Assembly: GCF_001610835.1 (NCBI RefSeq)
Contig: NZ_CP011270.1
Location: 3,118,001 to 3,182,000, forward strand
Length of the DNA stretch: 64,000 nt
Reading direction: 5' to 3'
From: Planctomyces sp. SH-PL14
GTDB taxonomy: Bacteria > Planctomycetota > Planctomycetia > Planctomycetales > Planctomycetaceae
Position 1 is the first letter of the stretch. Every line of letters begins with the position of its first letter. Shown piece after piece: positions 1 to 64,000 of this stretch. Both the position numbers and the translations under genes were made by a program. Under the pieces are notes generated by a model. That model did no database searches, was not told where the DNA came from, and saw only the letters and a program-made list of their open reading frames with translations.

Positions 1-110
1 ATCGGAACGGGAGCAGCGGTGGCCGCGCCAGCCATGTCGGCCAGCAGAGTCGAGAGGCCGAGGGAGGCCATTCCCATGCCGGAGCGGCGGAGGAGTTCAC
101 GTCGGTTCAT
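1..110 (-). CDS. DUF1501 family protein, N-terminus only (cut by window edge)
   Basis: Reading left from an ATG at 108-110, the minus strand stays open to the window edge for 36 codons. It begins MNRRELLRRSGMGMASLGLS and continues with an alanine-rich stretch. This twin-arginine start, followed by a short hydrophobic segment, is what planctomycetal DUF1501 proteins look like: Tat-exported, distantly sulfatase/alkaline-phosphatase-like, function unproven. They usually sit next to DUF1549/DUF1553 cytochrome c proteins, whose gene would be outside the window. Only the export signal is visible, so another Tat substrate such as a Gfo/Idh/MocA protein is possible. It is divergent from the dioxygenase gene to its right. 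Confidence 0.6.
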   Translation of the reverse strand, partial: MNRRELLRRSGMGMASLGLSTLLADMAGAATAAPVP

Positions 111-454
111 GGCAGGCAGCGTGTCGAAGGCGGGCGCGAGGACAAGGCGGGAGAGCGGTTTCCCGCGCCGGGGGAGCCAGTTCGATCGAACCGGTCCTCC
201 TTCATCGGCACGAGGAAAACGCCTGCCTATAGGGTACGCCGCTGGGACGTGGGAAACCATCCTGAAAACCGCCCCGCCGCCGCCGATCCCGTCCGATCGT
301 CCGGATCGTTCGGGGCGGCCAAAGCTCAATTCCGGGTGAACATGGCCGGGAATCGCCACACGGCGCGGAACTCTCTCCGTTTAGACTGGTTCCACGGACA
401 GCGGGCCTTATCACCGTGTTCCCTTCGACCCTCCCGTCCTCCGCGAGCGCCGCC
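111..454. other. Divergent intergenic region
   Basis: This stretch separates the minus-strand DUF1501 start from the plus-strand dioxygenase and must hold promoters for both. No convincing -35/-10 pair, riboswitch or repeat copy was recognised. Short open frames here overlap in several frames and look like the by-product of high GC. Confidence 0.4.
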
Positions 455-1219
455 ATGTCAGACCGCCTGTTCCTCCCCTCCCGCCGCCTCTTCCTCGGCG
501 CGATGGGGGCCGCCTTCTTCACCACCCGCGGCCTGTTTGCGGAGGCGCTCCAGACAAGTCCCTGGCTGACCGAAGGGCCGTTCTATCCCGATCACCTGCC
601 GCTCGACCGCGACAACGACCTCATCGTCCTGGGAGACAGCCTCACGCCCGCGATCGGCGAGATCACGCACCTGAGCGGGCGGGTCCTCAGCAAGGACGGG
701 TCGCCGATCAAGGACGCGACGGTCGAGATCTGGCAGTGCGACGCCAACGCCGTCTACCTGCACTCCGCCGACAGCTCCAAGAAGAAGGACCAGCAGGACA
801 AGAACTTCCAGGGGTTCGGAACGTTCACAACGGGTTCGAAAGGGGAGTACCGCTTCCGCACGATCAAGCCGGTCCCCTACCCCGGCCGCCCCTCGCCGCA
901 CATCCACGTCAAGGTGAAGCAAGGGGACAAGGAGGTCCTCGTCTCACAGATCTTCGTCCGGGGGCACGCCGGGAACGAGAAGGACGGCGTGTTTCGGGGC
1001 GTCCCGGAAGCGGACCGCAAGCTCGTCATGGCGGACTTCACGCCGATCCCGGAATCGAAGACGGGCGAAGTGGCCTGCACGTTCGACCTGGTCCTCGGCC
1101 GGACTCCCGATGAACGGGAAGGACGAGGCCGCCGTCCCGGTCCGCCGCCGGGACCTCCGCCGAGTGAGCGGGGTCCGGAAGGCGACAGGCCGCGCGGACC
1201 GCGTCCGCCTCGGCCGTGA
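455..1219 (+). CDS. Intradiol ring-cleavage dioxygenase-like protein, exported
   Basis: A 254-residue protein of the protocatechuate 3,4-dioxygenase beta / intradiol dioxygenase fold. After an SRRLFLGAMG twin-arginine signal (residues ~9-30) comes the family's opening (WLTEGPFYPD), then VEIWQCDANAVY, PYPGRPSPHIHVKV and SQIFVRGH. The two tyrosines and two histidines expected to bind the non-heme Fe(III) are all present. The last ~35 residues are a Pro/Arg/Gly-rich low-complexity tail. The ATG at 455 is preferred over a GTG at 416 because the Tat motif then falls at the usual distance from the start. No aromatic-degradation genes lie nearby, so the substrate is unknown. Planctomycetes carry many such exported dioxygenase-fold proteins. 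Confidence 0.85.
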   Translation: MSDRLFLPSRRLFLGAMGAAFFTTRGLFAEALQTSPWLTEGPFYPDHLPLDRDNDLIVLGDSLTPAIGEITHLSGRVLSKDGSPIKDATVEIWQCDANAVYLHSADSSKKKDQQDKNFQGFGTFTTGSKGEYRFRTIKPVPYPGRPSPHIHVKVKQGDKEVLVSQIFVRGHAGNEKDGVFRGVPEADRKLVMADFTPIPESKTGEVACTFDLVLGRTPDEREGRGRRPGPPPGPPPSERGPEGDRPRGPRPPRP

Positions 1220-1247
1220 GACCGCGGGGAGGTGAGCGACAGGCCCG

Positions 1248-2303
1248 TCAGCGCTGAAGCGACAGGTCAGCGATCGCGGCTCGATGGTCGGACGTGGAGC
1301 TCTTCCGGGCCCAGACGCGCCGGGCCTCGATGTGCGGACTGACCCACACCTGATCGATCCGGTGCACGGGAAAATCGTTCAGGATCGTGTTTCCCCAACC
1401 GACGCCGGCCTCTCGAAAGCTGTCGCGGGCGACCTTTCGCAGGGCGTCGAGCCCCCGGTCGCCCGCCGGCGCGTTGAAGTCGCCGCAGATCAGGAACCGC
1501 GCATCGGCGGGGGCGGCCTCGAGCGCCGTCAGGAGTTCGTCGATCTCCTGGCGATGAATCGCGCGAATCCGCGAGTGGCTCTCCCAGCAGTCGCCCGACC
1601 AGGGATCGAGGCGGACCGGGACGGGGTGCAGCCGAAGGCTGACGACTTCGATGTCCCCCGCGGCGGGGTGGTCCGCGGCACGATGCCAGGTGGCCCAGAT
1701 CCAGACGCCGCGGGCTGACTGCTGCCGAACCGTGAGGCGGCCCCGCGCCAGGATCGCCGCATCCGGCCCCGCGGCGAGGGACCACTCTTCGGGCCGGCTC
1801 CGGACGAGAGTCTCCAGCTGCGGACGGCCGGGGCATTCCTGCAGGCAGAGCAGATCCGGCTGCCAGGCGAGCGCTTCGTCCACGGCCCGCTCGCTCCCGC
1901 TGCCGCAGTTGAGAGACACGACCCGCAGGTCTCCCGCGACCGCAGTCCGGACTCCGATTCCCTGAAGCCCGAGGCGAGTGAGCGACGCCCCCTCCTCGAC
2001 GAACAGTCCCGCATACAGCCCCCACAGGAGCGCGGCGATCCCAAGCCACCGACGCGGGGCACTGCGTCCCAGGAGCAGCAGGACGCATCCGGGGCCGAGA
2101 CACACCCACCGGGGAAACATCAGGAGCCAGGCGAGGCGATCGGGCTGTGTGAGCAGGAGGGCCGCCGCCAGAACCGCCAGGAGGGCCGAGAGCCCGACCA
2201 TGAACGTCGATCGGAAACGAGATCGGCCGCCGGCGGTCCCTTCCGATCGGGGCTCCGGTCCAGCGGCGGCGATTGCGGTCGTCGTTGGGGAGTCAGAAGT
2301 CAT
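1248..2303 (-). CDS. Endonuclease/exonuclease/phosphatase family protein with membrane N-terminus
   Basis: About 351 residues. Two to three hydrophobic segments lie at residues ~35-110, followed by an EEP (DNase I-like) domain. Its motifs appear in order: SLNCG, LCLQECPG (metal-binding Glu), ICGDFNAP, IDQVWVS and the terminal SDHRA (catalytic Asp-His). This layout matches the membrane-anchored EEP proteins common in planctomycetes, in which the domain faces outside. The substrate (nucleic acid, phospholipid or sugar phosphate) cannot be told from sequence. The first in-frame ATG is at 2303; an upstream TTG at 2342 would add 13 residues, and neither has a clear Shine-Dalgarno site. The gene converges with the dioxygenase, with a 28-nt gap. 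Confidence 0.85.
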   Translation of the reverse strand: MTSDSPTTTAIAAAGPEPRSEGTAGGRSRFRSTFMVGLSALLAVLAAALLLTQPDRLAWLLMFPRWVCLGPGCVLLLLGRSAPRRWLGIAALLWGLYAGLFVEEGASLTRLGLQGIGVRTAVAGDLRVVSLNCGSGSERAVDEALAWQPDLLCLQECPGRPQLETLVRSRPEEWSLAAGPDAAILARGRLTVRQQSARGVWIWATWHRAADHPAAGDIEVVSLRLHPVPVRLDPWSGDCWESHSRIRAIHRQEIDELLTALEAAPADARFLICGDFNAPAGDRGLDALRKVARDSFREAGVGWGNTILNDFPVHRIDQVWVSPHIEARRVWARKSSTSDHRAAIADLSLQR

Positions 2304-2642
2304 CGCGAGTGCGGCCGCACGCCGCAGAATCCGGGTCAGCAAACCATCTGTCCAATCCGGAATTGGCGCGGTAACGAATTTGCAATCTTAAAGATTACCC
2401 CGCAACTCATCTGAGCAGATAAACTTCGGGCGTTGGCAGACGGATGGCCACGCTCCGCCTCCGTCCCCTCTCGCTTTCGCGGTCGGGACGGATCCGACCA
2501 GCCGACGTGACCGCCCTCCTCCCTGATCGGACTTTCGAATCCGTTGCGGCCCGTTCCGCTGAACCGGCGCATCCCGAAAGTTCCATCCCCTCCTCTCCTC
2601 CGTCTCCCGTTCCCGGGCTGATTCTCCGACCTGCAGGACCTC
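2304..2642. other. Divergent intergenic region upstream of the SulP gene
   Basis: This region lies between the starts of the EEP gene (minus) and the SulP gene (plus). It has an AT-richer patch around 2365-2420, plausible for a promoter, but no motif I can name. No repeat copy is present. Confidence 0.35.
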
Positions 2643-4640
2643 ATGGCCACGAACGTTGTGACAACGAGTGCGGACGAGATTCCGCGCGGCGATCTGGCAG
2701 GCTTCAAGAAGTACCTCGGGAAGGATCTGCTGTCCGGGTTTCTGGTTTTCCTGATCGCCCTGCCGCTGTGCATCGGGATCTCGCTCGCCAGCGGCGCTCC
2801 GGCCCAGGCGGGGATCTTCACGGCGATCATCGGCTCGATCGTCACGTCGCTCATCAGCAATTCCGAGCTGACGATCAAGGGACCGGCGGCCGGTCTGATC
2901 GTGATCGTCTTCGGTGCGGTTTCGCAGCTTCAGCATGACTTCAACACCGACGCCTACGGGGCCTACCGCCTGATGCTGGCGGTGGGGGTCGCGGCGGGAG
3001 TCATCCAGATCGGCTTCGGCCTGCTGCGGTCGGGGATTCTGGGAGAGTTCTTCCCGACAACGGTCGTCCACGGGATGCTGGCCGCGATCGGCCTGATCAT
3101 CATCTCGTCACGGTTCCACGTCATGCTGGGGCTCAAGGCCCCGAGTCCGAATCCGCTCCTCAACTTCGCCGCCTTTCCCAGCTCGATCCGGGACATGAAC
3201 CCCGAGATCGCGCTGATCGGCCTCCTGAGCCTGGCGGTACTGATCTTCTTTGCGATGGCGAAGAACAAGACGCTGAAGCGGGTCCCGGCTCAGATGGTGG
3301 TGCTGATCCTGGCCATTCCGTTGGGGATGTATTTCTCGCTCGGCGAAGACCACACGTACACGCTGGCCGACCACCAGTACACGATTCTCAGCAAGGACTC
3401 GGTCGTCAACCTGCCCGACAGCATCTTCCGCTCGATGCTCTCGAAGGACGGCGGCCTGCTGCCGGACTTCCGCGCGCTCCAGACCTTCAACGGCTGGAAG
3501 TGGGTCCTGATGTTCTCGCTCATCGCCAGCCTGGAGTCGCTGCTGTCGGCGAAGGCGATCGACCTGCTCGACCCGTGGAAGCGGAAGTCGAACATGAACC
3601 GCGACCTGTTCGCGTGCGGGATCGCGAACACCGCGGCGGCCATGGTCGGGGGGCTGCCGATGATCTCCGAGATCGTCCGCAGCAAGGCGAACATCGACAA
3701 CGGGGCCCGGACGCGGTTCGCCGACATGTGGCACGGCGTGTTCCTGCTGGCCTTCGTCGCTCTCTTTCCCGGCCTCATCCACCGGATCCCGAACGCGGCC
3801 CTCGCGGCCATGCTGGTCTTCACCGGCTACCGGCTGGCGTCGCCGAAGGAATTCATCCACCTGTGGAACATCGGCCGCGAGCAGCTGATCATCTTCGTGG
3901 CAACGATCATCGGCGTTCTGGCGACGGATCTCCTGATGGGGATCGGGATCGGGATCGCGACGAAGTTCGTGATCCACATGATGAACGGGGTCTCGCCGTG
4001 GGACCTGTTCAAGACGTATCTCGACGTTCAGGAGGAGCCGGACGGGACGTGCCTGGTGACCGCGCGGGAGTCGGCGGTGTTCAGCAACTGGATCCCGTTC
4101 AAGCGGCAGCTCGAGCAGATCGGCCTCGTGCAGCGGAACAACATCGTCCTCGATCTGTCGAACACGAAGCTGGTCGACACGACGTTTATCGAAAAGCTGC
4201 ACGGGCTGCAGTCTGATTTCACTGCGGAGGGGCTGTCGCTGAAGATCACGGGTCTGGACAGCCACCGGACCAACACGGGGCATGCCTTCGCAACGCGGCG
4301 GCGGGGTCTCATTCCATTGCGGCGGATCACGGTGACGGCGGACACCGATCTGGAGGAGACGCTGGTGGAGCTGTTCGTCTCGCGGGGCGCGACCGGCTAC
4401 ACCGTGATCCCCTGTCATGGAGCGGGGAAGTCCGAACTCAACGTCGGGCTCCCGGCGGTGCCGCAGATCCGGTTCGAGGTCGTGGTGATGCCGGAGCTGG
4501 CGGAGCAGGTTGTGGAGGTGCTTCGGGAGCAGATCCTCCCCAAGGCGGGTGTCACCGTAGTGGTGGAAACGGTGGAGGTGATCCGGTTTGGGGCGTTCGT
4601 GAGCGAGCAGGGTGTGCCGTCGCAGCCGGCGCATCACTGA
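2643..4640 (+). CDS. SulP family anion (bicarbonate/sulfate) transporter with STAS and C-terminal PII-like domain
   Basis: A 665-residue inner-membrane transporter. Residues ~20-440 form the SulP core with about 11-12 hydrophobic segments and family motifs such as SNSELTIKGPAAGL, ESLLSAKAIDLLD and a VGGLPMISEI/SKANIDNGARTR loop. Residues ~455-545 form a STAS domain (NIVLDLSNTKLVDTTFIEKL). An unusual C-terminal module of about 100 residues follows: RRITVTADTDLEETL, GYTVIPCHGAGKS and a strand-helix-strand (RFEVVVMPELAEQVVEVLRE, then VVVETVEVIR). It resembles the ferredoxin-like fold of PII/SbtB-type regulators. SulP proteins of this branch are often bicarbonate or sulfate importers; the substrate here is an inference. 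The ATG at 2643 directly follows a GC-rich leader. Confidence 0.9.
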   Translation: MATNVVTTSADEIPRGDLAGFKKYLGKDLLSGFLVFLIALPLCIGISLASGAPAQAGIFTAIIGSIVTSLISNSELTIKGPAAGLIVIVFGAVSQLQHDFNTDAYGAYRLMLAVGVAAGVIQIGFGLLRSGILGEFFPTTVVHGMLAAIGLIIISSRFHVMLGLKAPSPNPLLNFAAFPSSIRDMNPEIALIGLLSLAVLIFFAMAKNKTLKRVPAQMVVLILAIPLGMYFSLGEDHTYTLADHQYTILSKDSVVNLPDSIFRSMLSKDGGLLPDFRALQTFNGWKWVLMFSLIASLESLLSAKAIDLLDPWKRKSNMNRDLFACGIANTAAAMVGGLPMISEIVRSKANIDNGARTRFADMWHGVFLLAFVALFPGLIHRIPNAALAAMLVFTGYRLASPKEFIHLWNIGREQLIIFVATIIGVLATDLLMGIGIGIATKFVIHMMNGVSPWDLFKTYLDVQEEPDGTCLVTARESAVFSNWIPFKRQLEQIGLVQRNNIVLDLSNTKLVDTTFIEKLHGLQSDFTAEGLSLKITGLDSHRTNTGHAFATRRRGLIPLRRITVTADTDLEETLVELFVSRGATGYTVIPCHGAGKSELNVGLPAVPQIRFEVVVMPELAEQVVEVLREQILPKAGVTVVVETVEVIRFGAFVSEQGVPSQPAHH

Positions 4641-4715
4641 CCGGTGCCCGGTGGGGGAGAGGCTGAAGACTTAAGGCGGAAGGTCGAGCGGGTGTTCGAT
4701 CTCGTCCCTGATCCA

Positions 4716-4850
4716 CCGGGTCCAGGACGGGGCCTTGCTGGGGGATGTGAGGGGGCCCAAGAAACGACCCTAAAGAACGACACAGTCCCCCTGCCCGCAG
4801 GAGGGCCGGCCGTCGAGAACCGTGGAACGCGGGGAGTGTCCGACCGCGGT
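4716..4850 (+). repeat. Degenerate copy (K) of the structured intergenic repeat, left module
   Basis: The stretch begins CCGGGTCCAGGACGGGGCC about 76 nt after the SulP stop. It then shows the repeat's GGGGGATG spacer, a run of G, a Cys-codon-like CCCCCTGCCCGC block, and GGCCGGCCGTCGAGAA, which matches GGCCTGGCCGTCGAGAG of intact copies. The first hairpin is broken and the right half is not recognisable. It shares a GGGGGCCCAAGAAA variant with the decayed copy at 22960, so the two may form a sub-family. Confidence 0.55.
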
Positions 4851-5045
4851 TCCGCGTCGAATGCCCCCCCGTAACCTCGTTGCAGGTTGCGGGTGCAAGC
4901 GGCCGTCGGGTGAGCTTTTCTGCGGCCCCCCGTTGTCAGGGCACGCCTTCGCTGCACAGCGTCGAAGATGGCGGCCGCGAGAGCGACCGACGCGGCTCGG
5001 CCGGAGCCTTGCCCTCCCGACGGAAGACGGGTTTCGCCCGCACGC

Positions 5046-5435
5046 TCAAGCAGCGCGGACCGCACGGATCTCGCCCGGAGGAAGCGTGTAGCGGGAGGCC
5101 CGCGTCCGATTGACGGCGGTCTGGGCCTTGCCCGGCTTCCGCTCTTCCACCTCGCAGCGAACGAGGGTCACCTTCTCCGCCGTCACGCTCTCCACCTGCC
5201 CCGTCACCCACGTCTCCGTGGCGTCGACGTACTGCAGGATCGTGACATATTGCCCTGGCTGAACGTCTTTGATCGCCAGCGGCCGGCCCATGGGACGCGG
5301 CGGAAGCTTGTCGTTGGGAACGGCAACCATCGCGGACTGCGCCTGCTGGTGCAGGGGCGAGCCGGAGTTCGAGTTCACGGAAGAGCATCCCGCGACAACG
5401 AGCGCAACGAAGAGAGGCATCGAAACAGGACGCAT
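5046..5435 (-). CDS. Small lipoprotein of unknown function
   Basis: A 129-residue predicted lipoprotein. The start MRPVSMPLFVALVVAGCSS has a short charged n-region, a hydrophobic core and a lipobox ending in Cys at residue ~16. The mature part is hydrophilic and small, with an LAIKDVQPGQYVTILQYVDA stretch and a VESVTAEKVTLVRCEVEER stretch. These look like a compact beta domain, perhaps OB- or SH3-like, but I do not recognise a family. The ATG at 5435 was chosen because it places the lipobox correctly; the frame stays open for 56 further codons upstream without making sense. It is divergent from the small gene at 5631. Confidence 0.65.
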   Translation of the reverse strand: MRPVSMPLFVALVVAGCSSVNSNSGSPLHQQAQSAMVAVPNDKLPPRPMGRPLAIKDVQPGQYVTILQYVDATETWVTGQVESVTAEKVTLVRCEVEERKPGKAQTAVNRTRASRYTLPPGEIRAVRAA

Positions 5436-5563
5436 CGGTTCACCTGCGGAAAGACCGGGTCCGCGGAGAATAACGCCGCTCCCCCGGCCACCAAGCGGAG
5501 TCGCCCGGCGCGACCTTCGGGACGGCAGGAATCGCCGTACTTCCACGCCGGCGCTCCGTGCAT

Positions 5564-5579
5564 GGGCGCACCTCTTGCA
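5564..5579 (+). promoter_or_regulatory. Candidate sigma-54 (RpoN) -24/-12 promoter
   Basis: GGGCGCACCTCTTGCA has GG at 5565-5566 and TTGCA at 5575-5579, with the GC exactly 12 nt after the GG, as sigma-54 requires. It differs from TGGCAC-N5-TTGCA at two bases of the -24 half. The predicted transcription start is near 5590, about 40 nt before the ATG at 5631. A better match stands before the next operon at 6069, which supports this weaker one. Confidence 0.45.
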
Positions 5580-5630
5580 CTTGGGTTCCCATCGCTTTGC
5601 CACCCGTCCGCTCCAAACAGGGGACTCATT

Positions 5631-5843
5631 ATGGATACCTCACCTGCCCAACCGACGCCGCAGAAGCCGGTTCCGGAGGAGGCTCAGAAGCCGTCCCACG
5701 GCTCGCGGCCGGCGGGAACGACCGCCCAGAAAACGGAGACCACGCCCGCCCAGGAGCGAGGCGAACGGATCGACACCGGAAAGACGATCGCCCGCGGCGG
5801 GAAGACGACCGGACATGTCCCGGGAGCCACCCCCTCCTCCTGA
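5631..5843 (+). CDS. Small hydrophilic protein, unknown
   Basis: A 70-residue protein starting MDTSPAQPTPQKPVPEEA. It is rich in Pro, Thr, Gln, Lys and Gly and has no hydrophobic segment, so it is probably intrinsically disordered. An AGGGGAC stretch lies about 8 nt before the ATG. The sigma-54-like promoter 52 nt upstream and its position just ahead of the stress cluster argue that it is a real gene of the same response. No family is recognised. The short length and low complexity leave some doubt that it is translated. Confidence 0.5.
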   Translation: MDTSPAQPTPQKPVPEEAQKPSHGSRPAGTTAQKTETTPAQERGERIDTGKTIARGGKTTGHVPGATPSS

Positions 5844-6149
5844 ACGAACGCGGGTCCGGTCCGAGCTGGAGCCGTGCAGACGATCCGGCGGCGGAACCGC
5901 TTGCTTCACCGGAACACAGGATGCCGGACGAGGGGCCAGCGATCGTCAACAGCCTGACGGGCTGAAAGCCGTCCTCCGAATCCGGCAGAAACGATCGCCC
6001 GTCCTAACCCGTTTCGATCAAAGGGCTTTCTGAACATAACGCCGGGCAATCTTGCTGGAGCCCAGTCACGGCACACCCCTTGCTTCATAGTCTTGGCGAG
6101 AGCCGCCGCATTCAGGCGGAGTCTGAAAACACAGGCAGAGGAGAGATCC
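5844..6149 (+). other. Leader region of the envelope-stress operon
   Basis: Contains no gene. It holds an inverted repeat at 5950-5964 (CAGCC, 5-nt loop, GGCTG) and the sigma-54-like promoter at 6069-6084. The inverted repeat lies about 110-120 nt upstream of the -24 element, the distance at which enhancer-binding activators of sigma-54 commonly bind. Its role as an activator site is an inference. Confidence 0.45.
6069..6084 (+). promoter_or_regulatory. Probable sigma-54 (RpoN) -24/-12 promoter of the envelope-stress operon
   Basis: CGGCACACCCCTTGCT matches the sigma-54 consensus TGGCAC-N5-TTGCW at all positions but the first. The invariant GG (6070-6071) and GC (6082-6083) are separated by 10 nt. 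Transcription would start near 6095, leaving a leader of about 55 nt before the CsbD gene at 6150. No sigma-70-like pair competes with it in this interval. Confidence 0.6.
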
Positions 6150-6593
6150 ATGGTCACGCGGCAGCAGCTCGAAGGAAAGTGGAACGAAGTCTCGGGACGC
6201 ATTAAGGAGAAGTGGGGCGTCATGACCGATGACGACCTCTCGCGTGCTGAGGGGAATGTCGAACGCCTCGTCGGCGTGATCCAGCAGAAGACCGGCCAAG
6301 CCCGGGAAGAGGTCGAGCGGTTCATCGACTCGATCGTGGCCGGTTCGCGGCCGGCGATGGAGCGGATCGCTTCGACCGCCCGCGACTATGCCGCCTCGGC
6401 CCGCGATTACGCCGCGGACGCGCAGGACACGATGCGCCGCCAGTATGACAACGTCGAGCAGTCGATCTCGGCGGGTTACCAGGAAGCGGAAGAGTGCGTC
6501 CGCCGCCGTCCGGTCGAGTCGGTCGCCATCGCCTTCGGGGCCGGACTCCTCTCCGGCGTGCTCGTCGCGGCTCTGCTCCGCGACCGCCGCTAA
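6150..6593 (+). CDS. CsbD-like / DUF883-like membrane-anchored stress protein
   Basis: 147 residues. The first ~60 resemble the CsbD stress-protein family (QLEGKWNEVSGRIKEKWGVM, then DDDLSRAEGNVERLVGVIQQ). A helical middle follows, with repeated ARDYAA/SARDYAADA units. The C-terminus, RRPVESVAIAFGAGLLSGVLVAALLRDRR, is a single glycine-rich membrane anchor of the ElaB/YqjD (DUF883) kind. ElaB/YqjD proteins tether stationary-phase ribosomes to the inner membrane in E. coli; CsbD is a general-stress protein of unclear role. The ATG at 6150 follows GGCAGAGGAGAGATCC, a good ribosome-binding site. First gene of a six-gene run ending at 8371, under the sigma-54-like promoter. Confidence 0.8.
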   Translation: MVTRQQLEGKWNEVSGRIKEKWGVMTDDDLSRAEGNVERLVGVIQQKTGQAREEVERFIDSIVAGSRPAMERIASTARDYAASARDYAADAQDTMRRQYDNVEQSISAGYQEAEECVRRRPVESVAIAFGAGLLSGVLVAALLRDRR

Positions 6594-6730
6594 GCGTGTT
6601 CATTCCGCCGCGAGTCGCCACCCGAGTTCGAATCCCGGTGGCGACGGCCGGCGTGTTCACTCATACCGTCTGTCCTCGGGCGCCGCCGGGGACGCCACAC
6701 CTCGTGAGAACCCCTCTAAGGAGTGAGATC

Positions 6731-6958
6731 ATGATTCAGCGATCCGGGGCATTTGCAATGCCCGAGATGGACTTCAAAAGGATTCCGGAAGCGATGCAGG
6801 AAGGCCTGCAGTCGGCGAGGGAGACGATCGAGGAGTACCCGGCGAGCGCGGTCTTTGCCGCCTTTGGCTTGGGGCTCGGCGTCGGAGTCGGCCTGGCACT
6901 CCTGATGGGAGCCGGGTCCATGTTCACCCCCGCCGCACCTCAGCGTCGGTACTGGTAG
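6731..6958 (+). CDS. Small tail-anchored membrane protein (DUF883-like anchor)
   Basis: 75 residues: a short amphipathic N-terminus (MIQRSGAFAMPEMDFKRI) and helix (QEGLQSARETIEEYP), then one glycine-rich membrane segment at residues ~40-62 (VFAAFGLGLGVGVGLALLMG) and a short polar tail. The YPASAVFAAFGLGLGVG pattern copies the end of the CsbD/DUF883 protein just upstream, so this is probably a reduced paralogue. AAGGAGTGAGATC precedes the ATG with ideal spacing. A 137-nt gap separates it from the first gene with no terminator, so co-transcription is likely. The function is unknown beyond membership of the stress cluster. Confidence 0.65.
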   Translation: MIQRSGAFAMPEMDFKRIPEAMQEGLQSARETIEEYPASAVFAAFGLGLGVGVGLALLMGAGSMFTPAAPQRRYW

Positions 6959-7030
6959 CAGCCCCTCCCCGGCCGGTCGGCCAACGCGGCGGACACAGGC
7001 CGCAGAAACAGACATCGAGAGTCGGCAGCC

Positions 7031-7477
7031 ATGACCTCCGATCCCGAAGAGCTTCGAAACCAGATGGCCCGCATCCGCGCGGGAGCGCGCTGGAAAGCGG
7101 TGCAGATCAAGCGGGAAACGAAGCAGCTCACCGACTGGAAGTACTACGTCAAGAGCTATCCCTGGGTCGTCGCCGGTGGGGCATTGCTGCTGGGTTACCT
7201 CCTGGTTCCGCAGCGTCAGGCCCCCCGGACCGTGGCCCTCCCTATGGGAAAACCGCCGCAGGGACCGAGCGAAGAGACGGTCGAAGTGGCGAAGAAGACG
7301 GGACTGCTGGCCGGGGCCGCCGCTCTGATCTGGAGCGTCGTCTATAAGGCGGGGACCACCTACGCGACCCGCCGTCTTGCGCAGTTGCTGACCGATAACA
7401 CTGCCTATGCCGCCAAAGCGCAGGCCGAGGCCCGACGAGAACACGAGAATGTCTTTGACCGTTCCTCATACCGCTGA
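7031..7477 (+). CDS. Membrane protein of the stress cluster, unknown
   Basis: 148 residues. A charged N-terminal helix (residues ~1-40, DPEELRNQMARIRAG) leads into a first membrane segment (YPWVVAGGALLLGYLLVP, ~44-61). A Pro-rich linker and a second hydrophobic stretch (GLLAGAAALIWSVVYKAG, ~92-110) follow, then a polar C-terminus. The first membrane segment repeats the P-x2-x-GGxxLLG anchor style of its neighbours. No named family is recognised; partial similarity to DUF883/DUF3618-type proteins is an inference. Its 3' end overlaps the start of the next gene by 29 nt, which indicates translational coupling. Confidence 0.65.
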   Translation: MTSDPEELRNQMARIRAGARWKAVQIKRETKQLTDWKYYVKSYPWVVAGGALLLGYLLVPQRQAPRTVALPMGKPPQGPSEETVEVAKKTGLLAGAAALIWSVVYKAGTTYATRRLAQLLTDNTAYAAKAQAEARREHENVFDRSSYR

Positions 7478-7640
7478 TTTCGCCGGCCTTGCCCGCGATC
7501 CCCAGACCTCTGGAGTGGCGCCGGGTCCGTCGGGTGTCCCGACGGTTGTGGCCGCGACCGTTTCCCAATTCCCAGGCGTCGCCGTCGGCGCCGCCCTCGC
7601 TGCCGGAGTGATGCTGGGATGGTTCGTCAAACGCATGTAG
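7449..7640 (+). CDS. Very small tail-anchored protein, unknown
   Basis: 63 residues, starting MSLTVPHTADFAGLARD. It has an unstructured middle and a C-terminal membrane segment FPGVAVGAALAAGVMLGWFVKRM. The final LGW-x-x-K/R pattern recurs at the end of the last gene of the cluster (FVLGWKLRPW). It starts inside the previous gene and its own last 22 nt overlap the next, so it is embedded in a tightly coupled run. The overlaps and shared anchor make a real gene more likely than chance, but small size leaves doubt. Confidence 0.5.
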   Translation: MSLTVPHTADFAGLARDPQTSGVAPGPSGVPTVVAATVSQFPGVAVGAALAAGVMLGWFVKRM

Positions 7641-8104
7641 ACCCGCCGCGGTTCCAGACCGCGGCGCCCGAGCCGCCGTTCACGACGGTCGAGGAGGTCC
7701 GGCACCATTTCTCGGAGCTGGCCTACGACGTCATCACGCTCGGGGAACTGCAGGTCCGCCTGCTGGTCCACGACGTGAAGGAGACCGGTCGCCGCGCAAC
7801 GGTCGGTATCGTGTTCCTGATGGCGATGACGGCGATCCTGCTGGGATCCGTTCCCGTCCTGCTCCTGGGTCTCGGCGAACTGCTGGTCCAGGCGGCTGGC
7901 TGGAATCGCGCCGGGTCCTATCTCCTGATCGCGTCGCTGGCCGCGGTCGGAGCGGTCGCGGCGGGGCTGTACACCGTCAAGAAGCTCAAGAAGGCCGGAG
8001 CCTCGCTCAGCCGCTCCAGTTCGGAGCTGCAGAGCAATCTCGCCTTCGTGAAGTCCCTTTTCCGAAAGCCCGACGCTCCGTCCAGCACCACTGTCGTCTC
8101 CTGA
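7619..8104 (+). CDS. YqjE-like / holin-X superfamily (PF07332-type) membrane protein
   Basis: 161 residues. The cytoplasmic N-terminal helix (VEEVRHHFSELAYDVITLGE, LQVRLLVHDVKET) leads into two adjacent membrane helices (~62-88 and ~97-120, joined by a short polar turn). A basic C-terminal helix follows (TVKKLKKAGASLSRS). This is the architecture of the putative actinobacterial Holin-X / YqjE family. In E. coli, yqjE sits in one operon with the DUF883 gene yqjD, the same pairing as here. It is not thought to be a phage holin despite the family name. The ATG at 7619 overlaps the preceding stop region by 22 nt. Confidence 0.75.
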   Translation: MVRQTHVDPPRFQTAAPEPPFTTVEEVRHHFSELAYDVITLGELQVRLLVHDVKETGRRATVGIVFLMAMTAILLGSVPVLLLGLGELLVQAAGWNRAGSYLLIASLAAVGAVAAGLYTVKKLKKAGASLSRSSSELQSNLAFVKSLFRKPDAPSSTTVVS

Positions 8105-8170
8105 CGGCGCAGCCAGATCCACCGAATCATGTCACACCGATCCACAAAGACAAAGAAGGAGAATTCCGTC

Positions 8171-8371
8171 ATGGCCCGCATCGCCAACGAGCTGCCCGGT
8201 CAGCGAGAAGAACGGTCCGCCGCTGCGCTCCCCCCCATGGAGAGTCGCAAACAGCCGGGACAGGATCTGGCCACCTATCTGCGGGACTACGCCCGCGAGG
8301 AACCGGAGATGGCCGCGCTGTGGTGTCTGGGGATCGGATTCGTCCTCGGCTGGAAGCTCCGTCCCTGGTAA
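8171..8371 (+). CDS. Small tail-anchored protein, last gene of the stress operon
   Basis: 66 residues: a hydrophilic N-terminus (MARIANELPGQREERSAAAL), the linker QDLATYLRDYAREEPEMAAL, and a single membrane segment ending GIGFVLGWKLRPW. The REEP-x-MAALWCLGIGFVLGW pattern is again the ElaB/YqjD-type anchor. The ATG at 8171 has AAGAAGGAGAATTCC in front of it. An in-frame ATG at 8129 would add a polar, Lys-rich 14-residue leader without a ribosome-binding site, so it was not chosen. A rho-independent terminator follows 50 nt after the stop. Confidence 0.65.
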   Translation: MARIANELPGQREERSAAALPPMESRKQPGQDLATYLRDYAREEPEMAALWCLGIGFVLGWKLRPW

Positions 8372-8420
8372 GTCCCGGGCAATCCCGCCGGCCGGCTCCT
8401 CCGGAGCCATCCGGGTTTCG

Positions 8421-8472
8421 ACGACGCGCGACCGGGATCGAACGATCCCGGGACCGCGTCGTTTGTGTTTTG
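8421..8472 (+). terminator. Rho-independent terminator of the stress operon
   Basis: A two-step stem: outer arms ACGACGCG / CGCGTCGT and inner arms CCGGGATCG / CGATCCCGG around a 2-nt AA loop. The tail TTTGTGTTTT follows. It lies 50 nt after the 8371 stop and 100 nt before the next gene, so it marks the operon end clearly. Confidence 0.85.
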
Positions 8473-8573
8473 GTCCGTCCGGCCTTATTGAACCGGCATC
8501 ACGGCGCGGGCGATCGTCATCGCCGCCGAGCCGGCTGATCGATCGTCCGAGGCAGGAGTAACCAGGTCGCACC

Positions 8574-9509
8574 ATGCGTCGACTCGCTACTGGAGTGCGG
8601 TCCTACGTTCTCCGGCTGTACGCCGCGTACGAAGCCTTCAACCGGGACGGCGGCTACCACCTGGCGGCGGCGGCCGCGTACTTCTTCGGCCTGGCGCTCT
8701 TCCCGATGCTCTCCGTCGGGATCATGGCGCTCGGCTGGTTCCTCCGCTCTACGCATGCCGGCCAGGACGCCCGGATCCTGATCCTCGACCAGGTCGAGGA
8801 TCACGCCTCGCCGGTCGTCGCGGAGCAGGTCCGGCAGCTCATGGAGCAGATCCAGTTCGGGTCGTCCCAGGGGGGGCTGATCGGGCTGGCAATGCTGTGC
8901 CTGACGGCCCTGGCCGGCTTCGCCCAGCTCCAGCAGGCGTTCGACCGGATCTGGAACGTCCCGGTCCCCGAGCGGCCGGGGATCTGGTCCTTTCTCAGGC
9001 AGGTCCTCTTGGAGCGGGCGGCCGCCTTCCTGATGCTGATGCTGACGGGGGCGCTCGTGCTGGCGGCGTTTTTCTTCTCGACGGTCATGACCACCGTGCA
9101 GGGGTGGGCCGAGCGGCTGCACGTCACGACGCCGGCCCTCTTCTGGACGACCTCGCAGGCCCTGATCTCGCCGACCGTGAACGTTCTGGCCTTTACGCTG
9201 GTTTACCGTTGGCTCCCCAAGGCCCGCGTTCCGTGGCGGGACGTCTTCCACGGCGCGGTGCTGGTGGCGGCCGCGTGGGAGCTGGGCCGGCATGCCCTGG
9301 CCGCCATCTTGATCGGTACCCATTATTCGACCGCGTACGGGATCGTGGGGGCGTTCATCAGTCTGCTGGCGTGGTGCTATTACGGCTGCCTGCTGCTGCT
9401 GCTGGGGGGCGAGTTCGTCGCTTCGCTTGGCCGGGAGCGCTGGACCGGCCGGCCTCCCGAAGAGATGCTCAAGAGCATTTTCCGCACGACGGACGAGGCG
9501 GTGGCCTAG
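8574..9509 (+). CDS. YihY/BrkB family inner-membrane protein
   Basis: 311 residues with six hydrophobic segments. Family landmarks are the N-terminal DGGYHLAAAAAYFFGLALFP, the LQQAFDRIWNVP element, and the closing YSTAYGIVGAFISLLAWCYYGCLLLLLGGEF region. YihY/BrkB proteins were once called ribonuclease BN; that assignment is withdrawn and their role (envelope integrity or transport) is open. The ATG at 8574 follows the terminator of the stress operon. The gene is followed after 9 nt by the zinc/Fe-S protein gene, so the two are probably co-transcribed. Confidence 0.85.
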   Translation: MRRLATGVRSYVLRLYAAYEAFNRDGGYHLAAAAAYFFGLALFPMLSVGIMALGWFLRSTHAGQDARILILDQVEDHASPVVAEQVRQLMEQIQFGSSQGGLIGLAMLCLTALAGFAQLQQAFDRIWNVPVPERPGIWSFLRQVLLERAAAFLMLMLTGALVLAAFFFSTVMTTVQGWAERLHVTTPALFWTTSQALISPTVNVLAFTLVYRWLPKARVPWRDVFHGAVLVAAAWELGRHALAAILIGTHYSTAYGIVGAFISLLAWCYYGCLLLLLGGEFVASLGRERWTGRPPEEMLKSIFRTTDEAVA

Positions 9510-9518
9510 GGGCGATCC

Positions 9519-9968
9519 ATGAACAAGGCGTTCATCAAGGAGAATGACGGGGCGGACCAGGGGTTCTGTCCGCGGTGCGGGCAGGCGGGGATCGCCGTGG
9601 ACGAGGCTCCGCTGGAGACGCATCTTCCGCCGGAGTTGCGGGCGACGCTGGGACGGTCGGTCTACTGGTGCGATCACCCGGACTGCCGTGTCGCGTACTT
9701 TGACAACTTCGATGCGGTCGTCGGTGTGGAGTCGTTGCGGGGGCCGGTCGCTCCGAAGGATCCGGCGGCTCCGCTGTGCAGTTGTTTTGGCGTCACGTAT
9801 GACGACGTGCAGGAGGATGCGGAGGAGGGGAAGCCGACGCGTATCCGGGAGCTGTATCGTCGGTCGCAGTCGCCGGAGGCGGCGTGTGGCCGGTTGGCGC
9901 CGAGTGGGCGTTGCTGTCTGCCAAGTGTTCAGAAGCTCTACTTTCAGCTCCGCGGTGGTATCGATTGA
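9519..9968 (+). CDS. CopZ-like zinc-ribbon / [2Fe-2S] cysteine-rich protein
   Basis: 149 residues with two cysteine clusters. The first is a zinc-ribbon-like set, FCPRCGQ ... WCDHPDCRVAYF (residues ~16-62). The second, CSCFGVT ... CGRLAPSGRCC (~87-135), resembles the bacterioferritin-associated-ferredoxin/NifU-type [2Fe-2S] module. The same two-module order forms the N-terminal half of archaeal CopZ copper chaperones, which use a redox-active Fe-S centre. The heavy-metal-associated (GMTCxxC) domain of full CopZ is missing here. A role in metal reduction or handling is an inference from that likeness; the cluster type needs spectroscopy. Confidence 0.7.
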   Translation: MNKAFIKENDGADQGFCPRCGQAGIAVDEAPLETHLPPELRATLGRSVYWCDHPDCRVAYFDNFDAVVGVESLRGPVAPKDPAAPLCSCFGVTYDDVQEDAEEGKPTRIRELYRRSQSPEAACGRLAPSGRCCLPSVQKLYFQLRGGID

Positions 9969-9980
9969 GCCCCTGACGAG

Positions 9981-10295
9981 CCGGGTCCAGGGGCACCCTG
10001 GTGGGGGATGCAAGGGGGTCACACCCCCTTGCCCGCCGGAGGCTTGTCTCGTCGAGAGTTGTCTGAAGGAGCACGTGTCCAAGCGCGGACACCGTGCCGT
10101 ATGCCCCCTCACCAAGCCACGGGGAGTTCAAAGCGAGCGGTCAGTCCGCAGCGCCGGCTTCACAAAGCGGACGTCCGTTAAATCCCACGGTTCCTCATGG
10201 AAGTGCCTCCGGCGGCAAGGGGGCGTGGCCCCCTTGACCCCAGCCTGCCGTGGCACGTTGGGTTTGAGGTGGCATAGCCGTGCCGGCCTGGACGG
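9981..10295 (+). repeat. Structured intergenic repeat, copy A (full length)
   Basis: Begins CCGGGTCCAGGGGCACCCTGG 13 nt after the 9968 stop and ends near GTGCCGGCCTGGACG. It shows the left hairpins CCAGGG-GCA-CCCTGG and AAGGGGGT-N-ACCCCCTT, a core starting TTGTCTGAAGGAG, and the right arm GCCTCCGGCGGCAAGGGGGC. That right arm is the inverted complement of the left arm. It fills most of the 9969-10414 gap; the remaining ~120 nt contain nothing I recognise. Confidence 0.85.
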
Positions 10296-10414
10296 CGTCC
10301 TTCCTCGCAATCCCAGCAGCGTGGCCAGACGATGCCTCCTTCGATACGACTCCCACATGAGCACGAGGCGCGCGCCGTCCGCCCCTGAGCCAGAGACAAC
10401 CGAAAGACCGGAGC

Positions 10415-10891
10415 ATGCCCGACCAGGCGCCCCCGACACCCGCACCCGATCCACAGCACGAGCCGTCCCCCGGCGACGTGCGGATGCTCTTCGTCTACGG
10501 CACCCTCCGCCGCCAATCGGCTCACCGCATGGCCCGCTACCTGGCGGAGAACGCGCGATTCGTGGGCGAAGGAGTCGCCTGGGGAACGCTGGTCAACCTG
10601 GGGTCCTACCCCGGACTCGCCCTGCCCGGCCAGACGGCCGTCGTCGGAGACGTCTACGAGTTCCCCGAGGACTCCGCCCCCCGGCACATCGCCGCCCTCG
10701 ACGCCTACGAGGGCTGCGGAACGAACGACCCGCGCCCCCACGAGTACCGGCGGGAGCTCATTGCTGTGCGAATCGCCGACGGATCGGAGACGACCGTCTG
10801 GGGCTACCTCATGAACGATCGGCCGGACCGGTTCGAGATCATTCCCGGCGGGGACTACCTGGCCTGGGTCCTCACCCGCGCGACGCGATAA
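10415..10891 (+). CDS. Gamma-glutamylcyclotransferase-like (AIG2/GGCT fold) protein
   Basis: 158 residues. After a disordered Pro-rich leader (~22 residues), the GGCT fold starts with RMLFVYGTLRR, the YGTLR signature. WGTLVNLGSYPGLALPG follows, then VVGDVYEFPEDS and LDAYEGCG, whose Glu is the expected catalytic residue, and a VWGYLMN strand. Members remove gamma-glutamyl groups or 5-oxoproline-linked amines; the substrate cannot be fixed from sequence. It converges with the GH32 gene with only 21 nt between stops. Confidence 0.85.
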   Translation: MPDQAPPTPAPDPQHEPSPGDVRMLFVYGTLRRQSAHRMARYLAENARFVGEGVAWGTLVNLGSYPGLALPGQTAVVGDVYEFPEDSAPRHIAALDAYEGCGTNDPRPHEYRRELIAVRIADGSETTVWGYLMNDRPDRFEIIPGGDYLAWVLTRATR

Positions 10892-10912
10892 CCCACTGCG
10901 TCATCGGCCCGC

Positions 10913-13045
10913 TCATCGGCTCTCCGCAGCCCATACCGACCGGACCCGGGAGATATCGAGCGAGCGGATCCGCGTCGTTCCGCCAGTGCCGGAGAGCCGG
11001 ACGGTCTTGCCTTCGGGCCGCGAAGCCCGCTCCCGGCTGATCGCCACTTCCCCGTCGTTGACGAAAACCTCGATCGACCGTCGGTCGAGAAGGATGTCGA
11101 GCGAGAACGTCGAGTCCCGGACCGGCAGATCGACCGTGACGTCGCGGACCGTGAGCTTCGCTGTTTTGCCGCTGCAGACGACCTTCTCGCCGCCGACCTC
11201 AATCACGAGTTCTCCCTGGGACGGGAGACCGACGACCGTGGTCCGGACCCGCATCTCCGTCCCGCCGACGTCGATCGTCTGCGGCGCGTCGGGTTCGATC
11301 CGCAGCTCGGCCCGCTGCTGCGGGGCCTCTTCCAGACTCTTGAGCTCCCGCACCGGAACGGCAAACAGCCGAATCCCCTCGCCGGTCTTCCGGAGCGACA
11401 GCTCGACCGGGATCGTCATCTGCTGGTTGAACGGCATCCCGGGCGAGACGATCCCGTTGGCCCAGCCGATCTGGATGCAGCGGCCGTCCGGAGTATTGCT
11501 GTAGGTCTGGGCCGCATAGAAGTTGCCGTGCCACACCCGCTGCTTCCGCGTGTCGTTCCCCTCGGGCGTGAAGACCTTCCCGTCGAACGCCCCCGCGAGA
11601 TACTGCCCGTCCGCGCCGTAGAGCACCCACCGCGTCTCGCCGCTCCCGCCGGCGACCGGAAGTTCCACGAGGTCGGGGCACTCAAAGAAACCCTCGATCC
11701 GGCTGGCGAACGTCCAGCTCTTCAGATCGGGCGACGTGTGGAACGTGATCCACCGCTTGCCGTCCTGCTCGCTGTAGAGCGCCATGACCCACTGCTTCGA
11801 CCCCTTGTGATACAGCAGCCGCGGGTCGCGGCCGACGTGCCGCACGACCGGGTTCCCCTCGTACTCCGTCCAGGTCCGGCCGTTGTCGTTGCTGTAGACG
11901 ATGCACTCGCCGCGTCCCGTGCTGGTGTAGGCCCCGACGAGCGGCGGCTTGTCCTTCGTCCCGAACCCCGACTCGTTCCGCTCGTCGACGACGGCGCTCC
12001 CGGAAAAGGCCCAGTCGCCGAACTTCTGCGGATAGATCCCGATCGGGAGTTCCTTCCAGCGAAGGAGGTCCGGGCTGACCGCGTGCCCCCAGTGCATGTT
12101 CCCCCAGCCGTGCCCATACGGGTTGTGCTGGTAATAAAGGTGGTACTCGCCGTCCTTCCAGACCAGCCCGTTGGGATCGTTGAGCCAGCCCCGGCGGGAG
12201 GTGAAGTGGAACTGCGGGCGGAGCGTCTCCTGGTACAGCGCGTCCGCGGCCGGCAGCCCGTCGTGCTGTTCGATCGCCGGCAGCGGGCTGTCGCCGCGCC
12301 GCTGGCTCTCGATGACGAGGTTCTTCCCGCGGAACGCCGTGACATCGGCGAACGCGTGAAAGTCCGTCCGGTCCTGGGCCAGCTCGATCTCAAACTCCCG
12401 CACGACCGCGCCGTCGACGGAGAACCGCATCCGTTGCCGCGGCGCTCCGGTCTGGACCGGGAGCCACAGGTACGCCTTGTCGACAGCGATATCCCACCGC
12501 GCCGGCTCGGCCATCCGCTTCCGGTCGCTCTGGACGACCTGGTCGACACTGACGTGCCCCCAGCCGCCGCGATGCTCATCGACGATGCGAAGGACACCCT
12601 TCTGGCCGGACAGCGCGGCCACGTCCCACGTCCGCCACTCGAGCCGCTCGGACCCGCCTGGCCGGTCGTTCGGCCCGCTCGCCGACTGGACGACCTTACC
12701 GTCGACCAGAAGGTCGATCCGCGTGTCGTAGTGCGCTCCGCCGCCGATCAGGAAGTTGAGGTACTTTCGCTCGATGGTGAACGGCGGAGAGGTCAGCGTC
12801 CCGACCGTCCCGTCGCCGCCTGCGAACGAGTTGACGAGCCGCTTCCCTTCGAAGCCGTCGACCTGCATCTGCCCCGGCAGCGTTCCCGCCGCCGGTCCGG
12901 GGCCGAACGCCTCGCCGGTCGCCTTCCAGTCGCCGTAGGTCTCCTGCTCGAAGTCGGCGACGACGATGTCAGGCCGGTCTTCCGCGGGGAGACTTCGAGC
13001 GAACGCCGAGAGAAACAGGACCGACCAGAAGACCGAGCGCGTCAT
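10913..13045 (-). CDS. Secreted GH32 fructan hydrolase (levanase/inulinase-like)
   Basis: 710 residues with a signal peptide (~1-21, VFWSVLFLSAFARSLPAED). Residues ~22-255 form a beta-rich region of the kind found ahead of bacteroidetal and planctomycetal levanases. The GH32 five-bladed propeller starts at ~270 with GWLNDPNGLVW, holding the nucleophile Asp. It continues with HNPYGHGWGNMHWGH, GRDPRLL (stabilising Asp) and FECPDLVELP (acid/base Glu), and a beta-sandwich forms the last ~150 residues. All three catalytic carboxylates are present, so it should be active on beta-fructosides outside the cytoplasm. No sucrose/fructose transporter or SusCD pair is near, so it probably works alone or with genes elsewhere. 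Confidence 0.9.
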   Translation of the reverse strand: MTRSVFWSVLFLSAFARSLPAEDRPDIVVADFEQETYGDWKATGEAFGPGPAAGTLPGQMQVDGFEGKRLVNSFAGGDGTVGTLTSPPFTIERKYLNFLIGGGAHYDTRIDLLVDGKVVQSASGPNDRPGGSERLEWRTWDVAALSGQKGVLRIVDEHRGGWGHVSVDQVVQSDRKRMAEPARWDIAVDKAYLWLPVQTGAPRQRMRFSVDGAVVREFEIELAQDRTDFHAFADVTAFRGKNLVIESQRRGDSPLPAIEQHDGLPAADALYQETLRPQFHFTSRRGWLNDPNGLVWKDGEYHLYYQHNPYGHGWGNMHWGHAVSPDLLRWKELPIGIYPQKFGDWAFSGSAVVDERNESGFGTKDKPPLVGAYTSTGRGECIVYSNDNGRTWTEYEGNPVVRHVGRDPRLLYHKGSKQWVMALYSEQDGKRWITFHTSPDLKSWTFASRIEGFFECPDLVELPVAGGSGETRWVLYGADGQYLAGAFDGKVFTPEGNDTRKQRVWHGNFYAAQTYSNTPDGRCIQIGWANGIVSPGMPFNQQMTIPVELSLRKTGEGIRLFAVPVRELKSLEEAPQQRAELRIEPDAPQTIDVGGTEMRVRTTVVGLPSQGELVIEVGGEKVVCSGKTAKLTVRDVTVDLPVRDSTFSLDILLDRRSIEVFVNDGEVAISRERASRPEGKTVRLSGTGGTTRIRSLDISRVRSVWAAESR

Positions 13046-13096
13046 GGAAGCCCCTCAAGGTCGCCAGCGTCGTCACGAGCCGTCCGCCGCGCCCAA

Positions 13097-13558
13097 TCAG
13101 CTTCCCAGGTCGACGATGAGGTCGTTCTTGGAGGCGTCGGCGTCGATCATCTGCGTGAGCCCGCTCGAGTCGGACTTTGAGAACTTCTCGGGGATCAACG
13201 ACTTGGGAGCCTTGGGCGCCGGGGCCTGCGTCATCTTGAGGTATTCCGGACTTCCGATCTCCACCGGAGTGGTCGACGTCATCGGCGGCGTATCCATGGC
13301 GGCGACGGTCACGCGGTGCTCTCCGATCACGGCGCCGGCACGCCCCTTGGTCGCCAGAACGAACTCACCCTGGTCATTCGTCGTGCCGACAGCCATCGCC
13401 CCGTTCTTCGGAATGAAGGACACGTGCGCCCGGGGGACCGGTTTGCCCTGATACATCACCTTCCCCTTGGCGGCGGCGAGATCCGGATCTCCGGAGCCGC
13501 CAGAGCATCCGACGCAGAGAACCGACAGAACGAGCGCGATTTTCCAGTTGGCAATCAT
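13097..13558 (-). CDS. Lipoprotein with carboxypeptidase-regulatory-like domain
   Basis: 153 residues. The start MIANWKIALVLSVLCVGCSG is a lipoprotein signal with the lipidated Cys at ~18. The mature domain (GKVMYQGKPVPRAHVSFIPK ... TTNDQGEFVLATKGRAGA ... GEHRVTVAAM) is the small transthyretin/CNA-B-like beta sandwich that planctomycetes encode directly after DUF1559 genes. The ATG at 13558 was chosen for the lipobox; the frame stays open 21 codons further. It lies 198 nt downstream of the DUF1559 gene on the same strand, separated by a strong hairpin. The role is presumably structural in the envelope, but it is unproven. Confidence 0.75.
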   Translation of the reverse strand: MIANWKIALVLSVLCVGCSGGSGDPDLAAAKGKVMYQGKPVPRAHVSFIPKNGAMAVGTTNDQGEFVLATKGRAGAVIGEHRVTVAAMDTPPMTSTTPVEIGSPEYLKMTQAPAPKAPKSLIPEKFSKSDSSGLTQMIDADASKNDLIVDLGS

Positions 13559-13628
13559 GGAGGATTCCCATCGAGGGGGCATCAAAGACGTCACGTCACG
13601 AGGCGGAGCCCACGGCTCCAAAGACTTC

Positions 13629-13665
13629 GCAGCTCCGGTCCGTTCTGATCACGGACCGGAGCTGC
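13629..13665 (-). terminator. Perfect 15-bp hairpin between DUF1559 and lipoprotein genes
   Basis: GCAGCTCCGGTCCGT and its exact complement ACGGACCGGAGCTGC flank the 7-nt loop TCTGATC. There is no T-run after it on the minus strand (GAAGTCTTTGG follows). It may therefore act as a partial terminator or an mRNA-end stabiliser that sets the ratio of the two products rather than a full stop. Confidence 0.6.
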
Positions 13666-13756
13666 GGAACTAAGCGGCGGATCCCGCCGAGCGGCAGCCG
13701 GACCGACATGCGGCTCGCATGCCAGCCCGCCGGCTCTGCGCGATGCGGATAACAGC

Positions 13757-14716
13757 CTACTGGAAGCTGGCAGGGCGGCTGTCCGCCTTGCCGCCGAGAT
13801 ACTGGTACATCTGATGGTCGATGTTTTCGCTCAGGAAGTGGACAGCGCCGTCGCACGCAAGGAAGTGGCAGCCGCCGGTGTGGTGGGAGCGGAAACCCCA
13901 GCTGATGTTCCACTGGTTCTTGCCGGTGCAGGTCGGGTGAGTGATCTGCGCGGGGGTCGCATTGTTGCACGTATTCATGTTGTTGATCGGGACCAGCGTC
14001 GTCGCGTGGGCGTTGCCGCTGCCATTCTGATCCCACCAGCCGGCGTTGTGGTCGTGACACATGGCGAGCATCTCACCGACCATGATCGTGTTCGACATGC
14101 CGTCGGCAATGTCCTTGAACTTGGCCCCGTAGCCCTGTCGGGAGAATACCCCGGACACCTGCGCCCCGTTGCAGGTATTGCCGGTTCCGACCATGTTGGC
14201 CTGCGCGAAGGACTGGAACGGATTGCACATCGGATCCTGCGAGCCGTTCGGGCTCGCCCCGAGCGAGCCGGTGTAACTGGGGGTCGCCCAGTTCGTGTCC
14301 ACGACACCCGACTGATCGGTCGGACAGACGGCGTAGGGGACCTGATGCTGCCGGGCTGGCTTGCCATCCGAAAGGACTTGATCTGGTACGACCGCCAGGT
14401 TCATGTCGAGCTGGTTGTAAAGCCCGGCTTGGTCCATGTAGGGGAGAATGCGGACCTGCCAGCCGATGCGGGGGCCGCTGCCGCAACAGTTGTTCGTCTC
14501 GCAACCGGATCCCCCGGGGGGGAACTGGCCAAAAACTTCGCTGTAGCTGTGCACCCCGATGCCGTACTGCTTGAGGTTGTTTCTGCACTGCGACGCCCGC
14601 GCCGCCTCCCGGGCTTGCTGCACCGCGGGCAACAGGATCGCGACGAGAACCGCGATAATGGCGATGACGACCAGCAACTCGATCAGCGTGAAGGCGCGAC
14701 GAAGACGAGCTCTCAT
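13757..14716 (-). CDS. DUF1559 domain protein with type IV pilin-like N-terminus
   Basis: 319 residues. The start MRARLRRAFTLIELLVVIAI contains the prepilin peptidase site (after Ala/before FTLIE) and the hydrophobic pilin helix. A long DUF1559 (SBP_bac_10) domain follows, closing with the H-x9-DG region (HHTGGCHFLACDGAVHFLSE). Four or more cysteines and many Asn/Gly residues suggest a secreted, disulfide-bearing pseudopilin. Planctomycetes have dozens of these; they are thought to form surface or periplasmic assemblies, but their function is unknown. The ATG at 14716 is used because it gives a normal prepilin leader; a frame start 12 codons upstream would spoil it. Confidence 0.85.
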   Translation of the reverse strand: MRARLRRAFTLIELLVVIAIIAVLVAILLPAVQQAREAARASQCRNNLKQYGIGVHSYSEVFGQFPPGGSGCETNNCCGSGPRIGWQVRILPYMDQAGLYNQLDMNLAVVPDQVLSDGKPARQHQVPYAVCPTDQSGVVDTNWATPSYTGSLGASPNGSQDPMCNPFQSFAQANMVGTGNTCNGAQVSGVFSRQGYGAKFKDIADGMSNTIMVGEMLAMCHDHNAGWWDQNGSGNAHATTLVPINNMNTCNNATPAQITHPTCTGKNQWNISWGFRSHHTGGCHFLACDGAVHFLSENIDHQMYQYLGGKADSRPASFQ

Positions 14717-15111
14717 GAACCACCGCTCCCAGAATTGAACGTCGGTTTCCAAGCCTCGGTCAGATCGAACGGACTTGGAAGAAGATGTGAATTAAGACGA
14801 GATTCAGGATATCCCCCGACCGACCGCGTTGCAAATTCCGTGCGAGCTAATTAATCGCACGGCCGTCCTGCCGGTGTGGCCTCGCCTGCCCTGATCAGGG
14901 CGTCGAACAAGGCTGGTGCTGACGTGGCGGCATTCAGGCTGGCGGCGGGGCGGCCACCACCGGGCTGCGGTCGTGCGGCTCGGGCCGGTTGGTCGGGGAT
15001 CGCCATTGTCTTCGATCCAGTCGACCGGCCGACTTTTGCCGATCTTGCTCCTCGGCCGCAAATCGAGTGGAGGCGCGGTGGGCCGCGGCGAAACACCACG
15101 GTCAGTCCGCC
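14717..15111. other. Intergenic region with one stem-loop
   Basis: Lies between the DUF1559 start and the TPR stop, both minus strand. The right part is GC-rich and featureless. At 14838-14862 there is a stem-loop, CCGTGCGA / TCGCACGG around an AT-rich 9-nt loop (GCTAATTAA). It could end the TPR transcript or mark an operator for the DUF1559 gene. No repeat copy is present. Confidence 0.45.
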
Positions 15112-16278
15112 TTAGCGGCCCGCGCCGCCTGAGGTGTTTTGCGCCGCTCGTTCCCAGACTTCCGCCATTTCCGGACGTCCCAGCTGGCGGCAGAGCGCCG
15201 CGAGCTCCCGGCGAACGGCGGCGTTCTCCGGCTCCTGAATCGCCTGGGCATTGAGATCCGTGAGCGAGCGGTAGAGCTTCTGGGACTCCTCGTAGGCCAG
15301 GAGTTCCCGCTCCGCGTCCTTTTCACGGCCGAGCCGGCGATACGCCTGGGCCAGACGGTACCGGTCGCGAAACTCGTGCGGGCAGCGCGTCAGAAGGTCT
15401 TCCAGGAGAGGGATCGCCGCCTCCGTCTCTCCGCTCTCGAGAGCGCCGCGGGCCGCGAGCGACAGGACCGGGCAGGACGCGCCGTCGAGTCGCCGGGCCG
15501 CTTCGGCCGCCTGACGGCCTTCGGGGATCTTCCCCAGTTCGAGCGACGCCTCCGCCCGCCGCATCAGGACGGGGAGCGTCTCCGGAGACGACTCCAACAG
15601 AATCAGGGCCTCTTCCGAACGCCGTGTGGCGATGTAGCAGCCGGCGAGGCAGTCGCGGATCTCGGCCGCCGGTCCGGGAGGCGGGTTGCGGCGGAGCGCG
15701 TCTTCGCAGTTCGGGATCGCTTCGTCATACCGTTCGAAGTCGGCGTACATCCGACCGGCCAGGTGCCAGGGGCGGAAGTCGTCGGGAGCGAGCTGCTTGA
15801 GCGCTTCGAGTTCGACGAGCGCCAGGTCGTTCGCCCCCAGGTCGTAGTAGACCCCGGCGAGCGTCCGGCGTCCCGCGGCATTGGAGGGGTGTTCCCGCGT
15901 CAACGGCTCGAGGCACAGGCGAGCTTCGGCCAGACGTCCCAGGGCGGCGAGCGCCTCCCCCGTCACCTGCTGGAGCGGCTCGCGCAGGTCCGAGCGGGGA
16001 TCGAGCCCGGAGAAGAGGTCCAGGGCCGCGGCCGGTTTCCCCTCGCGGAGGAGCAGGGTTCCCTCGAGCAATTGCCGTCGCGGATCCTCGGAACCGATCG
16101 GACGGGCCGATGCCATCTCGCGGCGGGCCTCGTCGAGGTTCCTTGCCTCCAGCGCGGCCCACGCGCGGTCGAACCGTCCCGCGTCGCCAGTCGGCCAGAG
16201 CCCAATGCCGATCACGGCCGCCAGCCCCAAGAGCAGGGCGACGACGACGATCGACCGGACGATCTGAACTCTTTTCAT
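15112..16278 (-). CDS. TPR-repeat protein, membrane-anchored
   Basis: 388 residues. The N-terminal signal anchor (VRSIVVVALLLGLAAVIGIGLWP, ~7-29) precedes about eight to nine tetratricopeptide units. Examples are FDRAWAALEARNLDEARREM, LLEGTLLLREGKPAAALDLF, YYDLGANDLALVELEALKQL and YRLAQAYRRLGREKDAERELLAYEE. TPR arrays bind partner proteins; no catalytic domain is attached. The protein is probably periplasmic, held by its N-terminus. The ATG at 16278 is the only sensible start. Neighbours give no functional hint: it stands alone between a DUF1559 region and repeat copy B. Confidence 0.8.
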   Translation of the reverse strand: MKRVQIVRSIVVVALLLGLAAVIGIGLWPTGDAGRFDRAWAALEARNLDEARREMASARPIGSEDPRRQLLEGTLLLREGKPAAALDLFSGLDPRSDLREPLQQVTGEALAALGRLAEARLCLEPLTREHPSNAAGRRTLAGVYYDLGANDLALVELEALKQLAPDDFRPWHLAGRMYADFERYDEAIPNCEDALRRNPPPGPAAEIRDCLAGCYIATRRSEEALILLESSPETLPVLMRRAEASLELGKIPEGRQAAEAARRLDGASCPVLSLAARGALESGETEAAIPLLEDLLTRCPHEFRDRYRLAQAYRRLGREKDAERELLAYEESQKLYRSLTDLNAQAIQEPENAAVRRELAALCRQLGRPEMAEVWERAAQNTSGGAGR

Positions 16279-16375
16279 TGTGCGAACGGCTTCAATGTGG
16301 ACGAGAGGGAAGAAGTGGGGGCTGGGGCGTGGTGTGGCTCAGGGAGACAGGTGGACTTGTACGGCTGTTTAAACC

Positions 16376-16704
16376 GCGTCCTTGCCGGCACGACGTTGAT
16401 AGCTCAAACCCAATATGCCACGGCAGGCTGGGGTCAAGGGGGCCACGCCCCCTTGCCGCCGGAGGCACTTCCATGAGGAACCGTGGCACACAACGGACGT
16501 CCCCTTTGTGGTACCCGCGTTGAGGACTCCCTCAAAATACACCGCTCGCTTTACATTCCGCACGGGTTGGTGAGGGGGCATCCGGCACGTTGTCTGCGTT
16601 TGGACACGCTCTCCTTCAGACATCTCTCGACGGCCAGGCCTCCGGCGGGCAAAGGGGCGTTGCCCCTCTGCACTCCCCACCAGGGGTACCCCCTGGACCC
16701 CGGT
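16376..16704 (-). repeat. Structured intergenic repeat, copy B (full length, reverse)
   Basis: Read on the minus strand it starts CCGGGGTCCAGGGGGTACCCC 66 nt after the 16770 gene's stop, and ends with the shared GTGCCGGCAAGGACGC. Both hairpin pairs and the inverted subterminal arms are intact. The 16279-16375 and 16705-16769 flanks hold nothing else that I can identify. Confidence 0.85.
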
Positions 16705-16769
16705 TGTTGGGCCGGCAATGGCGGGGGACGCCGATCCATCTGTGGCTCAGTACTTCCCCATCCTGTCGA

Positions 16770-19700
16770 TCAATCCCGCGGCCGGCGGTTCAGAGTGTAG
16801 GTCGCCGTCGCCGGGAAAAGCTTCTCACCCGCAGGACCGAGCGGCTCCAGGTTGAACTCGTAAACGAACTCCGTCTTGAGGTCCGCCACATCCAAACGGA
16901 CAGAACGGCCATCCGCCGCGACCGTCGCCTTCTCCACCTTCGGCGAGAAACGGTCAGAATCAGGAGTGGCATAGTCCCCCTTCCACCGACGCGTGTACCC
17001 GGAGATCGCGTAGTTCCCCGGCGAAGCCGCCCCTTTCGGATCGACCGGAGCAGTAAAGGAGATCTCGAAACCAGAAGGGGTCGCCCGGATCTCGCGGATT
17101 CCAACCGGCAACGGATCCCCGTTCCGGCGGAGGCGGACGATCTCGCCCGTATTGAGCCCCCCGTGCCAGCCGCTGTCATGCATCCCGCCGACGTAGATGT
17201 CTCCCTTGTCACTGACGTTGATCGCGATCGGCCCCAGGAAGGTGTCGCTGTCGTTCTTCCAGGTCGTCGCGGAGAAAGGATACGTCGCCCCCTGCCGCTC
17301 CCCGTCGACCTCGTCGATCGAGAACCGCATGACGAAGCGGTTGTCGTACTCCGCCCCGAGACCGTGGCCGGCGAACGGATGATCCGCACCGACCTTCTCC
17401 GGATCGAGGAACACAATCCCGTTGATACTCCGCGACCACGGGTGGGGGACCTGGATGTTGGTCTTTGCCAGTTCGCCGCCGTGGTCGTGGTTCTGGGCCG
17501 GGACGCCGTACCGCTGGTTTCGCTCGATGCAGACGATCTCGTTGAACGTGTTCTGGACCCCCTGCTGGTCACTGACGAACAGCCGGTCCTTCGCATCGAG
17601 CGCCAGGCCGATCGGATACCGCAGTTCGTGGCCGATCGCCTCCACCGAATGGCTCGGCGAAATCCGCAGGATCGTGCCGCGGAGGTTCAGCTCATGCGGG
17701 TCGCGGTCCCGGTCCGCGTAGTCGCTGGAGATCCCGACATAGAGATTCCCCTGCCGGTCCCGGACGACGCCCGTCGTCCAGTCGTGGTAGTCGTCCGTGT
17801 AGCCCCAGCCGGTGGCAACGACTTCGCGGACATCGCAGCGACCGTCACCGTCAGTGTCCTTCAATCGCAGGACCTCGGGCTTGTGGGTGACGATCAGGTC
17901 TCCGTGGTCCTCGATGATTCCGAATGGCGCCGCCAGTCCTTCTTCGAAGAGCTGGAGCGTGTCCGCGAGGCCGTCGCCGTTCGTGTCGCGGGCGAGGTAG
18001 ACGTGCCCCTTGAGCGACGTGAAGGCGAGCGTTCCATCCGGCAGCCACGTCATCGCCGTCGGCATGATCGAATCCGGAAGCGGGAGACGCGTGCCGTCAT
18101 AGCCCGCCAGCGTCGTCACCGGCGGCGCGGGGGGCTTCGGTGGAGCAGGCGGTGCCGGAGGGAGGACGGTCGGGCTGCTGGGGGTGCGGAACGTGTAGCG
18201 GACGGTTGCCCGGTAGTCGCCGTTCTCCTGCTTCGTCAGCGGGTGAGCCGCGCGGCCTTCGAGGTCGATCGGCTCGCCATTCTCCAGGACATGGATCGTC
18301 ACGCCCGGCTTGGCCGTCCACTTCGTCGGCAGGATGAAGTAGGGGACCGGTCCCTTCATGTCCGCCACGCCGCGGCCGGCGATCGTGATCGTCCGCTCAA
18401 TCCCGATCTCCTGCTGTTCCTGAAACGGCTTCAGCGAGTGGACGACGTCGAGTTCGTGCTGGACTCCCGCGTGGTCGCTGACCCCGAAGGTGAAGGGAAG
18501 GACCATCTCGACGGCGACGCTCTGCGGCGTCCCGGAGGTCCGGTAGCCGACCAGCCGCGGCCGGTCTTCGGCGGCGGGGGTGACCCACTCCTTCTTCTCC
18601 GGGTCATGCAGGCGGATCTCCGCGTCCGGCAAAAACCCTTCGAGCGGACGGAGGCCCGCGAGGTCCCAGTACCAGCTCTTCCCTTCGGTCCGCTGCCGCG
18701 CGAAGTCTCCCACAGTCCAGTCCCGGACCGCGCCGTGGCCGAAGTCGAAGAGGAGCGAGTGTCCGTTGTCGAACCCGATCGCCAGACCCCGCTGGACCGT
18801 TCCTCCGCCGTTCCCCTGGGGGACGGTGAAGACGTCGCGGACGATCCGCGGCCGCTCGCCGGATTGGACGGTCAGGAACTGCTCGACGGCCGAGGGGTTG
18901 GTGGGGGCTTCAAACAGAGGATCATTGACGGCGTGCCAGACTGCCGAGAGCTGCTTGGTGACGTCGTCCCCCAGCACGCCCGGGACGGGACGCTGATACG
19001 AGGGCATCTCGAAGCCGGGGATGATTCGCAGCGGCGAGTTCACCCACCGCAGGAAGTATTCGGGCCGGAGCCGGTTCCCCAGCCCCATCAGATCCGAGCC
19101 TTTGGTGCCGAGCGCCGTGTTCTTGGGGACGTAGGTCCCGAACTGGTGGCAGGCGATGCAGCTGAAGCCCCCCGCGCCGACGAGCCGCCGTCCGACGACG
19201 AGCCGCTCCTCTTCGCTCACCTCGGCGAGGTGGTGCCGGGAGGCGGGATCGGCGCCGTCGGCAATCCGGTCGTGGTTGATGAGGTAGGAGAGGATCGCGT
19301 CCTTCTCGTCCTCATGATGGGTGAACCTCGGCATCCGGGCGCGGAGCCAGGTCATCCGCATCTCCGGCTGCATCCCGCTGATCGCCTTATCGAGGAAGTC
19401 GTCCCTTTGTTTGTCGCCGATCGCCGTGAGGTTGGGGGCGACGAGCGTGGGGGCGACGCCGGTCAGGGCCGGGTCCTTGGCGGCAGTGGTGCCGGCGTGC
19501 TCCGCCAGTCCGCGGTCGTTGCCGCGGGGATGGCAGGCGAGGCAGTTGCGGCGCTCGATCGTATGGCGGCCCAGGTCGAATTCGCTCACGGGCGAGATCG
19601 CTCCGAACCGGGACGAGACGTAGGCCTTAAGGGCTTCCCGGTCGGCCCGCGGATAGAACGGGCGGTTCCGCTCCTGGTCGGGAGCGTCGGAGAGGCAGGA

Positions 19701-20942
19701 CTTTGACCAGTCCTTGACCTCTTCTTCGAGTGTCGGGAGTCCCCGCAGCTCGGGGTCGATGGCGGGCATCGTGTGGCAGTTCGCGCACTTGAAGCGGCGG
19801 ACCAGCTCGCGGCCCGCTTCGACCTTGGCGCTGTCCGTATTCGGGTCGCGGTCGAACTTCGTCTCCTGTTTACGGCTGAGCTGCGAGAGAGTCTTGGCGA
19901 TCGTGGCCCGTTCCGAAGGCGTCATCTTGAAGACCGGCATGCTCCCGACGGGGCTGAGCTTTTCCGGCTGTCCAAGCCAGGTGTAGATCCACTCTTCCGA
20001 ACGCTTGTTCCCCACATGGTCGAGCGTGCCGCCGCCGAACGGGCCGCTCTCTCCCAGGTCGCCGAGCTGATGGCAGGCCAGGCAGCCGAGCGAGTGGATG
20101 AGGGTCCTGCCGCTCGGCAGCTCTTTGGATTTCTTGGCGTCGACAGACGGCGTCTTCGGAAGCTGGGCCGGTTGCGAGATCCGCCAGATCCACTCGGCGA
20201 CCTGCTCCGCCTGCTCGCGAGTCATTCCGAAGGAGGGCATCCTGGCGTGCGGCGACTCGGGGTTCTGGTCCAGCAGCTTCTCGACGATCCAGTCCGGGTT
20301 GATGTCGGTCGTCACGCGGAGGAGGGCGGGGGCGAAGGGGCTTTCGGGCTCGCCGGGGCGATGGTGGCAGCGGTTGCAGCGGTGGGCGGTGTAGAGCTGC
20401 CGCCCTTTGTTCCACAGCTCGTCTTCCGGAAGGCGTCCTTCGTGAAACAGGAACTGCCAGGGGAGCGGTTCGATCGGGAATTTGTCGCCGGACCAGGCAA
20501 GGAAGACGTGTGAGGATCGGCCGAGCTTCTTGAACGTCACCTTAAGATCGCGAAAGCCGAGGGCGAGGGACTTCGGTTCGCCGGCGATCCAGCCCCGTTC
20601 GCGGTTCTCCCCTTTCAGGACAACTTCGTCGTCAACTTGAATCTCGATGGCCCCCTGGATGTCCGCGTGGAAGCGGATTGGTTCGTCGGTCTGGACGACG
20701 ATCTGGCCGGTCCAGGTGACCTCGAACGGCGCGGCGGGGAGGCGGATATCGGGAGACGAGGGGCCCCAGTCGAAGGCGATGTCGTCATCGACGCGCGTGA
20801 CGGTGCGGGTTCCGGCGCGGTAGACGCCGATGAGTCCTGGCCGCTGCTCGTCGTCCTCCTGGGCGGTGGCGAGGAGCGGGCAGAGAAGAAGGAGCAGCAG
20901 CGGACCGACGGCACGCAGAAGAAGGGGGAAGCGGAGGAACAT
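16770..20942 (-). CDS. Giant secreted PA14 / penta-heme cytochrome c / beta-propeller protein
   Basis: 1390 residues with a signal peptide (~1-27, Leu-rich). Residues ~30-190 are a PA14-like carbohydrate-binding module. Five CXXCH heme sites follow: CNRCHH (~194), CLACHQ (~283), CANCHT (~388), CLACHP (~472) and CIACHQ (~602). A sandwich region comes next (~690-930), then a Pro-rich linker (PPAPPAPPKPPAPP). The C-terminus (~960-1370) is a membrane-bound-dehydrogenase/sorbosone-dehydrogenase-like propeller with DTNGDGLADTLQLFEEGLAAP and DTDGDGRCDVREV calcium-type loops. Such proteins are a planctomycetal and verrucomicrobial hallmark, proposed to oxidise polysaccharide-derived substrates and pass electrons to periplasmic cytochromes. 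The substrate and electron route here are inference. Confidence 0.85.
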   Translation of the reverse strand: MFLRFPLLLRAVGPLLLLLLCPLLATAQEDDEQRPGLIGVYRAGTRTVTRVDDDIAFDWGPSSPDIRLPAAPFEVTWTGQIVVQTDEPIRFHADIQGAIEIQVDDEVVLKGENRERGWIAGEPKSLALGFRDLKVTFKKLGRSSHVFLAWSGDKFPIEPLPWQFLFHEGRLPEDELWNKGRQLYTAHRCNRCHHRPGEPESPFAPALLRVTTDINPDWIVEKLLDQNPESPHARMPSFGMTREQAEQVAEWIWRISQPAQLPKTPSVDAKKSKELPSGRTLIHSLGCLACHQLGDLGESGPFGGGTLDHVGNKRSEEWIYTWLGQPEKLSPVGSMPVFKMTPSERATIAKTLSQLSRKQETKFDRDPNTDSAKVEAGRELVRRFKCANCHTMPAIDPELRGLPTLEEEVKDWSKSCLSDAPDQERNRPFYPRADREALKAYVSSRFGAISPVSEFDLGRHTIERRNCLACHPRGNDRGLAEHAGTTAAKDPALTGVAPTLVAPNLTAIGDKQRDDFLDKAISGMQPEMRMTWLRARMPRFTHHEDEKDAILSYLINHDRIADGADPASRHHLAEVSEEERLVVGRRLVGAGGFSCIACHQFGTYVPKNTALGTKGSDLMGLGNRLRPEYFLRWVNSPLRIIPGFEMPSYQRPVPGVLGDDVTKQLSAVWHAVNDPLFEAPTNPSAVEQFLTVQSGERPRIVRDVFTVPQGNGGGTVQRGLAIGFDNGHSLLFDFGHGAVRDWTVGDFARQRTEGKSWYWDLAGLRPLEGFLPDAEIRLHDPEKKEWVTPAAEDRPRLVGYRTSGTPQSVAVEMVLPFTFGVSDHAGVQHELDVVHSLKPFQEQQEIGIERTITIAGRGVADMKGPVPYFILPTKWTAKPGVTIHVLENGEPIDLEGRAAHPLTKQENGDYRATVRYTFRTPSSPTVLPPAPPAPPKPPAPPVTTLAGYDGTRLPLPDSIMPTAMTWLPDGTLAFTSLKGHVYLARDTNGDGLADTLQLFEEGLAAPFGIIEDHGDLIVTHKPEVLRLKDTDGDGRCDVREVVATGWGYTDDYHDWTTGVVRDRQGNLYVGISSDYADRDRDPHELNLRGTILRISPSHSVEAIGHELRYPIGLALDAKDRLFVSDQQGVQNTFNEIVCIERNQRYGVPAQNHDHGGELAKTNIQVPHPWSRSINGIVFLDPEKVGADHPFAGHGLGAEYDNRFVMRFSIDEVDGERQGATYPFSATTWKNDSDTFLGPIAINVSDKGDIYVGGMHDSGWHGGLNTGEIVRLRRNGDPLPVGIREIRATPSGFEISFTAPVDPKGAASPGNYAISGYTRRWKGDYATPDSDRFSPKVEKATVAADGRSVRLDVADLKTEFVYEFNLEPLGPAGEKLFPATATYTLNRRPRD

Positions 20943-21032
20943 TCGCGGCGGAACCGGGAGGGAGGTCGGGTGGGAGGAACGCGCGAGAGCGCTCTAGCGT
21001 ATCCCGCCCCCGCTGCCGACAAAACCCTGCCA

Positions 21033-21348
21033 CGCGTCCCTACCGAGACGACTATGCCACGTCAAACCCAACGTGCCACGGCAGCCTGGGGTCAAGGGGG
21101 CCACGCCCCCTTGCCGCCGGAGGCATTCCTGTGAGGAGCCGTGGTACGCAACGGACGTCCCCTTTGTGGTACCGGCGTTGAGGACCCACCCCCGCTCTGG
21201 AGTCCGCGCGGATTGATGTGGGCGCATACGGCATGTTGTCCGCGTTTGGACACTCACTCCTTCAGACATCTCCCGACGGCCAAGCCTCCGGCGGGCAAGA
21301 GGCATTCTGCCCCCTGCACCCCCTGACCAGGGTGCCCCTGGACCCGGT
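21033..21348 (-). repeat. Structured intergenic repeat, copy C (full length, reverse)
   Basis: On the minus strand it begins CCGGGTCCAGGGGCACCCTGG, 6 nt after the Hsp20 stop, and ends near the 20942 gene's start. The second left hairpin is weakened (GGGGGCAGAATGCC instead of GGGGGCAACGCCCCC). The right arm with GGGGGCGTGGCCCCC is intact. It occupies most of the 20943-21353 gap. Confidence 0.85.
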
Positions 21349-21353
21349 TCGGC

Positions 21354-21821
21354 TTAACTCTTGATCGGGATCTTATGAGCGACCGCCGCCATCGCCTTCG
21401 GGATCATGATTGTCAACACCCCGTCCCGACACGTCGCTTCAATCCTGTCCGCCTGCACCTCGCACGGCAGCGCCACGATCCGCTGAATCCGCCCACAACT
21501 CCGCTCAACCCGATGAAAAGTCTTCCCCTCCTCCTCCTTCGACTCCGTCCGCTCCCCTTTCACCACGAGCGAGTTCCTGTGCATCTCAATATTGAGCTCC
21601 TCCGGCTTCCACCCGGGAACATCCACCTTCACCTCAAACTGCTTGTCCGTCTCGGCCAGGTCCATCGACGGCATCCCCGCTCCGGCCATCGCACCCCGCT
21701 CCCCCTCCATCCCGAACCGGCTCAGCAGGTCATTCATCTCCTCCCGAAAACTCACAAACGGATCGCGGCGGAACAGATTCGAAAGCCCCGCGGAGACCCG
21801 CCCTGGAAGATCGTTCTTCAT
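21354..21821 (-). CDS. Small heat-shock protein, Hsp20/alpha-crystallin family
   Basis: 155 residues. The N-terminal arm (RRDPFVSFREEMNDLLSRFG) leads into the alpha-crystallin domain. Its landmarks are MDLAETDKQFEVKVDVPGWK, PEELNIEMHRNSLVVKGERT and the closing ATCRDGVLTIMIPK (the GVL strand), with a KIPIKS tail acting as the I-x-I oligomer anchor. It works as an ATP-independent holdase chaperone in the cytoplasm. The ATG at 21821 has CAGGAGCGCTGTT in front; upstream in-frame starts lack a binding site. No CIRCE or ROSE-type leader was recognised in the 140 nt upstream. Confidence 0.92.
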   Translation of the reverse strand: MKNDLPGRVSAGLSNLFRRDPFVSFREEMNDLLSRFGMEGERGAMAGAGMPSMDLAETDKQFEVKVDVPGWKPEELNIEMHRNSLVVKGERTESKEEEGKTFHRVERSCGRIQRIVALPCEVQADRIEATCRDGVLTIMIPKAMAAVAHKIPIKS

Positions 21822-21961
21822 AACAGCGCTCCTGTGCGATAGCGGACCCGGCATGTGCCCCTGCACACACCTGCCTGTGACAAAGACTGCGGCTTCTGCC
21901 TTCCAGGCACGATCAGCGAATCACTCGCAGCAAATTATACGCCTAACAGGTCGCTTCGCGC

Positions 21962-22852
21962 TCACTCGGCGGCCGCCAGCACGATCGTGATGTTGTCGCG
22001 ACCGCCCGCCTGCAGGGCTTTGTCCAGCAGGGTGTCGACGGCGGCCTGCGTGGTCGGCGACTGGGATAGCACCTTCGCGATGTCGGCGTCCGGGACCATG
22101 TCGTACAGGCCGTCCGAGCAGAGCAGGAGCTTGTCACCCGGACCGAAGTCGATCTGGTGCACCTGCGCCGTCACTTCGCCGCGATCGCCGCCAAGGCTAT
22201 TGACCAGGATATGCCTGACGCGCCTCACCTTCTCCGGAGCAATACCGGCGTTGATCCACGCCTGAGCGACCGTCTCGTCGTGCGTGATCTGCAGCAGGTG
22301 GTCATGCCGAAAGAGATAGGCCCGCGAATCCCCAAGGTGCACGATCACGGCGTGCCCCGGAAAGACATGGGCGGAGGTCCATGTGGTCCCCATTCCACGG
22401 AACGCGGGATGGGAGCGGCTGACCTGAAGCAGCATCTGCTGTACGCGCTGCAGGTAGGCCTCGACCCGCTCGCGGATCTGCTGCGCTTCGAGGTCGGTGA
22501 ACTTCATGATCCAGCTCGTCGCATGCCCGGAGAGCTCGAGCATGAACTGGATCGCCAGCCGGCTGGCGACCTCGCCCGACTGGGCTCCGCCGATGCCGTC
22601 AGCCACTGCCAGTCCATACGAGACATCGTCCGGAGCGTCGATCTCGTTTGCCGCGAGGCTCGACAGGATCACGTCGGTGGAACGGGTCCGCCGGACGATG
22701 GCGTACTGGTCTTCGTTCGTGGTCCGGACGCGTCCGGTGTGGGTCGTGGCGGCGAAATCGATGCGGACGGCGGCGCTCTGTGGAGCGAAGAACGTCTGGG
22801 CGAAGTTCTGCGGTTCAACATCGGTCACCGTGTCCTGATTCGGATCGATCAT
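21962..22852 (-). CDS. PP2C-type serine/threonine protein phosphatase
   Basis: 296 residues, soluble. PP2C motifs in order: THTGRVRTTNEDQYAI (metal Asp), YGLAVADGIGGAQSGEVASR (DGxGG), MGTTWTSAHV, VHLGDSRAYLFR, LLLCSDGLYDMV and GGRDNITIVL. All metal-binding Asp residues are present, so it should be an active Mg/Mn-dependent phosphatase. The region around residues 100-140 (DLEAQQIRERVEAYLQRVQQ) replaces the usual flap. No Ser/Thr kinase gene is adjacent, which is unusual for this family; its partner must lie elsewhere. It sits 140 nt downstream of nothing co-directional, so it is probably transcribed alone or with hsp20. Confidence 0.9.
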   Translation of the reverse strand: MIDPNQDTVTDVEPQNFAQTFFAPQSAAVRIDFAATTHTGRVRTTNEDQYAIVRRTRSTDVILSSLAANEIDAPDDVSYGLAVADGIGGAQSGEVASRLAIQFMLELSGHATSWIMKFTDLEAQQIRERVEAYLQRVQQMLLQVSRSHPAFRGMGTTWTSAHVFPGHAVIVHLGDSRAYLFRHDHLLQITHDETVAQAWINAGIAPEKVRRVRHILVNSLGGDRGEVTAQVHQIDFGPGDKLLLCSDGLYDMVPDADIAKVLSQSPTTQAAVDTLLDKALQAGGRDNITIVLAAAE

Positions 22853-22959
22853 GTTGGCCTTCGAAGCTTCGAGCCCGTTTCACCCACTTTCGGATTCTGA
22901 CAGGTTTGGCGAGGGAGCGACACAATGAACTCCAGCCGTCGAATAGAACCGCTGGCCCT

Positions 22960-23042
22960 ACCGGGGCCCTCGTGGGGGTGGCAGCAGGGGGCCCAGAAAG
23001 CACAAACCCAGCCCCCTTGCTCGACAGAGGCGCGTCGAGGAC
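22960..23042 (+). repeat. Degenerate copy (L) of the structured repeat, left module
   Basis: CCGGGGCCCTCGTGGGGGTG, then a GGGGGCCCAGAAA block and AGCCCCCTTGC, keep the order of the left module, but the hairpins are broken. It resembles the other decayed copy at 4716 (shared GGGGGCCCAGAAA-like insertion) more than it resembles intact copies. It lies between the PP2C start and the di-heme protein stop. Confidence 0.4.
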
Positions 23043-23064
23043 ACCCACCTCCGCCGGCACCCCG

Positions 23065-24465
23065 TCAGATCGACTTCAGATACTCCAGCAGCGCCCGCCG
23101 CTCGTCGCCGCTGAGGTCATCGCCGAACGTGTGCCCCGCCGACGACTTGCCGAACAGGCCCGTGTCGAAGTACCAGCGCCGCTCCTGCTCTCCCAGCTTC
23201 TCCGGAACCTTGTCCAGGGTCTCAACCGCGAGCCCGCCCCGGTCGTAGTCCACTGCGGTTCCCGTCTGTCGCCAGACCTTCGGGCGGGTGGAGGAGTTCA
23301 GGAGGTGCTCCAATGTCGGTACCGAGCCGTTGTGCAGGTACGGGGCGCTCGCCCAGATCCCGTCGAGCGGCGGCGCGAGGTATCCCGCCGGTTCGGTCTC
23401 GACAAGATCGAGGCCGAAGAAGCTCAGCCAGCCGACCTTCATCCACTCGCGGTGCTCCTTCGTCAGCGAGTCGAACCGCGCGCGGTCCGTCCCGACGACG
23501 TCGATCGACACCACCTTCTCGGGGTAGCGTCCCCCCTCGCCGTAGGTGCCGTGGCAGTCGGCGCACCGCTGCTCAAAGACCTGCCGGCCGCGGGCCGCGA
23601 GCGCCGCGTCGATCGGCTTCGGGTACCGCGGAGGAGTGACGGTCTCCATCCAGGCCAGGATGTGGCGGAAGTCGTCTTCCCAGCCGGTGAACACCTCCCG
23701 GTCATGCCGCGGGAGCATCATGAACTGCATGATCGTCCGGTGGTTCTTGGGAGCGAACCCATCAGCATAGAGGCGGGACTTCTTGGGGAGCCGCCACCAG
23801 GGCGGTGCGTCCATGTCGTGATGCATCAGGGAGGGAACGGGGCGGTTCTTGTCGACGGTCATGTCGGGATTCCGCAGAGCCCCGAGGACCACGCCAAAGA
23901 TCACGGAGTTCGTCGTCCCGTTCGTGACGTTGAGCGGCAGCTTGAGGATCGCCAGGTCCATGTGGCCGAGCTTCTTCAGCCGCAGCAGCTTGATCTTCCG
24001 GACGTCCTCCGTGAGGGTCTGGAGCGCGATCCGGTTGTTCCCGAGCCCCGGCACCGGCGTCCCGTTCAGCACTCCGCCGTGGCAGGCGAGGCAGTTCATG
24101 GCCCAGCCCCCTTCGGTCTTCACGTACCCCAGCAGGCGGAACTCGTCCGCGGGCGTGTCCGGATCGAGGACCAGCCCATAGTGCTCGGCGATCGCCCTCC
24201 GCCGCTCGGCGAGGGAGAGCTTGGCAACGGGCTTCTGGTCGGCGGCGCTCCACATCCGCCACAGGTCGTCAAAGTCCTCCTGGTCGAAGTCCGGCGGCAG
24301 GTAGGCGCGGTTGCGGAGGAAGTCCCAGCCCTTCTCCGGCGATCCGGGAGATGCCGCGGCGATGTCCGTCGGCGCAGGCGCCGCAGCGTCGCCCGGGGCA
24401 CGATCGGCCGCCGGGAGATCGAAAACGAACAGAAGAGCGAGAAGGAGCGGGACGGTCAGTCGCAA
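23065..24465 (-). CDS. Di-heme cytochrome c protein, exported (MauG/peroxidase-like region)
   Basis: About 466 residues with two CXXCH sites, CLACHG (N-terminal third) and CADCHG (middle). A family-typical C-terminus follows: PPLDGIWASAPYLHNGSVPT, LEHLLNSSTRPKVWR and GDDLSGDERRALLEYLKSI. The NGSVPTLEHLL element is shared by di-heme peroxidases and related cytochromes. It is probably periplasmic and takes part in electron transfer or peroxide reduction; which one is not settled. I prefer a TTG start at 24465, which gives the clean signal peptide RLTVPLLLALLFVFDLPAAD with AGGA 9 nt upstream. The ATG at 24567 would lie inside repeat copy D and adds 34 residues that spoil the signal. Confidence 0.75.
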   Translation of the reverse strand: MRLTVPLLLALLFVFDLPAADRAPGDAAAPAPTDIAAASPGSPEKGWDFLRNRAYLPPDFDQEDFDDLWRMWSAADQKPVAKLSLAERRRAIAEHYGLVLDPDTPADEFRLLGYVKTEGGWAMNCLACHGGVLNGTPVPGLGNNRIALQTLTEDVRKIKLLRLKKLGHMDLAILKLPLNVTNGTTNSVIFGVVLGALRNPDMTVDKNRPVPSLMHHDMDAPPWWRLPKKSRLYADGFAPKNHRTIMQFMMLPRHDREVFTGWEDDFRHILAWMETVTPPRYPKPIDAALAARGRQVFEQRCADCHGTYGEGGRYPEKVVSIDVVGTDRARFDSLTKEHREWMKVGWLSFFGLDLVETEPAGYLAPPLDGIWASAPYLHNGSVPTLEHLLNSSTRPKVWRQTGTAVDYDRGGLAVETLDKVPEKLGEQERRWYFDTGLFGKSSAGHTFGDDLSGDERRALLEYLKSI

Positions 24466-24542
24466 AGTCGGGAGTCCTGCAAGGCGGAATCGACGCGTTC
24501 CGTAGAACCGCAGCGCCGCGGCGGGATTCACATTGTAACCAT

Positions 24543-24831
24543 CCCTTCCGGCAGAACAGTCGTTCATGGGGTCTTACCCCCTTACTGCCGGACGCGTTTC
24601 AATGAGAGGCCGTGTTCAGCAACGGACATCCCCTTTGTAGGCCCCGTGTTGAGGGCACCGCTATACCACACCGCTGGCTTTGAAATCGCCGTGGGTTGGT
24701 GAGGGAGGCATCCGGCACCTTGTCCGCGTTTGGACACGGGCTCCTTCAGACAACTCTCGACGGCCAGGCCTCCGGCGGGCAAGAGGGCGTTGCCCCCTTG
24801 CATCCCCCACCAGGGTGCCCCTGGACCCGGT
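24543..24831 (-). repeat. Structured intergenic repeat, copy D (right arm decayed)
   Basis: Minus-strand copy beginning CCGGGTCCAGGGGCACCCTGG 33 nt after the stop of the 24867 gene. The left hairpins and core (TGTCTGAAGGAG, GTCCAAACGCGGACAAGG) are good. The right arm is degraded (CATTGAAACGCGTCCGGCAG...GGGGGTAAGACCCC) and about 30 nt of the usual end are missing. Confidence 0.75.
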
Positions 24832-24866
24832 GAGCCAGTATTGGGCGACTACCACTCCTCGCCCCG

Positions 24867-26297
24867 TTACGCAAACACACCGGGAATCACGTCCCCGTGC
24901 TCAAGCACCGAGTGCGGACGGTTCTGCATGTCCGGGACACGCGTGTCGAGCGGGATGCCGAGGGCGTGGTAGATCGTTGCCGAGATGTCGGCCGGCGAGA
25001 ACGGCGTCGAGGTGGGGTAGGCTCCCTGCTTGTCCGAGCCGCCGATCACCTGGCCCGTCTTCACTCCGGCGCCGGCAAAGAACATCGAGCCGCACATCCC
25101 CCAATGGTCGCGCCCGCCCCCCTTGTTGATCTTGGGGGTCCGGCCGAACTCCGTGAGATAGACGACGAGGGTCTTCTCCAGCATCCCCCGCTCCTTCAGG
25201 TCGCCGATCAGCGCCGCAAAGGCCCGGTCCATACCGGCGAGGTTATAGCCCCGCTTCACCATCTCGGAGACGTGCGGGAACTTCTGCTCCGGGACGTTGT
25301 GGATGTCCCACAGGTTGCCGTAGACCGGGTCGTAGCCGTAGTCGACCATCACGAACCGGGCCCCCGCCTCGACCAGCCGCCGGGCCATCAGGCACCGCTT
25401 GCCGATCTTGGTCCGGCCGTAGCGCTCGCGGGTCGTCTCCGATTCCTGGGCGACGTCGAACGCCGAGCGAACCTCGGGGGCGGTCAGGAGGTGGACTGCG
25501 TTGTCGTACTGGTCGCTGAGGACGACTTCCCGCGTGGAGCGGTCGAGTTGCCGCAGCGTGGCGTCGATCTGCTCCTTGAGGGAGAGCCGCTGACCGAGGC
25601 GGCCGGCCGAGAGTCCCGGCGGGGGGAGGAGTTCCCGCGGCTGAAGGTCTTCTTCGCAGAAGGGGTCCGGGTTATGGGATTTCTCGCCGACGGTGAAGTC
25701 GGGTTGATCGGGGAGTCCGCCGACGCAGAAGGGGGCGTGGCCGTTCCCCAGCCAGCCGCCGACGAAGAGCATATAGGGGGGCGGGCCGGGGCGTGTGATG
25801 CCGGGGACCGCGATGTAGCCGGGGAGGCCGTTCCGCGGACCGTTGAGGTAGGAGACGATGGAGCCCATGTTGGGCTCGGAGAAGAGCTGGGCCATGGTGA
25901 CCTTGCGCCCGGAGAGGGTGTAGGCCTGGCTCAGGAGGTGGTCATTGCTGTCGTGCGAGAAGCTGCGGACGACGCAGAGGTCGTCGGCTCGCCGCGCGAG
26001 TTCGGTCATGACTTCGCCGAACTCGATCCCCGGGACGTTGGTGGGGATGGCGCCGAGGGTTCCGCGGATTTCCTCGGGGGCTTCCGGCTTGGGGTCGAAG
26101 GATTCGAACTGGGTGACTCCGCCCCCCATCCAGAGGAAGATGACGGATTCGGCCTTCTGGGTTTCGCTGGGGAGGAAGGTCTTTGTGGAGCCGGCGTGTG
26201 ATACGCCTGGGAGGAGGGAGGCACCGACGCCGACGGATCCCTTCCAGAGGAGATCGCGGCGCGAGAGGGGTCCCTGAAACAAGAATGGCAACGACAT
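24867..26297 (-). CDS. DUF1501 Tat-exported protein
   Basis: 476 residues. A twin-arginine start, PLSRRDLLWKGSVGVGASLL, is followed by the DUF1501 core: SVIFLWMGGGVTQFESFDPK, RRADDLCVVRSFSHDSNDHL, GLPGYIAVPG, VVYLTEFGRTPK and GGGRDHWGMCGSMFFAGAGV. The fold is that of sulfatases/alkaline phosphatases, but the catalytic Ser/Cys is not obvious, and the family's function is unknown. Most DUF1501 genes pair with a DUF1549/DUF1553 gene. Here the nearest one (26814) is divergent, with repeat copy E between them. The ending MQNRPHSVLEHGDVIPGVFA is usual for the family. Confidence 0.88.
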   Translation of the reverse strand: MSLPFLFQGPLSRRDLLWKGSVGVGASLLPGVSHAGSTKTFLPSETQKAESVIFLWMGGGVTQFESFDPKPEAPEEIRGTLGAIPTNVPGIEFGEVMTELARRADDLCVVRSFSHDSNDHLLSQAYTLSGRKVTMAQLFSEPNMGSIVSYLNGPRNGLPGYIAVPGITRPGPPPYMLFVGGWLGNGHAPFCVGGLPDQPDFTVGEKSHNPDPFCEEDLQPRELLPPPGLSAGRLGQRLSLKEQIDATLRQLDRSTREVVLSDQYDNAVHLLTAPEVRSAFDVAQESETTRERYGRTKIGKRCLMARRLVEAGARFVMVDYGYDPVYGNLWDIHNVPEQKFPHVSEMVKRGYNLAGMDRAFAALIGDLKERGMLEKTLVVYLTEFGRTPKINKGGGRDHWGMCGSMFFAGAGVKTGQVIGGSDKQGAYPTSTPFSPADISATIYHALGIPLDTRVPDMQNRPHSVLEHGDVIPGVFA

Positions 26298-26399
26298 CGC
26301 CTAAGCTCCCGCTCCGGCCGGAGACGCATCAGCCGGAGCCGATGGATTCTGTCGCAAGGGCCCACATGATGCAACCCCGCCGTTTGGAGGGAGCTGCAA

Positions 26400-26711
26400 C
26401 CGGGTCCAGGGGCACCCTGGTGGGGGATGCAAGGGGGCAACGCCCTCTTGCCCGCCGGAGGCCTGGCCGTCGAGAGATGTCTGAAGGAGGGCGTGTCCAA
26501 GCGCGGACAATGTGCCGTATGCCCCTTCACCAACCCATGGGGATTCCAAGGCGAACTGTGAGTCCTCAACGCCGCTCCCACAAAGGGAACGGCCGTTGTG
26601 TCCCACGGTTCCTCCTGGAAGTGCCTCCGGCGGCAAGGGGGCGAGGCCCCCTTGACCCCGGCTGCCGTCGCACGTTGGGTTTGAGCTATGGGAGCCGTGC
26701 CGGCAAGGACG
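26400..26711 (+). repeat. Structured intergenic repeat, copy E (full length)
   Basis: A clean reference copy: hairpin CCAGGG-GCA-CCCTGG at 26406-26420, second hairpin at 26431-26449 with one mismatch, left arm 26424-26462, core 26463-26622, and right arm 26623-26659 complementary to the left arm. The end at GTGCCGGCAAGGACG is shared by the full copies. Unlike most copies it lies between two divergent starts (DUF1501 minus and the DUF1549 gene plus), not after a stop codon. The rest of 26298-26813 shows no further motif. Confidence 0.88.
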
Positions 26712-26813
26712 AGACGCGCTTGCAGTCGACCGCTCGACCGAACAACATAAGAATCCCCTGATCTGTCGTTCCGGCCCGCACTCTCCGACCGCAAGGGGGA
26801 AAGTCTTCAATCC

Positions 26814-29144
26814 ATGCGTCGCGAGCCGTTCCGTCCGCCGCTCTTCGCCCTCCTCCTGCTCCTCTCTCTGGTGCTGGACTGCCTGGCTCCCCACGCAGCC
26901 GCCGAGGCTCCGACGCCGACCTTCGAGGACCAGATCCGCCCCCTCCTCAAAGCCCGCTGCTTCAACTGCCACGGCGACTCGGACACCCCCGAAGGGAGCC
27001 TCGACGTCCGACTCGTCCGACTGATGACGGCCGGTGGCGACTCCGGCCCTGCCATCGTCCCGGGGAAACGTGAGGAAAGCCCCCTCTACGTCCGGATCCG
27101 CGATCACGAAATGCCTCCCGAAGGGGCCCCTGGCTTCACACCGGCCCAGGTCGAGCTGATCGGAAAGTGGATCGACGCCGGAGCCGGCACGCGGCGTCCC
27201 GAACCGGCCGAGGTCAGCGCGTCCCTCATCACCGAAGAGGACCGGGCTTTCTGGTCATTCCAGCCGCTCCGCAGGGTGACTCCTCCGGCGGTCCCCGGCG
27301 AGACGCGGATCGAAGGCCCGATCGACCGGTTCATCGTCGATTCGCTCCAGCGAGCAGGTCTCCCGCCCGCGCCGCAGGCCGACCCGCGGACACTCCTCCG
27401 CCGGCTTTCGTTCGTCTTGACCGGACTCCCTCCGTCGACGGAGGAGATCGACGCCTTCCGTGCCGATCCGAGCCGCGAAGCCTACGTCCGGCAGGTCGAC
27501 CGCCTCCTCGCCTCGCCGCACTTTGGCGAGCGGTGGGCCCGGGTCTGGCTCGACCTCGTCCGCTATGTGGATCAGGTTCCGGCCTATGGAACGAGCGCTG
27601 TTCATGCGTGGCGGTACCGGGACTGGGTGATCCGCGCCTTCAACGAGGACCGCCCCTACGACGAGTTCGTCCGGCTTCAACTGGCGGCGGACCGGATCCC
27701 GGAGACCGATCCCCAGGACCTCGCGGCGCTCGGCCTCCTCGGACTGAGCCCCGCGTACTGGAAAGAGCTGAAGCTCGCCCCCGACGTCATCAAGGTGACG
27801 GTGGCGGACGAGTGGGACGAGCGGATCGACATGGTCTCGCGGACCTTCCTCGGCCTGTCGGTCGCCTGCGCCCGCTGCCACCACCACAAGTTCGATCCGA
27901 TCACGATCGAGGACTACTACGCCTTCGCCGGGATCATGGCGAACACGCAGATCGTCGACCGCCCGCTCATGCCGCGAGAGCGGGCCGAGATAGTCCTGAA
28001 AGCAAAGGCAGAAGTCGCCGCGTTGGAGGCGAAGATTGCGGCCCTCAAAAAGGAGAGTCCGCCGGAAGAAGCGGCGGCCCTCCGCGACCAGATCGCCGCG
28101 CTGCGAACTGCCCGTCCCGATCTCGACGCCCCGATGGCCCACATGGTTGAGGACGCGAGCCTCGAAGTGGCGCCCGAAGGGGACGACGCGACGCAGCTCA
28201 TCGTCCGCCGCGGCGAGATGCGGGACCTCCCCGTCTTCCGCCGCGGGAATCCTTCCGATCCCGGCTCGATCGTGTCGCGGCGGTTCCTGACGGTGCTCTG
28301 TGCCGACGGCGGCAAGCCGTTCGCGGACGGCAGTGGCCGACGCGATCTGGCGGACGCCCTCTTCCGCGACTCGCAGGCTCTCACGGCGCGGGTCCTCGTA
28401 AACCGGCTCTGGGCTCAGGTCTTCGGTCAGGGGCTCGTCCGGACGACGAGCGACTTCGGCCAGCAGGGGGAGCGGCCAACCCATCCGGAGCTCCTCGACT
28501 TCCTCGCCGCGCGGCTCATCGCTGAGAACTGGTCGGTGAAGCGGCTCCTCCGCGAGATGGTCCTCTCGGCGACGTTCCAGCAGGCGAGCCGCGGCTCGGC
28601 GGCGTCGCTCGAACGGGACCCCGCGGCGCAGCTCCTCAGCCGGATGCCCCGGCGGAAGCTCGATGTGGAACTCTGGCGGGACGGGCTGCTAGCCGCGACC
28701 GGCCGGCTGAGCGACCGCCTCTATGGGCCAGCGGATGATGTCGACACACCGGCCAACGTCCGCCGGACGCTCTACAGCAAAGTGGTCCGGGAAGACCTGC
28801 ACGTCATGCTTCGGCTGTTCGACTTCCCGGAGGCCTCGGCTCACAACCCCTGCCGCGAACCGACGACAACTCCGCTCCAGCAGCTCTACGTCCTGAACGG
28901 ACCGCTGCTGAAGCAGCTTTCGACTGCCTTCGGGACCGAGCTGGCTTCGCGCGACGGAGTGCCGACCAGGGAACGGATCGACGTCTGCTACAAGACGCTG
29001 CTGCAGCGCGCCCCCACGGACTCGGAAGTCGCGCGGGGGATCGCGTTCCTCGAAGCCTCGGCGGAACCGGCGGTCCGCCAGCGGGCGTGGCAGGACTACG
29101 TGCATGTCCTGTTGAGCCTCAATGAGTTCATGTTCCTCGACTGA
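26814..29144 (+). CDS. Planctomycete cytochrome c protein (PSCyt1-DUF1549-DUF1553)
   Basis: 776 residues. The signal peptide (~1-27) precedes a PSCyt1 heme domain with CFNCHGD (~45) and the typical SPLYVRIRDHEMPP element. DUF1549 follows (~170-385; WARVWLDLVRYVDQ, then CARCHHHKFDPITIEDYYAF), then a coiled-coil-like linker (~395-440; KAEVAALEAKIAALKKESPP) and DUF1553 (~500-750; GRRDLADALF, LVNRLWAQVFGQGLV, HPELLDFLAARL). The function is unknown; a role in oxidising or anchoring polymers is often supposed. It is immediately followed (16 nt) by a DUF1501 gene, the classic planctomycetal pair, presumably one operon and one periplasmic system. Confidence 0.9.
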   Translation: MRREPFRPPLFALLLLLSLVLDCLAPHAAAEAPTPTFEDQIRPLLKARCFNCHGDSDTPEGSLDVRLVRLMTAGGDSGPAIVPGKREESPLYVRIRDHEMPPEGAPGFTPAQVELIGKWIDAGAGTRRPEPAEVSASLITEEDRAFWSFQPLRRVTPPAVPGETRIEGPIDRFIVDSLQRAGLPPAPQADPRTLLRRLSFVLTGLPPSTEEIDAFRADPSREAYVRQVDRLLASPHFGERWARVWLDLVRYVDQVPAYGTSAVHAWRYRDWVIRAFNEDRPYDEFVRLQLAADRIPETDPQDLAALGLLGLSPAYWKELKLAPDVIKVTVADEWDERIDMVSRTFLGLSVACARCHHHKFDPITIEDYYAFAGIMANTQIVDRPLMPRERAEIVLKAKAEVAALEAKIAALKKESPPEEAAALRDQIAALRTARPDLDAPMAHMVEDASLEVAPEGDDATQLIVRRGEMRDLPVFRRGNPSDPGSIVSRRFLTVLCADGGKPFADGSGRRDLADALFRDSQALTARVLVNRLWAQVFGQGLVRTTSDFGQQGERPTHPELLDFLAARLIAENWSVKRLLREMVLSATFQQASRGSAASLERDPAAQLLSRMPRRKLDVELWRDGLLAATGRLSDRLYGPADDVDTPANVRRTLYSKVVREDLHVMLRLFDFPEASAHNPCREPTTTPLQQLYVLNGPLLKQLSTAFGTELASRDGVPTRERIDVCYKTLLQRAPTDSEVARGIAFLEASAEPAVRQRAWQDYVHVLLSLNEFMFLD

Positions 29145-29160
29145 CCCGAAAGGCCGAGCG

Positions 29161-30531
29161 ATGTCATTCGAGAATTCCCCGCCGCTCTCCCGCCGCCGGT
29201 TCGTCACCGGGCTCGGTGCAGGAATGGGTGGCATCGGGCTCGCGCAGGTCCTGGCGGCGAACTCGTCGCTGTCGCCGGCCGCGGTCACCGGCCTCCCGCG
29301 GGCCAAGCGGATCATTCAGCTGTTCATGAACGGCGGGCCGTTCGGGCCCGACTTCTTCGATCCCAAGCCGGCTCTCTTGAAGTACGAAGGTCAGCGTCCT
29401 GACGCCGCCAACCTGCGGACCGAGCGAAAGACCGGCGGACTGCTGCCGTCGCCATTCGCCTATCAGCCCGCCGGCGAGAGCGGAGTCCCGGTCAGCGAAC
29501 TTCTGCCGCACTTCGCGCAGTGCATCGACGACGTGGCGGTCCTGCGGTCGGTCTACACCGACAACCCCAACCACGGGCCGGCGCTGCAGATGATGAACAC
29601 GGGGTTCATCGTCCCCACGAAGCCGAGCGTCGGGGCCTGGATGCTGTACGGCCTCGGCGTCGAGAACCAGAACCTCCCCGGTTACATCGTCCTCTGCCCG
29701 GGGCGGCCGGTCCGGTTCTCGATCCTGTGGAGCAGCGGATTCCTCCCCGGCGAGTATCAGGGGACCTACGTCAACCACACCGACATGGCGGCGGACAAGC
29801 TGATCCCGTACCTGCGGTCGGACCGGCCACAGGCGGACCAGGAGCGGCAGCTCGACCTCTTCCGGGCTCTCAATGCGGAGCACCTGGCCGAGCGCGAGGC
29901 GGACGCCCAGCTCACCGCCCGGATCCAGTCGATGGAAACGGCCTTCCGGATGCAGACGTCCGCGTCCGAGGCATTCGATCTCTCGAAGGAGTCGGAGCAG
30001 ACGCGGGCGGAGTACGGGACGGGGCATTTTGCCAACTCGTGCCTCCTGGCCCGCCGCCTCGCCGAGCGCGGGGTCCGGCTGACGCAGATCTATTACGGCA
30101 ACGGCCAGCCGTGGGACACGCACTCGGGGCATGACAAGAGCGTCCGCGGCCTGGCGCAGGACATCGACCGGCCGATGGCGGCGCTCCTTCGCGATCTCAA
30201 ACAGCGGGGACTCCTCGAAGAGACGCTCGTCGTCTGGGGAGGCGAGTTCGGCCGGACGCCGACGACCGAGAACGGCAACGGCCGCGACCACAACCACTAC
30301 GGCTTCACGATGTGGATGGCGGGGGGGGGCGTCCGCGGCGGGATGACCTACGGCGAGACCGACGAGTTCGGCTTCAAGGCGGCGGTCAAACCGGTCCACG
30401 TCCACGACCTGCACGCGACGATCCTGCACCTGCTGGGGATCGACCACACCCGCCTGACGTACCGTTACGCGGGACGCGATTTCCGCCTGACCGACGTCCA
30501 CGGCCGCGTGATCCGCGAAATCGTGTCGTGA
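29161..30531 (+). CDS. DUF1501 Tat-exported protein, partner of the DUF1549/DUF1553 gene
   Basis: 456 residues. The twin-arginine leader PLSRRRFVTGLGAGMGGIGL is followed by AKRIIQLFMNGGPFGPDFFD, GLPGYIVLCPG-like NLPGYIVLCPGRPVRFSILW, LLARRLAERGVRLTQIYYGN, WDTHSGHDKSV, VVWGGEFGRTPTTENGNGRD and a HATILHLLGIDHTRLTYRYA ending. This member keeps the GxDTHxxH-like and GRDHNHYGF motifs of the better-conserved DUF1501 branch. The ATG at 29161 (GAAAGGCCGAGCG upstream) was chosen over an in-frame ATG at 29122, which overlaps the previous gene and lies before the Tat motif. Confidence 0.9.
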   Translation: MSFENSPPLSRRRFVTGLGAGMGGIGLAQVLAANSSLSPAAVTGLPRAKRIIQLFMNGGPFGPDFFDPKPALLKYEGQRPDAANLRTERKTGGLLPSPFAYQPAGESGVPVSELLPHFAQCIDDVAVLRSVYTDNPNHGPALQMMNTGFIVPTKPSVGAWMLYGLGVENQNLPGYIVLCPGRPVRFSILWSSGFLPGEYQGTYVNHTDMAADKLIPYLRSDRPQADQERQLDLFRALNAEHLAEREADAQLTARIQSMETAFRMQTSASEAFDLSKESEQTRAEYGTGHFANSCLLARRLAERGVRLTQIYYGNGQPWDTHSGHDKSVRGLAQDIDRPMAALLRDLKQRGLLEETLVVWGGEFGRTPTTENGNGRDHNHYGFTMWMAGGGVRGGMTYGETDEFGFKAAVKPVHVHDLHATILHLLGIDHTRLTYRYAGRDFRLTDVHGRVIREIVS

Positions 30532-30571
30532 CCAACACTCCGTGTCCCTCTCCTTCTGTGTTTGAGTCTTC

Positions 30572-31927
30572 GTGTTCAACAACCGCCGCCGTCCTGCGCG
30601 CCGTCCTCCTCTCCTCGATCCGGCAAGGTCCTCCGCATTGGCCAGCTCCTCCCGTGCGTCGAGCCCCATTCAGGAGCACGCCTATGAGCGGGGGCCGCGG
30701 ATCACCGCGATCGAGACCGTGATCCCGCATGACGTCATGGCGGGGCTGGTGCTGATCCGGCTTCACACCGACGCCGGGACCGTTGACGGCGAACCGGTGA
30801 TTGGCCACGGCGAGTCCTACTATCTGCCGCATGCCGTGGCGGCGGTCCTGCATGACTGGATGGCCCGGCGGCTGCTCGGCGCGGACGCGATGGCGATCGA
30901 GAGCCACTGGCGGTTCCTCTACGAGCGGTGCGCGTCCTTCGGCGGCATGGGAGCCGAAATGCGGGCTCTCTCGGCGGTCGATCTCGCGCTGTGGGACATT
31001 GCGGGGCAGATGCTGGGGGAGCCGGTCTGGCGGCTTCTGGGAGGCCCGGTCAAGACCCGGATCCCCGTCTACAACAGTTGCGGCGGGCCCTTCTATGGCC
31101 GCCGCCGGCTCGACGCGCCCGACTCGCAGGGCTGGCCGGGACATGGCGACCCGGGGCGTTCGGGACCGCTGGAGGACAACTGGCGGAGCGTGAACGAGCC
31201 GGCGGAGCTGGCCGAGGAGCTGCTGGCCGAGGGGATCACGGCGATGAAGCTCTGGTCGCTCGACGGCATCTATCAGCGCTCGGGCGGGGCGATGATCCGC
31301 TGGCCCGATCTTGAAGAGGGGCTCGCGCCGCTCGTGGCGATCCGGGAGCGGGTCGGCAACCGGATGGAGCTGATGCTCGACGGGCACGGGTTCTTCTCTG
31401 TCCCGGCGGCGACGCGGATCTGCGAGGGGCTGCGGGAGATTGCGCCGCTGTGGGTCGAGGATCTGCTCCGGCCCGACTGTGTCGACTCGATGGCGGTGTT
31501 GCGGCAGCGGGGCGGGATTCCGCTGGCCGTGAGCGAGATGCTGATTACCCGCGATGCGTACCGACAAGTGCTGGAGCGGCAGGCGGCGGATTTCGTGATG
31601 GCGGACCCGACTTGGGTTGGGGGGATCAGCGAGACGCGGCGGATCGCGGAGCTGGCGCAAATCTATAACGTGCCGACGCTGATGCATGACTGCACGGGGC
31701 CGCTGACGCTCTTCGCTGGGCTGCATGTTGCGGCGGCGGTGCCGAATGTGATGTGGCAGGAGACGGTTCGGGCGCACATCCGGACGCTGTATCCGCTGCT
31801 GATCGATGAGAATGTCGAGATCACGAATGGCCACGCGGCCTTGCCCGAGCGGCCGGGGCTGGGGACGCGGCTCTTGCCGGAGCTGTTCAGTGAAGCGCAC
31901 CCGGGCTATCGGTGCACGAAGCTGTGA
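30572..31927 (+). CDS. Mandelate racemase/muconate lactonizing enzyme family protein (enolase superfamily)
   Basis: About 451 residues from a GTG at 30572. The capping domain has GLVLIRLHTDAGTVDGEPVIGHGES and LSAVDLALWDIAGQMLGEPVWRLLGG. The barrel has the metal-binding acids in ELMLDGHGFF (Asp), APLWVEDLLRP (Glu) and GIPLAVSEMLI (Glu). TLMHDCTGPLTLFA brings the His-Asp-type base region. These are dehydratase/epimerase-type features acting on acid sugars; the substrate is unknown. A ~40-residue insertion (RRRLDAPDSQGWPGHGDPGR) interrupts the first barrel strand. The first ~40 residues do not look conserved; a TTG at 30638 or a start near PRITAIETV may be true. It lies 41 nt after the DUF1501 gene. 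Confidence 0.82.
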   Translation: MFNNRRRPARRPPLLDPARSSALASSSRASSPIQEHAYERGPRITAIETVIPHDVMAGLVLIRLHTDAGTVDGEPVIGHGESYYLPHAVAAVLHDWMARRLLGADAMAIESHWRFLYERCASFGGMGAEMRALSAVDLALWDIAGQMLGEPVWRLLGGPVKTRIPVYNSCGGPFYGRRRLDAPDSQGWPGHGDPGRSGPLEDNWRSVNEPAELAEELLAEGITAMKLWSLDGIYQRSGGAMIRWPDLEEGLAPLVAIRERVGNRMELMLDGHGFFSVPAATRICEGLREIAPLWVEDLLRPDCVDSMAVLRQRGGIPLAVSEMLITRDAYRQVLERQAADFVMADPTWVGGISETRRIAELAQIYNVPTLMHDCTGPLTLFAGLHVAAAVPNVMWQETVRAHIRTLYPLLIDENVEITNGHAALPERPGLGTRLLPELFSEAHPGYRCTKL

Positions 31928-31968
31928 AGGCGACGGGAAGGGCGGCTGGCCCTCGATGTCTCAAAGCC

Positions 31969-32298
31969 CGTCCTTGCCGGTACGACTCTCATAGCTCAAT
32001 CCCAACGTGCCACGGCAGGCTGGGGTCAAGGGGGCCACGCCCCCTTGCCGCCGGAGGCACTTCCATGAGGAACCGTGGTAAACAACGGACGTCCCCTTTG
32101 TGGAACCGGTGTTGAGGACTCCCTCACATCACACCGCTCGCTCTGCAATCCCCGCGGGTTGGTGAGGGGGGCATACAACACGTTGTCCAAGTTTGGACAC
32201 GTGCTCCTTCAGACAGTTCTCGACGGCCAGGCCTCCGGCGGGCAAAGGGGCGTTGCCCCTCTGCTCTCCCCACCAGGGGTGCCCCCCTGGACCCCGGT
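31969..32298 (-). repeat. Structured intergenic repeat, copy F (full length, reverse)
   Basis: Read on the minus strand it starts CCGGGGTCCAGGGGGGCACC 31 nt after the stop of the 32329 gene and ends GTACCGGCAAGGACG. Arms, hairpins and core are intact. It fills the gap between the convergent enolase-superfamily gene (plus) and the phosphatase gene (minus). Confidence 0.87.
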
Positions 32299-32328
32299 TG
32301 AGTTGCACGACAGAGGATCCGGCCGCCT

Positions 32329-33615
32329 TTACAACACTCGCAGGGCAAACAGCGTCTGATCGTCCGGAGGCGGCGCACTCCCCGTGAACGTCGTCAGTGC
32401 AGCACGAATCCTCTCCAGACAACCCTCGGCACCGCAGTCGCGACATTTGACCAAGACCGCATCAAGCCGCCCGACGCCAAACAGCTCCTCCGATGGACCG
32501 GGGGGCGAAGTCGCCTCAATAATCCCGTCGGTATAGAGCAGCACAAGATCACCCGGCTCAAGCAGCACTCGCGCCAGTTCATACGCCTGCCCGGGAACGA
32601 GCCCCAGCGGCAACCCTCCCACCTCGTCCAGCGACAGAACCCGGTCGCCGCGGACCAGCCTCGGTGGATTGTGTCCGGCGCGGGCGTAAGTCAGCGTCCG
32701 ATCCTGTGCGTTCAGAACCGCGTAGAAGGCGGTCACGAACGTCCCGTCGCGGGTGTAGGCTTCCGCAAGCTGCGTGTTGAGGTACTCCAGCAGCGCTTCC
32801 GGCGGCGTGTGCGTTCCCGGTTGGGCATGCGCGACAGCGTGCGTGATCGCCATCAGAACCGCAGCCGGGGTTCCGTGACCCGAGACGTCGGCGATGAACA
32901 GGCCCCATTCGCCGTTGTCGAGCGGGAAGTAGTCGTAGTAATCCCCGCCGGCCCGCGAGCTCGTCTCGTAATCGGCCGCCATCTCGAAGCCGGGGATCTC
33001 GGGCATCCGGTCCGGCAGCAGAGACCGCTGGATGTTCCCGACCGCCTGCATCTCCCGATCGAGCGACAGGAGCGCCTCACCAAGCTGGTTCCGCAGCACG
33101 AGGTTCTGCGTCCCGCGACCGAAGAGTCCCCCCTGCCAGTGGATCATGGGGACGATCGCCGGATTGAACGTCCGGCCGGGCGGGTAGAGCATGACGGTGA
33201 CGTTGAGCCCTTCCCCCGTGTCATACTGCGGCAAAGCCACGAGCGACTGAAACCCCTGCAGGTAGAACCAGGCCGGGTCGTCCTCTTTGAGCCGCGAAGA
33301 GAGATCCTCGATGAGGATCGGCCGGTTGGCGTACGCGATCTCGCCAAGCAGGCCGCCGGTCATCCGCGGGAGCTTTTCCCTCTCGGTCCAGGGGTTGTAG
33401 TGCTCCGTGAACCGGGACGAGCGGGTGATAAGATAGTAGGGTGGCTCGATATGCCGCCGTGAGACGGCGACGTAGTCTTCGATCCCGATCAGGTCGCCGA
33501 TTCCGTTCCAGTAGATCTCGATCAACTCTTCAGGATCGGTCACGCCGGAGATGGCCTTCATCGTCCGGTCGATGATCTCCAGCTCTTCCTGCCACGTCCG
33601 ATGCGTATTGAACAT
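32329..33615 (-). CDS. SpoIIE/RsbU-type PP2C phosphatase with N-terminal sensor domain
   Basis: 428 residues. Residues ~1-180 form a GAF-like sensory domain (ELEIIDRTMKAISGVTDPEE ... LLGEIAYANRPILIEDL). A helix follows (LLSLDREMQAVGNIQRSLLP), then the SpoIIE domain with AGGDYYDYFPLDNGEWGLFI, ADVSGHGTPAAVLMA, YARAGHNPPRLV, LVLLYTDGIIEATS and PDDQTLFALRVL. Metal Asp residues are present. RsbU-like enzymes dephosphorylate an anti-anti-sigma factor to switch on a stress or developmental sigma factor. No STAS antagonist or anti-sigma kinase is adjacent, so its target is encoded elsewhere. It is transcribed alone, divergent from nothing close. Confidence 0.9.
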   Translation of the reverse strand: MFNTHRTWQEELEIIDRTMKAISGVTDPEELIEIYWNGIGDLIGIEDYVAVSRRHIEPPYYLITRSSRFTEHYNPWTEREKLPRMTGGLLGEIAYANRPILIEDLSSRLKEDDPAWFYLQGFQSLVALPQYDTGEGLNVTVMLYPPGRTFNPAIVPMIHWQGGLFGRGTQNLVLRNQLGEALLSLDREMQAVGNIQRSLLPDRMPEIPGFEMAADYETSSRAGGDYYDYFPLDNGEWGLFIADVSGHGTPAAVLMAITHAVAHAQPGTHTPPEALLEYLNTQLAEAYTRDGTFVTAFYAVLNAQDRTLTYARAGHNPPRLVRGDRVLSLDEVGGLPLGLVPGQAYELARVLLEPGDLVLLYTDGIIEATSPPGPSEELFGVGRLDAVLVKCRDCGAEGCLERIRAALTTFTGSAPPPDDQTLFALRVL

Positions 33616-33779
33616 AAGGCCCCATCCGCTCCGGCGGTCGAGTCAACAGTCTGGTCGAAGGACCTTCATCCTATGTCTGGGCCCGGCGACTTGGGAGCGT
33701 TCCGGAGCGGCGGCTGAAGCGAGTCGCTGGCATTCTTAACGTGGCGGATACCGTCGCCGATTGTCGAACGGTTCGGCCA

Positions 33780-34544
33780 TCAGAGGAACATCCCGCCGGA
33801 GGCCTCGACCCGCTGGGCGTTGAGCCAGCGGCCCTCTTCGGAACAGAGGAACGTCACGACGCCGCCGATGTCGTCCGGGACACCGACGCGGCCGAGCGCG
33901 GTCTGCGACTTGAGGAAGTCTTCGATACCGGGGTGCGCGAGGGCTTCCTTGGTGAAGTCGGTCTCGATCGCGCCGGGGGCGACAATGTTGGCGCGGATCT
34001 TTCGCGGCCCAAGCTCTTTGGCGAGGTACTTGACGAAGATCTCGAGGGCCCCCTTCATCGACGCATAAGCGGCGTAGCCCGGGATGGCGAACCGGGTCAG
34101 GCCGGTCGAGGTGCAGATGATCCGGCCCCCTTCGGCGACGAGCGGCGCGAGCGTCTGCGTCAGGAAGAAGGTCCCGCGGAAGTGGACGTTCATGAGTTGG
34201 TCGAAGGCCTCGGTCGTCACCTGACCGAACGGCTGGGCGATATCGATCCCCGCGTTGTTGACCAGGAAATCGAACGAGTCCCGCTGCCAGGTCTCCCGGA
34301 GTGCCTTCGTGAAGGACTCGCGAAAGGAGTCGAACGTCTCCACCTTGGAGACATCGAGCGGGAGCGCGACCGCCTTTCGGCCAAGCGCCTGGATTTCCCG
34401 GACGACCTCCTCCCCCTCGGCTTTGTTCGTCCGATAGGTCAGGACGACATCGGCCCCCGCGCGAGCCAGTTGCAGGGCGGTGTTCCGTCCCAGCCCGCGG
34501 CTTCCTCCTGTCACCAGAGCGATCTTGTTGTCGAGTCCGTGCAT
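33780..34544 (-). CDS. Short-chain dehydrogenase/reductase
   Basis: 254 residues, classical SDR: NAD(P)-binding TGGSRGLG (~14-21), DVSKVETFDSF, VNNAGIDIAQPFG, and catalytic Ser-Tyr-Lys in CTSTGLTR / GYAAYASMKGALE (Y-x3-K kept as YASMK). The tail is GRVGVPDDIGGVVTFLCSEE ... NAQRVEASGGMFL. An Arg-Thr-Asn after the second strand (LTYRTNKAEG) suggests NADPH preference. The start at 34544 has GGGGAGAGAAGATC upstream. The gene is divergent from a TetR regulator, with a promoter and paired operator-like sites between; regulation by that TetR is very likely. The substrate is unknown. Confidence 0.92.
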   Translation of the reverse strand: MHGLDNKIALVTGGSRGLGRNTALQLARAGADVVLTYRTNKAEGEEVVREIQALGRKAVALPLDVSKVETFDSFRESFTKALRETWQRDSFDFLVNNAGIDIAQPFGQVTTEAFDQLMNVHFRGTFFLTQTLAPLVAEGGRIICTSTGLTRFAIPGYAAYASMKGALEIFVKYLAKELGPRKIRANIVAPGAIETDFTKEALAHPGIEDFLKSQTALGRVGVPDDIGGVVTFLCSEEGRWLNAQRVEASGGMFL

Positions 34545-34597
34545 GATCTTCTCTCCCCGGAGTGACGTGACCGGACTGGCCGGCCACTGAATTTGAG

Positions 34598-34657
34598 TTA
34601 CGATGCGTTCAATAATATCGGCCGCTGCCCGGCCGTCAATAACAGAACGTAACGTAA
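34598..34657. promoter_or_regulatory. Paired inverted operator-like sites between SDR and TetR genes
   Basis: TTACGATGCGTTC (34598-34610) and GAACGTAACGTAA (34645-34657) are inverted copies of one half-site, agreeing at 11 of 13 positions (TTACG-N3-CGTTC). They bracket the SDR promoter elements. This is how a divergently encoded TetR-family repressor usually places its sites, so both are proposed as binding sites of the 34680 product. Confidence 0.6.
34612..34639 (-). promoter_or_regulatory. Sigma-70-like promoter of the SDR gene
   Basis: On the minus strand TTGACG (34639-34634), a 16-nt spacer and TATTAT (34617-34612). Transcription would start near 34605 and run about 60 nt before the SDR ATG. 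The -10 element abuts one operator-like site and the -35 lies near the other. Confidence 0.65.
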
Positions 34658-34679
34658 ATTTATTTCTGGAGGACCGGCC

Positions 34680-35267
34680 ATGACGGAAGGTCGCACCCGC
34701 GGTCGCCCCCGCAGTACGGCGGCCGCGTCGCACGAAGGGATCCTGAACGCCGTGTTCGAGATCCTGCAGGAGAAATCGGTCCGCGAGCTCACCATGGAGG
34801 AGGTCGCGCGGCGGGCGGGGGTCGGCAAGCCGACGCTCTACAAGTGGTGGCCCTCCAAAGCGGCGCTCGTCCTCGACATGTTCGAGGAGCGGATCGCCGT
34901 GAAGCTGGCGGTGCCGGATGCCAAAACCGCCGAGCAGGCGATCCGGGCCCAGGTGGCCGAAGTGATCCGGCTGGCGGGCGGGTTCTTCGGGAAGGTCGCG
35001 GCCGAGATCATCGCCGAGGGGCAGAGCGATCCGACGATTCTGGAAGAGTACCGCAACCGCTACATGAGCCGCCGGCGGGCCTTCACGACGGAGTGGATCG
35101 AGCGGGCCCAGGCGAGCGGGGAGTTCACGCGGGCCGTCACCCCCGCGGTGCTGATCGACCTGATCTATGGTCCGATCTACTACCGGCTCCTGATCCGGCA
35201 CGAGAAGCTCGATCAGAAGTTCGGCAAGGAGGTTGTCGACCGGATTCTGTCGCTCGTCCGGCCGTAG
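34680..35267 (+). CDS. TetR family transcriptional regulator
   Basis: 195 residues. The N-terminal helix-turn-helix runs SHEGILNAVFEILQEKSVRE, LTMEEVARRAGVGKPTLYKW, WPSKAALVLDMFE (~18-62), with the family's VGKPTLYKWWPSK recognition helix. The C-terminal ligand-binding domain (~65-195) contains GGFFGKVAAEIIAEGQSDPT and PAVLIDLIYGPIYYRLLIRH, close to the TetR_C_33-type group. CTGGAGGACCGGCC precedes the ATG. It is divergent from the SDR gene, and the inverted half-sites between them make it the presumed repressor of both. The effector is unknown. Confidence 0.9.
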   Translation: MTEGRTRGRPRSTAAASHEGILNAVFEILQEKSVRELTMEEVARRAGVGKPTLYKWWPSKAALVLDMFEERIAVKLAVPDAKTAEQAIRAQVAEVIRLAGGFFGKVAAEIIAEGQSDPTILEEYRNRYMSRRRAFTTEWIERAQASGEFTRAVTPAVLIDLIYGPIYYRLLIRHEKLDQKFGKEVVDRILSLVRP

Positions 35268-35274
35268 CGTCGAC

Positions 35275-35289
35275 GCGGCAAATCGTCGC
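35275..35289 (-). promoter_or_regulatory. Possible RegA/RegR-type box upstream of the bd-like oxidase genes
   Basis: GCGACGATTTGCCGC on the minus strand matches the RegR consensus as I remember it (GNGRCRTTNNGNCGC) except for one base. It lies about 190 nt before the ATG at 35479. One-mismatch hits must be frequent in GC-rich DNA, so this is only suggestive. The regA-like gene at 52985 is the reason to record it. Confidence 0.3.
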
Positions 35290-35478
35290 ACCGCGGAGGG
35301 ACTCACGCCATCGCCCGGCGTGAGAATGGGCGAGCGTACCGCGTCCCGCTTTCTGGAAAGCCTCCGGCCGCCGAACTTCCGGACCAGTCGCCTCATCCAG
35401 GCCGGCGATGATTACGATGCGGCACCTGCTCGCGGCATCCGAGTGCGGACGTCTCCGAGCGGCAACAAGGAACCTGGA

Positions 35479-36918
35479 ATGCTGGCGTTCTCGTACTACC
35501 CGGTGAACGACCTCGACCCGCTGATGAAGGGCCTGGTCATCGGCGGGCTGGGGATCTTTCACGTCTTTCTCGCGCAGCTCGCCATCGGCGGCGGGATCCT
35601 GATGAGCTACATCCAGTGGCTCTACCAGACCGGCCGCTGTCCCAACGGGCGGCGGTTTGTCGACGACTACTTCCGCGTTCTCGTGCTCGTCAGCTTTGTG
35701 ATGGGGGCGGTGACTGGCGTGGCGATGTGGTTCACGACGATCCAGATCAGCGCCCGGACGATCGGCGTCATGGTCCGCGAGTTCCACTGGCTGTGGGCCA
35801 TCGAGTGGACCTTCTTCAGCCTGGAGGTCGTCTCCGGCTACATGTTTTACCGCTACGGACAGAAACTCCCCGACGGGCTGCGGCTCAAGCTGCTCGTTCT
35901 CTATTCCCTGGCGGCGTGGTTCAGTCTGTTCTGGATCAACGGGATCCTCTCCTGGCAGCTCACGCCGGGACGGTGGCTCGAGACCCGCGGCGTGTGGGAC
36001 GGGTTCTTCAATCCCAGCTTCTGGCCGTCGCTCGTGTTCCGCACGATTTCGGCCATGGCCGAGGCGTCGCTGGCCGCGTGCGTGCTGATCAACGCCGTTC
36101 CCGGCTTCTCGCGGGAGGAGCGGGCCTCGCTGATCTCGGTCTGTGCCCGCCCCTTGAGCCTGATGATCCTCATGCCGCTCCTGGGGCTGTGGTACATCGG
36201 CGTGATCCCCGAGGACAGCCGCGGCTGGGTCACCGGAGGGAGCATCGCGATGACAATGTTCCTGACGCTGGCAGTCGGCAGTTCGGCCCTGATCGGGGTC
36301 TACTCGCTGGTGGCGATCCTGCGGGAGAAGCTCTACGTCAACGTCGCGACCTCGGCCCTTCTGCTGTTCCTGGCGGGGCTGGCGACCGCCGGCGGAGAGT
36401 TCGTCCGGGAAGGGGTCCGCAAGCCGTTCACGATCCGCGAATACCTGTACTCCAACTCGCTGACGCCGGAGGACGTAGCGGAGCTCCGGCGGACCGGTTG
36501 TGTCAGCCGCGATCCGTATCCACTCCGCGACCGCGAGAACTACCCCACGCCTCAGGTCCGGCTGGGGGCTCAGGTGTTCCGTATCCAGTGCAGCATCTGT
36601 CATACGCTCGCGGGGGCGAACGCGCTCGTGGAGCTCACGGAGACCTGGTCGCTTGACCAGAAGCGGCTGAACTTCGCGCAGCTCCAGCGGACCAAGGCGT
36701 TCATGCCTCCGTTTGCGGGGACGGCGGACGAGGTGGAAGCCCTCGTGCAGTTCATCACCTGGCGGCATGAAGGACGACCGGCGGAGTGGGAGACCTCCGC
36801 GGACGAGACCGTGCAGGCGCAGATTCAGAAGTGGCTCGATGAAGCGGGGACCGGCCGAGGGGGCGATTCCGAGACCGTGGCTGCCCGTGCCGCTCAGGCC
36901 GCGAAGGAGGTGAAGTGA
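35479..36918 (+). CDS. Cytochrome bd-like oxidase subunit I with C-terminal heme c domain
   Basis: 479 residues. About nine hydrophobic segments match the CydA-like family (MLAFSYYPVNDLDPLMKGL, GIFHVFLAQLAIGGGILMSY, GVMVREFHWLWAIEWTFFSLE with candidate heme-ligand His residues). A soluble C-terminal domain (~345-455) carries one CSICHT heme-c site and an axial-Met candidate in KAFMPPFAG. The quinol-binding Q-loop of true CydA is not visible, which points to the cytochrome-c-containing bd relatives (OR-C type in published surveys) rather than a quinol oxidase. The ATG at 35479 is chosen because upstream in-frame codons have no membrane or family character. Its stop overlaps the next ATG (TGATG). 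Confidence 0.78.
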   Translation: MLAFSYYPVNDLDPLMKGLVIGGLGIFHVFLAQLAIGGGILMSYIQWLYQTGRCPNGRRFVDDYFRVLVLVSFVMGAVTGVAMWFTTIQISARTIGVMVREFHWLWAIEWTFFSLEVVSGYMFYRYGQKLPDGLRLKLLVLYSLAAWFSLFWINGILSWQLTPGRWLETRGVWDGFFNPSFWPSLVFRTISAMAEASLAACVLINAVPGFSREERASLISVCARPLSLMILMPLLGLWYIGVIPEDSRGWVTGGSIAMTMFLTLAVGSSALIGVYSLVAILREKLYVNVATSALLLFLAGLATAGGEFVREGVRKPFTIREYLYSNSLTPEDVAELRRTGCVSRDPYPLRDRENYPTPQVRLGAQVFRIQCSICHTLAGANALVELTETWSLDQKRLNFAQLQRTKAFMPPFAGTADEVEALVQFITWRHEGRPAEWETSADETVQAQIQKWLDEAGTGRGGDSETVAARAAQAAKEVK

Positions 36919-38012
36919 TGGATGCGATATTTCCTCTGGGGTTTCCCCTGGCGACCGCTTTCTACCTCGCGCTCTACGTCGCGACGCTCGTGGTCCATGT
37001 CGTGTTCATGAACTATGTGCTGGCGGGGGCGAGCTATCTGCTGCTCGCGAGTTTCTGGGGCGGCGGTTGCCGGAAGGCGTGCTGCTGGCAGCGGCTGATC
37101 AAGGACTGGATTCCGTTCGCCACCGGCCTCGCGATCACGGCCGGTGTGGCGCCGCTGCTGTTCGTTCAGATCCTGTATCAGCGGGAGTTCTACACGGCGA
37201 ATCAGCTGCTCTCGCACCGTTTCATGCTGATCCTTCCGATCCTGATCGTCTGCTTTTACATGCTGTATGTCCTCAAGAGCCATTGGATCCAGGCTCGCGG
37301 AGTCGCGGTGCAGATCGGGGCCCGGCTGGTCGTGTTTCTGGGCTTTGCGTTCATTGCCTGGTCGTGGACGGAGAACCACCTGCTGAGTCTCGACGAAGCG
37401 GTGTGGCGGGGCTTTTATGCTGAGGGGCGGAGTTTCTATGTGGCGACGGGGATGTTCGCGCGGCTGGCGATGTGGTTCCTGGGGGCGTTTTCGACGCTGG
37501 CAGTTTTGTTGATGTGGCAGGCGCGGCAGACGCCGGGGTTCGTGCTCGATCCGGATGAGCGGTCGGCGTGGCGGCGGCTGGCGGCGACCGGGGCGGGGGG
37601 GCTTGTGGCGGCCGGGATCGCGGGGGCCGTTTACTTCCTGCTGCTGCCGGCGGAACAGCGGGCTCCGGCTGTGAGCTGGCTTGGCGGGCCTTATCTGGCG
37701 ACTGCGTCACTGGGCGCTGTGGCCCAGCTGGTGGGCTGGGTTCGGGTTGCCCGGAGCGGGGTGACGACGCTGGTCGATCGTCTGGCGATTACCGTTGGGT
37801 GTCTGGCGACGATTTCGGGGATGGCGGTGGTGCGGGAGTCGATTCGGTTGGGGTCGGTGACGCTGGCGGAGGTTCAGGCGATGCATGCGGATGCGATGCA
37901 GATTGGCGGGCTGGGTGCGTTTCTGGGGTTTCTTGTTCTCAATGGTGGGTTGATTGGCTGGACGATCGTCCGGACGCGTCGAGAGATCTTCACCAACGAA
38001 AGCCGTGTCTGA
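36918..38012 (+). CDS. Cytochrome bd-like oxidase second membrane subunit
   Basis: 364 residues with about nine hydrophobic segments and almost no soluble part. It starts MDAIFPLGFPLATAFYLALY, continues TLVVHVVFMNYVLAGASYLL, and has His residues in VVHVVF and LLSHRFMLI. It has only weak similarity to known subunits. Its place in the TGATG overlap with the subunit I gene, a good AAGGAGGTGAAG site, and its size mark it as the partner subunit of the same complex. The ATG at 36918 is used rather than the GTG 3 nt upstream. Repeat copy G starts 4 nt after its stop. Confidence 0.7.
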   Translation: MDAIFPLGFPLATAFYLALYVATLVVHVVFMNYVLAGASYLLLASFWGGGCRKACCWQRLIKDWIPFATGLAITAGVAPLLFVQILYQREFYTANQLLSHRFMLILPILIVCFYMLYVLKSHWIQARGVAVQIGARLVVFLGFAFIAWSWTENHLLSLDEAVWRGFYAEGRSFYVATGMFARLAMWFLGAFSTLAVLLMWQARQTPGFVLDPDERSAWRRLAATGAGGLVAAGIAGAVYFLLLPAEQRAPAVSWLGGPYLATASLGAVAQLVGWVRVARSGVTTLVDRLAITVGCLATISGMAVVRESIRLGSVTLAEVQAMHADAMQIGGLGAFLGFLVLNGGLIGWTIVRTRREIFTNESRV

Positions 38013-38015
38013 AGA

Positions 38016-38060
38016 CCGGGGTCCAGGGGGTCACCCCTGGTGGGGGATGCAAGGGGGCCT
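38016..38060 (+). repeat. Partial copy G1 of the structured repeat (left end only)
   Basis: CCGGGGTCCAGGGGGTCACC, the CCCCTGG hairpin arm and GGGGGATGCAAGGGGGCC follow the 38012 stop by 3 nt, then the similarity ends. Its neighbour G2 starts 66 nt on in the same orientation, so the two form a tandem. This is possibly a new copy inserted into or next to an older one. Confidence 0.65.
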
Positions 38061-38125
38061 GTGCGGGAGGCCAAAGGGGTTCAGGCGGAAGGTAGAGCGG
38101 CGCAAATCAGGATCATGGCCCAGAT

Positions 38126-38438
38126 CGGGTCCAGGGGCACCCTGGTCAGGGAGTGCAGAGGGGAGAATCCCCTTTGCCCGCCGGAGGCTTGGCCTGTCTC
38201 GCTCTCTCTGAAGGAGCGCGTGTCCAAACGCGGACAGCGTGCCGTATGCCCCCTTACCAACCCGCCGGGATTGCAGGGCGAGCGGTGAGTTCTCAACGCC
38301 GCTCCCACAAAGCGGACGTCCGTTGCTCACCACGGTTCCTCATGGAAGCGCCTCCGGCGGCAAGGGGGCGAGGCCCCCTTGACTCCAGCGGCCATGGCAC
38401 GTTGGGTTTGAGCTAACAACGCTGCGCCGGCAAGCACG
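38126..38438 (+). repeat. Structured intergenic repeat, copy G2 (full length)
   Basis: Starts CGGGTCCAGGGGCACCCTGG and ends GCGCCGGCAAGCACG. The second left hairpin is GGGGAGAATCCCC. The core and right arm (GCCTCCGGCGGCAAGGGGGC) are intact. The remaining 38439-38520 contains a phrase like CTGTGTTTATCCGTGTTCAT, which resembles a short sequence scattered through many bacterial genomes. Confidence 0.85.
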
Positions 38439-38520
38439 TGCTTGAACGAACGTCGTATCGCTCGCCTGATCCCGCCCTATCTGTGTTTATCCGTGTTCAT
38501 TTGTGGCTGAATTTCGAAAT

Positions 38521-38916
38521 CTACTTAGCTGGCGCCGCGGCCGGCGCATCCTGCACCACAGGCGGAATCAACGAGTCCTGATACTGCCCAACATCCATGA
38601 GCGCCCCACCCAGAAACAGCCCCACAAACAGCAGCGAAAACACAAAGATCATCGCATTGAACGGATTGTCGTACCGCAAATGCATGAAGTACACCGCCAC
38701 CAGCGTCGCCTTCGTAGTGGCAATCAGCATCGTGATCGGGACTTCCCACTTCCCCAGATGGAACTGGGCAATCGCCACCGTCATCGCCGTAAACACGATC
38801 AGCAGCGTGAAGATCGTAAACAGCACCGACAACGGCATCACGTGGACGTGCGCCCCATGCCCGTGATCGCCACCGGCAGGAGCCTGACCATGAGGAGCGT
38901 GATGTTCGTGCGACAT
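38521..38916 (-). CDS. coxD: Cytochrome c oxidase subunit IV (caa3-type)
   Basis: 131 residues. A His-rich N-terminus (MSHEHHAPHGQAPAGGDHGH) is followed by three membrane helices; the middle one includes the family block TMLIATTKATLVAVYFMHLR. This is the small structural subunit of caa3-type oxygen reductases (CtaF/prok_CoxIV). It is the last gene of the 14-kb respiratory run, 67 nt after the subunit III gene. The acidic/His leader resembles the His-rich parts of subunits I and III. The start ATG at 38916 is confident. Confidence 0.85.
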   Translation of the reverse strand: MSHEHHAPHGQAPAGGDHGHGAHVHVMPLSVLFTIFTLLIVFTAMTVAIAQFHLGKWEVPITMLIATTKATLVAVYFMHLRYDNPFNAMIFVFSLLFVGLFLGGALMDVGQYQDSLIPPVVQDAPAAAPAK

Positions 38917-38983
38917 GTTCGGGCCTGAATCAAAACGGCCGGCGGCCGGTAAGGAGAGAAGTGCGTCGAAACTCGGAAACGAC

Positions 38984-40135
38984 CTATCCGACGAGATACA
39001 GCAGCGGGAACAGGTAGATCCAGATCAGGTCGACAAGGTGCCAGTACAGCCCGACATAGTCGACCGGGCCGAAGTAATCCGGACCGAAGTGCCCCAGCAG
39101 CGACCGCCACAGGAGCCACGTGATCGTCCCCATCCCGGCCAGGATGTGGATCGCATGCAGGCCGGTCATGACGTAATAGATGCTGAAGAAGATCCCCGTA
39201 TAGGTCCGGTCGACCTTGGCCTGCTCAGCCGCCGTAGCGGCCGGCACCATTCCCCCCGGAGCGGCCGCGTGAGCGTGCTCGTCAGCGGCGTGTCCCGCCT
39301 CGGCGGCATGGCCCGCATCGGCCGCGTGTGACTCGCCGCCGTGGCTCTCAGCACCATGCGACTCTTCGCCGTGGGCCGGCTTCCCGAGGATGGCGGCCTG
39401 GATCGCCGGAACCCCCTTGCCGATCCCCACGCCGACGAAGTACGCCCCGCTCGTTACCAGGAGCGCCCCGCACAGGGAGGCCATGATGGCCGCCTTCTTC
39501 GAGCGGGCGACCGCGAAGCCGATGCCGGTCATGATCGTCGCCAGGATGGCGGGGATCGACAGGACGAGGAGCGCCGGACTGTGCGCCGCGTGCTCCTGCG
39601 GATTGAACTGCGAGACCCACAGGACGCCGGTGTCCCACTTGTGGCTGTACTCGACCGCCTTCACGCCGAGGAAGATGCTCGCACAGGCGAGCGTAATCGT
39701 CAGCAGGAGGACCAGGAGCTTCTGCTGCCCGAGCTGAGCGGCGCGGACCGCCCAGGCCATCGTGAGCGAGCTGAAGATCAGGACCGCGGTGTTCGTCGCG
39801 CCGAGTGTCGGATCGAGGTACTTGTCCGCGTGGGCGAACGCCTCGGCGTGCGTGCTGCGGTAGACGGCGTAGGCGCAGAACAGGCCGCTGAAGAACAGGA
39901 CTTCCGTGACCAGGAACAGCCACATCCCGAACTTGCCGGCATCGAACTGCTGCTGCGCCGAACCGAAGTGATGGGCCAGGAACCGCGGATGTCCGTGGCC
40001 GCCATGGTGACCGTCTCCCCCCTGATGGCCATGGCCTCCGTGGGAGCCGTGGCCGCCATGGCCGTGCGAATGCGAATCCGCCGAACCGCCATGCGGAGGA
40101 GTCGGGACGGAGGCGGGATGGCTGCTGTGGGACAT
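38984..40135 (-). CDS. coxC: Cytochrome c oxidase subunit III with His-rich insertions
   Basis: 383 residues. An N-terminal His/Gly leader (~15-50, repeats of HGGHGSHGGH type) is followed by seven membrane helices. Family blocks are FGMWLFLVTEVLFFSGLFCA, GATNTAVLIFSSLTMAWAVR and the ending MTGLHAIHILAGMGTITWLL ... YVGLYWHLVDLIWIYLFPLL. Between helices lies a second His/Ala/Glu-rich loop (~240-280, repeats of HGAESHGGESHAAD). The His-rich segments are not part of the usual subunit and could bind copper or zinc; that is inference. Subunit III stabilises the complex. It stands 109 nt after subunit I. Confidence 0.88.
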   Translation of the reverse strand: MSHSSHPASVPTPPHGGSADSHSHGHGGHGSHGGHGHQGGDGHHGGHGHPRFLAHHFGSAQQQFDAGKFGMWLFLVTEVLFFSGLFCAYAVYRSTHAEAFAHADKYLDPTLGATNTAVLIFSSLTMAWAVRAAQLGQQKLLVLLLTITLACASIFLGVKAVEYSHKWDTGVLWVSQFNPQEHAAHSPALLVLSIPAILATIMTGIGFAVARSKKAAIMASLCGALLVTSGAYFVGVGIGKGVPAIQAAILGKPAHGEESHGAESHGGESHAADAGHAAEAGHAADEHAHAAAPGGMVPAATAAEQAKVDRTYTGIFFSIYYVMTGLHAIHILAGMGTITWLLWRSLLGHFGPDYFGPVDYVGLYWHLVDLIWIYLFPLLYLVG

Positions 40136-40244
40136 GAACGCGAAACCACCGGGCGGGGCGACGTGTGGGGAGTGTCGGGATCAGTCCGCCGCCAGAAACC
40201 TCTGGCGACCGGCCGATCTTCAATCGACTGACAACGGACGGCTG

Positions 40245-41990
<1,746 letters not shown>

Positions 41991-42035
41991 GGGACGCTGT
42001 GGCTGCGGAGGAGGGGCGAGAGTCTGGGGGCGGAA

Positions 42036-42167
42036 GTCTAGGGACTAGGGACTAGGGACTAGGGTGGAAAGGGACTGGCGTTGTCTGGTCTTTGGCGGAC
42101 AGGGACGTGAGGCTTGGGCTCTTTTCCCTAGTCTCTCGTCCCTAGTCCCTCATCCCCGGTCCTTCAT
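42036..42167. repeat. Inverted pair of heptamer arrays between coxB and coxA
   Basis: The left array at 42036-42063 reads GTCTAGG followed by three GACTAGG units. The right array at 42126-42167 reads CCCTAGT, CTCTCGT, CCCTAGT, CCCTCAT, CCCCGGT, CCTTCAT, all 7 nt long and complementary in type to the left array. About 62 nt separate them. The pair could fold into one imperfect hairpin in the coxB-coxA intergenic mRNA. Confidence 0.75.
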
Positions 42168-42183
42168 TCCCCCGCCCCCTCCC

Positions 42184-43197
42184 TCACTGCGGATTCAAAC
42201 TCTTGATGTACGCGATCAGGGCTTCGATCTCCCGATCCTTGAGCCGGCCCTGGTAGGTCGGCATCACAGGCTGGAAGCCGGCCCGGACCTGGGCCTGCGG
42301 CTCGAGGATCGAGCGGCGGATGTAGTTCTCGTCGGCGGCGACCGTTTCGCCCGAGGCGAGGGCCCGCTGTGTTCCGAACAGGCCGACGAACGACGGTCCC
42401 GCCTTGCCCGACGTGTTCGCGTCGACGGCGTGGCACTGGGCGCATCCCTGACGTTTGTAGAGGAGGGCCCCGAGTTCGACCGGCGGAAGATCGTTCAGCT
42501 TGTCCGCTTCGGCCCGGAGCCACTGATCGAACTCGGCGGGCGGGTGGACGATGACGTTGGCGACCATCATCGAGTGCTGCTGGCCGCAGTACTCGGCACA
42601 GTACAGGCGGTACGTTCCCGGCGTCGTCGCCCGGAACCACATGTCGGTGTAGCGGCCGGGGACGAGATCCTGCTTCACGCGGAAGGCGGGAATGAACAGG
42701 CTGTGGATCACGTCCTGCGAGCCCATCAGGAGCCGCACCGGGCGGTCGGCCGGCACGTGCAGGTTTTCGACCGCCAGTCCGCCCGGGTACTGGAAAGCCC
42801 AGCTCCACTTGCGGGCCGTCACGTTGATCTCGTAGGCCCCCGCGGGAACGCGGCGCATGTTCAGGAAGATCGAGAAGCCGGCGACGAAGATCCCGACCAG
42901 GATGAACCCCGGCAGGACCGACCAGATGATTTCGAGCGGCGTGTTGTGCGACGGGCTCGGCTGGACGGTATGCCCCGGCCGGCGGCGGAACCGCACGACG
43001 AAGTAGGCCATGACCGCCACGATCAGGACGAAGAACACCGCGGCGATGCCGGTGATGGTGTAGTACAGGGTGTCCACGTTCGACGCGAAGTCCGATCCCT
43101 GGGCGGGAAAGGAGAGCGTGCCGCCGGAGGACTGCGCGAGCAGGCCGGACATCAACCCGGACAGGTGGGAGAACGGCAGGGTGAGGACCTTCGTCAT
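42184..43197 (-). CDS. coxB: Cytochrome c oxidase subunit II with CuA and heme c (caa3)
   Basis: About 337 residues: two membrane helices (~45-70 and ~88-112), then the CuA cupredoxin domain with its ligands in VIHSLFIP (His) and CAEYCGQQHSMM (Cys, Glu, Cys, His, Met). A C-terminal cytochrome c domain follows (CAQCHA, axial Met in QPVMPTYQG). That fused heme c makes the enzyme caa3-type, able to take electrons directly from alternative complex III or a soluble cytochrome. The ATG at 43197 is preferred; a GTG at 43212 is also in frame and neither has a strong binding site. Confidence 0.92.
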   Translation of the reverse strand: MTKVLTLPFSHLSGLMSGLLAQSSGGTLSFPAQGSDFASNVDTLYYTITGIAAVFFVLIVAVMAYFVVRFRRRPGHTVQPSPSHNTPLEIIWSVLPGFILVGIFVAGFSIFLNMRRVPAGAYEINVTARKWSWAFQYPGGLAVENLHVPADRPVRLLMGSQDVIHSLFIPAFRVKQDLVPGRYTDMWFRATTPGTYRLYCAEYCGQQHSMMVANVIVHPPAEFDQWLRAEADKLNDLPPVELGALLYKRQGCAQCHAVDANTSGKAGPSFVGLFGTQRALASGETVAADENYIRRSILEPQAQVRAGFQPVMPTYQGRLKDREIEALIAYIKSLNPQ

Positions 43198-43276
43198 CGG
43201 AACCGGATTCACTTCGCGGAGGTTTTGATTTGCTGGTGGGCGGCGGCAGGAGCAGCGGAGAGGACCTGGGTCCCGC

Positions 43277-44158
43277 TCATGCGACCGCGGGCTTGGGGAG
43301 TCCCGGTCCTGTCGGCGGCGGAGACCCGGGCGGCGGGGAGGTCGCCACCGGACTCGGCCGGCGGCGGAGCCACCATGGGACCAGGAACGCCAGGAGCCCC
43401 AGGATCGTGACCGCTCCCCCGGCTTTCATGAGGGAGATCGCGGCGGGGGCATAGCTGCCGGCCAGCGCGTCGTAGTGGAAGCAGAAGAGCAGCACCTGAT
43501 CGAGCGTCGTCCCGATCTTTCCGGCCGCCGCTTCGACGAGCGAGAGCCGGACCGTCTGCGGATCGAAGCGGACGCCGTACAGGTATCGCGACAGCCGCCC
43601 GTCCGGCGTGGCGATCGTGAACAGGGCGGCGTGAGCGTACTCGCGGCGCTCGGGGATGTAGCGGTATTCGAACCCGACCGCTTCGGCGAGCTGCCGGATC
43701 TCGTCCTCGCGGCCGGTCAAGAAGTGCCAGCCGTCGCCGTTTCCACGGCCGAAGGCCCGGAGGTAGTTCTGCTTCGCCAGCCGCGCCTGGACCGGGGTTT
43801 CGAGCGGGTCGATGCTGACCGAGACGATCTGGTAGTCGCGGCCCGGCTCCAGCGGGACGCGGGCCAGGGCGTCGACCATTCCGTTCAGCTGCAGCCCGCA
43901 CAGCATGGGGCAGCTGGCGTAGTTCAGCGACAGGACGACCGGCCGCTGGCCGTCGAAGATCTGACTCAGGCGGACCGGTTTGCCCCGGTCGTCGCGGAAG
44001 TTCAGGTTCAGGGGGAGCGCCGTGTTGAGATGCTCCGTGACCTTCACGCCATCGAGCTGCTGTACGGGGCGCACGACCTGCCCCAGCGCCGGCGCCGCGG
44101 TCAGAGACCACAGCCCGGCGATCGCCAGCACGCTCGACAGGAGGAGGCCGGACCTCAC
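43277..44158 (-). CDS. sco: SCO1/SenC copper chaperone for cytochrome oxidase
   Basis: 293 residues. The signal peptide (~1-26) is followed by a thioredoxin-like SCO domain with the copper-binding C-x3-C in NYASCPMLCGLQLNG and the third ligand His in EYAHAALFTI. A C-terminal membrane helix (~240-262, GGAVTILGLLAFLVPWWL) and a Pro-rich tail end the protein. SCO inserts copper into the CuA site of subunit II, encoded directly downstream. Its ATG overlaps the preceding stop by 4 nt (ATGA), so it is translationally coupled in the same operon. Confidence 0.92.
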   Translation of the reverse strand: MRSGLLLSSVLAIAGLWSLTAAPALGQVVRPVQQLDGVKVTEHLNTALPLNLNFRDDRGKPVRLSQIFDGQRPVVLSLNYASCPMLCGLQLNGMVDALARVPLEPGRDYQIVSVSIDPLETPVQARLAKQNYLRAFGRGNGDGWHFLTGREDEIRQLAEAVGFEYRYIPERREYAHAALFTIATPDGRLSRYLYGVRFDPQTVRLSLVEAAAGKIGTTLDQVLLFCFHYDALAGSYAPAAISLMKAGGAVTILGLLAFLVPWWLRRRPSPVATSPPPGSPPPTGPGLPKPAVA

Positions 44159-44565
44159 TGGGCGGCGTTCCCTTCCGACTTGGACTGCTGTTCCGTCACG
44201 ACGAGCTTCATCGCTTCCGTGACCGGGATGCTGACGACTCCCTTGGCGGAATCGACCCAGCCGTAGGCGGCGAGGCGGTTCTGCTGCTGGGTGAGAGCAT
44301 CAGAGGTGAGGGTGTCGGCAATCGCGACTTCCTTCTTCTGGACCTCGGCCTTGTCGGCGGCAAAGAAGACCGCCTGGGCCGAGAGGATCGCGACGAAGGT
44401 CAGGATCGCGGCGACGAACCCGATCACGACGATCCGCGGCGTATCGATCGTGTCGTACCGCTCGAACTGATCGGCGGGAGACAGCGGAGCCTTGACCTGG
44501 GCGCCCGCGGTCTGCGGGGCGACGGTGGCGGTAACGGTTTTCGGTTCCAGCGTTGCAGCGGACAT
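44155..44565 (-). CDS. Small membrane protein between actF and sco, unknown
   Basis: 136 residues: a disordered Thr/Ala-rich N-terminus (~1-35), one membrane helix (RIVVIGFVAAILTFVAILSA, ~46-66), and a periplasmic tail with LAAYGWVDSAKGVVSIPVTE. The last element (YGWVD...GVVSIPV-x-AM) recurs in small proteins encoded at this place in other alternative-complex-III clusters, as far as I remember; no function is assigned. It overlaps sco by 4 nt and follows actF by 9 nt, so it belongs to the operon. It may be an accessory or assembly subunit. Confidence 0.7.
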   Translation of the reverse strand: MSAATLEPKTVTATVAPQTAGAQVKAPLSPADQFERYDTIDTPRIVVIGFVAAILTFVAILSAQAVFFAADKAEVQKKEVAIADTLTSDALTQQQNRLAAYGWVDSAKGVVSIPVTEAMKLVVTEQQSKSEGNAAQ

Positions 44566-44574
44566 CGACTTACC

Positions 44575-46011
44575 TCACGCGTTGTGAAAGGCCAGGGATT
44601 CGGACAGCCGCGGGTCGCGCACGGCCACGAGCGCCTTGGACGAAGCCGTCCGGAAAAAGGCGGCCAGGAACAGGCTGGAGAGTCCCGCCAGGAGCAGGAG
44701 GTCCAGCACGCCCGGCCACGGACGGAGACTGAATTGGGGAAGGACGTTCCAGTACAGGTCGAGCCAGTGCATGGCGAGCAGCCAGCAGGCCCAGAAGACG
44801 AGTGACGGAATGCTCCGCCGCGAGCGGCGGGACATCAGGCCCAGGAACGGGATGAACAGGTGCCCGAACAGGAGCGTCAGGCTCAGCCACTGCCAGCCGT
44901 TCTGCTGCCGCAGGATGAGCCAGCCGGTCTCTTCCGGGATGTTCGCGTACCAGATCAGGACGTACTGCGAGAACGCGATGTAGCCCCAGAAGAAGTTGAA
45001 GCCGAACAGCAGCTTGCCGAGATCGTGGAAGTGATCGATCGTCATCTCGCTGCCGATGACGCCGCGGCGCTTCAGCCAGACGCAGAGCAGGATCATCGTC
45101 GCCAGCCCGCCGACGACCGAGGCGGCGAAGTAGTAGATGCCGTAGATCGCGCTGAACCAGTGCGGCGCGACGGACATCATGAAGTCGAAGGCGAAGAAGT
45201 TGACCGTTCCGGCGAAGAGCAGCGTGCCGATCGGCGCGACCGCCTGCATCCGGCTCGTCAGCGCGGGATCGCCCGACTCATCCTGCTCCCGCGAGCGGGC
45301 CAGGAAGAAGCGGCTGAAGAGCGCCCAGACGCCGAAGTAGAGCACCGCCCGGATCGTGAAGAAGGTCGGGTTGAGCCAGGCCCGCTTGTGGCGGATCAGG
45401 GCATCGGTCTCGACAAGGTGCGGGTCGTTCCACTCGTAGAGCGAGTGACTCCCGAAGAGGAGCGGCAGGACGATCGGCAGGGCCAGGATCGAGACGAGGC
45501 CGATCGAGGCGGCCATGATCTCGGCGATCCGGCCGAGGACGACGCTCCATCCCGCGCGGGCGAGGTGCTGGATCAGGATGAAGAACAGGCCGCCGACCGA
45601 GAGGCTGACGACGAACAGGAACGCGACGAGGTAGCTCGCCTGGAACCGCTGCCAGCCGCCGCCGGTCTTTTCCTGGAGGAACGTGTCCCAGTGCGGGGGG
45701 AGTTCCTTGCTGAACAGCTCGTGCGCCAGCTTGTTGATGTCGGCGATCGGCCGGCCGTCATAGGACTCCGGCGCGGTCCCTTCCTTGTCCGCCAGGAGCT
45801 GGACGACGCCGACGAGGGCCGGCGGCGCGTGCTGGAGGTCGAAGGTCTGGTCGATCCGGGCGGTGCCGCCCGTCAGGGCCGCGACGACGAGGGCCAGGCC
45901 CAGGCAGACGAGACCGACAACGGCGGCGGTGCGGGCGTAGGCCGTCCCCTGGCCGCGAAGCGTGCGGTCGCGGCTGAGGTCGAACGGCGGAGAGGAGTGA
46001 TGACCGGCCAT
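44575..46011 (-). CDS. actF: Alternative complex III subunit ActF (membrane, NrfD-like)
   Basis: 478 residues, about ten membrane helices. It has recurrent blocks of the ActF family: GWSVVLGRIAEIMAASIGLV, WLNPTFFTIRAVLYFGVWAL, GTVNFFAFDFMMSVAPHWFS, GKLLFGFNFFWGYIAFSQYV and LIWYANIPEETGWLILRQ. ActF is the second NrfD-like quinol-related membrane subunit of alternative complex III, pairing with ActC. The order actA-B-C-DE-F is the conserved one. It begins 30 nt after actDE. Confidence 0.9.
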   Translation of the reverse strand: MAGHHSSPPFDLSRDRTLRGQGTAYARTAAVVGLVCLGLALVVAALTGGTARIDQTFDLQHAPPALVGVVQLLADKEGTAPESYDGRPIADINKLAHELFSKELPPHWDTFLQEKTGGGWQRFQASYLVAFLFVVSLSVGGLFFILIQHLARAGWSVVLGRIAEIMAASIGLVSILALPIVLPLLFGSHSLYEWNDPHLVETDALIRHKRAWLNPTFFTIRAVLYFGVWALFSRFFLARSREQDESGDPALTSRMQAVAPIGTLLFAGTVNFFAFDFMMSVAPHWFSAIYGIYYFAASVVGGLATMILLCVWLKRRGVIGSEMTIDHFHDLGKLLFGFNFFWGYIAFSQYVLIWYANIPEETGWLILRQQNGWQWLSLTLLFGHLFIPFLGLMSRRSRRSIPSLVFWACWLLAMHWLDLYWNVLPQFSLRPWPGVLDLLLLAGLSSLFLAAFFRTASSKALVAVRDPRLSESLAFHNA

Positions 46012-46041
46012 GAATTCCGAAGGGAAATGACGGTGAGTGAC

Positions 46042-47370
46042 TTACTTGCGGTTGTTGAGGATCGTCGCCTCGTCCGCCGGAACATCCTTGAGCGTTGCCT
46101 TCTGGCTCCGCTGGAGGGCCCGGACGTAGAGGACGATGGACCACCGGTCGTCCGGCGTGATCTGGGCGGCGTATCCGGCCATCTTGCGGCGGCCGTTGGT
46201 GATCGTGTCGAACAGTTTTCCGACCGGCTGGGCGGCGACGACGTCGGTCGTGAGGTTCGTCGGCGGGAGCCAGGTCGGCTCCTGCAGTTCGCCGGCCCGC
46301 TGGGCAACGAGACCGTCCCCCTGGCCGACGAGACCGTGGCACGGAGCGCAGTAGATGTTGAACCGCGACTGGCCGCGGAGCATCCGGGCCTCGGTCACTT
46401 CGACCGGGAAGTCCGTGACGTAGTCCGGTTCCGGCGGCGGGGCGTTGGGATCCGCGGGAGCGGCCGGGGCCGCAGCAGCCGCCGCGTTTCCGCCGTCCTT
46501 CGGCAGGTAGCCGCGGTAGAGGGCGTCGTTGTCATGGAGATCGCCGACCGCGACGGTCCCGGCGACCTGCGGCCGCATCGCCCGGCCGTCCGCAAAGTAC
46601 GGCGAGCGGTGCTGCGGACCGGGACGGTCGTTCTGGGAGTCCATGTCCGAGAAGAAGTCGATCCGCGGCGCCTCGGAGGTCGTGTTCCGAGCCCAGGCGA
46701 TCAGGGCCGGCGGAATGAGAGCCAGGGCAAGCAGGATCGCGATCCCGCCGCGGACGACGCCCGGGAGGCGGTTCGAGGAGACCGACGGCGGGACCTCGTC
46801 GATCCGGACCGCGCCGGCCCGGCGGAAGAGCTCCACCACGTTCGTCCCGGCGAAGCGGGGATCGTCGGCCGCGATGTACAGGAAGAACCGGTCGTCGGTC
46901 GCCCGGCGGAACCGGTCGACTTCGAGGAGCGGGTTCGAATGCTTCGGGAGGCCATTGAGGCCGAGCATTCCCAGGAACGTCGCGAAGGCGCTCGTCAGGA
47001 CAATGACTTCGAACGTGACCGGGATGTTGGCCGGGAGGCTGAAGATCGGCTTGCCGCTGATGAGGAACGGGTAGTCGACCGCGTTCATCCACCACTGCAT
47101 CAGGAGTCCGCCGCAGCCGCCTAGGAGGCCGACGGTCAGGACGATCCAGGGGAGCCGCGTCGGGCGGATGCCGAGGGCGGCATCGATGCCGTGGATCGGG
47201 AACGGGCTGAAGGCGTCGATCCGCGTGAAGCCTTCCACGCGGATGATGTTCGCGGCGCGGACCAGTTCATGCGGCCCGGTGAACTCCGCGAGGACGCCGA
47301 CGACCGGGCCCGAGCCATCTCCGGCTCCCCCCCGCTGATCGGCATTTCGTTCCAACGTTCCCGCAGCCAC
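46042..47370 (-). CDS. actDE: Alternative complex III ActD-ActE fusion (DUF3341 + cytochrome c)
   Basis: 442 residues. The N-terminal half (~20-200) is ActD/DUF3341: VVGVLAEFTGPHELVRAANI, RVEGFTRIDAFSPFPIHGID, two membrane helices, then RRATDDRFFLYIAADDPRF. A third helix (~222-245) leads into ActE, a mono-heme cytochrome c with CAPCHG (~350) and axial-Met candidate RKMAGYAAQI, with IVLYVRALQRSQ closing the domain. In many phyla ActD and ActE are separate genes; here they are one polypeptide without frameshift signs. The heme c end probably delivers electrons to the caa3 enzyme. Confidence 0.9.
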   Translation of the reverse strand: MAAGTLERNADQRGGAGDGSGPVVGVLAEFTGPHELVRAANIIRVEGFTRIDAFSPFPIHGIDAALGIRPTRLPWIVLTVGLLGGCGGLLMQWWMNAVDYPFLISGKPIFSLPANIPVTFEVIVLTSAFATFLGMLGLNGLPKHSNPLLEVDRFRRATDDRFFLYIAADDPRFAGTNVVELFRRAGAVRIDEVPPSVSSNRLPGVVRGGIAILLALALIPPALIAWARNTTSEAPRIDFFSDMDSQNDRPGPQHRSPYFADGRAMRPQVAGTVAVGDLHDNDALYRGYLPKDGGNAAAAAAPAAPADPNAPPPEPDYVTDFPVEVTEARMLRGQSRFNIYCAPCHGLVGQGDGLVAQRAGELQEPTWLPPTNLTTDVVAAQPVGKLFDTITNGRRKMAGYAAQITPDDRWSIVLYVRALQRSQKATLKDVPADEATILNNRK

Positions 47371-47434
47371 TCAATCACCTGCCACAAACAACCGTGGAAT
47401 GTTTTCGCTCTGTCTCAAGTGCACTCGATCGCGA

Positions 47435-48898
47435 TCAGTGAGCCGCAGCGGGAGAGCTCCCCGCTGTTCCCGCCGTCCCGTGGCCGTGATGGGCCCCGTG
47501 GTGGTGATCGTGGGTATCCGCCGGAGCCGGCATGACCCCCTTGACTTCGGAGATCGCGACGATCGGGAGGTACCGGCAGAACAGGAGGAACAGGGTGAAG
47601 AACAGCCCGAAGCTCCCGGCGAACATGCAGATGTCGACCCACGTCGGCGAGTAGTAACCCCAGCTCGACGGGAGGAAGTCGCGGCTGAGCGAAGTGACGA
47701 TGATCACGAACCGCTCGAACCACATCCCGATGTTGACGAAGATGCAGATCAGGACCATCAGCCAGGGGCTGGTCCGGATCTTCTTGCTCCAGAAGAACTG
47801 CGGAGCGATGACGTTGCAGCTGACCATCGTCCAGTACGCCCAGGCGTAGGGACCGAAGGCCCGGTTCATGAACGTGAAGCCTTCGTACGGGTTGCCGCCG
47901 TACCAGGCGATGAAGAACTCGATCCCGTAGGCGAAGCCGACCATGCAGCCGGTCGCCAGGATCACCTTGCACATGTTCTCGAGGTGCCGCAGCGTCACGA
48001 AGTCCTTCAGGCCGAACCATTCGCGGGCCGGGACCATCAGCGTGATCACCATCGCGAAGCCGCTGAACACGGCCCCGGCGACGAAGTACGGCGGGAAGAT
48101 CGTGGCGTGCCAGCCGGGGAGCTGGGCGGTCGCGAAGTCGAAACTCACGACCGTGTGGACCGAGAGCACCAGCGGCGTCGCGAGAGCCGCGAGGAGGACG
48201 TAGGCCTTCTCATAGCGGTGCCAGTGGCGGGCCGAGCCGGTCCAGCCAAGGGCCAGGAGGCCGTAGATGAACTGCTTGGTCTTGCTCTTGGTCTTGTCGC
48301 GGAAGGTCGCCAGGTCGGGAATCAGTCCCATGTACCAGAACAGGAGCGACACGGTGGCGTAGGTGCTGACCGCGAACACGTCCCACAGGAGCGGGCTGCG
48401 GAAATTGGGCCACATGTCGAGGCGGCTCGACGGCAGCGGGAAGAGCCAGTAGGCGAACCAGACGCGTCCGACGTGCACCGCCGGGAAGATCCCCGCACAG
48501 CAGACGGCGAAAATCGTCATCGCTTCGGCAAAGCGGTTGATGCTCGTCCGCCAGTTCTGGCGGAAGAGGAACAGGATCGCCGAGATCAGCGTTCCGGCGT
48601 GGCCGATGCCGACCCAGAACACGAAGTTCACGATGTCCCACGCCCAGAAGACCGGGCTGTTGTTCCCCCACACCCCGACCCCGCGATAGATCAGGTAGGC
48701 GATGCACGAGAACAGGAGCAGCGTGAACGAGCTCGAGATCGCGAACGCGATGTACCACGCCAGCGGAGTCTTGTGCTCGGCGATCCCCACGACCGTGTCG
48801 GTCACGGAGTGGTAGTCGTGATCCCCCGTCACCAGGGGAGCCCGGCGGGTCGGATCTTCAAACGTCGTATCGACGGGAGCTGTCAGCATCGATGCCAT
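47435..48898 (-). CDS. actC: Alternative complex III subunit ActC (NrfD/PsrC-like)
   Basis: 487 residues, about ten membrane helices of the NrfD/PsrC fold. Conserved stretches include [60 protein letters not shown] and [20 protein letters not shown], and the quinol-site region around [11 protein letters not shown] is retained. The protein is the main quinol-oxidising membrane subunit. A His/Asp-rich C-terminal tail ([14 protein letters not shown]) is notable and resembles the His-rich parts of coxC and coxD. Its ATG overlaps the actB stop (TAATG), so the two are coupled. Confidence 0.92.
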
Positions 48899-51800
48899 TA
48901 GACGTGAGCCTCCTGACCGCAGCGGTGGTCCTGGAGGACAGGGAGGGCGGCGGGGGCGGCGGCATGCGCGGGACCGGCGTGGCCGTGGTCATGGTCGTCA
49001 TGACGGGCCGCGAGCCACGGATGCGGATTGCGGATGCGGGCGAGGTACTTCGTCCGCGGCTTGACGTTCAGCTCGGCGAGCATGGCGTAGGCCCGCGAGT
49101 CGGCGTGGGCCTTGGCGACGTTGCTCTCCGGGTTGTTCAGGTCGCCGAAGACGATCGCCTGGGCCGGGCAGACCTGCTGGCAGGCGGTCTGGATCTCGTT
49201 GGCCCCGATGGCGCGGCGTTCGTTCCGGGCGTCGATCTTGACGTTCTGAATCCGCTGCACGCAGTAGGTGCACTTCTCCATCACACCGCGGGTCCGGACG
49301 GTGACTTCCGGATTCAGGACGAGGTGCGTCAGCTCGTCGTTCGTCCCCGCCAGTTCGCCGCGGTAGTCCAGGAAGTTGAACCGGCGGACCTTGTAGGGGC
49401 AGTTGTTTCCGCAGTACCGCGTGCCGATGCAGCGGTTGTAGACCATGTCGTTCAGCCCCTCGTCGCTGTGGACAGTCGCCGCGACCGGGCAGACCTGTTC
49501 GCAGGGGGCGTTCTCGCAGTGGTGGCAGGTGACCGGCTGCGTCATGACGGTCGGCTGCTCGGTGTCGCCGGCGAAGTAGCGATCGACCCGCAGCCAGTGC
49601 ATCTCGCGGTTCGTCCGGACCTGCTCGGCCCCGACGACCGGGACGTTGTTCTCGGCCTGGCAGGCGATGACGCAGGCGTTGCAGCCGGTACAGCGGTTCA
49701 GGTCGATCGCCATCCCCCACGCCTGCCCGTCGTAGGAGTGCTCGGTCCAGGGGCTTTCGAGCGGCGGATGGTGGACCTTGTGCTCGGCGAAGTCCGGATG
49801 GTGGATGAAGTCGTCGAGCGTCGCTTCGCGGATCAGGTCGCCGACGCGGCCGTGGATCCCTTCGAGGCCGATCTTGTCGATCGCGTAGTGGTCCTGCGTG
49901 GCGGCCAGCTTTTCCTGACGGCCCGTCGCCGTGACCTTGAGGCCGCCAGCGAAGTTCCGACCCGCGGCGGTCCGCAGCGGGCCGACATGGACACCGACCG
50001 TCGCGACGTCGTGATGAATGTCTCCACCGACCAGTCCGCAGTCGGTCCGGCCGTAGCCGAGAGCGACCGAGACCGAGCCGGTCGCCTGACCGGGGAGGAT
50101 GTAGGCCGGGAGCTCGATGCTCTTGCCGCCGAGTTCCAGGCGGACGACATCGTGGTCTTTGACGCCGAGGGCCGAGGCGGTCTTGGGGCTCAGGACGGCG
50201 GCGTTCCCCCAGGTGAGCTTCGTCAGCGGATGGGGGAGTTCCTGGAGCCAGGCGTTGTTGGCGAACCGGCCGTCGTAGGCGCTCGACGACGAGGTGAAGA
50301 CGAGCTCCAGTTCCCCGTTCTTGATCTCGGCCGGAGCCTTCCAGGCGTCAGTCGCCGCGGGGGCGTCGAAGCCCTTGAGCTCGGGGGTGACGCGGGAAGC
50401 TTCGCTCCCCTTCAGGAAGCCGTCGTGAACGACGCGGTTCCATTCCCGGTCCGCTTCGAGCCGCGGTTCAAGGGTATTGGCGGTCTGGCGGACGATCGCG
50501 AGCGAGTCGGCGGTCGAACCGAGCAGATTCGAGAGAAACTCACCGGCGCTGCGGGTTTCGAACAGCGGCGCGATGAGGGGCTGGCCGAGGCCATAGGTCC
50601 CGTCGACGAGCCGGCAGTCGCTCCACGCTTCGAGCGCGTGCGAGAGCGGGATCCCCCAGCCGCAGAGAGCGGTCGTCTCGTTCGGCCACGTCGTGGCGTG
50701 CACGAGAGTCGCGACCTTCTTGAGCGATTCGACGAAGGGGACGTCGGCCGGGGCGTCGTAGGCGGGGTTGCCGCCGAGAACGATCAGCGTCTGGCACTTG
50801 CCCGCGTTGGCCGCGGCCACGAAGTCCGCCAGCGTCCCGATACCGGCGTTGTCCGCCTCGCGAGTGAACCAGACGGTCTTGCCGATGTTCGCAAGCTGCG
50901 AGTTGATCCGGTGGGCCAGGGCGTGGACCGCGGCCGGCTGGTTCGGGCCGACGGCGACGAGCGAGTGCTCCGGATGCTTTCGGAGATCGTCGACGAGGGC
51001 CCCGAAGACCTGCTCGGCATACGGGGCGGTCTCGGGAGGAGCGGCGGTCGCTTCTCCCTTGAGGGCGGCCTCGACACTCGCCAGGAAGCCGGCAATGTCG
51101 CCGCTCCGGAGGGCCAGCCGATGGTCGGCCCCCATGCCGGTCTGGGTGAATTCACACTCGACGGCGTACAGCCGGCTCATCCGGCCCGCTTCCGGGGTCC
51201 GGCTCTGGGCAAACTGCCGGGCGAGACGGAGACCATCGGGATGGCCGCCGACCAAGTCGCAGTCGACCGTCAGGATGATCCGGGCGTCGCCGAGCTCATA
51301 CTGCGGACGGAGGCGTTCGCCAAAGGCGAGTGCGGCCCCTTCGGTGACGCTCGCGGCGTCGACCGAGGCGTACTCGAACCACCGCAGCTCCGGGAAGCGG
51401 CTCTGGAGCTCGCTCCGCAGGCGGGCGATCGTCGGCGAGCTCGTCGGCTGGGCGAGGATACAGAGCCCTGCCCCCTTGGTCTCGCCCCAGGTCTTCGTCG
51501 CCTTCTCAAAGAAGGCGTCGGTCTCGGTCCAGGTGCGGGTGACGCTCTCGCGGCCGACCTGCTCCGTCGGGGTTCGCAGGCGGTCGGGATCGTAGAGTTC
51601 GAGGACGGTTCCCTGGGCGTAAGCCGTGCTGGCGCCGCCGGAGGAGACGTGTTCGGCGTTGCCGTCGAGCTTGATCGGACGGCCGTCGTAGCTCGTCGCC
51701 CGCAGGGCCTGCGGGACGCCGGCGATCTCGAACGTCGTGTTGAACCACTTCGGCTTGCCCGGAGTCCGGTTCGCCGGCCGGGTCGCGAAGGGAGCGAGGG

Positions 51801-51993
51801 TTTCCTCTTCGAAGCGGCAGCCCGTGGCACCGCTCAGGACGAGCGAGGCCCCCATGAGCTGCAGCCAGCGGCGCCGCGAGACCCCCTTCGGGAACTCGCT
51901 GGCGGCTCGGGGAAATTCGCGGTGCATCAGTTCGGTGAACTCCGGAGAGTTCTCGAGTTCCGAAAGGCTGCGATACCAGGTCTTGGAAGGCAT
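48898..51993 (-). CDS. actB: Alternative complex III subunit ActB (molybdopterin-type fold plus Fe-S domain)
   Basis: 1031 residues. The N-terminal motif ([20 protein letters not shown]) is Tat-like. A long domain follows with the fold of molybdopterin oxidoreductases but apparently without cofactor residues. The C-terminal third (~740-1000) has four cysteine clusters: [43 protein letters not shown] and CTYCVQRIQ, plus [15 protein letters not shown], for Fe-S centres of the NrfC type. It is the large peripheral subunit passing electrons toward ActA/ActE. The ATG at 51993 is chosen because it begins the conserved [20 protein letters not shown]; the frame is open 62 codons further. Confidence 0.92.
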
Positions 51994-52078
51994 TCGGTTG
52001 GGACGGCGAACGAGGCTGTGCGGGCGGGACTTGGGCGAATCGCGGGAGAGTCGATCGACCGGCGGGGCCGGGACCGGC

Positions 52079-52759
52079 TCAGCGATGGCAGGTCGAACAG
52101 TTGGTCTTGGGATGGACTCCCAGGGCCGCCTTGATCTCCTGGCCGACCTTGGTCGCGGAGGTCTCGGGAACCCAGGCAAGGTCCGTCACCTTGTCGAGCG
52201 GGCGAAGGTGGGGCTCGGGGTTGCGATGACAGTCGAGGCAGAAGGTCATCGAGAGAGTCTTGTCCTGCCGGACGATGTCCATCCGGTCGACCCGTCCGTG
52301 GCACGAGACGCAGCCGACGCCGCGGTTCACGTGGGCGCTGTGGTCGAAATACACGTAGTCCGGAAGGTCATGGACCTTCTTCCAGGGGATCGAATCCTGG
52401 GTGGCGATGCTCTGCCGCAGGACCGCCAGCAGCGGGCTTTCGCTCCGCACGGACGCGTACGGGACGTTCCCCTTGGCGTCGGCTCCCGAGTGGCAGTTGC
52501 CGCAGGTGGCCGAGGGGGGAATCGAAGCGAAGGCAGCCTTGTCGACCGTGTTGTGGCAATACCGGCAGTCGAGCTTCAGGCGTCCGGCGTGCAGCTTGTG
52601 GCTGAACGGGATCGGCTGTTTTGGCTCATGGCCGACGTACAGCGTCTCCGGCGCCGTGGCGGCGAAGACGATGGCGCCCAGGTAGGCTCCGCCCGCCAGC
52701 AGGCCAGGAATGGCCAGCATCACGAGACGGTTTGTCCAACGGGGAAAAGTAAAACGCAT
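52079..52759 (-). CDS. actA: Alternative complex III subunit ActA (penta-heme cytochrome c)
   Basis: 226 residues. One N-terminal membrane anchor (RLVMLAIPGLLAGGAYLGAI, ~10-30) precedes five CXXCH sites: CRYCHN, CGNCHS, CVSCHG, CLDCHR and CSTCHR. Extra His residues in IPFSHKLHAG and YFDHSAHVN are probably axial ligands. This is the standard five-heme ActA. It is the first gene of the respiratory operon, 85 nt before actB. The ATG at 52759 begins MRFTFPRWTNRL; an in-frame start 18 codons upstream is unlikely. A RegA/RegR-like box lies about 160 nt upstream. Confidence 0.9.
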   Translation of the reverse strand: MRFTFPRWTNRLVMLAIPGLLAGGAYLGAIVFAATAPETLYVGHEPKQPIPFSHKLHAGRLKLDCRYCHNTVDKAAFASIPPSATCGNCHSGADAKGNVPYASVRSESPLLAVLRQSIATQDSIPWKKVHDLPDYVYFDHSAHVNRGVGCVSCHGRVDRMDIVRQDKTLSMTFCLDCHRNPEPHLRPLDKVTDLAWVPETSATKVGQEIKAALGVHPKTNCSTCHR

Positions 52760-52915
52760 CAGCCAGACTCGGGTGACACCGCAAAATGCGACGCTCAAAG
52801 GGGAACGACACAACGCGGGTCATGGAGTGCGACATCCCCCGGTTCTTAGTCTTGTGAGCGTGCGAACGGTCGTTGTTTTCGGAGAAATCTAGTTAGGGCC
52901 TCCAGCCCAGTCGCT

Positions 52916-52930
52916 GCGTCAAAACGTCAC
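52916..52930 (-). promoter_or_regulatory. Candidate RegA/RegR binding box upstream of the actA operon
   Basis: On the minus strand GTGACGTTTTGACGC fits the RegR consensus as I remember it, GNGRCRTTNNGNCGC, at every specified position. It lies in the 225-nt gap between the regA stop and the actA start, about 157 nt before the actA ATG, next to the gene of the very regulator expected to bind it. Confidence 0.55.
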
Positions 52931-52939
52931 AGCGGACCG

Positions 52940-52955
52940 CGGCTGATATCAGCCG
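52940..52955. promoter_or_regulatory. Perfect 16-bp palindrome within a larger stem after regA
   Basis: CGGCTGATATCAGCCG is a perfect palindrome. It is flanked by GCGGACC (52933-52939) and GGTCCGC (52971-52977), which could pair around it. On the minus strand it follows the regA stop and precedes the RegA-like box, so it may be the regA terminator or a further operator. There is no clear T-run. Confidence 0.45.
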
Positions 52956-52984
52956 ATTCGGATATCGAGGGTCCGCCGAGCCGC

Positions 52985-53530
52985 TTACGGAGCCCGCTTC
53001 TTCAGCTTCCGCTGCAGCGTTCGCCGCGGAATATCCAGCAGTTTGGCGGCCTGGCTGATGTTGCCTCCGCACTCATCGAGGATCCGCTGAATGTGGTTCC
53101 ACTCGGCCTCCGCGAGCGACGGAGCCTGCAGCTCATCTTCCTCAATAGTGAGATCGGACTCCGGCGATGCGTCGAAAGCCGCGAGGATTTCGGTCGCATC
53201 CGCCGGTTTCGTCACGTAGTTCACCGCCCCCGCACGGATGGCCGCGATCGCGTTGGCGATGCTGCCGAAGCCCGTCAGGACGACGACGCGGGTTGTTGCA
53301 CACTGTTCGCGCAGGCGTGTCAACAATTCCAGCCCGTTCATGCCGGGCATCTTGAGGTCGATGATCGCCATATCGGGACAGGCGGAGGCGGCTATCGCCA
53401 GCGCGGCGTCCCCATCAGCGGCGGTCATCACCTGATAGCCACGAGCCTCGATGGCTCGTCCCAGTCGCGTCCGAAGCACCTCATCGTCATCCACGATGAG
53501 ACACGACTTAGCCTCCACCGCCATCATCAA
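52985..53530 (-). CDS. regA: RegA/PrrA/ActR-family response regulator
   Basis: 181 residues. The receiver domain has CLIVDDDEVL (acidic pocket), MAIIDLKMPGMNG (phospho-acceptor Asp) and VVVLTGFGSI / VNYVTKPAD (Thr and Lys switch residues). A short linker precedes a Fis-type helix-turn-helix: WNHIQRILDECGGNISQAAK, LLDIPRRTLQRKLKKRAP. That terminal helix is almost invariant in RegA/PrrA/ActR/RegR proteins. These regulators control respiratory and redox genes. The sensor kinase gene is directly upstream on the same strand. Three consecutive Met codons make the exact start uncertain by up to 6 nt. Confidence 0.92.
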   Translation of the reverse strand: MMMAVEAKSCLIVDDDEVLRTRLGRAIEARGYQVMTAADGDAALAIAASACPDMAIIDLKMPGMNGLELLTRLREQCATTRVVVLTGFGSIANAIAAIRAGAVNYVTKPADATEILAAFDASPESDLTIEEDELQAPSLAEAEWNHIQRILDECGGNISQAAKLLDIPRRTLQRKLKKRAP

Positions 53531-53654
53531 CGTTGAACTTCCACGATTAAATAATTCAGTGCGGCGTCCGGGATGCGCTCCCGAAACCGGCTGAGACCGT
53601 CCTTCGGCTCAGCCGATCAGCAACTTGAGCGCCAGACAGTCGATTATGACGTCC

Positions 53655-55076
53655 TCAGAAGAGGCCGCCCCCTCTTCCCATTTCTGACTTCGGCGGATTC
53701 CCACTCGGGGGAAACTCGAACGGGAGCTGGATCGAAACGGTCGTCCCCTCTCCACGACGGGAGGAGAACGCGATCGTTCCCCCCAGCCGTTCGATGACGT
53801 TGCGAGCGAGGTAGACCCCCAGTCCCATCCCCTTCCCCGGCTCCTTGGTCGTGAAGAAGGGTTCTCCGATGCGTCGCAGTGTCTCAGGGTCGATCCCCTG
53901 TCCGGAGTCGTGGATCGTCATCGACATCTGTCCCCCGGAGGCCGTGACCTGACACGAGACGCCCTCCGGCCCGCCGCTGGCGTCGACCGCGTTCTTCACG
54001 ATCCCGCGGATCGCCTGGGACAGCCCGTGCAGCGGGGCGCGGACGGGGATCGATTCGATCCTGGGGTCCATGGTAACGGTGACCGGGGCCCGGGGATCGA
54101 CGCCGTCCACGCACTCCCGGACGAGATCGCCGACGGTGGTGGTCATCAGCGACTCGCCGATCACGAGGCCGGCGTCGCTCGACATGCGGTCGAGGATCTC
54201 GCGGCAGCGTTTCAGCTCGGAGCGGATCGTCGAGACATCCTGGACCGTCTGATCCGTCACCTTCCCCGAGACGACTTCCCGCTCGACTTCCTTGGTGATG
54301 ATCGCGATCGTCGACAGCGGCGAGGAGAGCTCATGCGCCGCGCCGGCCGCCAGCGTTCCGAGCGATTCCAGCCGTTCGCTGCGGGCGCGGGCCTGGGCGA
54401 GTTCCCGGACGCGATCTTCGAGGTGGGCCACCTGTCCGCGGATCCGCGTAATGAAGAGGACGATCACGCTCCCGCAGGCGGCGTAGGCGACGAGCGATCC
54501 GAGCCGGACGAGGTCGACTCCCAGCCAGGTGATGTCCGATAGGGCCGAAGGGAAGTGGAGCCCCCGCAGCGGCCGGAACCAGACGTTGAGGAACGCCACG
54601 CAGCCGACGGCGAAGAGGGTGAGTCCCCACACCCAGCTCCGCGGGAGGAGGACCGCGGCGAGGACGATGTTGACGAAGTAGAAGAGGCTGAAGGGGTTGG
54701 CCATCCCTCCCGTGAGGTAGAGCAGCCCGGTCAGGGCCACGAGATCGCAGAGCATCGACAGACCGACGGCGTGCTGCCACGGGTGGAACACCGGGTCGCG
54801 CAGCCGCGGGGGCCACGAGCGGTAGGCAATCATCAGGAAGGCGTTGAGGGCCGCGGTGCCGCCGATCACCGCCAGGAGCGGTCCCAGGGGGAGCTCGACC
54901 CCCATTACGAAGTGGACCATCAGGATGGTGAGGAGCTGTCCGACAACCGCCACCCACCGCAGTGCGACGACGCCCCGCACATTGATTGCGATCCGTTCGT
55001 CAATATCATCATCGGTTGGCGCGCGAAGACCGCGGCCAGTGGACGGAAAGAGATGGGTGTCGTCCCAGTTCGGCAT
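53655..55076 (-). CDS. regB: RegB/PrrB-family redox sensor histidine kinase
   Basis: 473 residues. The N-terminus has five to six membrane helices with the RegB quinone-sensing signature LTGGMANPFSLFYFVNIVLA. The HisKA region is SLGTLAAGAAHELSSPLSTI with the phospho-His in AAHELSSP. A Cys lies 43 residues later (SELKRCREILDRM), in the position where RegB has its redox-active Cys. An HATPase domain ends the protein (KNAVDASGG, DSGQGID, EPGKGMGLGVYLARNVIERL). It senses quinone-pool/oxygen status and phosphorylates RegA. The regA gene is 124 nt downstream. It is divergent from the single-span protein at 55164. Confidence 0.9.
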   Translation of the reverse strand: MPNWDDTHLFPSTGRGLRAPTDDDIDERIAINVRGVVALRWVAVVGQLLTILMVHFVMGVELPLGPLLAVIGGTAALNAFLMIAYRSWPPRLRDPVFHPWQHAVGLSMLCDLVALTGLLYLTGGMANPFSLFYFVNIVLAAVLLPRSWVWGLTLFAVGCVAFLNVWFRPLRGLHFPSALSDITWLGVDLVRLGSLVAYAACGSVIVLFITRIRGQVAHLEDRVRELAQARARSERLESLGTLAAGAAHELSSPLSTIAIITKEVEREVVSGKVTDQTVQDVSTIRSELKRCREILDRMSSDAGLVIGESLMTTTVGDLVRECVDGVDPRAPVTVTMDPRIESIPVRAPLHGLSQAIRGIVKNAVDASGGPEGVSCQVTASGGQMSMTIHDSGQGIDPETLRRIGEPFFTTKEPGKGMGLGVYLARNVIERLGGTIAFSSRRGEGTTVSIQLPFEFPPSGNPPKSEMGRGGGLF

Positions 55077-55163
55077 CGTCGATCGGTCTCCGTCGCGCCC
55101 GTCTTCCGAGTGAGGTCAGTTTTGTTCGAGGAACGTGCAGAACAAGGAGAGGGGTTTTCGCTG

Positions 55164-55622
55164 GTGCGAAAGCCCGGTCTACGGCTTGAACGGCGCGGTC
55201 TCACGCTGCTGCTGGGGGGCGTGCTGCTGCTCCCCATTCTGGCGGTTTCGATTATCTCGGCCACCCTGCCGACGGCGCATGATCATCCGCTGAATGTGGC
55301 GACGCGGCTGGTCAATCCGGGGGCGGCGGATGCGGCCGTGGTCGTTCACAACGGGGAGGCGGTGGAGCTAGCGAGTTTGCGGGTCGAGCTGAACGGCGCT
55401 TACTTCCACTTGCCGAAGGGGCGGCTGGCGCCGGGGACGGACCTGGAGTTGCCGCTCGACTGGTTTGCGAAGAAGACGGGGAACACGTTCGATCCGCGGG
55501 AGACGCCGGTGCGGGCGATTGATATTTCGGCGAGGCTGCCGGGGAATCGCCGTGCGGTTTACCGGGAGACGGTGGGACACGCAGTGAAGGAAGAGGCCCC
55601 AGCCGAGGGCGACAGATCATAG
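55164..55622 (+). CDS. Single-span membrane protein with extracytoplasmic beta domain, unknown
   Basis: About 152 residues. A basic start (KPGLRLERRG) is followed by one membrane helix (LTLLLGGVLLLPILAVSIIS) and an Ig-like beta domain: PLNVATRLVNPGAADAAVVV, ASLRVELNGAYFHLPKGRLA and GTDLELPLDWFAKKTGNTFD. Topology and size recall FixH-like proteins, but no family is secure. It is divergent from regB. I use the GTG at 55164 (AACAAGGAGAGG 9-20 nt upstream); a GTG at 55110 and a TTG at 55122 are also in frame. Repeat copy H starts on the base after its stop codon. Confidence 0.55.
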   Translation: MRKPGLRLERRGLTLLLGGVLLLPILAVSIISATLPTAHDHPLNVATRLVNPGAADAAVVVHNGEAVELASLRVELNGAYFHLPKGRLAPGTDLELPLDWFAKKTGNTFDPRETPVRAIDISARLPGNRRAVYRETVGHAVKEEAPAEGDRS

Positions 55623-55931
55623 CCGGGTCCAGGGGCACCCTGGTGGGGAGTGCAGAGGGGCAAGGCCCCTTTGCCCGCCGGAGGCTGTCTCGCCGGAAGA
55701 TGTCTGAAGGAGATCGTGTCCAAGCGCGGACACCGTGTCGGATGCCCCCCCACCAACCCGCGGGGATTCCAAGGCGAGCGGTGAGTCCTCAACGCCGGTG
55801 CCACAAAGGGGACATCCGTTGTGTCCCACGGTTCCTCATGGAAGTGCCTCCGGCGGCAAGGGGTTGCCCCCTTGACCCCGGCTGCCGTCGCACGATGGGT
55901 TTGAGCGAGCAACGTCGTGCCGGCAAGGACG
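55623..55931 (+). repeat. Structured intergenic repeat, copy H (full length)
   Basis: Starts CCGGGTCCAGGGGCACCCTGG on the first base after the 55622 stop and ends GTGCCGGCAAGGACGG, 4 nt before the stop of the 55935 gene. The second left hairpin is GGGGCAAGGCCCC and the right one lacks 6 nt (GGGGTTGCCCCC). It exactly fills the gap between two convergent genes. Confidence 0.87.
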
Positions 55932-55934
55932 GCG

Positions 55935-57389
55935 TCAGACCAGTTCGCTGATGACCTGCCCCTCTTGAAGAATCGGCATCGGCCGGCCACTGTAGTCGTT
56001 GAACGACCACTCCGGATTGATCCCCAAGTGCCGGTACACCGTCGCCCACAAATCATTCGGCGTCAGCGGACGATCCTTCGGGACTTCTCCCTTCGCCGTC
56101 GTCGAACCGATCACCTGACCCATCTTCATTCCCCCCCCCGAAACGATCAGCGACATCGAGTTCGGCCAGTGGTCCCGCCCGGGCTGTGACACACCGGTCT
56201 GGGTTCCAATGCTGTTCTCGATCCGCGGCGTCCGCCCGAACTCGCCCGTCACGACGAGCAGCACCTTCTTATCGAGACCGCGGGAGTAGATGTCCTCAAT
56301 CAGCGCCGTCACGGCCTTGTCATACAGAGGGAAACGCACGAGAGCGTCATCCCAGATGTGGCAGTTCACCGCGTGCGAGTCCCAGTTGTACGTCCCCTGC
56401 TTGAGGAACTCGATCCCCGACTGGTAGGGGTTCTCAAAGACGATCGTGACGTAACTGCACCCCGCCTCAACAAGCCGCCGCGCGACGAGAGCCCGATGTC
56501 CCCAGGCGTGGCGTCCATATCGCTCGCGGAGCGAGTCGGGCTCCTTCGAAAGGTCGAAGGCATCCCGCATCCGGGAGGTCGTGATCATCTCGATCGCCCG
56601 GCGGTTGAAGTCGTCCATCGCCTCCATCATGCCGGAGGCGTCGACCGAGCGGCGGACCTTGTCGAAGCCCTTCTGGAGCAGGAGCCGGTCGTTCATCCGG
56701 TCCGCGACGGAGTTGTCGAGCGAAACGTTCGTCAGCTTGAAGTTCGCGCTTCCCGGATCGCCCGGAATGGCGTGGGGGACATAGGACGGTCCGAGGTAGG
56801 CGGATCCGAAGGCGAAGACGTCGACGCCGTCCCGTCCTCCGTCGGTCATCGAGACGTGGTTCGGGATTCCGTTCCGGCGTCCTTCACGGCACTTGGAGAC
56901 GATGGAGGCGGCGGCGGGGTTGTCGTTGACGGTATCGACGGGCGACTTTGGGATGCGGCCGGTGAGAAACCGTTTGTGTCCGCCGCCGTGGTCGGCGAAG
57001 GTGTGGGCGATTGAGCGGATGACGGTGTACTTGTCCGCGCACTTGGCGTGCAGCGGCATGAGCTCGCAGACGTCGAGGCCGGGGACGTTGGTCGGGATGG
57101 GGGTGAAGGCGCCGCGGTATTCGGCCGGGGCGTTCGGCTTCATGTCGTACATGTCGAGGTGCGGGGGGCCGCCCGGCAGCCAGACGAAGATCACCGAGGT
57201 GTCGAGTCCCGCGTCGAGTCCGCCGCTGACGCCGGCCTCGGCCTTGAGGCGCATGACGTCGGCCATCGAGAGTCCGCCGACGCCGAGTGCGCCCATACGG
57301 AGGAAGGAGCGGCGGGAGAGAGGTCCGGGGCATCGGTGTTCCGCGCGGCGCGCAGCGGAACCGTGAGCATCTGACGAGCGGCGGGCCAT
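55935..57389 (-). CDS. DUF1501 Tat-exported protein
   Basis: 484 residues. A long leader with PLSRRSFLRMGALGVGGLSM (Tat) is followed by the DUF1501 core: SVIFVWLPGGPPHLDMYDMK, AEYRGAFTPIPTNVPGLDVC, TVIRSIAHTFADHGGGHKRF, NWDSHAVNCHIWDD, LVVTGEFGRTPRIENSIGTQ and GRDHWPNSMSLIVSGGGM. This branch (YDMKPNAPAEYRG) differs from the two DUF1501 proteins at 24867 and 29161, so it is not a recent duplicate. No DUF1549/DUF1553 partner is adjacent. It converges with the 55164 gene across repeat H. Confidence 0.88.
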   Translation of the reverse strand: MARRSSDAHGSAARRAEHRCPGPLSRRSFLRMGALGVGGLSMADVMRLKAEAGVSGGLDAGLDTSVIFVWLPGGPPHLDMYDMKPNAPAEYRGAFTPIPTNVPGLDVCELMPLHAKCADKYTVIRSIAHTFADHGGGHKRFLTGRIPKSPVDTVNDNPAAASIVSKCREGRRNGIPNHVSMTDGGRDGVDVFAFGSAYLGPSYVPHAIPGDPGSANFKLTNVSLDNSVADRMNDRLLLQKGFDKVRRSVDASGMMEAMDDFNRRAIEMITTSRMRDAFDLSKEPDSLRERYGRHAWGHRALVARRLVEAGCSYVTIVFENPYQSGIEFLKQGTYNWDSHAVNCHIWDDALVRFPLYDKAVTALIEDIYSRGLDKKVLLVVTGEFGRTPRIENSIGTQTGVSQPGRDHWPNSMSLIVSGGGMKMGQVIGSTTAKGEVPKDRPLTPNDLWATVYRHLGINPEWSFNDYSGRPMPILQEGQVISELV

Positions 57390-57532
57390 AGCAGTTCATC
57401 CCGAGGCAGGATGTCGCGGTCGGCGACAGCGTGAAAGCAGGTGGGTCATCCTACCGGGAATATCATCGACAGATCAACCGACTCTTATCAATAGAATCCA
57501 TGCCGGCATGTTCATTCGAACACCGCCATAGC

Positions 57533-57712
57533 GGGGGTCCAGGGGGTACCCCTGGTGGGGAGTGCAGAGGGGCAACGCCCCTTTGCCCGCCGGAGGCCTG
57601 GCCGTCGGGAGATGTCTGAAGGAGTGCGCGTCCAAGCGCGGCCAACGTGCCGTATGCCCCTCACAAACCCGCGGGGATCGCAAAGCGAGCGTCGAGTCCT
57701 CACCGCCGGTTA
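57533..57712 (+). repeat. Structured intergenic repeat, copy I (right half missing)
   Basis: Starts GGGGGTCCAGGGGGTACCCC and keeps both left hairpins and the first half of the core (ATGTCTGAAGGAGTGCGCG, AGTCCTCACCGCCGGTTAC). It breaks off exactly at the stop codon of the HAD gene (57710-57712, minus strand). The right arm and end are absent. The 57390-57532 flank contains nothing recognised. Confidence 0.8.
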
Positions 57713-58387
57713 CGGGAGACATTCCAGGAACCACTGCGGGTGTGAGAAGTCGGGAAACAACAGATCCGCGTAGCACTCCCGCAACTCCTTGCACGTATAC
57801 ATCCCTGTCCCCACCGCCACCGTCCGGGCCCCGATCGACTTGCCGCAACGGACATCGGACGGCGTATCGCCAATGACCCACACATCATGCGGCTCCACCT
57901 GCCGCCCCAGATGCCGGTGCGACGCCTCATACGCCATCCGCGCCACATCGTTCCGGTCGAAGTGATTGTCCCCGAACCCCCCGTACTGGAAATACCGGTC
58001 GATCTCGAAGTGCCGCAGCTTCAGCCAGGCCCCCTCTTCAAAGTTCCCAGTCAGCAGCCCCAGACTCACATCCGGCCGCGCCGCCAGCAGTTCCAGCAGT
58101 TCCCGGACCCCCGGCAACACCGCCCCGTCGAGCTCCGCCAGCGCCTGCGGCAGCCGCTGGAAGTAGCCGCTGACAAAGGCGTTCCACCGCGCCTCGTCCG
58201 CGTCGAGCCCCACGAACTGGAACAGGTCCGTCATGATCGCCCGGTCGGTCCGCCCCGCGGCCGGGATGTCGCACGGCTGATGCGCAAGACCAAACGTCTC
58301 GGCAATCGCCCGCTCCATCGCCACCTGCCCCGCCCCGCCCGACAACAGCAGCGTTCCATCGATATCGAACAGAATCACGTGTCTCAT
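57710..58387 (-). CDS. HAD-superfamily hydrolase (phosphoglycolate phosphatase-like)
   Basis: 225 residues. HAD motifs: VILFDIDGTLLLSGG (nucleophile and acid Asp), LGLLTGNFEEGAW (motif II Thr), KLRHFEID lysine region, and VWVIGDTPSDVRCGKSIGAR (motif IV Asp). A helical cap lies at ~17-90 (C1 type), as in phosphoglycolate phosphatases and beta-phosphoglucomutases. It is cytosolic; the substrate is not fixed by sequence. The stop codon lies on the edge of repeat copy I, so the last residues (WFLECLP) may have been set by the repeat's arrival or decay. Confidence 0.88.
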   Translation of the reverse strand: MRHVILFDIDGTLLLSGGAGQVAMERAIAETFGLAHQPCDIPAAGRTDRAIMTDLFQFVGLDADEARWNAFVSGYFQRLPQALAELDGAVLPGVRELLELLAARPDVSLGLLTGNFEEGAWLKLRHFEIDRYFQYGGFGDNHFDRNDVARMAYEASHRHLGRQVEPHDVWVIGDTPSDVRCGKSIGARTVAVGTGMYTCKELRECYADLLFPDFSHPQWFLECLP

Positions 58388-58441
58388 GGGGGGCAGGATA
58401 GCTGGGAGGACGTTGGAGAGGGATAGCTTGGGGGGAGGAGG

Positions 58442-58521
58442 GACTGGGGTCTAGAGTCTAGGGACCAACGACGAGCAGGGTGACTCTCCTTCCCTGGTCC
58501 CTAGACTCTCGACCCCAGACC
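58442..58521. repeat. Inverted pair of heptamer arrays between HAD and Gfo/Idh genes
   Basis: The left array reads GACTGGG, GTCTAGA, GTCTAGG, GACCAAC. After about 22 nt the right array reads CCCTGGT, CCCTAGA, CTCTCGA, CCCCAGA. The inner parts (TGGGGTCTAGAGTCTAGGGA and its counterpart) are complementary with one mismatch over about 23 nt. They form a strong hairpin in the divergent gap between two starts. Confidence 0.75.
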
Positions 58522-58594
58522 CGCTTCCCCCCGTCTGGAGCCCGGCCACCCCACCGGCTATCTTGAAACCTCTTCCCGCCTCCGGAGATTTTCC

Positions 58595-59914
58595 ATGCCT
58601 CGCTCCTCCCGCCGACGGTTCCTCCAGACTTCTTCCGCCCTCGTCGGAGCCGGCACGCTGCTCGGCCCGGTCTGGCCCGTCGGGGCCCAGGAGAAGGCGG
58701 CCGGTGAAAAATCGCCGAACGGCCGCTGGCGGATCGGCTGCATCGGAATGCGGTATCAGGGGAGCGTCATCACCCGCGAGGCGCTGCCGTTCGGCGATGT
58801 CGTGGCGATCGCCGACGTCGACCGCCACGTCCGCGAACAGGCCCGGGCCAGCTTCGGCAGCACGGCGGTGATCTACGAGAACTACGTCGACATGCTGGCC
58901 CGCAAGGACCTCGACGTCATCCTGATCGGCGCGCCGGACCACTGGCACGCCAAGATGGCGATCGACGCCTGCCGCTCCGGCCGGGATGTCTACGTCGAAA
59001 AGCCGGTGACGCTCACGATCGCCGAAGGCCAGACCCTCGGGAAGATCGTCCAGGAGACGAAGCGGGTCCTGCAGGTCGGCTCATGGCAGCGAAGCGATCA
59101 GCGGTTCCGCCTCGCCGCCGAGATGATCCGCGCCGGCCGGCTGGGCGACGTCAAGAAGGCGACGGTCAACCTCGGCAAGAACCGCAAGGGAGGCCCGTTC
59201 GAGAACATGCCCGCCCCGGGCAACCTCAACTGGAACCTGTGGCTCGGCCAGGCCCCGGAAGTCCCGTATTGCCCCGAGCGGTGCCACTACACGTTCCGCT
59301 TCTGGTACGAGTACGCCGGCGGTGAAATGACCGACACCGGCGCGCACCACTTTGACATCGCGCTGTGGGCCCTCGGTCTCGACCGCACCGGCCCCGTCGA
59401 GATCATCCCCACGGGCAAGCTCCCCAGCGTCCAGAACGGCTTCAACGTCGCCACGGACTTCGCGGTGAAGTTCAAGTTCGCCAACGGCGTCGAGATCGAC
59501 GTCCTGGACGAAGGGCGGAACGGAATCCTCTTCGAAGGCTCCGCCGGCCGGATCTTCGTCAACCGCGGCCTCATCGAAGGGGTCCCCGTGCAGGAGCTGG
59601 CGACGAAACCCCTCCGCCGCGAGGACTATCAGGTGTACAAGCACGACAACCTCGACCGCCCGGAGCTGTCTGGCAAGATCGACGCCATCAAGAACCACAT
59701 GGCCAGCTTCGCCGACGCGATCCGCGGCCGGCACGAAACGATCTCGGACATCACCAGCCAGCACCGCTCGGCGAGCGCCTGCCACCTCGGCAACATCGCC
59801 CTCCGCCTCGGCCGCCCGCTCCGCTGGAACCCGGAATCGGAACGCTTCGTCGGTGACGCCGAAGCGGACAGCTTCATTCAGCGCGAGCAGCGGAAGGGGT
59901 TCGAGGTCGCGTGA
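58595..59914 (+). CDS. Gfo/Idh/MocA family oxidoreductase, Tat-exported
   Basis: 439 residues. The Tat leader PRSSRRRFLQTSSALVGAGT (~1-35) precedes a Rossmann domain (RIGCIGMRYQGS, VVAIADVDRH, DVILIGAPDHWHAKMAIDAC, DVYVEKPVTLTIAEGQ). The C-terminal sheet domain has GEMTDTGAHHFDIALWALGL (catalytic Asp-His type). The EKP lysine and GAHHFD residues are present. Exported Gfo/Idh/MocA proteins abound in planctomycetes; they may oxidise sugars in the periplasm with a tightly bound, Tat-imported NAD(P). The substrate is unknown. Its start faces the HAD gene across the heptamer hairpin. Confidence 0.9.
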   Translation: MPRSSRRRFLQTSSALVGAGTLLGPVWPVGAQEKAAGEKSPNGRWRIGCIGMRYQGSVITREALPFGDVVAIADVDRHVREQARASFGSTAVIYENYVDMLARKDLDVILIGAPDHWHAKMAIDACRSGRDVYVEKPVTLTIAEGQTLGKIVQETKRVLQVGSWQRSDQRFRLAAEMIRAGRLGDVKKATVNLGKNRKGGPFENMPAPGNLNWNLWLGQAPEVPYCPERCHYTFRFWYEYAGGEMTDTGAHHFDIALWALGLDRTGPVEIIPTGKLPSVQNGFNVATDFAVKFKFANGVEIDVLDEGRNGILFEGSAGRIFVNRGLIEGVPVQELATKPLRREDYQVYKHDNLDRPELSGKIDAIKNHMASFADAIRGRHETISDITSQHRSASACHLGNIALRLGRPLRWNPESERFVGDAEADSFIQREQRKGFEVA

Positions 59915-60019
59915 GACCGCGATTTCTTTCGACTTTCTGTTCGAGGGTTCGGGCCGCTCCGTCGTAGAGAGGTCGAGGCGGCCCTGCCGGGGCCGCGCGC
60001 TGTCCGACCGAGCCCGCCC

Positions 60020-61663
60020 ATGCCCAGCCGGCCTCCAGACTGGTTCCCGCCGCAACCTCCGCGGCCGGTTGGTGGTCCTTGCTGCGCGGGGATCCGGACG
60101 GGTCTGGTACTCTTGTGCGTGGTGACGTTGGCCGCCAACTCCGCCTCTGCTGCCGAGCCGACGTTCGCTGGGAGGATCGGCCTCGAAGTCGGGCCCGACA
60201 CAACGCTGTTCGAAGGCCCGCTCGACCGGGATGGAGTTCCGATCTACCTCGACGCGGTCAACGAAGAGCTCAGCCGCGGCGTGGGACGGGACGAGAATTT
60301 CTGGCCCCTCTGCTGGGAGGCGGCCGGAAACTGGAAACCCGTTCCGGAAACCGTTGCTGAGGAGGTCGCCCGTCGATTGGCGATCTCGATCGACCCGCGA
60401 CCGCGGCTCCGAGGGATCGCCGATGTGAACGATCCGCAACGAGCTCAGGGGCAGAAGCTGCTCGACGTCGAATGGCTGGCCATGCGTGAGAACTGGTCAC
60501 GGGAGGACCTCCCCGATGCCGCACGGTGGCTCGACGCGAACGCAACGGTCCTGGAGCAGATCGCGGTCGCGGCCCACCGCCCGAAGGCCTATTCCCCCTT
60601 CGTCGAAGACAAGACCGGGGAAGGCCTGGAGGGGGCCTGGCTTCCCCACGTGCAGGGAGTGCGAAAGCTGGTGCTCCCGTTCCTGGCCCGCGTCCGGCTC
60701 CGGCTGGGGGAGAACAGAGCGGACGACGCCTGGCAGGATCTCCTGACGAGCTACCGGATCGCCCGGCACATCGAGTCCGGTCGCACCTTCATCGAGAAGC
60801 TGATCGCCGCCTCCCTCCGCGTCGATATTCACAACGTCGCGACCGCATGGCTCTCGGACTCGGAAGCCAGCTCCGAAGAGCTGAAGGCGAGATGGGAGGA
60901 GTTGAGCCCGCTGCTCGGCGGACGCTCCGTTGCGCTGGCCATACCGATGGAGAAGGCTCGCTACGCGGCGCTTGTTCTCTCGCTGGCACGCGGCCAGACC
61001 ACCCTGGACGTCGCCTCCGGCGCAAACCCCTTGCCGCCGATCTCCCCATCCAACTGGACCGATCTGCTCAGCGAACGACGAGTCGCAGGGGGACTGAGCG
61101 ACGGCGTGCTTCGCCTGGCCCTGACCCGCGGAGACATCAATGCAACTCTTCGCCACGGCCACCACCTCTACGACGACTGTGAGAAGGCGATGCGCCTTTC
61201 CGATCGACGCGATCGGCTGGCTGCGATTCAAACAGTGCAACAGCAGCTCCAGGCGGGGAGCGAGGACGACCGCCTGCGGAAGCTTTTCGTCCGGTCTCTG
61301 ACATCCTCCCCTGACGAAGTCGCTTCGCTGTCGGCCAGGATCCTGGTTTCCCTGCTGCTCCCTCTCGCCCAGTGCGAGGAGTCCCAGACTCGCGATGAGG
61401 CGCGGACCGCAACGTTGAAAGCGGCGTTCCAATGGAAGAGCGGCTGGCGGAAGACCGGCGCGCCGGCTCTGTCCTGGGAGGAACTGACCGGCGATGCGGC
61501 GCTCTTCGGCGATCCGTTCACGGGCGAGCCGCTTCAACTGGAGCGGAACGAACGGGGCATGGTCATCTGGAGCCTCGGCGCCAACGGCCGGGATGACGGT
61601 GGACTCACCTATGGCGAGGGGCCGGACACGGACGATCTGCGCGTGATTCTGGCGATGCCCTGA
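60020..61663 (+). CDS. Secreted/anchored hypothetical protein
   Basis: 547 residues, not assigned to a family. The signal-anchor region (GIRTGLVLLCVVTLAANSAS, ~24-44) is preceded by a Pro-rich leader. The rest is mostly helical with regular Leu/Arg spacing, e.g. LVLPFLARVRLRLGENRADD, AWQDLLTSYRIARHIESGRT and LSARILVSLLLPLAQCEESQ. It ends LFGDPFTGEPLQLERNERGM ... VIWSLGANGRDDGG. That GDPFTGEPL/VIWSLGANGRDDGG ending is shared by other uncharacterised planctomycetal secreted proteins. The start at 60020 may be too far upstream. There is no operon partner. Confidence 0.7.
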   Translation: MPSRPPDWFPPQPPRPVGGPCCAGIRTGLVLLCVVTLAANSASAAEPTFAGRIGLEVGPDTTLFEGPLDRDGVPIYLDAVNEELSRGVGRDENFWPLCWEAAGNWKPVPETVAEEVARRLAISIDPRPRLRGIADVNDPQRAQGQKLLDVEWLAMRENWSREDLPDAARWLDANATVLEQIAVAAHRPKAYSPFVEDKTGEGLEGAWLPHVQGVRKLVLPFLARVRLRLGENRADDAWQDLLTSYRIARHIESGRTFIEKLIAASLRVDIHNVATAWLSDSEASSEELKARWEELSPLLGGRSVALAIPMEKARYAALVLSLARGQTTLDVASGANPLPPISPSNWTDLLSERRVAGGLSDGVLRLALTRGDINATLRHGHHLYDDCEKAMRLSDRRDRLAAIQTVQQQLQAGSEDDRLRKLFVRSLTSSPDEVASLSARILVSLLLPLAQCEESQTRDEARTATLKAAFQWKSGWRKTGAPALSWEELTGDAALFGDPFTGEPLQLERNERGMVIWSLGANGRDDGGLTYGEGPDTDDLRVILAMP

Positions 61664-61730
61664 CACGGCGACCGTCACGGCCTCCGCCCCCTCCGGATCG
61701 GTTCCAGCCGTGGTGGTTCTTGCGGGCCTC

Positions 61731-62156
61731 TTATCGCAACAACAGCAGTGATCCGACGACAATCAGCGTCGTTCCGGCGACGACCCGCGCGGTGAGAGGC
61801 TCCTTGAGGAACAGCGCCGCGAGAATCACCACCAGAGCCACGCTGAGCTTGTCGACCGGCGCCACGCGCGAGGCGGGGGCGAGCTGCAGGGCCCGGAAGT
61901 AGCAGAGCCACGAGAGCCCCGTGGCGAGTCCGGACAGGACGAGGAACAGGAGCGTCCGGGGCGAGAGGCCAGCGCTCGACCACTCCCCGCGGGCGGTCAC
62001 GAGCCCGCCAGCGAAGGCGAGGATCACCGCGGTACGGATCAGCGTCGCGAGGTTGGAGCTGATCCCCGCGACGCCAACCTTGGCCAGGATCGCCGTCAGC
62101 GCGGCGAAGAAGGCGGAGCCGAGCGCGAACCAGGGCCAGGCGAGTGTCGGGAACAT
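61731..62156 (-). CDS. EamA family (DMT superfamily) small permease
   Basis: 141 residues with five hydrophobic helices, i.e. a half-size EamA unit (MFPTLAWPWFALGSAFFAAL, TAILAKVGVAGISSNLATLI, LATGLSWLCYFRALQLAPAS). It includes the family's APVDKLSVALVVILAALFLK, EPLTARVVAGTTLIVVGSLL ending. It probably works as a dimer moving a small metabolite or drug. The ATG at 62156 has CCGGAGCTTTG upstream; a TTG 3 nt earlier is less likely. The gene is 56 nt downstream of the arginine-dihydrolase-like gene, so an amino-acid or ornithine-derived solute is a reasonable guess, no more. Confidence 0.82.
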   Translation of the reverse strand: MFPTLAWPWFALGSAFFAALTAILAKVGVAGISSNLATLIRTAVILAFAGGLVTARGEWSSAGLSPRTLLFLVLSGLATGLSWLCYFRALQLAPASRVAPVDKLSVALVVILAALFLKEPLTARVVAGTTLIVVGSLLLLR

Positions 62157-62212
62157 CAAAGCTCCGGTTGGACGGATCGGGGGAAAGTCGGCTTACTGAG
62201 GCGTCCATTGTC

Positions 62213-63043
62213 TCAGTCGCCAGACCGTTGCCGCCACCCGGCGGCGTCCTCGCCGTCGAGGCGCAGCGTGAGACACTTGGCACTCCCGCCTGCTTTCAGG
62301 AACTCGTCCAGCTCCGTCGCGACCGGCTCGAAGCCTTCCCGCTTCAGGGCCGCGTGCAGCATCGGACAGCCGGTGTTGGTCACGACCGTGGAGCCGATGA
62401 CCACGGCGTTACAGGCGAAGCGGGCCGCTTCGGCGGCGTTGACCTCGATCAGGTTCGGGATCTGCGCCCGGAGCGCGCGGAGGGCGTAGTCGTCGAAGGC
62501 GGCCGGATAGTAGATCGCGCTTCCCGGCCGGAGGGGACAGAAGCAGGTATCGAGGTGATAGAACTGCGGGTTGACGAGTTCGACCGGCAGGACCGGAATC
62601 CCCAGGCGGCCGGCAATCCACTGGTGACCGCGGGCGTCGCTCCGGATCCGGTAGCCTGCCACGAGGGTCTCGCCGCAGAAGAGCGCGTCCCCGGCCCCTT
62701 CGAAGGCGAACTCCTCCGGGACTTCCTCGAGGTGGAATCCATGGGCCGTGAGCCAGCGGGCGACGTGCGGCGTCTCGCCCCGCCGCTGCTCCGGGCGGAA
62801 CCGGGCGAGAATGGCCCGGTTTCGATAGATGAGGGCCGCATTCGCCGTGAAGACGAGGTCCGGGAGTCCTTCGACCGGCGGAAGGAGCTCGATCGTCGCT
62901 CCGGCCCCTTCCAGGGCTCCCCGCAGGTCCTCCCATTGCTGGACGGCGAGGGCCCGGTCGCTCTGGCGGGAGCGGCTCATCCAGGGATTGATTTCGTATT
63001 CAATCCCGTAGTAGTCCGGCGGACACATCAGGATGGTGGGCAT
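62213..63043 (-). CDS. Arginine dihydrolase/dimethylargininase-type amidinotransferase-fold enzyme (ArgZ N-domain-like)
   Basis: 276 residues of the pentein fold. Motifs: ILMCPPDYYGIEYEINPWMS (start typical of the ArgZ/AgrE N-domain), GLPDLVFTANAALIYRNRAI, FEGAGDALFCGETLVAGYRI (substrate-carboxylate region), FYHLDTCFCPL (catalytic His), VVIGSTVVTN and the nucleophile Cys in LKAGGSAKCLTLRL. The Asn in FTANA is the residue I recall as separating arginine dihydrolase from deiminase in ArgZ. The adjacent upstream gene (63455) encodes what is the C-terminal half of ArgZ/AgrE, supporting conversion of arginine to ornithine and on to proline. The alternative is dimethylargininase. Confidence 0.8.
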   Translation of the reverse strand: MPTILMCPPDYYGIEYEINPWMSRSRQSDRALAVQQWEDLRGALEGAGATIELLPPVEGLPDLVFTANAALIYRNRAILARFRPEQRRGETPHVARWLTAHGFHLEEVPEEFAFEGAGDALFCGETLVAGYRIRSDARGHQWIAGRLGIPVLPVELVNPQFYHLDTCFCPLRPGSAIYYPAAFDDYALRALRAQIPNLIEVNAAEAARFACNAVVIGSTVVTNTGCPMLHAALKREGFEPVATELDEFLKAGGSAKCLTLRLDGEDAAGWRQRSGD

Positions 63044-63061
63044 GGGAACGTGGGGGGAGAA

Positions 63062-63089
63062 GTATCAGGTATCAGGTGCCAAGTATCAG
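63062..63089 (-). repeat. Single heptamer array upstream of the arginine-dihydrolase-like gene
   Basis: GTATCAG, GTATCAG, GTGCCAA, GTATCAG in direct tandem (7-nt period), 19 nt before the ATG at 63043 and directly beside repeat copy J. Unlike the two other heptamer sites, no inverted partner was seen nearby. Confidence 0.6.
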
Positions 63090-63109
63090 GGTGCATTCGC
63101 TGGAATTGC

Positions 63110-63421
63110 GTTCTTGCCGGAACGACTCCCATAGCTCAAACCCAACGTGCGACGGCAGCCTGGGGTCAAGGGGGCCACGCCCCCTTGCCGCCGGAGGCAC
63201 TTCGATGAGGAACCGTGGGACACAACGGGCGCCCCTTTTGTGGAACCGGCGTTGAGGACTCACCGCTCGCTTTGCAGTTCCCGCGGGTTGGTGAGGGGCA
63301 TACGGTACGTGTCCGCGTTTGGACACGCTCTCCTTCAGCCATCTCTCGACGGCCAAGCCTCCGGCGGGCAAGGGGCATTCTGCCCCCTGCACCCCCTGAC
63401 CAGGGTGCCCCTGGACCCGGT
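63110..63421 (-). repeat. Structured intergenic repeat, copy J (full length, reverse)
   Basis: On the minus strand it starts CCGGGTCCAGGGGCACCCTGG 34 nt after the stop of the 63455 gene and ends TTCCGGCAAGAACGC. The second left hairpin is degraded (GGGGGCAGAATGCCCC), as in copy C; the right arm is intact. It separates the two halves of the ArgZ-like gene pair. Confidence 0.87.
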
Positions 63422-63454
63422 ATCTGGCGACAGTCGTTGGACGGTTCGTTTCCT

Positions 63455-64000
63455 TTATCCACTCTCATGAGCGTAGTCCGCTTCCAGGGCATCCACTTCA
63501 CTCACCAGGACGCGGAGGAAAGGCTCGACATCCGTCACCAGACCCACCGTCTGGAACGAGCCCCGGTCGTTGAGCTTGATCACCGTCGACGGATTGATGT
63601 CGACACAGACCACCTTGACCCACGCCGGCAACAGATTGCCGACCGCGATCGAATGGAGCGTCGTGGCAATCATCAGGCAGAAATCGACTCCGCCCTGCCC
63701 GTTCCGGCCGCCGCGGATTTCATCCCGCATACGCTCCTGGGACGCGAGAGCGTCCGTGACGACATCCGGAAGCGGGCCATCGTCCCGAATGCTCCCGCAC
63801 AGCACGTAGCGGACGCCGTGCTGAACACACTCATACATGATCCCGGAGCGGATGATCCCCAGATCGACCGCGCGGGCGATGCTCCCGGCACGGCGGACCG
63901 TGTTGATCGCCCGCAGGTGATGCTCGTGCCCCGCCTCGACCGAAGTCCCCCGGCCGAGATGGACACCAAGGCTCGTCCCGTAGATCGACTGCTCGATGTC
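63455..64000 (-). CDS. TIGR00300-type ornithine cyclodeaminase-like protein, C-terminal part (cut by window edge)
   Basis: 181 residues are visible; the frame is open to the right edge, so the N-terminus is missing. Conserved blocks: HLGRGTSVEAGHEHHLRAIN, RYVLCGSIRDDGPLPDVVTD, DFCLMIATTLHSIAVGNLLP, AWVKVVCVDINPSTVIKL, NDRGSFQTVGLVTDVEPFL. This is the TIGR00300 (LOR/SDH-region, AgrE/ArgZ C-terminal) family, which makes proline from ornithine; some members bind a nickel-pincer nucleotide. It lies upstream of, and on the same strand as, the arginine-dihydrolase-like gene, with repeat copy J in the gap. Confidence 0.8.
   Translation of the reverse strand, partial: DIEQSIYGTSLGVHLGRGTSVEAGHEHHLRAINTVRRAGSIARAVDLGIIRSGIMYECVQHGVRYVLCGSIRDDGPLPDVVTDALASQERMRDEIRGGRNGQGGVDFCLMIATTLHSIAVGNLLPAWVKVVCVDINPSTVIKLNDRGSFQTVGLVTDVEPFLRVLVSEVDALEADYAHESG

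Follow-up and report, generated by a model that had tools for sequence, protein, structure and literature searches.

A predicted sigma-54 promoter at the head of a conserved CsbD/YqjD/YqjE-like membrane-protein operon in Planctomycetaceae, and a candidate NtrC-type activator

In Bacillus, csbD belongs to the general stress response, is controlled by sigma-B and encodes a small protein that lacks a membrane tail. In the Psp response it is PspF, an activator without a receiver domain, that together with sigma-54 drives the expression of small membrane-stress proteins. Escherichia coli has a stress and stationary-phase operon, yqjCDEK, whose products include a C-tail DUF883-type protein of the YqjD, ElaB and YgaM family along with YqjE (PMC10746276, PMC6389858); RpoS raises the expression of yqjC, yqjD and yqjE, with a sigma-S promoter at yqjD (PMC10746276). 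The Pseudomonas aeruginosa envelope-stress and stationary-phase operon PA3040-PA3042 likewise has a DUF883 gene and a YqjE-like gene, a small unknown gene bringing the number to three, and is under the control of the ECF factor AlgU (PMC11302039).

A survey published in 2025 predicts that in Planctomycetia sigma-54 governs chaperones, proteases, universal stress proteins, MscS channels and ZraR (PMC12316311), and a predicted sigma-54 site is noted in PMC2754498 too. A sequence-only reading of the DNA considered here had described the association of RpoN with an envelope cluster of this type as little described; the link between sigma-54 and stress had in fact already been predicted, but CsbD, DUF883 and the three COGs checked for this operon, COG3237, COG4575 and COG1295, are absent from the main text of PMC12316311. 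In line with that survey, grpE of the genome under study has an exact sigma-54 site about 49 bp upstream (L003, G000:103152-103165), and in a relative, G140, dnaK- and groEL-like genes lie behind such sites (L179, L184).

The window, by which is meant the whole 64-kb stretch of planctomycete DNA that was analysed, has six ORFs on its forward strand at 6150-8371. The first, csbD (6150-6593), combines a CsbD domain (PF05532, E 1e-18; 67 bits, passing the curated cut-off of 40) with a C-terminal glycine-zipper tail that is below the cut-off for DUF883_C (21.9 bits against 27, E 1e-4), and the tail, though not filed as a member, appears to resemble DUF883/YqjD in the way it works. Gene 2 (6731-6958, 75 aa) has a glycine-zipper hydrophobic segment, and its orthologue in one relative matches DUF883_C at E 0.002, below the cut-off. 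Gene 3 (7031-7477, 148 aa) matches no family and is conserved in position in some 35 loci; gene 4 (7449-7640, 63 aa), which overlaps genes 3 and 5, encodes a C-tail hydrophobic helix ending GWFVKRM. Gene 5 (7619-8104, 161 aa) is a member of PF07332 (holin superfamily III, YqjE-like; E 4e-12, 46.8 bits against a cut-off of 28.4), and gene 6 (8171-8371, 66 aa), the best conserved among the small genes, has the tail KPxVAALWCFGxGFxxGWKLKPW. The glycine-rich hydrophobic segments of genes 2, 4 and 6 are of like style, terminal or internal, and Pfam places none of the three in DUF883. Most of the products are probably inner-membrane proteins, with a C-tail or two helices, akin to CsbD, YqjD and YqjE, and by analogy with relatives the operon may function in membrane stress.

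A terminator-like hairpin followed by the T-rich TTTGTGTTTT (8420-8462, forward strand; -34.4 kcal/mol and z -3.0 for a 66-nt stretch) closes the set, so that both the six genes and the terminator of the operon as originally proposed are present, the hairpin being absent from the list given by a general terminator scan. The order csbD-gene 2-gene 3-gene 4-PF07332-gene 6 is found in most of 37 orthologous loci and is kept in about 30 relatives, across L090-L128, with brkB downstream of the operon in some; gene 2 was detected in 25 of the 37 and gene 4 in 22, lower counts that may be due to their small size. A CsbD-plus-tail protein, called by reading where a match extends past the CsbD domain, is encoded by 47 of 150 genomes of the family, and outside the family, elsewhere in the phylum, none was found at E 1e-14, the matches there being to the CsbD part only. 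The six genes are likely to form one transcription unit, transcribed from a promoter at 6069-6084.

That promoter, the element CGGCACACCCCTTGCT on the forward strand with its GG at 6070-6071 and its GC at 6082-6083, is very probably a genuine sigma-54 -24/-12 promoter, and transcription from it is predicted to start at about 6094-6096. Of the 12 informative positions in TGGCACR-N4-TTGCW it matches 11, and it is the sole site with at least 11 on either strand of the window, in which six sites have at least 10; the GG-N10-GC site singled out by the sequence-only reading is thus the best in the window. The geometry alone is uninformative, since the window has 1262 instances of bare GG-N10-GC. Nor is exact GGCACN5TTGC enriched across the genome (8.44 Mb, one contig), where searches of both strands gave 42 occurrences against 63 for the reversed pattern, and so context must decide.

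In a comparison of 28 non-redundant operons, those of 27 relatives and that of the window, a site of at least 10/12 is present within 300 bp upstream in 21 (20 of the 27 relatives) and one of at least 11/12 in 15, with shuffle means per 28 operons of 0.45 and 0.03, respectively. The control counts were 0 for the opposite strand, 0 for the reversed motif and 0 of 84 for downstream chunks. The distance from site to start codon is mostly 48-100 bp, and because the proteins of the relatives are only some 40-60% identical, plain sequence similarity does not explain the conservation of the element. Several relatives (L095, L106, L120 and L123) are without a good -24/-12 site. The search for further sites ahead of CsbD/DUF883 genes that had been suggested at the outset showed that one of the 42 exact matches is about 200 bp upstream of the second CsbD-plus-tail gene in the same genome, and its short csbD gene has a 9/12 site upstream. 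Another exact site in this genome precedes a Host_attach/baeRF_family12 gene by about 42 bp (L027, G000:5093054-5093067). Three blocks are conserved upstream of the operon in genus g39, namely the -24/-12 element, the ribosome site and a distal block; the last was considered as a family-wide element and set aside, as it does not extend in that form beyond the genus.

The genome has one rpoN gene, on whose presence or absence the sequence-only reading had made its case depend, about 18 strong sigma-54 enhancer-binding proteins (EBPs), for which a check had likewise been proposed, and no match above the TIGR02394 cut-off for RpoS. With both element and operon conserved, and with rpoN and EBPs at hand, control by RpoN of an operon of the CsbD/DUF883-like/YqjE type is strongly supported.

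One EBP stands out as the candidate activator. It is an NtrC-family response regulator of 489 aa (G000:5317445-5318911; L130:9446-10915), encoded about 2.2 Mb from the operon, with a receiver, an AAA+ sigma-54 interaction domain and a Fis-type helix-turn-helix. The likeness to NtrC is one of architecture only, the score against the NtrC equivalog TIGR01818 being 473.8 bits with a cut-off of 558.6, and it is below the cut-off for all named equivalogs among the matches listed. Ten EBPs picked out in ten relatives, each encoded no more than some 10 kb from the operon, all have this same protein as their best match among the EBPs of the genome studied, at 51-75%, the next reaching 34-42%. Of 150 family genomes, 41 have both operon and regulator, 6 the operon only, 15 the regulator only and 88 neither, regulator orthologues being counted mostly at identities of at least 58%; its presence in 41 of 47 operon genomes versus 15 of 103 others gives a p of 6e-18, which overstates independence because the co-occurrence is partly inherited. 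Where the two share a contig, they are within 25 kb of each other in 18 genomes from 11 genera (0.34 expected), and linkage across so many genera points to a functional tie, though shared ancestry inflates the counts. Genus g39 has sigma-54 sites on both flanks of the regulator gene, and in genera g29 and g37 a PAS-HisKA hybrid kinase gene is directly 5′ of it. For the family as a whole, the linked regulator is probably the activator of the operon. At one g39 locus (L109:14550-16014, minus strand) genes for a short CsbD, a lipoprotein and a PRC-barrel protein form an operon beside the regulator gene, headed by one of these flanking sigma-54 sites, and the first reading frame there has an apparent in-frame stop.

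A likely DNA site for such a regulator is also recognizable at the level of the family. No palindrome emerged from an initial search, which used exact dyads; an unsupervised search of 41 promoters yielded the palindrome cTGGTCGnTnAnCGACCA with a likelihood of 165 versus 59-69 in shuffles. Promoters flanking the regulator gene, taken alone, yielded TG.TCGat.atCGA.CA (69 versus 19-26 in shuffles), and this motif is present in 16 of 35 csbD promoters at p<0.05 and in 6 of 35 at p<0.01, where 1.75 and 0.35 would be expected. The zone of enrichment is 50-190 bp upstream of the csbD-operon promoters. Among the 13 other sigma-54 sites of G140, a set that includes the dnaK- and groEL-like genes as judged by eye, there is a weak palindrome at only two, and a scan of the genome under study for the strict palindrome finds it at three places.

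The window promoter has no clear copy (best score 7.0, p 0.24), nor does the promoter of its nearest relative, L090. The two have ATCGCCCGTCC near 5993-6005 in common, and two CGATCG palindromes 52 bp apart in the window (5940-5945 and 5992-5997, forward strand) are possible activator sites. An inverted repeat at 5950-5964 had earlier been proposed as the enhancer. It exists, with 5-bp arms, at chance level, there being three such repeats in 5844-6069 with 1.6 expected, and 76 of 300 shuffles had at least as many. It was rejected on this ground and for want of a match to the family palindrome.

Were a different EBP to act on the sigma-54 promoter in this strain, with the linked regulator serving the operon only in other genera, the missing palindrome in both the window and L090 would be accounted for. 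The sigma-54 contact loop of the regulator in this strain reads GAFTSA, as against GAFTGA or GSFTGA in 22 other orthologues, which is also in keeping with such a replacement of the activator, and some 17 other strong EBPs are available in the genome. Yet the regulator is kept in nearly all operon genomes (41/47), its recognition helix here looks unchanged, and the short csbD gene of the same genome has a good palindrome (14.9) about 100 bp before its 9/12 site. Activation by a different EBP is on this evidence unlikely, if far from negligible, and we lean slightly toward the linked regulator as the activator in this strain also.

It is improbable that the operon is under a sigma-70 or ECF promoter, with the -24/-12 site an additional or minor start. 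Planctomycetes do have many ECF sigma factors, often used in stress (PMC2754498), but a scan of 4640-10000 for sigma-70-like sites alone found none, and the -24/-12 element is among the three blocks conserved in g39. That the match arose by chance in a genome rich in GC, a reading for which the abundance of the bare geometry and the excess of the reversed motif might be cited, is contradicted by conservation at the same place in divergent relatives with clean negative controls, and is hardly to be credited.

A second sigma-54-like site, GGGCGCACCTCTTGCA (5564-5579, forward strand; 10/12), is upstream of a 70-aa gene (5631-5843, forward strand) with the motif PAQERGERIxTGKxIARGGKxxGxVPGA, which is also present in four other family genomes, where the gene is located elsewhere. 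Judged from this conservation, the gene is real. The sites near the starts of its four relatives are 9/12 in three and 8/12 in one, which is suggestive only, as 9/12 sites are common by chance; the weaker site that the sequence-only reading had pointed to does exist, and its role as a promoter is moderately supported. The family is of low complexity, with the core GERIxTGKxIARGGK, is scattered in a few family genomes, has no Pfam or NCBIfam match and was not found on any viral contig. Also near the operon, at 2643-4640, is a gene for a SulP-type transporter that has a P-II-like domain (PF00543, E 6e-11) at its C-terminus, possibly for bicarbonate uptake with a fused P-II sensor.

The promoter element, the operon, rpoN, the regulator's co-occurrence with the operon and its linkage to it, and the family-level palindrome are all evident in the genomes, and the explanation that best unites them, a sigma-54 operon with a phosphorelay and an NtrC-type activator, is as a whole a probable one. 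A stress or growth-phase signal would reach a PAS-type hybrid histidine kinase, from which phosphate would pass to the NtrC-family response regulator; this would bind palindromic sites, TGNTCGATNATCGANCA, about 50-190 bp upstream and spend ATP in opening the E-sigma-54 complex at the operon promoter. The products would probably serve to shield or reshape the membrane, and perhaps also to anchor ribosomes at it. What we infer in this scheme is transcription itself, the signal and the kinase, what the proteins do, and the action of the regulator on the window promoter. More tentatively, sigma-54 with a dedicated phosphorelay NtrC-type regulator at TGNTCGATNATCGANCA could be a main switch of a conserved membrane-protection regulon in Planctomycetaceae, in the role that sigma-S or sigma-B plays in other bacteria, with the CsbD/tail-anchor operon, the short CsbD, the PRC-barrel protein and perhaps the 70-aa gene as its members. 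In planctomycetes, whose stress regulation is little understood, it is now possible to name a promoter and its operon for such a pathway, together with a candidate activator and the DNA site it is likely to use.

Set beside yqjCDEK, which is sigma-S dependent, the planctomycete operon is predicted to depend on sigma-54 and has a CsbD-tail fusion along with one unknown and three additional small proteins with tails. With Bacillus csbD it has the CsbD domain in common, the membrane tail being present only in the planctomycete protein. Unlike PspF, the candidate activator belongs to the response regulators and has a receiver domain, and no PspA-type gene was found among the six. The receiver, sigma-54 interaction domain and Fis helix-turn-helix of the candidate are likewise those of NtrC, ZraR and AtoC, though it is below the cut-offs of the named equivalogs listed. 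As E. coli uses RpoS and P. aeruginosa AlgU, the locus would represent an operon of known type that is served by another sigma factor and has an apparently dedicated activator, which suggests that like membrane-stress operons have been wired to different sigma factors according to phylum: sigma-S, AlgU, sigma-B and, here, sigma-54.
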